IMG/VR virus record: IMGVR_UViG_3300042326_001020
Coordinates: 1-20,234 of that record
DNA: 20,234 bases
Origin: a virus
Direction: 5' to 3' (one strand)
The notes under the pieces are model-generated. The model was not told where the DNA came from, did no database searches, and was given only the letters and a program-made list of their open reading frames with translations. Both the position numbers and the translations under genes were made by a program. Below are positions 1 through 20,234 of this stretch, piece by piece (the stretch's first letter is position 1; each line of letters starts with the position of its first letter).

Positions 1-21
1 AAAGTTGGTCACACTTTTTGG

Positions 22-49
22 TTGCTTTTAATACCAAACCTAGTATAAT
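22..49 (+). promoter_or_regulatory. sigma70-like promoter
   Basis: A TTGCTT -35 box (22-27) and a perfect TATAAT -10 box (44-49) lie 16 bases apart. Transcription would start near 56, just ahead of the small gene at 80. It is of the same host-polymerase type as the promoters at 571 and 10467, so it probably fires early. Confidence 0.6.
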
Positions 50-79
50 CACACTGTGGCAAATGAAGGATTAGATCTA

Positions 80-226
80 ATGGATAAGTTGGTTGTTTCT
101 GGTTCTCTGTCTTACCTCAAGCGTAAGTATGCGCATGAATTCCGTTCCGAACGTTGGAAGGTAATCAAGGTGAAGGAATGGGCGGATGGTAAGTATACCT
201 ATGTGTTCGAATATGTTGGTCAGTGA
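80..226 (+). CDS. small hypothetical protein, 48 aa
   Basis: A short ORF of 48 codons from ATG at 80, with an AAGGA ribosome binding site at 66-70 (9-base spacer) and a promoter just upstream. The protein is basic, begins MDKLVVSGSL and has a W-K-V-I-K-V-K-E-W stretch that looks like alternating beta strands. The stop codon lies 8 bases before the next start, so the two genes are probably co-transcribed. I do not recognise the family. It is called a gene because of its promoter, its binding site and its place in a tightly packed operon. Confidence 0.6.
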   Translation: MDKLVVSGSLSYLKRKYAHEFRSERWKVIKVKEWADGKYTYVFEYVGQ

Positions 227-234
227 GGTTGGTA

Positions 235-564
235 ATGGCTGAATATGCACCAGACAGTTGGGTAATTATTCGTATAACAAACGAGGGCCAAGTATTCTAT
301 AAGGTGCTTGGTGGTTGGTCTGGCGGATATCTTAACGGCGATAGTTGGCGTCTTAACAGTGGTATTGATAAGTGCGTCTATGACGTTACGACTGATCGCT
401 GGCAATTTTACGGGTCATCCGGTTCTGTATATAATTGTTATGTTGACACTTATGGATTGCGTATGGCAACAGCACCTGTCTGGCAGCAATTGCTAGAAAA
501 GTATCCTGATCAGGTCGAGTTACTTGAAGATCGTAACTGGGCAGCGATGGACTGGAGCAAATAA
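235..564 (+). CDS. conserved phage hypothetical protein, 109 aa
   Basis: The start is ATG 235, preceded by GAGG at 225-228 with a 6-base spacer; a GTG 12 bases upstream is in frame but lacks a binding site. The N-terminal half carries an aromatic/glycine motif, FYKVLGGWSGGYLNGDSW (residues about 21-38), followed by YGSSGSVYNCY near residue 60. I believe this motif recurs in small proteins of T4-type phages of several hosts, but no function is known to me. There is no signal peptide or membrane segment. It sits in the same operon as the 48-aa gene before it, and its C-terminus is acidic. Confidence 0.75.
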   Translation: MAEYAPDSWVIIRITNEGQVFYKVLGGWSGGYLNGDSWRLNSGIDKCVYDVTTDRWQFYGSSGSVYNCYVDTYGLRMATAPVWQQLLEKYPDQVELLEDRNWAAMDWSK

Positions 565-567
565 ATA
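560..567 (+). promoter_or_regulatory. possible late promoter box (weak)
   Basis: AATAAATA fits the NATAAATA late box of T4-type phages but overlaps the stop codon of the gene ending at 564, where this string can arise by chance. A better sigma70-like promoter follows at once, so this may be a coincidence or an early/late tandem. Confidence 0.25.
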
Positions 568-570
568 GAC

Positions 571-599
571 TTGCCTTTAAATTCAGATGGCGTTATACT
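571..599 (+). promoter_or_regulatory. sigma70-like promoter
   Basis: TTGCCT (571-576) and TATACT (594-599) are separated by exactly 17 bases, and the predicted start point lies about 18 bases before the gene at 624. It has the same TATACT -10 and 17-base spacing as the uvsX promoter at 10467. It probably drives the long chain of genes that follows. Confidence 0.7.
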
Positions 600-623
600 T
601 AATCCTAAGATAAGGAGAGCGAA

Positions 624-770
624 ATGTTCAAGGTAATCTACACTGTTAAGGACAAGAACGGTTTCTTGGTTGATAAGACCAAGAAGTTTAAGTTGATGCA
701 GGACGCATTCGCTTATATTCGCGAAGTCAAGGCGGGGATTGTCGGAAAGCCCATTATCGAGAGGATCTAA
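624..770 (+). CDS. small hypothetical protein, 48 aa
   Basis: ATG 624 has a strong AAGGAG site at 612-617 with a 6-base spacer and a promoter at 571-599. The 48-residue protein is lysine-rich, begins MFKVIYTVKD and has a KTKKFK basic patch followed by an amphipathic stretch. It is the first gene of the transcription unit that leads to the phosphoesterase at 774, which starts three bases after its stop. The family is not recognised. Its signals are as good as those of the large genes, so it is very probably real. Confidence 0.65.
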   Translation: MFKVIYTVKDKNGFLVDKTKKFKLMQDAFAYIREVKAGIVGKPIIERI

Positions 771-773
771 ATT

Positions 774-1433
774 ATGGCGCTAACACGCATCATTGGCGAC
801 ATCCACGGTAATATCTACGATTACCGAAGTTACGCGCTTGTCACAGGCGTTCGTGGTAGACAAATTGTTCAGCCCGAACGTTCTATTCAGGTGGGTGACT
901 TCGGTATCGGTTTCTTTAGTCCGTTTTGGCACGAGAAAGAAATCGAGTGGCAGAAAGAACACCCACAGCATCGTTTCATTCGTGGTAATCACGATGATCC
1001 GGAACTGTGTAAGACCATGCCTGGATATATCGAGGATGGTACGGTTGAAGGCGATGTGATGTATGTTGGTGGTGCTTGGTCAATCGACTTTGCACATCGT
1101 ACACCTATGGTCGATTGGTGGCCAGGAGAAGAGGTAAGTTCACAGAGGTTCGAAAAAATTATTGAACAGTATGTACAGCTGAAACCTCGTGTTATGATCA
1201 CACACGACTGTCCCACATCAGTCGCTTGGGAAATATTTCTTAGCAAGGGATTAGGTCTTGGTGATAACAAACAGATCTACACGCGCACTGGTGAAGCATT
1301 ACAGGCGATGTTTGAAATGCATCAGCCGGAACTTTGGGTGTTTGGTCATTGGCATAACACTCGTAGGCAGAAAATCAACGGTACTACTTTCCAGTGCCTT
1401 GGCGAACTTGTCTTTATTGACGTTGACCTATAA
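774..1433 (+). CDS. calcineurin-like metallophosphoesterase
   Basis: A 219-residue protein carrying all the metal-binding blocks of the calcineurin-like phosphoesterase fold: GDIHG (residues 8-12), VGDFG (40-44), RGNHDD (70-75), an HD pair (144-145) and GHWH (191-194). It should bind two divalent metals and cut phosphoester bonds in the cytoplasm; there is no signal peptide. The C-terminal part is the same type as in phage enzymes related to lambda phosphatase and diadenosine tetraphosphatases. The substrate (protein, nucleotide or RNA phosphate) cannot be told from the motifs. It follows the 624 gene with only three bases between them, so the two share a message. A second, unrelated member of this superfamily lies at 3423. 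Confidence 0.9.
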   Translation: MALTRIIGDIHGNIYDYRSYALVTGVRGRQIVQPERSIQVGDFGIGFFSPFWHEKEIEWQKEHPQHRFIRGNHDDPELCKTMPGYIEDGTVEGDVMYVGGAWSIDFAHRTPMVDWWPGEEVSSQRFEKIIEQYVQLKPRVMITHDCPTSVAWEIFLSKGLGLGDNKQIYTRTGEALQAMFEMHQPELWVFGHWHNTRRQKINGTTFQCLGELVFIDVDL

Positions 1434-1448
1434 TATAAGGATATGATA

Positions 1449-1667
1449 ATGAGAAAGCGCCTTTTGCTGGCAGGACTATTCACACTACCATTTTTTGCAG
1501 CTGCTGCTAATGCAAACAGCAACAGGAACTCTGCTACTTGGAAAGTTCCTGCAGGAATTAACAAGATTCGTGTTCGTTCTTGGAATCCTGATGGTTCTAA
1601 GGATATGGATCGTACTTTAAACGTAGAGCCTAATCAAACTTTCCGTATTGATGCGATTGAGGATTGA
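1449..1667 (+). CDS. small secreted protein with Sec signal peptide
   Basis: The start is taken as ATG 1449, because AAGGA (1437-1441) is 7 bases from it but only 1 base from the upstream in-frame ATG at 1443. The 72-residue product begins MRKRLLLAGLFTLPFF, a basic tip plus hydrophobic core, ending in an A-N-A signal peptidase site near residue 22. The mature part, about 50 residues, contains WKVPAGINKIRVRSW, a pattern reminiscent of small beta domains in phage tail proteins, and has no cysteine. It should be exported to the periplasm. The function is unknown; superinfection exclusion or envelope interaction are possibilities only. It lies between the phosphoesterase and the HD protein in one operon. 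Confidence 0.75.
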   Translation: MRKRLLLAGLFTLPFFAAAANANSNRNSATWKVPAGINKIRVRSWNPDGSKDMDRTLNVEPNQTFRIDAIED

Positions 1668-1668
1668 G

Positions 1669-2202
1669 ATGAATATTATTGACAAGGCTAAAGAATTTGC
1701 ACTGCGTGTCCATAGCAACCAACGACATGGTTGTCTCTCAATGGAAGACCATCTTACAGCAGTGACTGATAAGATTCGTGAAGAGTACATTGCAAATGAG
1801 AATGATTGTACTTTTTCTCTTGATGATGCTGTTACTGTTGGATGGCTGCATGACACCATTGAAGACACATCAGTAACATGTGAAGACATCTATGACACAT
1901 TTGGATTTGATATTGCTGAGTTTGTAGATGCAGTGACTGATGGTAAAGGTTCAACACGAACTGAACGACACCTCAACACATACTATCGTACTCGTCGGTA
2001 TAACACTTCCATCTTTGTTAAAATGGCAGATCGTTGGCATAATCATTCTAGGACTATTGCTAATAAGGAAGTAAGGTTTGCAAAAGACTATGCTTCAGAA
2101 TATCTATACTTCAAGTTTGCTCTCTATAATGATAGGTATCATTCTTTCTGGAAGCAACTTGATGAACAGTATGAGCAACTCCTAGCTATTGTGAAGGAAT
2201 AA
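1669..2202 (+). CDS. HD-domain small alarmone hydrolase-like protein (MESH1/SpoT-HD type)
   Basis: The start is ATG 1669, one base after the previous stop, with GAGGA at 1659-1663; upstream TTG and ATG codons in frame lack a binding site. The 177-residue protein matches the hydrolase half of SpoT/MESH1: a histidine at 28 (MEDHL), GWLHDTIEDT (58-67) with the HD metal pair and catalytic E-D, the FG...FVDAVTDG helix region (79-92), and KMADRWHN (118-125) with the last metal aspartate. Family knowledge says such enzymes remove pyrophosphate from (p)ppGpp or phosphate from NADPH. No synthetase, TGS or ACT domain is present, so it is a stand-alone hydrolase. I infer that it lowers the host alarmone during infection; the substrate is not proven by sequence. 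Confidence 0.82.
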   Translation: MNIIDKAKEFALRVHSNQRHGCLSMEDHLTAVTDKIREEYIANENDCTFSLDDAVTVGWLHDTIEDTSVTCEDIYDTFGFDIAEFVDAVTDGKGSTRTERHLNTYYRTRRYNTSIFVKMADRWHNHSRTIANKEVRFAKDYASEYLYFKFALYNDRYHSFWKQLDEQYEQLLAIVKE

Positions 2203-2205
2203 GAA

Positions 2206-2406
2206 ATGAAAACGTTAAGAGAACACGAGTCAGAAAATAGAAACTATTATCGGCTCGAGCCATCTGGTCTAGCAATTGCTTGTGACCACTGTGGCAGCGA
2301 GTTGTTTAATCCTACTCCAGGTATTATGTTAACGAGCGATCCACCTAAGATCAACGTACAATGTTCTAACACAGAATGTGGATATAAAGGATACATGACA
2401 AGATGA
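2206..2406 (+). CDS. small zinc-ribbon protein, 66 aa
   Basis: ATG 2206 follows the HD gene by three bases, with AAGGAA just upstream. The 66-residue product has two cysteine knuckles, CDHC near residue 26 and CSNTEC near residue 53, spaced as in a four-cysteine zinc ribbon, plus a short YKGY tail. Such mini zinc ribbons are common in phages and usually bind nucleic acid or a protein partner. No specific role can be given. The end overlaps the next start by four bases (ATGA), a sign of translational coupling. Confidence 0.75.
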   Translation: MKTLREHESENRNYYRLEPSGLAIACDHCGSELFNPTPGIMLTSDPPKINVQCSNTECGYKGYMTR

Positions 2407-2732
2407 ACCATCCGACAATTGAAATGATTGACAACTACCTGCAGATGGGTGGTATGTTTAATCCAGAAGAAATGGAACCACACAAGGTTCGCGAACTACT
2501 GCTACATTGTCGTAGTGAGTTGGTGCGAATCATTGACAAGGCTGACAAGCAAGCATTGGTAATCCAGCGTATGTACGTAGATAAGTATCCAGGCTGGTTT
2601 GCTTGGCATGGTTATGGCGAGCGCGACAGCAATGGTTTGCCTCAGTACATTGAGGTGGTACCGTGTTATGGCGTTGGTTGGACGCAGGTTTACGAAAAAA
2701 CTGATAGAACAATTAGCATGGAAGGGTCTTAA
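2403..2732 (+). CDS. hypothetical protein, 109 aa
   Basis: The start ATG at 2403 overlaps the stop of the preceding gene in ATGA. The 109-residue protein begins with a helical segment (residues 1-50, including HKVRELLLHCRSELVRI) and ends in a more aromatic part with WFAWHGYG and PCYGVGWTQVY. No catalytic motif, signal peptide or membrane span is visible, and I do not recognise the family. Coupling to the zinc-ribbon gene suggests the two are made together. Confidence 0.65.
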   Translation: MNHPTIEMIDNYLQMGGMFNPEEMEPHKVRELLLHCRSELVRIIDKADKQALVIQRMYVDKYPGWFAWHGYGERDSNGLPQYIEVVPCYGVGWTQVYEKTDRTISMEGS

Positions 2733-2733
2733 A

Positions 2734-3042
2734 ATGAAAAGTTTCACAAAAGAAGAGTTTATTAAGTATGTAGAAACGCTACAGTTTGATGAACTTGAAG
2801 ACTGTGCAAAATTCGTAACAGAATACTATGATTATTATAAGTCACTTCCCGACGAGCCGAAAGAAAATAAGGATGCTGCTTGGGAAAAGTATATGATCCT
2901 AATGTCCAAATATGGCATGATGTTTGTTTCTTTCACAATTATGGTCATAGATTTCAGGAAAAGGTTGAATGACGAAATCGCCGCAGAAGAAGCTGAAGAT
3001 CCCAGTGGAGCAGCATTGGAAAATAGAACTACAGAAACTTAG
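2734..3042 (+). CDS. hypothetical protein, 102 aa
   Basis: The frame is open from 2599, but the likely start is ATG 2734, right after the stop of the previous gene and preceded by GAAGGG (2720-2725). The 102-residue product is helical and acidic, with a KSFTKEEFIKYVETL start and a hydrophobic stretch (YGMMFVSFTIMVIDF, about residues 60-75) that could be a buried helix or a weak membrane segment. Its last 74 bases overlap the next gene in another frame. The family is not recognised. Confidence 0.6.
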   Translation: MKSFTKEEFIKYVETLQFDELEDCAKFVTEYYDYYKSLPDEPKENKDAAWEKYMILMSKYGMMFVSFTIMVIDFRKRLNDEIAAEEAEDPSGAALENRTTET

Positions 3043-3166
3043 GTGCTGGATCAGCGGGTTTCAAGCTGGTCGTAAAACTCCAGGCATGATTAACTTGGAC
3101 AATCATATTCCTGGAGAAGATGTCCTAAGACAAATTATTATAGCAATTGATGACGCAAAGGAGTAA
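2969..3166 (+). CDS. small conserved phage protein with WxxGFxAGR motif
   Basis: A 65-residue ORF that begins inside the preceding gene, in a different frame, behind AAGG at 2961-2964. The core CWISGFQAGRKTPG (residues about 26-39) followed by an LRQIIIAIDDA helix resembles a W-x-x-G-F/Y-x-A-G family that I associate with small genes of T4-type phages; no function is known to me. The non-overlapping half is clearly coding-like and the stop sits three bases before the next gene, which supports a real gene despite the long overlap. Confidence 0.65.
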   Translation: MTKSPQKKLKIPVEQHWKIELQKLRCWISGFQAGRKTPGMINLDNHIPGEDVLRQIIIAIDDAKE

Positions 3167-3169
3167 GTC

Positions 3170-3409
3170 ATGATTTGGTTTATCGTTTTAAATATTGTCA
3201 TGAGCAACGGTGATGTCTATACCGATGTTCATTTTCCTAACAAGCCCGAATACAACAACGAACAAGAATGTAATGCCGCTGGTCAAGAGTTAGTTGATAA
3301 GAAACAGATTGAGATTGGTACAAATGCTGGTACGACTTTTTTCATTTGCAAATCAATTACAGCAGATGATATTAAGGCTGCAACTCAGAAGCCTGGACAG
3401 AATATCTAA
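3170..3409 (+). CDS. small exported or membrane-anchored protein, 79 aa
   Basis: ATG 3170 has GGAG at 3161-3164. The N-terminus MIWFIVLNIVMSNGDVY is a short hydrophobic segment that could be an uncleaved signal or buried strand, and two cysteines (CNAAGQ near residue 34, FICKS near residue 58) could form one disulphide. This layout (short hydrophobic start, E-x-C-x-x-A-A, then I-C) recurs in small phage proteins thought to be periplasmic. The function is unknown. It is the last gene before the lipid-remodelling pair, separated from it by 13 A/T-rich bases. Confidence 0.65.
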   Translation: MIWFIVLNIVMSNGDVYTDVHFPNKPEYNNEQECNAAGQELVDKKQIEIGTNAGTTFFICKSITADDIKAATQKPGQNI

Positions 3410-3422
3410 ATTAAAATCTTAA

Positions 3423-4178
3423 ATGAAAAAGAAGATCAAGCACTATAACTCTATCTTTATATCAGACATCCATTTAGGAAGCGAAGGATCACAGGCAGAT
3501 GGAGTTAACTCTTTCCTTAAAAATCATTCTTGTGACAATCTATTTCTTGTTGGTGATATTATTGATGGATGGAAGCTAAGAAAGCGTGTCTTCTGGCCAC
3601 AATCACATTCACTTGTCATTCGCCAGATAATCAACAAACAGCGTCATGGTTCTAAAGTTGTCTATCTTACAGGCAACCATGATGAGTTTCTTCGTGAATG
3701 GTTAGACGTTTCAATTGACATTGAGTCTATTGAAATCAAAGACACACATGATTATCAGGCACTAAACGGCAAAAGATATTTGGTAGTGCATGGTGATCTA
3801 TTTGATGGTGTACACAAGGTCGCAAAATGGTTAAGTTACCTTGGCGACAACGCATATGCCATATTGCTCAAACTGAACAAACTCTATAACAGAGTTCGTC
3901 AGTTTTTTGGTTTTGGTTATTGGAGTTTGTCTGCATATCTAAAGGCTAATGTAAAAGGTGCTGTGAACTTTATATTTGATTTTGAAAGCACTCTTTCTGA
4001 TTATTGTAAGTCTCAAGGCTATGATGGTGTAATCTGCGGGCATATACATACTGCTGTGATCAAACAAATCAACGGAGTTGAGTATATGAACTCTGGAGAT
4101 TGGGTGGAAAGTTGTACAGCACTCGTAGAAAACACAGATGGCACCTGGGAGATAGTTCATTGGACTTCAAAAGAATAG
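3423..4178 (+). CDS. plcP: PlcP-like phospholipase C / COG2908 metallophosphoesterase
   Basis: A 251-residue metallophosphoesterase with SDIHLG (14-19), GDIIDGW (44-50), GNHDEFLREW (84-93), VHGD (122-125), GHIH (206-209) and the closing SGDWVESC (224-231). These blocks, together with WPQSH (58-62), match the alphaproteobacterial PlcP branch of the UDP-2,3-diacylglucosamine hydrolase-like family rather than true LpxH. In Sinorhizobium and marine bacteria PlcP splits phosphatidylcholine, PE and PG to diacylglycerol under phosphate starvation. It acts at the inner membrane although no signal is present. Its stop codon lies 19 bases inside the glycosyltransferase gene, the usual bacterial partner. 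No good ribosome binding site precedes its ATG, which is odd beside its neighbours and hints at a more recent arrival. LpxH-like activity is the alternative. Confidence 0.85.
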   Translation: MKKKIKHYNSIFISDIHLGSEGSQADGVNSFLKNHSCDNLFLVGDIIDGWKLRKRVFWPQSHSLVIRQIINKQRHGSKVVYLTGNHDEFLREWLDVSIDIESIEIKDTHDYQALNGKRYLVVHGDLFDGVHKVAKWLSYLGDNAYAILLKLNKLYNRVRQFFGFGYWSLSAYLKANVKGAVNFIFDFESTLSDYCKSQGYDGVICGHIHTAVIKQINGVEYMNSGDWVESCTALVENTDGTWEIVHWTSKE

Positions 4179-5161
4179 TCATAGTAACAGACGCATGGGA
4201 ACCGCAAGTAAGTGGTGTTGTTACCACATTAAAGAAAATGGTGGAGTTTGCTAAGAGAGATGGATACGATATCGTTGTTGTCCATCCTGGGTTATTTAAG
4301 AGGAAACTTCACTCTAAAGTTTATCCTGAAATACCATTTGCAATACCTATTGGGATATCTAAGTATCTCAAATATAAAACTGATACCGTCTATCATATCG
4401 CGACTGAAGGACCGCTAGGTCTTGCTGCTGCATTTATTTTAACCGCTAAAAACAGAAGATACACCACATCTTATCATACAGACTGGTCAAAGTTTATGAA
4501 AGAAGTTGCTGGTGTTCCTGAATGGATTACTAGAAACTACATTAAATGGTTTCATAGAAAACGTAAAGTATTTTGTCCAACTGAAACTGTTAGACAGTTT
4601 ATGATTGATAATGAGATTGGTCGCAGACAAGTTATTTGGCCAAGAGGTGTTGACCCAGAAATCTTCACACCTAGATACACAAAAAGCAAAGAACAACCAA
4701 TACTTCTATCTGTGGGCAGAGTTTCAAAAGAGAAAAATTTAGATGTGTTCTGTTCATTGCCAGATAAGTATGTTAAGATTGTAGTTGGTGATGGCCCGTA
4801 TAAGAAAGAACTTGAAGAAAAATATCCAAATGTAAAGTTTGTTGGATATAAGTTTGGCAAAGAACTCGCTGAGTTTTATCAAACTGCGGACTGTTTTGTC
4901 TTCACTAGCAAGGCAGACACCTTTGGTGTAGTAATGATTGAGTCTATGTATTGTGGAACTCCTGTTGCTGCATATCCCGTTCAAGGTCCAATTGACGTTG
5001 TAGACAACAAGTATACTGGATTACTAGATAATGATTTGGAAAAAGCGATAAAAAAGTGCTTGACTTTATCAAGAAAAAAATGTAGTATAGTTGCTAGGGA
5101 TAGTTGGTCTTGGGAAGTTGTTTGGAACATTTTCGTTAATAATTTAGAGAGAGATAAATGA
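4160..5161 (+). CDS. agt: Agt-like GT4 glycosyltransferase for glycolipid synthesis
   Basis: The frame is open from 4100, but homology-like sequence begins at KRIVIVTDAWEPQVSGV, so the best start is TTG 4160 with GGGAG at 4147-4151 (8-base spacer), giving 333 residues. GT-B family 4 features are visible: the N-terminal nucleotide-fold glycine region (VSGVV), HIATEGPLG (79-87), YHTDW (105-109), WPRGVD (160-165), SVGRVSKEKN (184-193) and the sugar-nucleotide E-x7-E region DTFGVVMIES (253-262). In rhizobia and marine bacteria the plcP neighbour Agt puts glucose, galactose or glucuronate on diacylglycerol to make phosphorus-free lipids. Here it overlaps plcP by 19 bases and the next gene by four. 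The sugar donor cannot be read from the sequence; an LPS or DNA-modifying glycosyltransferase is less likely. Confidence 0.85.
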   Translation: MDFKRIVIVTDAWEPQVSGVVTTLKKMVEFAKRDGYDIVVVHPGLFKRKLHSKVYPEIPFAIPIGISKYLKYKTDTVYHIATEGPLGLAAAFILTAKNRRYTTSYHTDWSKFMKEVAGVPEWITRNYIKWFHRKRKVFCPTETVRQFMIDNEIGRRQVIWPRGVDPEIFTPRYTKSKEQPILLSVGRVSKEKNLDVFCSLPDKYVKIVVGDGPYKKELEEKYPNVKFVGYKFGKELAEFYQTADCFVFTSKADTFGVVMIESMYCGTPVAAYPVQGPIDVVDNKYTGLLDNDLEKAIKKCLTLSRKKCSIVARDSWSWEVVWNIFVNNLERDK

Positions 5162-5895
5162 AAGTATATATCGGACCATATACAAATAATCGTTACGCTG
5201 CTACTTTCCATTACAAGTTCATGAACAAGAAGTACAAGTATGATTGGGAAGAAAGCTCGACTCTTTTTGAGAAGCTTCTCGAAAAGCTTGAGGGCTGGTG
5301 TCAAACTGTTTTAGATGCAACAATCAATAAGCTTATCAGTGAGCGAAAACGTAAGATCAATGTTCGCATTGACAACTATGACATTTGGTCAATGGATCAT
5401 ACGCTGGCACATATCGCTCTACCTATGCTCAAGCAGCTTAGAGATACAAAGCATGGCAGTCCCTTTGTAAGCAAGGAAGACTTGCCAGAACATCTTCTTT
5501 TCTCTGAAAGAGAAGATGCAGTTTTCAATCATGGTTGCTACGATAAGAGTTTAAATGCCACTGCAGAAGAACGTGTTGCAGTAGACGAAAAGTTTCAGTC
5601 ACAGTGGCTTTGGGTTCTTGATCAGATGATCTGGAGTTTTGAGCAGGAACTTGATGAAGACGAAGGCGATAAGAATTTCTATGATCCTTATGCTCCTGAT
5701 GAAGTAATTGAACCTCGCATGTACAGTGTTTTGAAAGCTGATGGCACTGTGGTTGAAAAAGAAGAATCATTTTGGTCAGAGAAGCGCGAACGTGAGCGTG
5801 GTAAGTTCAACAAAGAAAAGTATGATGCATATCACAAGCGCAAGCAGAATGGATTTACTCTTTTCGGTAAGTACTATCAATCATTGTGGGACTGA
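5158..5895 (+). CDS. conserved phage hypothetical protein, 245 aa
   Basis: It starts in an ATGA overlap with the glycosyltransferase. The 245-residue protein holds the block RIDNYDIWSMDHTLAHIALP (about 75-94), then LKQLRDTKHGSPFV, and later QSQWLWVLDQMIWSFEQE (about 148-165) before an acidic linker and a charged basic C-terminus. I recognise these blocks as belonging to a family spread through large tailed phages of very different hosts, always annotated as hypothetical. The conserved D, H and W residues look like a structural or binding core, but no catalytic signature is obvious. It is cytoplasmic as far as can be seen. Confidence 0.8.
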   Translation: MKVYIGPYTNNRYAATFHYKFMNKKYKYDWEESSTLFEKLLEKLEGWCQTVLDATINKLISERKRKINVRIDNYDIWSMDHTLAHIALPMLKQLRDTKHGSPFVSKEDLPEHLLFSEREDAVFNHGCYDKSLNATAEERVAVDEKFQSQWLWVLDQMIWSFEQELDEDEGDKNFYDPYAPDEVIEPRMYSVLKADGTVVEKEESFWSEKRERERGKFNKEKYDAYHKRKQNGFTLFGKYYQSLWD

Positions 5896-5900
5896 GTGAA

Positions 5901-6107
5901 ATGTTTGGTTGGCAATATAACGAAAAGTTGGTCAAGGATTATTACTACAGTCACGCGAAGGACTTTGGTCGTTTGTATTGCGAACTAATGCTTGACTCAC
6001 CTACGATTTACAGAGAATTTATGAAAGGGTTTCACGATGAGCTCGAACGAAGAACTAGAGGAAATGATACGACACCTACAGACAAGACTGGTGTATTTGG
6101 AGGGTAG
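5901..6107 (+). CDS. hypothetical protein, 68 aa
   Basis: The likely start is ATG 5901, six bases after the previous stop; an upstream in-frame GTG at 5886 lies inside the previous gene. The binding site is weak, so translation may depend on reinitiation. The 68-residue protein begins MFGWQYNEKLVKDYYYSHAK and is helical with many aromatic residues; the last 22 residues fall in the overlap with the next gene and look like unstructured tail. The family is not recognised. Confidence 0.55.
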   Translation: MFGWQYNEKLVKDYYYSHAKDFGRLYCELMLDSPTIYREFMKGFHDELERRTRGNDTTPTDKTGVFGG

Positions 6108-6435
6108 GGTTGCCCAGTTAGAAACTGGTCGATATCCTTATCCTGTAAATCCTACTTGGCCAACAACTCCTCCAGGACCACTTTACCACAAACCTAAATG
6201 TGGTAAGTGCGGAATAGATCTGAGTAATGTAATGGGCTATGTTTGCTCTGATGCATACTGCCCTACATTTATGAAAGCAGTAGCTTATAGTGTTGCAGGA
6301 ACTCAGACAGCTAGTGTAAATGCATCTCAAGTTGTTGAAAGAAAAAAGGTGGATAATCCCGGGTGGTCGGATTATGAGTCCGCACGCCACGGAGAATACT
6401 ATGACGGAAAGTGGTATCCAGATAGATCGAGGTAA
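6037..6435 (+). CDS. coiled-coil plus zinc-knuckle protein, 132 aa
   Basis: ATG 6037 has AAAGGG at 6024-6029 with a 7-base spacer, which settles the start although it lies 71 bases inside the preceding gene. The first 30 residues (EELEEMIRHLQTRLVYLEGR) form a short leucine-zipper coiled coil, followed by a proline-rich linker and two cysteine pairs, CGKC (about 55-58) and C...YC (about 69-74), likely one zinc site. The tail is rich in W, Y and D. This suggests a dimeric zinc protein that bridges partners. The specific role is unknown. Confidence 0.7.
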   Translation: MSSNEELEEMIRHLQTRLVYLEGRVAQLETGRYPYPVNPTWPTTPPGPLYHKPKCGKCGIDLSNVMGYVCSDAYCPTFMKAVAYSVAGTQTASVNASQVVERKKVDNPGWSDYESARHGEYYDGKWYPDRSR

Positions 6436-6436
6436 C

Positions 6437-6670
6437 ATGAGAACAAGAGCAGAACGTCGTCACCACCATGAACGCATGAAGCAAAAGGTTTCTAAGTTTC
6501 ATTGGATTAAAAGATGGTTTTGGGGCGAAGAATCTCGCGAGCAACATATAAGAAGAATAGCAGAAACACGCACACCTTGTTCTTGTTATATATGTGGCAA
6601 TCCTCGCCGCCACCAAAAGGATAAATTGACAATGCAAGAGAAGCGTATTAATGAGTATAAAATCGAATAA
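6437..6670 (+). CDS. small basic phage protein with CSCYxCGNPRR motif
   Basis: The frame is open from 6320, but ATG 6437, with GAGG at 6429-6432, gives the sensible product of 77 residues. It has an arginine/histidine-rich start (MRTRAERRHHHERMKQKV), WIKRWFWG, then PCSCYICGNPRRHQ (about 48-61) and the closing TMQEKRINEY. The CxCxxCGNPR core near a QEKR tail is a recurrent small protein type in phages and some bacteria. The cysteines probably hold a metal, and the strong positive charge suggests nucleic acid binding; the function is not known. Confidence 0.75.
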   Translation: MRTRAERRHHHERMKQKVSKFHWIKRWFWGEESREQHIRRIAETRTPCSCYICGNPRRHQKDKLTMQEKRINEYKIE

Positions 6671-6673
6671 ATA
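6666..6673 (+). promoter_or_regulatory. possible late promoter box
   Basis: AATAAATA fits the T4-type late box NATAAATA and lies 20 bases before the start at 6693. It overlaps the stop codon of the preceding gene, so chance cannot be excluded. Confidence 0.3.
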
Positions 6674-6692
6674 CCCTGAAAAAGGGTTCGAT

Positions 6693-6905
6693 ATGTCTTC
6701 ATATAAAGTTATTCCAGAACATATTATGGAAGCTTCTGCCGAAACTGCGATAGAAATGGGTGAGTCTGATAACAGTTTTTCAAGAATGTTATTGGCAGCA
6801 TCTGAATACAAGAAGGCAGAAATGACTCCTATGTTCATACTTGATATTAGAAATATGGACGTATATTGTGTAGCAAAAGAGACATTCGGAAAAAAATTAC
6901 ACTAA
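6693..6905 (+). CDS. hypothetical protein, 70 aa
   Basis: ATG 6693 is chosen over the in-frame ATG at 6651 because AAAGGG (6681-6686) sits 6 bases before it. The 70-residue product begins MSSYKVIPEHIMEASAETAI, is largely helical and ends in a beta-like MFILDIRNMDVYCVAK. No motif is recognised. It closes the first gene cluster; the 90-base gap to hsp20 follows. Confidence 0.6.
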   Translation: MSSYKVIPEHIMEASAETAIEMGESDNSFSRMLLAASEYKKAEMTPMFILDIRNMDVYCVAKETFGKKLH

Positions 6906-6910
6906 CCACT

Positions 6911-6940
6911 TTAAAGTAATATCTCACGTGCCTATATAAT
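6911..6940 (+). promoter_or_regulatory. promoter of hsp20 with flanking dyad
   Basis: A perfect TATAAT at 6935-6940 is preceded by a weak -35 (TTAAAG at 6911-6916, 18-base spacer). The -10 is framed by the inverted halves CACGT (6925-6929) and ACGTG (6941-6945), which might be an operator. Transcription would start near 6946, just at the first leader hairpin. Confidence 0.5.
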
Positions 6941-6995
6941 ACGTGGTCGCCGAAAGGGACCATTAATTCAATCTCGCTTACATAAGGAGAAAACT
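6941..6995 (+). promoter_or_regulatory. ROSE-like RNA thermometer in the hsp20 leader
   Basis: Two hairpins can be drawn. The first pairs 6945-6951 with 6956-6961 across a GAAA tetraloop with one bulged G. The second pairs CTC-G-CTT (6973-6979) with the Shine-Dalgarno AAGGAG (6984-6989) over the loop ACAT, again with one bulged G (6976); U6972-A6990 adds a pair. The anti-SD strand reads UCGCU, the U(U/C)GCU signature of ROSE elements, which melt on warming and free the ribosome site of small heat-shock genes in alphaproteobacteria. ATG follows the SD by 6 bases. Confidence 0.6.
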
Positions 6996-7478
6996 ATGAC
7001 TAATGATGTATTTTCATTTAACGGATTCCCAGGTAACAACTTCAGCAGAATGTTTATTGGAGCAGACAAGATGCTCCAAACACTTGGCAAGGTTCATGAA
7101 GAAACCCTAAAGGGAATTCCAGGATACCCCCCATATAATATTGCAAAGGTTGATGAAAACAAGTATGTTATCGAAATGGCTGTTGCTGGTTTCGGTAAGC
7201 AGAACATTGACATTGAAATTGCAAACAACACTCTTGTTGTTAAAGGTGGTTTGACGCTAGATCAGCTGGATCCAACAAACCCAATTCAGTATCTTTATAA
7301 GGGCATTGCGGATCGTTCGTTCACTCGTAAATTTACTTTAGCTGATACAGTTGAAGTGAAGAATGCTGAACTTGTAAATGGTATGTTAAAGCTATGGTTG
7401 GAAAATATTATTCCTGAAGAAAAAAAGCCCAAGAAGATTGATATTGTAGACAAAACAAAACAAAACACAAAGGAATAA
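6996..7478 (+). CDS. hsp20: small heat-shock protein (Hsp20/alpha-crystallin)
   Basis: A 160-residue protein with an IbpA-like layout: a flexible F/G/N-rich N-terminal arm (1-40), then an alpha-crystallin domain from YNIAKVDENKYVIEMAVAGF (about 48-67) through IEIANNTLVVKGG (about 78-90) and the dimer-loop/IADRSFTRKFTL strand (about 109-120) to ELVNGMLKLWLE (about 129-140), and a charged tail. Family knowledge: ATP-independent holdases that keep unfolded proteins soluble. Hsp20 genes are a known hallmark of T4-type cyanophages and pelagiphages, where they may guard virion assembly proteins or the host. The strong SD AAGGAG at 6984-6989 is masked in the leader fold described separately. A DUF1127 gene follows two bases after the stop. 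Confidence 0.92.
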   Translation: MTNDVFSFNGFPGNNFSRMFIGADKMLQTLGKVHEETLKGIPGYPPYNIAKVDENKYVIEMAVAGFGKQNIDIEIANNTLVVKGGLTLDQLDPTNPIQYLYKGIADRSFTRKFTLADTVEVKNAELVNGMLKLWLENIIPEEKKPKKIDIVDKTKQNTKE

Positions 7479-7480
7479 AA

Positions 7481-7648
7481 ATGTTTACAGCTTTTAGCCT
7501 ATTATCAGATGCAATATTTGGAAAACTAAGATCTAGCGAACAAAGTCGCGCAATTCGTGATCTTAAAGCAATGACTGACAAAGATTTAGCAGACATTGGT
7601 ATCAGTAGATATGACATTGAACGTGTAGTGATGGAAGGTAAAAGATAA
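7481..7648 (+). CDS. DUF1127 (YjiS-like) small regulatory protein
   Basis: A 55-residue ORF from ATG 7481 with AAAGGA (7469-7474) 6 bases upstream. The C-terminal part, LKAMTDKDLADIGISRYDIE (about 28-47), is the DUF1127 core, normally L-x-x-(L/M)-x-D-x-x-L-x-D-I-G-(I/L)-x-R. DUF1127 proteins are abundant in alphaproteobacteria, where small members have been linked to RNA turnover and to phosphate and carbon control. Here it shares a message with hsp20, two bases downstream, and a terminator follows at 7681. I infer that it was taken from the host and may tune host gene expression. Confidence 0.85.
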   Translation: MFTAFSLLSDAIFGKLRSSEQSRAIRDLKAMTDKDLADIGISRYDIERVVMEGKR

Positions 7649-7677
7649 TTCCATATACTTTGGTCGATAAAGGTTTA

Positions 7678-7707
7678 AAGAGGGGGAGCAATCCCCCTTT
7701 ACTTTTA
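7678..7707 (+). terminator. Rho-independent terminator after hsp20-DUF1127
   Basis: AGGGGG (7681-7686) pairs with CCCCCT (7693-7698) over the loop AGCAAT, extendable by a G-U and an A-U pair, and is followed by TTTACTTTTA. The U tract is interrupted, so it may be only partly effective. Its 3' strand overlaps the -35 box of the polymerase promoter. Confidence 0.6.
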
Positions 7708-7726
7708 TGTTTGTTTAGTGTATAAT
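7698..7726 (+). promoter_or_regulatory. sigma70-like promoter of the DNA polymerase gene
   Basis: TTTACT (7698-7703) and a perfect TATAAT (7721-7726) are 17 bases apart. Transcription should begin near 7733, downstream of the GTG at 7718 that would otherwise lengthen the polymerase ORF, so this site helps to fix the start at TTG 7751. Confidence 0.6.
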
Positions 7727-7750
7727 ATAACTTTGGTTTGGAGGTACGAG

Positions 7751-10246
7751 TTGGATTTTTATACAAGTGTTTTCCAACGTGGTGATAAAATTTATGTTCG
7801 TGGGTTTAAGAATGGTAAACGTTCTAAGTTCATTGAAAACTACCATCCTTATATGTTTATTCAAAAACAAGGTGGTAAGTATCGCACGTTAGATAATAAA
7901 CCCGTCGAAAAGATGCAGTTTGATAGCATTTCAGATGCTAAAGATTTTATTGGAAGATATGAAGATGTATCCAACATGGAAATCTATGGTCTGAATGCAT
8001 TTACATACGTATATATTTTTGATGCATTCAAAGGTGAAATAAACTACGATCCAAAAACTATTCGTATCGGTAACATAGACATCGAGGTCGCTGCCGACGA
8101 AGGATTCCCTAACATCCAAAAAGCCGACAAAGAAATTACTGCAATTGCATTACGTTTCCAAGGAACGAACTATGTGTTTGGTTGCGGACATTTCATCAGC
8201 AATGATCCCAATACAAGTTATCTAAGATGTAAGAATGAATATGACTTGCTTGCTAAGTTTTTGCTTGCTTGGCAGCATTTGGACATGGACATTGTAACAG
8301 GTTGGAACGTCGAGTTTTTCGACATGCCATACTTGGTAAACAGAATTAAAAGTTTGCTTGGTATGTCCGAAGCAAAGAAACTCTCGCCATGGGGAATCTT
8401 AAATGAACGTATGGTTGAGTTCAAAGGTAAAGAAAACCAAAGCTATGAGCCTGTTGGTATCACAGTTCTAGACTACTATCAACTCTATCGCAAGTTTACT
8501 TTTGGTAATCAAGAGTCGTATAAGCTTGACTATATTTCACAAATTGAACTTGGTGAGAAAAAGGTTGACTACTCAGAGTATGGTAATCTGTTAGAATTGT
8601 ATAAAAAAGATTATCAAAAGTTTATTGAGTATAACATTCAAGACGTTGTGCTGGTCGAGAAACTCGACGACAAGCTGAAGTTTCTAGAACAGGTGATGGC
8701 GCTTGCCTATGACGCCAAGGTAAACTATTCGGACACAATGACAACTGTTCGCTCATGGGATGTGATCATTCACAACTATCTGCTAGAGCAGAACATTGTC
8801 ATCCCACAGTTCAAGAAGCAGCCTGACAACGAAGCATTGGTCGGTGGTCACGTTAAAGAACCAAAGATTGGTTTGAGTAAGTGGGTTGTGTCGTTCGACT
8901 TAAACTCACTGTATCCGCACCTGATTATGCAGTACAACATCAGTCCAGAAACTTTTGTTGGTAAACTTGACGACATGCCTAGTATCGATGATTTGCTTGA
9001 TCTTAAGTATCCGTTTGGTTCACCATATCGTTCAGCGGCTGGTGTTGCTTATGCTGCCAATGGTTGTTATTATACTCGCGAAAAGCAGGGATTTCTTCCT
9101 GCTTTGATGGAAAAAATGTATAACAGCCGATCAGAGTATAAGAAGCTTATGATTGAAGCAAAGAAACGTTATGAAGAAACTAAAAACCCAGAAGATGCTA
9201 AGTTGGTTGCTCGTTATCATAACATGCAGCTGGCCAAGAAAATTCAGCTGAACTCTGCTTATGGTGCTTTGGGTAACCAGTACTTCCGTTGGTTCAACCA
9301 TAACCACGCAGAAGCTATCACTATGTCTGGTCAGCTTTCTATTCGTTGGATCGAAAAGAAAATGAACCAGTTCATGAACAAGGTTCTCAATACAACAGAT
9401 ATTGACTATGTAATCGCTTCTGACACTGACTCAATCTATGTTACAATGGAGGAGTTAGTAAAGCATCTTAAAATTGACGATGACCATTTTATCGTGGGAG
9501 CTATCGACGCTTTCTGTGAACTAAAAATTCAGCCATATATGGATCAGTGCTATCAGGAACTGGCTGATATGATGAATGCATATCAGCAGAAGATGAAGAT
9601 GAAGCGTGAAACCATTGCCAACAAGGGTATCTGGCGTGGTAAGAAAATGTACATTCTCAATGCTTGGAACGTTGAAGGTGTGCAGTATGATAAACCCAAG
9701 CTGAAGTTGTCTGGTATTGAAGCTGTTCGTTCTTCAACTCCACATGCTTGTCGCGAGAACATTAAGAAAGCATTCGGTATTATCATGAACGGCGATCAAA
9801 ATGAATTGATTCAGTTTATTGAAGAGTTCAAAGCTAAGTTCATGACACTGCCTTTCGAGGATGTTGCTTTTCCGAGAGGCGTTAAAGGTCTTGACGCTGA
9901 TCCGAAAGGATATGCTGATGCTGCTACAATTTATGTAAAAGGAACTCCTATCCATGTGAAGGGTGCATTGCTGTTCAATCACTTACTAAAAGAAAAGAAC
10001 ATTAACCATATTCCTCCTATTCAGAATGGTGATAAGATTAGGTTTGCTTATCTTAAGTTTCCCAATCCTATCAATGACACTGTTATCGCAACACCTGATG
10101 AAATGCCCGATGAATTAGGATTAGATAAGTATATTGATCGTGAGCTACAGTTCAACAAGTCGTTCCTTGAGCCTGTCAAATCAATTACAAGTGTAATAGG
10201 ATGGAATGCAGAACATATATCAACATTAGAGGATTTTTTCTCATGA
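7751..10246 (+). CDS. 43: DNA polymerase, family B (T4 gp43-like)
   Basis: The start is TTG 7751, with GGAGG at 7740-7744 and a 6-base spacer, giving MDFYTSVF like the MKEFYISI of T4 gp43; the frame is open from GTG 7718 but that lies inside the promoter. The 831-residue enzyme (T4: 898) has the 3'-5' exonuclease site (Exo I DIEV, D110/E112; Exo II TGWNVEFFD; Exo III YNIQDV) and the polymerase site (motif A SFDLNSLYPHLI, motif B KIQLNSAYGALGNQ, motif C ASDTDSIYV, and GKKMYILN). The C-terminus EDFFS resembles the T4 clamp-binding tail. It copies the phage genome with the sliding clamp and gp41 helicase. No intein or split is seen. The stop overlaps the next start in ATGA. Confidence 0.97.
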   Translation: MDFYTSVFQRGDKIYVRGFKNGKRSKFIENYHPYMFIQKQGGKYRTLDNKPVEKMQFDSISDAKDFIGRYEDVSNMEIYGLNAFTYVYIFDAFKGEINYDPKTIRIGNIDIEVAADEGFPNIQKADKEITAIALRFQGTNYVFGCGHFISNDPNTSYLRCKNEYDLLAKFLLAWQHLDMDIVTGWNVEFFDMPYLVNRIKSLLGMSEAKKLSPWGILNERMVEFKGKENQSYEPVGITVLDYYQLYRKFTFGNQESYKLDYISQIELGEKKVDYSEYGNLLELYKKDYQKFIEYNIQDVVLVEKLDDKLKFLEQVMALAYDAKVNYSDTMTTVRSWDVIIHNYLLEQNIVIPQFKKQPDNEALVGGHVKEPKIGLSKWVVSFDLNSLYPHLIMQYNISPETFVGKLDDMPSIDDLLDLKYPFGSPYRSAAGVAYAANGCYYTREKQGFLPALMEKMYNSRSEYKKLMIEAKKRYEETKNPEDAKLVARYHNMQLAKKIQLNSAYGALGNQYFRWFNHNHAEAITMSGQLSIRWIEKKMNQFMNKVLNTTDIDYVIASDTDSIYVTMEELVKHLKIDDDHFIVGAIDAFCELKIQPYMDQCYQELADMMNAYQQKMKMKRETIANKGIWRGKKMYILNAWNVEGVQYDKPKLKLSGIEAVRSSTPHACRENIKKAFGIIMNGDQNELIQFIEEFKAKFMTLPFEDVAFPRGVKGLDADPKGYADAATIYVKGTPIHVKGALLFNHLLKEKNINHIPPIQNGDKIRFAYLKFPNPINDTVIATPDEMPDELGLDKYIDRELQFNKSFLEPVKSITSVIGWNAEHISTLEDFFS

Positions 10247-10470
10247 AACTAAATGAAGATGACGATTTCGGTTTTTCTTTTACCGACTCAACAGAGTTAC
10301 AAGCAAAGGTAACTACCACAGAAGATAAGTTGCAGGGATTGCGTAAGATGATTATGCCGCTCCTAAACAACTTAATGAAGAATCCTGAAAAAGATACTAT
10401 ACTATGGCCAGACCGCGAAAAGAAAATTAAAGCGTTCATAAAGAAGATGGACGATTATATTAACACTTGA
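10243..10470 (+). CDS. conserved small phage protein, 75 aa
   Basis: ATG 10243 overlaps the polymerase stop in ATGA; the longer frame from 10201 lies wholly inside the polymerase. The 75-residue product starts MKLNEDDDFGFSF, then has a helical middle and the block MPLLNNLMKNPEKDTILWPD (about 43-62), which I recognise as recurring in T4-type phages of several hosts next to replication or structural genes, always as hypothetical. The FGFSF plus acidic start could be a peptide that docks to a partner. The function is unknown. Confidence 0.8.
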   Translation: MKLNEDDDFGFSFTDSTELQAKVTTTEDKLQGLRKMIMPLLNNLMKNPEKDTILWPDREKKIKAFIKKMDDYINT

Positions 10471-10495
10471 CTTTATACTAATATACCGCTATACT
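10467..10495 (+). promoter_or_regulatory. strong sigma70-like promoter of uvsX
   Basis: TTGACT (10467-10472) and TATACT (10490-10495) with an exact 17-base spacer form the best promoter in the window. The -35 box overlaps the stop of the preceding gene. It would drive uvsX, the 73-aa gene and the helicase as one message. Confidence 0.75.
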
Positions 10496-10521
10496 AACCA
10501 TACAACTATACGGAGATATAC

Positions 10522-11571
10522 ATGTCATTAAGAGATAAGCTACTCAAAAACAGCACAATTGATTTAACAGATACACTTGCAGACAGCAAGATTTTCACGA
10601 AGAAGGACATGGTGCCTACTTCTGTTCCAATGATTAACGTTGCCTTATCCGGATCGATTGATGGAGGTATCACTCCCGGACTTACAATGCTTGCTGGTCC
10701 TTCGAAGCACTTCAAGACTGGTTTTGCTTTGCTTCTTGCTTCTGCTTTTTTGAAGAAGTATCCTGACGGTATCGTTCTGTTCTATGACTCGGAGTTTGGT
10801 ACTCCACAAGATTACTTCAAGACTTTTAAAATTCCATTTGACTCAGTAATTCACACTCCGATCACAGACATTGAAGAACTCAAGTTTGACATCATGGCTC
10901 AGATGAAAGAGCTAGGTCGCGATGATCGTGTTATGATTGTTATTGACTCAATTGGTAATCTTGCTTCCAAGAAAGAAGTTGAAGATGCACTTGACGGTAA
11001 GTCTGTTGCCGATATGTCTAGAGCAAAGCAGCTCAAGTCATTGTTCCGTATGATCACTCCTCACCTGTCTCTCAAGGACATTCCTATGGTCGTGATCAAC
11101 CACACCTATAAGGAAATCGGTTTGTATCCCAAGGATATCGTTGGTGGTGGTACTGGTTCTTACTATGGTTCTGATAATATCTGGATTCTTGGTCGTCAGC
11201 AGGACAAGGACGCTGATGGTATCAATGGCTACCATTTCGTCATCAATATAGAAAAGAGCAGATATGTTAAAGAAAAGTCTAAGATTCCAATTACCGTTTC
11301 ATTTGAAGGTGGCATTAATCGCTGGTCTGGTTTGTTGGATGTTGCTCTGGATGGTGGATATATTGTTAAGCCTAAAAATGGTTGGTATGCTTTAGTCGAC
11401 AGAGAAACTGGTGAGATTAAGGCACCGAACATGCGTGCTTCAGAAATTGTTGATAGTAAAGAGTTTTGGATTAACATGTTTAACACAACAGACTTTGCCA
11501 AGTATATTGAAAATCGTTATAAGATTGCTATTGGCTCTATCATGGGGGATGAAGATGAAACAGAAGATTGA
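10522..11571 (+). CDS. uvsX: UvsX RecA-like recombinase
   Basis: A 349-residue recombinase (T4 UvsX: 391) with the UvsX-type P-loop GPSKHFKT (59-66), LFYDSEFGTP, the Walker B region MIVIDSIGNLASKKE (about 138-152), MSRAKQLKSLFR, INHTYKEIG, the GGGTG loop, and the closing GLLDVALDGGYIVKPKNGWY. It forms filaments on single-stranded DNA and drives strand exchange for recombination-dependent replication and repair, helped by UvsY and gp32, which are not in this window. ATG 10522 has GGAG at 10512-10515. It follows its own promoter and lies between gp43 and gp41, as in T4. The C-terminus is short and acidic, overlapping the next gene by 17 bases. Confidence 0.97.
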   Translation: MSLRDKLLKNSTIDLTDTLADSKIFTKKDMVPTSVPMINVALSGSIDGGITPGLTMLAGPSKHFKTGFALLLASAFLKKYPDGIVLFYDSEFGTPQDYFKTFKIPFDSVIHTPITDIEELKFDIMAQMKELGRDDRVMIVIDSIGNLASKKEVEDALDGKSVADMSRAKQLKSLFRMITPHLSLKDIPMVVINHTYKEIGLYPKDIVGGGTGSYYGSDNIWILGRQQDKDADGINGYHFVINIEKSRYVKEKSKIPITVSFEGGINRWSGLLDVALDGGYIVKPKNGWYALVDRETGEIKAPNMRASEIVDSKEFWINMFNTTDFAKYIENRYKIAIGSIMGDEDETED

Positions 11572-11776
11572 AATTTCTAACTACTATAGTGATGATGGTG
11601 CCAAGAAGGCAACTGTTTTTATGCAGGATAGAGGTTATGGTGTTGACTTTTTTGTAAATGAAGAGTATGATCACAGCTGTTTATTTACTAGCAAATCTCT
11701 TCAATACGTAGAAGATGCTGCTGAAAACTTTGTTCTTGGAATTAATAAAAATTATAGAATATTCAAAGAGGTTTAA
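11555..11776 (+). CDS. hypothetical protein between uvsX and helicase, 73 aa
   Basis: The frame is open from 11411, but the sensible start is ATG 11555 (or 11549), behind GGGGG at 11544-11548, overlapping the uvsX end. The 73-residue product begins MKQKIEISNYYSDDGAKKAT and looks like a small alpha/beta protein, with GYGVDFFVNEEYDH and the helix YVEDAAENFVLG. Similar one-domain proteins sit near replication genes of related phages, but I cannot name a function. Its stop abuts the helicase start without a gap, pointing to coupled translation. Confidence 0.7.
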   Translation: MKQKIEISNYYSDDGAKKATVFMQDRGYGVDFFVNEEYDHSCLFTSKSLQYVEDAAENFVLGINKNYRIFKEV

Positions 11777-13177
11777 ATGGCGATTGAACAGGTTATCTTC
11801 AGCAATCTCGTTACAAACGAGGAATATGGCAGAAAGGTAATCCCATTCCTCAAGGAAGAATATTTCCCTGAATATGAAAACAAAGTTATCTTTAACCTAA
11901 TTGAAGAGTATGTAAAGAAGTACAATTCGTTTCCTTCTAAAGAAGCACTTGCGATCGATCTCACTGACAAAAGTGGTGTCAGTGAAGAAACTTTCAAAAA
12001 GTGTAAGAGTATCATTCAGGATATCCAACCTGATGAGACCAAGCTGGATTGGTTGGTTGATCAAACTGAAAAGTTTTGTCAAGAAAAAGCAATCTATAAT
12101 GCTTTGATGCATTCAATTCAAATCATTGACGACAAAACAGGAAAGCTCTCGAAAGGTTCTATACCTCAAATTTTGTCTGATGCTTTGGGTGTGTCGTTCG
12201 ATGCGCATATTGGTCATGACTTCATCCTTGATGCCGATGCTCGTTTCGAGTTTTATCATACAAAAGAATCGCGCACTCCATTCGATCTTGAATACTTCAA
12301 CAAGATCACGCAAGGTGGGTTGCCAAGAAAAACTTTGAATATCATCCTTGCAGGTACTGGTGTTGGTAAGTCGTTGGCCATGTGTCACTTCGCAGCTGCC
12401 AATATGGTTGCTGGTTTGAACGTTCTTTATATCACGATGGAAATGGCTGAAGAGCGTATTGCCGAGCGTATCGACGCAAACCTTCTAGACGTTACACTTG
12501 ACGACCTGAAGGTATTGCCGAAAGATGCTTATGATAAGAAAATGGAAAGGTTGAAGCAGAAGGTCAAGGGTAAGTTGGTTATCAAGGAATATCCCACTGC
12601 TTGTGCTGGTTCTGCTAACTTCCGCCATCTCATCAACGAATTGAAGATCAAGAAAAATTTTATACCTGATGTAATCTACATCGACTATCTTAACATCTGT
12701 ATGTCATCGAGGATTCGCAATGGAGCCAACGTCAATTCTTATACCCTTGTCAAAGCAATCGCAGAAGAGTTACGAGGGTTGGCAGTGGAACACAATGTTC
12801 CTGTCATCTCTGCGACTCAAACAACTCGAAGCGGATATTCGAACAGCGACGTGGGATTGGAAGATACATCGGAATCCTTTGGACTCCCAGCCACAGCTGA
12901 TTTTATGTTTGCGCTCACCACATCCGAGGAATTGGAAGAGCTCGGCCAAATTATGGTTAAGCAGCTTAAGAATCGATACAATGATCCCAGCACTAATCGT
13001 CGGTTTGTTCTTGGGGTTGATCGTAGCAAAATGCGTCTCTATGATGTAGAGCAGTCGGCGCAGGAGGATATTATGGACGGACCTGTGATGGACAATACTG
13101 AATTTGGTCAGCAGGATTATGAGCGTAATCGAAAAAAACCTAAGTTTGACAAAGCGAAGTTTGAGGGGTTCAAGTGA
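11777..13177 (+). CDS. 41: replicative DNA helicase (T4 gp41-like, DnaB family)
   Basis: A 466-residue helicase (T4 gp41: 475) with an N-terminal helical domain (1-145, including DWLVDQTEKFCQEKAIYNAL), GHDFILDADARF, and a RecA-fold motor: Walker A AGTGVGKS (192-199), LYITMEMAEERIAERIDANLLD motif (first part near 215), YPTG/A-type loop, Walker B VIYIDYLNIC (near 300), VISATQTTR (H3-type glutamine), and DTSESFGLPATADFM. It unwinds the lagging-strand template 5' to 3' as a hexamer and works with the primase (gp61), which must be encoded elsewhere. The start ATG 11777 directly follows the previous stop. The last four bases overlap the next start (GTGA). Confidence 0.97.
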   Translation: MAIEQVIFSNLVTNEEYGRKVIPFLKEEYFPEYENKVIFNLIEEYVKKYNSFPSKEALAIDLTDKSGVSEETFKKCKSIIQDIQPDETKLDWLVDQTEKFCQEKAIYNALMHSIQIIDDKTGKLSKGSIPQILSDALGVSFDAHIGHDFILDADARFEFYHTKESRTPFDLEYFNKITQGGLPRKTLNIILAGTGVGKSLAMCHFAAANMVAGLNVLYITMEMAEERIAERIDANLLDVTLDDLKVLPKDAYDKKMERLKQKVKGKLVIKEYPTACAGSANFRHLINELKIKKNFIPDVIYIDYLNICMSSRIRNGANVNSYTLVKAIAEELRGLAVEHNVPVISATQTTRSGYSNSDVGLEDTSESFGLPATADFMFALTTSEELEELGQIMVKQLKNRYNDPSTNRRFVLGVDRSKMRLYDVEQSAQEDIMDGPVMDNTEFGQQDYERNRKKPKFDKAKFEGFK

Positions 13178-13305
13178 AATATTATCTTGCAATAACAGCT
13201 TTTATTTGTATTATTGGTTTCGCATTTTGGATGGAATACAATTTTTGGACTGAGTGTAGACAAACGAACAGCTTTTGGTATTGTTTTAGGATGTTGAATA
13301 GATGA
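13174..13305 (+). CDS. small membrane protein with CR...YC motif, 43 aa
   Basis: A gene too short for most callers: GTG 13174 overlaps the helicase stop and has GAGGGG at 13163-13168. The 43-residue product has one membrane span (YYLAITAFICIIGFAFW, residues 3-19) followed by EYNFWTECRQTNSFWYCFRM, in which two cysteines flank a short loop. Single-span mini-proteins with a C-R-x(4,6)-W/F-Y-C loop recur in tailed phages; the function is unknown. The orientation is probably short N-in, with the cysteine loop in the periplasm where a disulphide could form. Confidence 0.65.
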   Translation: MKYYLAITAFICIIGFAFWMEYNFWTECRQTNSFWYCFRMLNR

Positions 13306-13451
13306 AAGAATATACGGTAAGATATAATATCGGCTCATATATCTATGAGTCAACTGTTAGAACTTCTAGTTCTCAAGCAGCAATTTTTTGGGCTGAATCG
13401 ATTGGTGGATATAATGTTTCTGTAGTGGAGGATCCTATTGAGAAAATTTAA
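13302..13451 (+). CDS. small hypothetical protein, 49 aa
   Basis: ATG 13302 overlaps the previous stop in ATGA, and the frame runs 49 codons to TAA 13449-13451. The product begins MKEYTVRYNIGSYIYESTVR, two likely beta strands, then a helix SSQAAIFWAESIGG and a last strand YNVSVVED: a compact beta-beta-alpha-beta pattern. The ribosome site is TTTTAGGATG-like (AGG near 13289). No family is named. The end overlaps the next gene by 14 bases, in line with a chain of coupled mini-genes. Confidence 0.6.
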   Translation: MKEYTVRYNIGSYIYESTVRTSSSQAAIFWAESIGGYNVSVVEDPIEKI

Positions 13452-13647
13452 GTACACCGAACTTACTGACGAAGACGATCAAGTTAAAGAAGTTATCCTA
13501 ACGGAAGATGACATCATCAAAGAATACTGGGAGTTTTGGAGTCGAAAAATGACTGAAAAATTTGGTCCGGATCATGAATTTATAACTGAAGAAAACTGCA
13601 TTTACGATTGGTTAACTACTCATTGGGCATTTGAGGTGAAGGAGTAA
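13438..13647 (+). CDS. conserved small phage protein, 69 aa
   Basis: The start is TTG 13438, with a perfect GGAGG at 13427-13431 and a 6-base spacer. The 69-residue acidic product contains ILTEDDIIKEYWEFWSRKM (about 20-38) and EENCIYDWLTTHWA (about 51-64). This layout (L-T-E-D-x-I...Y-W...W...C-I-x-D-W...W-A) is, to my recollection, common in phages of widely different hosts, but it has no assigned function. It is the third TTG start in the window with a strong binding site. Confidence 0.75.
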   Translation: MRKFKYTELTDEDDQVKEVILTEDDIIKEYWEFWSRKMTEKFGPDHEFITEENCIYDWLTTHWAFEVKE

Positions 13648-13650
13648 ATT

Positions 13651-13872
13651 ATGGGTTATCGAGTTCAAGAAGATCTTCTGCTGCATCCGAATTCGTCAGC
13701 GAATTGTCCTGTATACGATGTGTATGAGCATCGTACGGAAACTAAGGAAAAGATCTGGATTAAGCGTTTTATGAATAAGACTGAGGCTAAGTCTTTTTCT
13801 CGCCACCTTAATTTAGGTGGTGGTTTTGATGGTTGGACGCCGGATTTTTTCCGTGTTCAAGTTGTCATTTGA
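13651..13872 (+). CDS. hypothetical protein, 73 aa
   Basis: ATG 13651 lies three bases after the previous stop, with AAGGAG at 13640-13645. The 73-residue product begins MGYRVQEDLLLHPNSSANCP and has a beta-like YDVYEHRTETKEKIWIKRF followed by a helix (NKTEAKSFSRHLN) and GGGFDGWTPDFF. No motif is recognised. It is the last gene of the replication-block operon; the noncoding island starts right after it. Confidence 0.6.
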   Translation: MGYRVQEDLLLHPNSSANCPVYDVYEHRTETKEKIWIKRFMNKTEAKSFSRHLNLGGGFDGWTPDFFRVQVVI

Positions 13873-13877
13873 CTAAA

Positions 13878-13883
13878 TATACT
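13878..13883 (+). promoter_or_regulatory. putative -10 box for the small RNA
   Basis: TATACT, the same -10 hexamer as the promoters at 571 and 10467, lies 7 bases before the first base of the RNA closing stem at 13890. The -35 region is weak (TTCAAG at 13856-13861, 16-base spacer). ACTAAATA at 13872-13879 could instead serve as a poor late box. Confidence 0.35.
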
Positions 13884-13889
13884 CATGAT

Positions 13890-13996
13890 TAAAACATGTA
13901 GTACGACGAAAGAGCGTACAAGAGGCAAGAGGCTTATATGAGGGTCACATGGAATAGTTGAGAGTATCGGTGGGGTTCCGCTCGACACATGTTTTA
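13890..13996 (+). ncRNA. putative structured small RNA
   Basis: The noncoding island folds well by eye. P1 pairs TAAAACATGT (13890-13899) with ACATGTTTTA (13987-13996), ten perfect pairs. P2 pairs GTACG (13901-13905) with CGTAC (13915-13919) around a GAAA tetraloop. P3 pairs GTTGAG (13957-13962) with CTCGAC (13981-13986), one G-U, then CGG with CCG, and its 3' strand stacks directly on P1. The 13920-13956 part is single-stranded and purine-rich with three AGAGG/GAGGG runs. A -10 box precedes it and a terminator follows. It is not a tRNA: no T-loop, anticodon arm or CCA is seen. The class is unknown. Confidence 0.5.
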
Positions 13997-14006
13997 TCTA
14001 TTTAAC

Positions 14007-14034
14007 GGCGAGTCTGTAAAGGCTCGCCTTTTTT
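14007..14034 (+). terminator. strong Rho-independent terminator
   Basis: GGCGAGTCT (14007-14015) pairs with AGGCTCGCC (14020-14028) over a GTAA tetraloop, nine pairs with one G-U, followed by six T. It ends the replication operon and/or the small RNA and isolates the late operon that follows. Confidence 0.85.
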
Positions 14035-14039
14035 ATTTT

Positions 14040-14047
14040 AATAAATA
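14040..14047 (+). promoter_or_regulatory. T4-type late promoter
   Basis: AATAAATA fits the NATAAATA box recognised by gp55-type late sigma factors. It lies just after the terminator and about 26 bases before the first gene of the head-protein cassette, where a late promoter is expected. Confidence 0.55.
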
Positions 14048-14073
14048 TCTAAAAGCATATTTAGGGTCAGATG

Positions 14074-14754
14074 ATGTTAAAATTTCAGCATTTTTTATCG
14101 ATAAATGAAGCTGTTTCTAAACCTTCAGTTAAAAACAGAAAAGCTAAACACTATTTCGACATAGACGAAACCCTTTTCGCGCACGATCACAATAAGTTAA
14201 GAGTCCACGTTAAAGACTCTTCTGGTCGTAGAGTTCGAACTTTAACAAACCAAGAATTTAACTCACATCAACTCTCCCCTGATCACAGCTACGATTTTAG
14301 CGAGTTTAGAAGCTCTGATCTATTCGATCAGTCGGCTACTCCTATCCGTGGTATGGTTGCTAAACTAAAAGCAATGAAAAAGAATGGCGCCAACGTCGAG
14401 ATGTTAACTGCTCGCGGCGACTTAGATGATAAAGAAAAGTTTGCTCAGATAATGGGTAAATATGGTATCGACATCACTCCAGGTTCTGGTGTTCACGTAC
14501 GCAGAGCTGGGAATACACAAGGAAAGCCAGCTGATACAAAGGCTGCTCATATAGCTGGAGCCATCGAAAAAGAAGGGCTAAAAGAAGTTCACTTGTACGA
14601 TGACTCTATAGACAATATTAATGGTATGCTGAAGTTACAAAAGAAATTTCCAGATGTTGCATTTCACGGTCACCATGTTCAACATGATCCTGAAACTGGT
14701 AATGTCAAAGTAACTAGATATTCAGCTACTCCTAAAGAGAAAGGTTCTAAATGA
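14074..14754 (+). CDS. HAD-superfamily phosphatase with capsid-targeting-like N-terminus
   Basis: Two ATGs stand in tandem (14071, 14074); the second is chosen because AGGG (14063-14066) is 7 bases from it and because it gives MLKFQHFLSINE, in register with T4 capsid-targeting peptides. The 226-residue protein has HAD motif I FDIDETLF (D29, D31), motif II LTARG (T112), a lysine near 156 in DTKAAH, and motif III/IV YDDS (D176, D177), plus RAGN, typical of a phage HAD family. It should remove phosphate from a small molecule or a nucleic acid end. I-N-E before A at residues 10-12 fits the gp21 protease site. It is translationally coupled to the nuclease-like gene (TGATG). Confidence 0.85.
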   Translation: MLKFQHFLSINEAVSKPSVKNRKAKHYFDIDETLFAHDHNKLRVHVKDSSGRRVRTLTNQEFNSHQLSPDHSYDFSEFRSSDLFDQSATPIRGMVAKLKAMKKNGANVEMLTARGDLDDKEKFAQIMGKYGIDITPGSGVHVRRAGNTQGKPADTKAAHIAGAIEKEGLKEVHLYDDSIDNINGMLKLQKKFPDVAFHGHHVQHDPETGNVKVTRYSATPKEKGSK

Positions 14755-16220
14755 TGTTAAATTTTTCTAATTTTTTGCTTGAAGAAAAATTAAATAAGAA
14801 TCAATATGGAAAACTTCATGAAGTTCTAGTTGGTGGATTAGTTAATCATTATGCTAAAGTTTACCAAAAAAATATTAGTAAGGGTCATGATACTGCGCAT
14901 AATATGGCTATGCAAGCTATAAACAAACCGCAAAAAATGAAAAACAGTCATATGTATTCACTAACGCATATGCCTCAATTTAAAGACAGTGATAATAAAA
15001 CTGCTGAAGATCTTCACAATGAACTAGGAAACGCTGCTGATAAAGATAATTATGAAGATATTTTTCAGCATGCTTTACATGGAGCTTCTCATTTAATAGA
15101 CCATTTGCACAAAAATGGCATTAAAGACATAAAAGGCGTACATTTTACAGCAAATAAAAATGATATCAAAAATTTAACTGGCGTAGAAGACGAAACGAAT
15201 AATTCAGATATTGTAGTTGAGCATGGTCACAAAAATCTCGGAAATGGATATTTTGGAGTAAGCTTAAAATCTGGATCAGAATCTAAACTATTTAATTCTG
15301 GTCTTGGTAAATTTTCAAAACAAATTGATGATGAATATAAAAATATAACAGGTAAATCTGGTTCGTTTGAAGCAGATTCTGAAAAAGCAGAAAATGCTGC
15401 TAAATTAGCACACGGTAAAATATTAAAAAAATATGAACCGTTTTTAAAAAGGCATTTTGGCGAAAATGGTATCTCTTCTCCAAACAAACTTTCTTACGAT
15501 AAAAATGGTAATATAAGTCTACTTAAAGACTCAGATAAAACAAAAGATGCTTTTAGATATCTTGAAAAAGCTTCAGAAGAAAAAAACAAATCAATGTATG
15601 CTAATGATAAAGACAGAGAAACTTTTGCGAACATATACAAAGAATTAAGAGACAGCAGAACTGAAATAGCTAAAAGAGCTACAAATGTTTCTTTAGGTCG
15701 TCACATGGCTAACATCATGAACGTCCAAACTCCGGAAAATAAAGAAAAAATAAGATCTTTTCTAAAGAAAACATTAAATATAGGAAGAGATCAAAGTAAA
15801 ATGCCAGTTGTAAGGTTAAATACTTGGAAAAGTACTTCTGGTGAAATTAAAAAAGGCGCGCCAGAAAGAGTTTCTGAAATATCAGATGCAGAAAACGATT
15901 TTGATTCACATTTTGAATCATCTTACGGTCAATACAAAATTACTTCTAATCCTGGTTCTATATCAACTTCATTAAGTGGTCCTTCAGGGCATGGAGTAAG
16001 TTATGTTGTTGATTCTTCACCAGCTGGTGGAAACACTGCAGTTAATCGTAGAGGCGTTCATATGTGGGACAAATCTACCTCTAGGCCACCAGTTAACCCC
16101 GTAATTAAGTCTAATCCAAAAGTAGAAAACAAACCACAAGCAGAACCTAAAAAAATAAGCAATGAGATGTTTGGTAGACAGGTTCATGCCGACCACGAAA
16201 TTTATCAAGGACATGCGTAA
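14754..16220 (+). CDS. probable PD-(D/E)xK nuclease with capsid-targeting-like N-terminus
   Basis: Tandem ATGs occur at 14751 and 14754; the second gives MLNFSNFLLE, in register with the T4 MKTYQEFIAE peptide. The 488-residue protein (numbered from 14754) has an early helix with a glutamate (KLHEVLVGGLVNHY, E23), then NSDIVVEH (D152) and, one hairpin later, YFGVSLKSG (S170-x-K172), followed by SKLFNSGLG. D...(S/E)xK with a glutamate helix is the PD-(D/E)xK nuclease pattern; the SLKSG...N block resembles HpaII-like restriction enzymes. The C-terminal third is low in motifs. The gene is visibly richer in A and in AAA/AAT/AGA codons than the replication genes. Function is inferred; the fold needs a structure prediction. 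Confidence 0.65.
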   Translation: MLNFSNFLLEEKLNKNQYGKLHEVLVGGLVNHYAKVYQKNISKGHDTAHNMAMQAINKPQKMKNSHMYSLTHMPQFKDSDNKTAEDLHNELGNAADKDNYEDIFQHALHGASHLIDHLHKNGIKDIKGVHFTANKNDIKNLTGVEDETNNSDIVVEHGHKNLGNGYFGVSLKSGSESKLFNSGLGKFSKQIDDEYKNITGKSGSFEADSEKAENAAKLAHGKILKKYEPFLKRHFGENGISSPNKLSYDKNGNISLLKDSDKTKDAFRYLEKASEEKNKSMYANDKDRETFANIYKELRDSRTEIAKRATNVSLGRHMANIMNVQTPENKEKIRSFLKKTLNIGRDQSKMPVVRLNTWKSTSGEIKKGAPERVSEISDAENDFDSHFESSYGQYKITSNPGSISTSLSGPSGHGVSYVVDSSPAGGNTAVNRRGVHMWDKSTSRPPVNPVIKSNPKVENKPQAEPKKISNEMFGRQVHADHEIYQGHA

Positions 16221-18295
16221 TGATTAACTTTTCAAATTTTCTCCTAGAAGATATAGAAGAACAAGGGAAAAAACTAAAGCATCTTACTCACCTTGAAGAC
16301 ATGGTTATTCATGGCGGTCATGAGGGTGTAGGTATTGCTGCTCAACATTTAGAAGATGTGCATAACAAGTTGCTTGGCAGAAATAATTCTACCATGGTAA
16401 CCACAAAATATGATGGTTCGCCATCAATTGTATTTGGAACACATCCAGAAACTGGTAAGTTTTTCGTTGCTTCTAAGTCTGCTTTCAATAAAGATCCTAA
16501 GATAAACTACACTCCTGAAGATATCGAACGTAATCACGGTCATGCTCCTGGATTGGTCGAGAAACTAAAAGGTGCACTAGATCACCTACCTAAAATCATG
16601 CCAAGAAATGGTGGCGTTTATCAAGGTGACTTGATGTACACCAAGGGTGATGTAACAGAAAAAAATGGTATGCGCAGTGTTACACCTAATACTATCACTT
16701 ACTCAGCGCCAAATGACAGTGAACATGGCTCTCAAATGAAAAATGCTGAGCTTGGTGTTGTGGTACATACCAAGTATTCCGGTGGTAAAAAGTTAGAGTC
16801 TATGGGTGCTTCTGCTTTAGATGAAAAGTCTAGAAATACTTTTAGAAATCATCCGGATGTCCATAACATTGACCCAACAATTGACGTCAATCCGCAAAAC
16901 TATACTGCTGAAGAGCAGCAAGCTTTCTTGAATCATTCTGCTAATGTAAGAAAAGCATATTCTGGTATGAAGCCTGAAGCTATGGATGCTATTGAGGGGC
17001 ATGGTCCTGGATTAGAAATGCATGTTAACAAAATGGTGCGCGAGGGTGGTAAACCATCAATTGAAGGTTATCTTGCTGATTTAGCTGAAAAGTCTAAAAA
17101 AGAAGTTGATAAGGTTAAAACTCCTGCAGCAAAAGAAAAGAAAATCCAAGACCATGCCAAATTGGTAAAACAAATTACTGATAATTTACCACACTTTAAG
17201 AAAGCATTAGAGGTTCATGGCCATTTACAAGCTGCCAAGAATGTATTGACTAATGTAATGGCTAAAAATAACCCTTTTATGCACTCTATCGGTGGAGAGG
17301 CTACTGGTCCAGAAGGCGGTGTTGCTGTTGATAAGAAAGGTAACATGACTAAGTTTGTTGACCGTGAAGAGTTTTCTAGGCAAAATTTCCTTAAAGGAAA
17401 ACAAAGTCAACTAGCTAAAGAGAGACAAGCCATGGCGGAATCTTTAGATGAAGCCAAAGTTATTTCTTTTGTTCGAATGAATCCAATCCATCAAGGTCAT
17501 GGTCTTGTTGTTAAAAAGGTAGCTGATGAAGCAAAGCGTAACAATGCAGATCATGAGATAATACTTTCTCACAGCCATGATCCAAAGAAAAATCCATTAA
17601 CTGCAGAGCAAAAATTAAAGCATGCTAGAAGTGCTTTTCCTGGGGTAAATTTTAGTACATCTTCACCAGCACAACCTAACTTACTTCACCATTTGAGCAG
17701 AGCATATAATGAAGGGCACAGAGAAGTAACTATTGTAGGTGGGTCTGATAGAGACGCGATGGGAGAAATGGCTAAGAAATATAATGGCGTAAAAGGACCA
17801 CATGGTTTCTATGACATGAAACTTAACTTTGCTCAAGCTGGAGGCGCAAGAGATGAGAGTGAAAGCGTTGCTGGTTATTCAGCCTCTAAAATGAGAGATG
17901 CTGCTAAGAGTAAAAACGTAGGCGCATTTAAGTCTATGGCTCCATCTTCAATGAGTGATAGAAACAAAACTGCTATGTACAATGATGTTAGAAAAGGCAT
18001 GAAGTTAAATGAAACAACAACAGCAGCTGTTGGTGGTTTAGGGTTTAACAGCGGTAATCCTGCTGCAACAAATGACGAACTTGCCAGATATGCAGACACT
18101 AATGCCGTAGCATCAGATCAAACAGGTCAATCTTTATCAAAAGAACTAAGTAATAGTCAGAACAAATTATCTAAAATTATTGGTTTCAAAGAGTACCAAC
18201 CAAAAATGAGTAGAGAAAAAGCTCTTACTTATTGGGACTATGACGAAAATGGTAATCCTTTATTAATAGACGCGCTTAAAAGAAGAGCAAAGTAA
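16220..18295 (+). CDS. fusion: KxDG ligase-type nucleotidyltransferase plus NMNAT-like adenylyltransferase
   Basis: ATG 16220 overlaps the previous stop by one base, with AAGGA at 16207-16211. The 691-residue protein begins MINFSNFLLE, the same peptide as the gene before it. Domain 1 (about 20-395) looks like a covalent nucleotidyltransferase: motif I TKYDGSPSIVFG (nucleophile K63), VYQGDLMY (133-140), LGVVVHTKYSG (178-188), and PEGGVAV...TKFVDREEF (364-385), which fits motifs IV and V of RNA/DNA ligases. Domain 2 (about 412-590) has FVRMNPIHQGH (417-427), the HxGH site of NMNAT/cytidylyltransferase-type enzymes, GGSD (507-510), and YSASKMR (553-559), the ISSxxxR-type loop. The rest is a linker and a tail. 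It may adenylylate RNA/DNA ends and make NAD or a related nucleotide; the real substrates are unknown. Confidence 0.8.
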   Translation: MINFSNFLLEDIEEQGKKLKHLTHLEDMVIHGGHEGVGIAAQHLEDVHNKLLGRNNSTMVTTKYDGSPSIVFGTHPETGKFFVASKSAFNKDPKINYTPEDIERNHGHAPGLVEKLKGALDHLPKIMPRNGGVYQGDLMYTKGDVTEKNGMRSVTPNTITYSAPNDSEHGSQMKNAELGVVVHTKYSGGKKLESMGASALDEKSRNTFRNHPDVHNIDPTIDVNPQNYTAEEQQAFLNHSANVRKAYSGMKPEAMDAIEGHGPGLEMHVNKMVREGGKPSIEGYLADLAEKSKKEVDKVKTPAAKEKKIQDHAKLVKQITDNLPHFKKALEVHGHLQAAKNVLTNVMAKNNPFMHSIGGEATGPEGGVAVDKKGNMTKFVDREEFSRQNFLKGKQSQLAKERQAMAESLDEAKVISFVRMNPIHQGHGLVVKKVADEAKRNNADHEIILSHSHDPKKNPLTAEQKLKHARSAFPGVNFSTSSPAQPNLLHHLSRAYNEGHREVTIVGGSDRDAMGEMAKKYNGVKGPHGFYDMKLNFAQAGGARDESESVAGYSASKMRDAAKSKNVGAFKSMAPSSMSDRNKTAMYNDVRKGMKLNETTTAAVGGLGFNSGNPAATNDELARYADTNAVASDQTGQSLSKELSNSQNKLSKIIGFKEYQPKMSREKALTYWDYDENGNPLLIDALKRRAK

Positions 18296-18297
18296 AC

Positions 18298-19605
18298 ATG
18301 GCACAATTTCGTAAAGATACTCACCAATATTTAAAAGATGGAACAACAATATTTGAAGTTGTCATGCTTGCAGATCAATATGGCAACTTGGTAGGTCCAT
18401 CAAATCCTACAGGTATGGCTGTTGACGCATTTGGTCGTTCAAGAGTTTCACAACCACTAACGTTGTTTGATTCTTCACATCGTTATAAAGACAACGGTTT
18501 ATGGTCAACATCAAACTCAGCCGGAACAACATATAATTTTAATGCTAATGCAGGGTTGATTGAACTCAATTTACCGACAACTTCTGGTGCTGAAATTATT
18601 AGAGAAACAACCAAGGTGTTTTCGTATCAGCCTGGTAAGTCATTGCAGATATTAAACACAGTTGTTATGTCACCACCAAAGGCAAACCTAAGACAAAGAG
18701 TTGGTTACTTTGGTAATAACAACGGTATCTATTTGGAAGCTAATGGCACCAATATTGCGTTTGTTGAACGTTCATATTCAAACGGTAATGTAGTCGAAAT
18801 AAGAGCAGAACAGGCAAATTGGAACATTGATACTCTACTAGGCAACGTTGCATCTAGTCCTTCTAAAGCAACATTGGATATGTCAAAGGCGCAGATCGTA
18901 TTCCATGATATTGAATGGTTGGGTCTTGGTTCAGTTCGTTGTGGTTTTGTTATTGATGGTAAGTTAATTCATTGCCACTCTTTTCACCATGCAAATTACA
19001 TTACATCTACTTACATGACGACTGCTTCACTTCCTGTTCGTTACGAAATTAGAAACACAGGAACAACTGCTAATAGCAGCTTAATGAAACAAGTCTGCTC
19101 ATCTGTAATCTCTGAAGGTGGATACGAACTTAGAGGTTCGCAGCAAGCAATAGGTACTCCAATAACTGCGGCACGTAGTTTGGCTACAGCAGGAACATTT
19201 TACCCAATTGTTTCATTAAGACTAAAAGCAACCTCACTAGATGCTGTAGTAATTCTTACTGCATTATCTTGTATCGCTGACACAGCAAGTAACTTCAACT
19301 GGCAGGTAAGAGCAAGCACCACTACAACAGGCGGAACATGGGTAAGTGCAGGTGATGATAGTGCTGTTGAATATAACATAACAGGCACTGGCACTTCAGG
19401 TGGCAGAACCCTTGCATCTGGTTACTTTACATCAACGGCAAGCACCAGCGCGTCTGTGGATATTCTCAAAGAAGCACTATTTAAATTTCAGCTAGAAAGA
19501 AACAGTTTTACGGGAACGCCGTTTGAAATCTCTCTTGTGTTGGCAGCCAAAACTAATGGTGAGAGTGTCTACGGATCTATGGACTGGGAAGAAGTTTCAA
19601 GATAA
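18298..19605 (+). CDS. probable virion structural protein, 435 aa
   Basis: ATG 18298 lies two bases after the previous stop. The 435-residue protein is almost free of long helices and rich in T, S, N and G, with repeated short beta-like segments, as in head or tail appendage proteins. The N-terminal block GMAVDAFGRSRVSQPLTLFD (about 39-58) and the following HRYKDNGLW are, to my recollection, seen in virion proteins of marine T4-type phages. The C-terminal half has ALSCIADTASNFNWQVRAS and alternating T/S/G turns. There is no signal peptide or catalytic motif. Its place at the end of the late operon fits a structural role; decoration protein, head fibre or tail fibre cannot be told apart. Confidence 0.65.
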   Translation: MAQFRKDTHQYLKDGTTIFEVVMLADQYGNLVGPSNPTGMAVDAFGRSRVSQPLTLFDSSHRYKDNGLWSTSNSAGTTYNFNANAGLIELNLPTTSGAEIIRETTKVFSYQPGKSLQILNTVVMSPPKANLRQRVGYFGNNNGIYLEANGTNIAFVERSYSNGNVVEIRAEQANWNIDTLLGNVASSPSKATLDMSKAQIVFHDIEWLGLGSVRCGFVIDGKLIHCHSFHHANYITSTYMTTASLPVRYEIRNTGTTANSSLMKQVCSSVISEGGYELRGSQQAIGTPITAARSLATAGTFYPIVSLRLKATSLDAVVILTALSCIADTASNFNWQVRASTTTTGGTWVSAGDDSAVEYNITGTGTSGGRTLASGYFTSTASTSASVDILKEALFKFQLERNSFTGTPFEISLVLAAKTNGESVYGSMDWEEVSR

Positions 19606-19612
19606 GTTTTAT

Positions 19613-19620
19613 TATAAATA
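19613..19620 (+). promoter_or_regulatory. T4-type late promoter
   Basis: TATAAATA is an exact match to the T4 late promoter consensus, 8 bases after the preceding stop and 71 bases before the next start, in a noncoding gap. Confidence 0.7.
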
Positions 19621-19632
19621 ATAGTAAACCGC

Positions 19633-19691
19633 GATAAGGCTATCGGCAAACTCGCATAAACATAAACGGATAAGCCTAAAGGGAAACTCCG
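19633..19691 (+). repeat. imperfect direct repeat in a structured leader
   Basis: Two 23-base copies (19633-19655 and 19669-19691) start with GATAAG and end around AAACTC, with 17 of 23 positions equal and a 36-base period; the second runs up to the ATG at 19692 and contains its AAGGG binding site. CGATA (19632-19636) can pair with TATCG (19641-19645) over AGGC. The role is unknown; a duplicated leader is the simplest reading. Confidence 0.5.
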
Positions 19692-20234
19692 ATGGTAGAA
19701 TTGAATGATAAGCAGAAACTAGCTTTGTACAAGAAGTCACAAAGCTCTGGATACTCGATTGCGGTTTTAGAACAGATCTACCTTCGCGGCTACAACCTTT
19801 GGAACGAATCGTTCACAGGCAACCCTGAACAGTTTGGTTTTGACCGAGTTAACTCCTTCATAGCTGGTGGATACGCCACCGAATTAGACGCTGACCTTTT
19901 AGAGGGCGGAAAGGGTTTATGGGCTAATATCCACGCCAAGCGTGCCAGAATCAAGGCTGGTTCTGGTGAAAAAATGAGGAAGCCAGGATCAAAGGGTGCT
20001 CCAACTAGAGAGCAAATTAAATCAGCACAAAATGAAGAATATGAGCTAGACGAATCAGAGTCAGCCTTAGCAAAGAAGGCTGCTGCTTCAGGAGTTTCTT
20101 TAGGAACATTGAAGAAAGTGTATTCTAGAGGCGTCGCTGCTTGGAGAACTGGTCATCGTCCAGGAACTACACCACAGCAGTGGGGTATGGCTCGTGTGAA
20201 TTCATATATTACTAAAGGCAAAGGCACATATCAC
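19692..20234 (+). CDS. repeat-containing phage protein, 3' end beyond window
   Basis: ATG 19692 has AAGGG at about 19679-19683; the frame stays open for 181 codons to the window edge. Two similar units are visible: residues 9-60 (S-G-Y-S-I...LEQIYLRGYNLW...PEQFGFDRVNSFI) and 123-175 (S-G-V-S-L...LKKVYSRGVAAW...PQQWGMARVNSYI), each a helical 'Y-x-R-G-x-x-x-W ... R-V-N-S-(F/Y)-I' module. Between them sits GLWANIHAKRARIKAGSGEKMRKPGSKGAPT (in part), a basic linker of a type that I recall from marine T4-type phage proteins. A late promoter precedes it, so it is expected late; the role (virion-associated or DNA-binding) is unknown. Confidence 0.75.
   Translation, partial: MVELNDKQKLALYKKSQSSGYSIAVLEQIYLRGYNLWNESFTGNPEQFGFDRVNSFIAGGYATELDADLLEGGKGLWANIHAKRARIKAGSGEKMRKPGSKGAPTREQIKSAQNEEYELDESESALAKKAAASGVSLGTLKKVYSRGVAAWRTGHRPGTTPQQWGMARVNSYITKGKGTYH

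Follow-up and report, generated by a model that had tools for sequence, protein, structure and literature searches.

Why do three consecutive genes of a phage, whose products are largely unrelated in their bodies, begin with almost the same ten residues? The question is raised by a stretch of viral DNA of 20,234 nucleotides (positions 1 to 20,234 of IMG/VR record IMGVR_UViG_3300042326_001020, hereafter the window). It derives from an uncultured T4-like phage encoding a family B DNA polymerase, UvsX, a DnaB-type helicase and Hsp20, and its gene order matches that of Kyanoviridae, for example HTVC008M and S-SM1. The window is a fragment and lacks the head genes. The three genes are overlapping or abutting and form a cassette that adjoins the replication genes gp43, uvsX and gp41, with the helicase gene and a terminator upstream. 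Gene 1 (14074-14754, plus strand, 226 amino acids) starts with MLKFQHFLSINE and encodes a HAD-superfamily phosphatase; gene 2 (14754-16220, plus strand, 488 amino acids) starts with MLNFSNFLLE and its product is of unknown fold and function; gene 3 (16220-18295, plus strand, 691 amino acids) starts with MINFSNFLLE and encodes a DUF6267/cytidylyltransferase fusion behind a single N-terminal leader. The putative leaders occupy 14074-14109 (glutamate at residue 12), 14754-14783 and 16220-16249, all on the plus strand, and each is supported both by the ORF start and by a DNA pattern match. An extra ATG is present one codon upstream of genes 1 and 2 (14071 and 14751). The next gene (18298-19605, plus strand), a member of a head-and-packaging family of virion structural proteins (phrog_1645, E=2e-142), carries no leader. 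The three ORFs and their leader starts, proposed from sequence alone in the original prediction, were thus confirmed. The same prediction interpreted the leader as a T4-type capsid-targeting peptide on unrelated enzymes, which would be packaged, trimmed and ejected with the DNA. We find that a T4-type capsid-targeting propeptide is very likely the correct reading of the leader, trimming and ejection being inferred within it.

In the 20 kb window, the DNA pattern M-x-x-F-x-x-F-[LF] has three matches on the plus strand, all at cassette gene starts; there is none on the opposite strand, and the reversed control pattern matches nowhere. A search for further leader starts, suggested in the original prediction, gave only these three in the window and many in about 110 related IMG/VR viral loci, which were collected with the three cassette proteins and the DUF6267 profile. 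In the first set of loci, the leader was present on 52 of 343 genes and at none of 1,678 internal methionine windows. In the wider set, M-x-x-F-x-x-[FY]-[LI]-x-E occurred at a possible start of 136 of 812 non-redundant genes, as against 4 of 3,846 internal methionines (Fisher P about 2e-101). This P value is nominal, because genes within one family are not independent; chance origin of the leader is nevertheless excluded by the wider set. No leader was found on the neighbouring genes for the helicase, UvsX, DNA polymerase and phrog_1645 protein in the scanned loci. The tagged genes spread over 24 BLAST clusters, most of them apparently unrelated; a few are distant relatives of each other, and genuinely unrelated families are therefore somewhat fewer than 24.

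A shared start could also reflect common ancestry of one protein family, or an mRNA signal for translation initiation, and the first 30 bases are indeed similar in adjacent genes. Against this, the bodies are largely unrelated, and identical residues are not encoded identically: of the 9 residues that the leaders of genes 2 and 3 have in common, 5 are specified by different codons, from which it can be inferred that the peptide, not the DNA, is conserved. In addition, the tag can move by one or two residues while F-x-x-F-L-x-E persists, as seen in several DUF6267 proteins that were scored as untagged. Unrelated bodies and differing codons together rule out both readings as far as comparison can.

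The consensus of the tag is M-[LIK]-[SNKT]-F-x-x-[FY]-[LI]-x-E. Among 116 tagged genes, position 4 is F in 92% and Y in 4%, position 7 is F in 75% and Y in 25%, and position 8 is L in 66% and I in 31%; the conservation of both aromatics is partly due to construction of the search, and glutamate at residue 10 in this tally is entirely so. F4 and F7 are present in all three cassette leaders and FLLE in those of genes 2 and 3. The cleavage glutamates predicted at E12, E10 and E10 are all in place, E12 of gene 1 (within FLSINE) being the atypical one; the closest homologues of gene 1 carry E10 (MLNFSQFLSE).

In T4, the first ten residues of IPIII are enough for packaging, and mutagenesis assigned positions 4 and 7 to targeting and positions 8 and 10 to processing (PMC9026906). 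The fixed positions of the leader, 4, 7, 8 and 10, are exactly those. The predicted alignment with IPI-IPIII held in part: ipII and ipIII start with MKTYQEFIAE, while ipI, which starts with MKTFKEFTSTTT, agrees over the first part alone. The strict pattern, applied to the entire T4 genome, matched ipII, ipIII and gene 61.1 only; lambda and T7 had no forward or reverse match to it. The same core is found within the N-terminal 70 residues of the T4 major capsid protein as FGSFLTE-A, which we take to be its gp21 cleavage site. The leader thus resembles the gp21-cut targeting sequence of IPI-IPIII and Alt in its ten N-terminal residues, aromatics at 4 and 7, I/L at 8, E10 and unrelated mature parts, and also in that relatives of the window phage possess a gp21-type protease: Peptidase S77 was detected in a tagged relative of 151 kb (L018, E=4e-36), and an S77 prohead protease is annotated in S-CREM2 and S-SZBM1. 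It differs in that the cargo consists of larger enzymes and fusions, in Kyanoviridae-like phages, and in that the tag varies at positions 2-3 and shifts by one or two residues; cleavage has not been observed here. In SPN3US and phiKZ, a head protease likewise removes N-terminal propeptides from ejected proteins, but these are mostly much longer than 10-20 residues (PMC5694885).

Several observations concern the limits of the pattern. T4 gene 61.1 (NC_000866 18966-19130, minus strand; L138) encodes 54 amino acids of unknown function starting with MKTFKEFIKE, and might tentatively be regarded as an overlooked internal protein. A sub-group of the HAD proteins (L082, L084, L093, L096, L099 and others) starts with MIKKRFKEFVGSG, where F-x-x-F is kept and the cleavage glutamate is lost; by the T4 rules, these proteins would be targeted yet untrimmed. 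Many cytidylyltransferases have no tag. The DNA helicase of C48C1, encoded next to the UvsY gene, begins with MKDYSHFMVE, so some pattern matches may be due to chance. In C48C1, the tag KNFSQYLLEEE was also found upstream of the annotated ATG of a cytidyltransferase (L036 13688), and in Melnitz-1 a DUF6267 gene has a non-ATG start ahead of INFSKYITE (L051 7030). In such cases, the tag could help to correct gene starts.

Proteins with this leader, the majority being enzymes without a recognised structural function, are found in virions of relatives. Kinases, SAM hydrolase and cytidylyltransferases recur in published virion proteomes of cyanophages, whose authors could not decide between cargo and contamination, and the presence of such enzymes in particles of S-CREM2, S-SZBM1, S-SM1, S-SCSM1 and S-CRM01 has been unexplained. 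We compared the virion list of S-CREM2 (PMC10665884, Table 3) with leaders in 215 of its proteins. The pattern had been fixed on the metagenomic loci before this comparison, with a single later narrowing (position 7 to aromatic). Five of the six leader proteins were detected in purified virions (P=2.4e-4 outside named structural proteins), namely gp6 (SAM lyase family PF23780, E=2e-19), gp13, the kinase gp14, gp136 and the cytidylyltransferase gp154; the undetected sixth has 55 residues. The S-CRM01 kinase, cited as virion-associated, starts with MISFDQFLSE. In S-SM1, the sole strict match in the genome is the cytidylyltransferase gp190 (MKKFSAFLNE), and the virion contains the T4-GC190 protein (PMC3037559), assigned as this gp190. 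In S-SZBM1, one of three leader proteins was detected: the tagged cytidylyltransferase gp140 is in the proteome, the small tagged gp191 and gp192 are absent from the list of 30 proteins, and so is the adjacent untagged DUF6267 protein gp141. The cytidylyltransferase of S-PM2 has no tag and was reported as undetected in virions; the study in question is older and failed to detect genuine head proteins too. As for the cassette itself, tagged homologues of the C-terminal part of gene 3 are thus present in virions of S-CREM2, S-SZBM1 and S-SM1, whereas no proteome data exist for homologues of genes 1 and 2. In the window, a single tag precedes the fusion of the two domains, whereas the cyanophages encode DUF6267 in a gene of its own, untagged where examined.

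One rival reading takes the leader for a peptide that docks onto a cytoplasmic partner, such as a sliding clamp or a repair complex, and the tagged proteins in virions for mere abundant contaminants. The neighbourhood of replication genes speaks for it, and short aromatic-x-x-aromatic motifs are common in docking peptides. The S-CREM2 authors also allow that such enzymes might be co-purified contaminants. On the other hand, the S-CREM2 list contains no replication proteins but does contain five of six tagged ones, the T4 proteins that share the start have been proven to be internal, and promoters of tagged operons are late, not early (see below). Because virion detection follows the tag, contamination becomes less likely, and we consider docking a very improbable explanation.

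A further virion-detected protein of S-CREM2 is gp12 (L038 7704-10313), with FASFMAE-A located 18 residues in; it is annotated as Cas9-type nuclease, without Pfam support. A similar core, [FL]-x-x-F-[LI]-x-E-A, is kept at this place in four homologues (L134-L137). The large gp12 and its homologues begin with a conserved SRW..W, after which [FL]-x-x-F-[LIM]-x-E-A comes at about residue 18; this arrangement could conceivably be an extended form of the tag.

Returning to capsid targeting, packaging requires late expression. A sequence resembling a late promoter, AATAAATA (NATAAATA), is located at 14040-14047 on the plus strand, 24-31 bases ahead of the first ATG of the cassette, and has one mismatch to TATAAATA. 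It follows an intrinsic terminator (14007-14028, plus strand; 9-pair stem and T run, the stem kept in 5 relatives) that separates the cassette from the upstream genes, and in the relatives aligned with it, TATAAATA follows this terminator at a similar position. In the window alone, matches to the late promoter are not enriched (28 found, 35 expected), and relatives were therefore used for the promoter test. There, NATAAATA was present within 120 bases upstream of 24 of 30 operon-first tagged genes, compared with 54 of 161 other operon-first genes (P=2e-6), mostly 27 to 41 bases before the start codon. Since tagged operons of relatives carry late promoters, the cassette is probably expressed late as well. 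The late promoter claimed for this operon in the original prediction hence held only partly, being one base off the consensus and drawing its support from relatives. Elsewhere in the window, a perfect TATAAATA occurs at 19613-19620, ahead of an incomplete gene (19692-20234) that encodes DUF5824 (E=4e-21) without a leader.

A separate observation was made just upstream. The intergenic stretch 13885-14000 is strongly conserved between the window and L008, L009, L010 and L011 (alignment A5) and folds into a junction that is closed by pairing of AAACATG with CATGTTT; in the window, z = -3.0. The alignment of these five sequences, terminator included, contains 9 kept pairs with changes on both sides. 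No Rfam match was obtained for the stretch, and it may be a candidate for a new structured RNA.

We then come to the cargo. The assignment of gene 1 as HAD phosphatase held: DxDxT (D29/D31/T33), TAR (112-114), K156 and D176-D177 are invariant in 16 homologues, most of which match Pfam HAD families, with acid phosphatase B as the family that most of them match. The product also matches the polynucleotide kinase family phrog_415 (E=1e-6 over 177 residues), and a function as polynucleotide 3'-phosphatase is conceivable. No PDB sequence match to gene 1 was found, nor were cellular homologues that could represent an untagged ancestor; tblastn against isolated phages returned nothing closely related to genes 1 and 2. 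The 'probable nuclease' proposed for gene 2, in contrast, was not borne out. Gene 2 matches no family of Pfam, PHROG, NCBIfam or PADLOC, and an AlphaFold model of residues 1-251 (pLDDT 64) has no significant fold match in the PDB. A domain at residues 60-240 is common to proteins from L009, L013, L016 and L025, with D152, S170 and K172 invariant, and the only nuclease-like trace is this D...SxK pattern. PD-(D/E)XK and other nucleases were thus rejected for want of any detectable family or significant fold, with the reservation that confidence of the model is low. A search against known defence families gave no match.

Gene 3 was predicted to be a ligase/adenylyltransferase fusion, which held in part. 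Its DUF6267 domain (16277-17401, plus strand; PF19782, E=1e-90, 305 bits against a cut-off of 27; alignment A2) has the invariant residues KxDG (K63-Y-D65-G66), GD (136-137), EG (365-366) and K378. The second domain (17444-18022, plus strand), cytidylyltransferase/NMNAT-like with an NPIHQGH motif, matches phrog_3041 (E=9e-39) and phrog_395 (E=2e-30), while its match to CTP_transf_like (E=0.0015) is below the cut-off of Pfam. The structural model of gene 3 has a mean pLDDT of 86; the first 20 residues, below 50, lie outside the folded domain, as expected for a removable tag. Among the top 30 PDB folds are RNA editing ligase 1, T4 RNA ligase 2, DNA ligases and a capping enzyme, all as weak matches (E 0.3-2.4, none significant). 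The DUF6267 profile did not match T4 RNA ligase 2, and a PDB sequence search with it returned nothing meaningful. That DUF6267 is a ligase-like nucleotidyltransferase therefore rests on KxDG and weak fold matches, and can only be suggested.

The arrangement of the two gene 3 domains in other phages is informative about the tag. In all 18 DUF6267/cytidylyltransferase fusions there is one N-terminal tag, and in none of the 18 does an internal tag precede the second domain. Where the domains are split into two genes (43 pairs, tolerant pattern), both are tagged in 21, only DUF6267 in 16, only the cytidylyltransferase in 2 and neither in 4, two of the latter (L016 and L119) carrying near-tags. The notion that every split partner is tagged is ruled out by these counts. 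S-SZBM1 and S-SM1 carry the tag on the cytidylyltransferase but not on DUF6267. Such variable tagging indicates that gain and loss of the tag occur gene by gene; that a tagged partner brings in the other is no more than a guess. In S-PM2, DUF6267 itself is split mid-domain between p141 and p142 (L052 8026-9805), which resembles a frameshift or a sequencing error.

These properties of the cargo also bear on a second rival reading, by which the packaged proteins remain in the head, serving in its core or structure, and never reach the host. In its favour, the tagged genes adjoin the phrog_1645 head-and-packaging gene, and ejection itself is only inferred. However, the bodies are enzymes whose catalytic motifs are intact (HAD and KxDG here, SAM lyase and kinase in S-CREM2), and they differ between close relatives, which structural proteins do not. 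Retention thus appears unlikely.

According to the capsid-targeting model, which we prefer, tagged proteins would use the aromatics at positions 4 and 7 to bind the prohead core late in infection and become enclosed as the shell forms. The gp21-type prohead protease would then cut after the glutamate (residue 10, or 12 in gene 1), and the mature proteins would stay in the head with the DNA, from where they would enter the next host. The proposed cargo comprises the HAD phosphatase of gene 1, the gene 2 product, whose fold is unknown, and the ligase-like/cytidylyltransferase fusion of gene 3. A capsid-targeting leader on unrelated proteins, as originally claimed, is supported by enrichment over many families, by agreement with the positions defined in T4, by late promoters, by the protease found in L018 and by published mass spectrometry of virions from relatives, and this part of the claim held. 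Packaging of the three cassette proteins themselves is likely but inferred, there being no mass spectrometry for this phage. Trimming after the glutamate and ejection into the host likewise remain inferences.

A bolder reading combines two proposals, and we regard the combination as unlikely. As for the first, the leader, carried by about two dozen protein clusters that turn over between relatives, would be a general head-address code of Kyanoviridae-like phages. As for the second, the cassette would be a preloaded kit for repair of nucleic-acid ends, made of a 3'-phosphatase, a ligase-like enzyme and an NMNAT-like enzyme that could feed NAD or nucleotides; the kit would act before any phage gene is expressed, for example against host nucleases, and untagged partners may ride in with tagged ones.

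The targeting sequence as such has long been known from T4, and its possible use by T4-like phages to take up various proteins was pointed out in a review of Black's work (PMC9026906). What appears to be new is its presence on a set of enzymes that turns over between marine and freshwater relatives, and the explanation this offers for enzymes in virions; in the literature searched, which did not cover most subscription journals and preprints, no link of the T4 targeting sequence to marine phages was found. It is thus probable that these phages introduce a varying set of enzymes into the host together with their DNA, ejection being the inferred step. A readable ten-residue tag would explain virion enzymes and let injected proteins be predicted from sequence in viruses that rank among the ocean's most abundant. 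The question of which proteins are injected, possible counter-defence enzymes included, would thereby become testable gene by gene.
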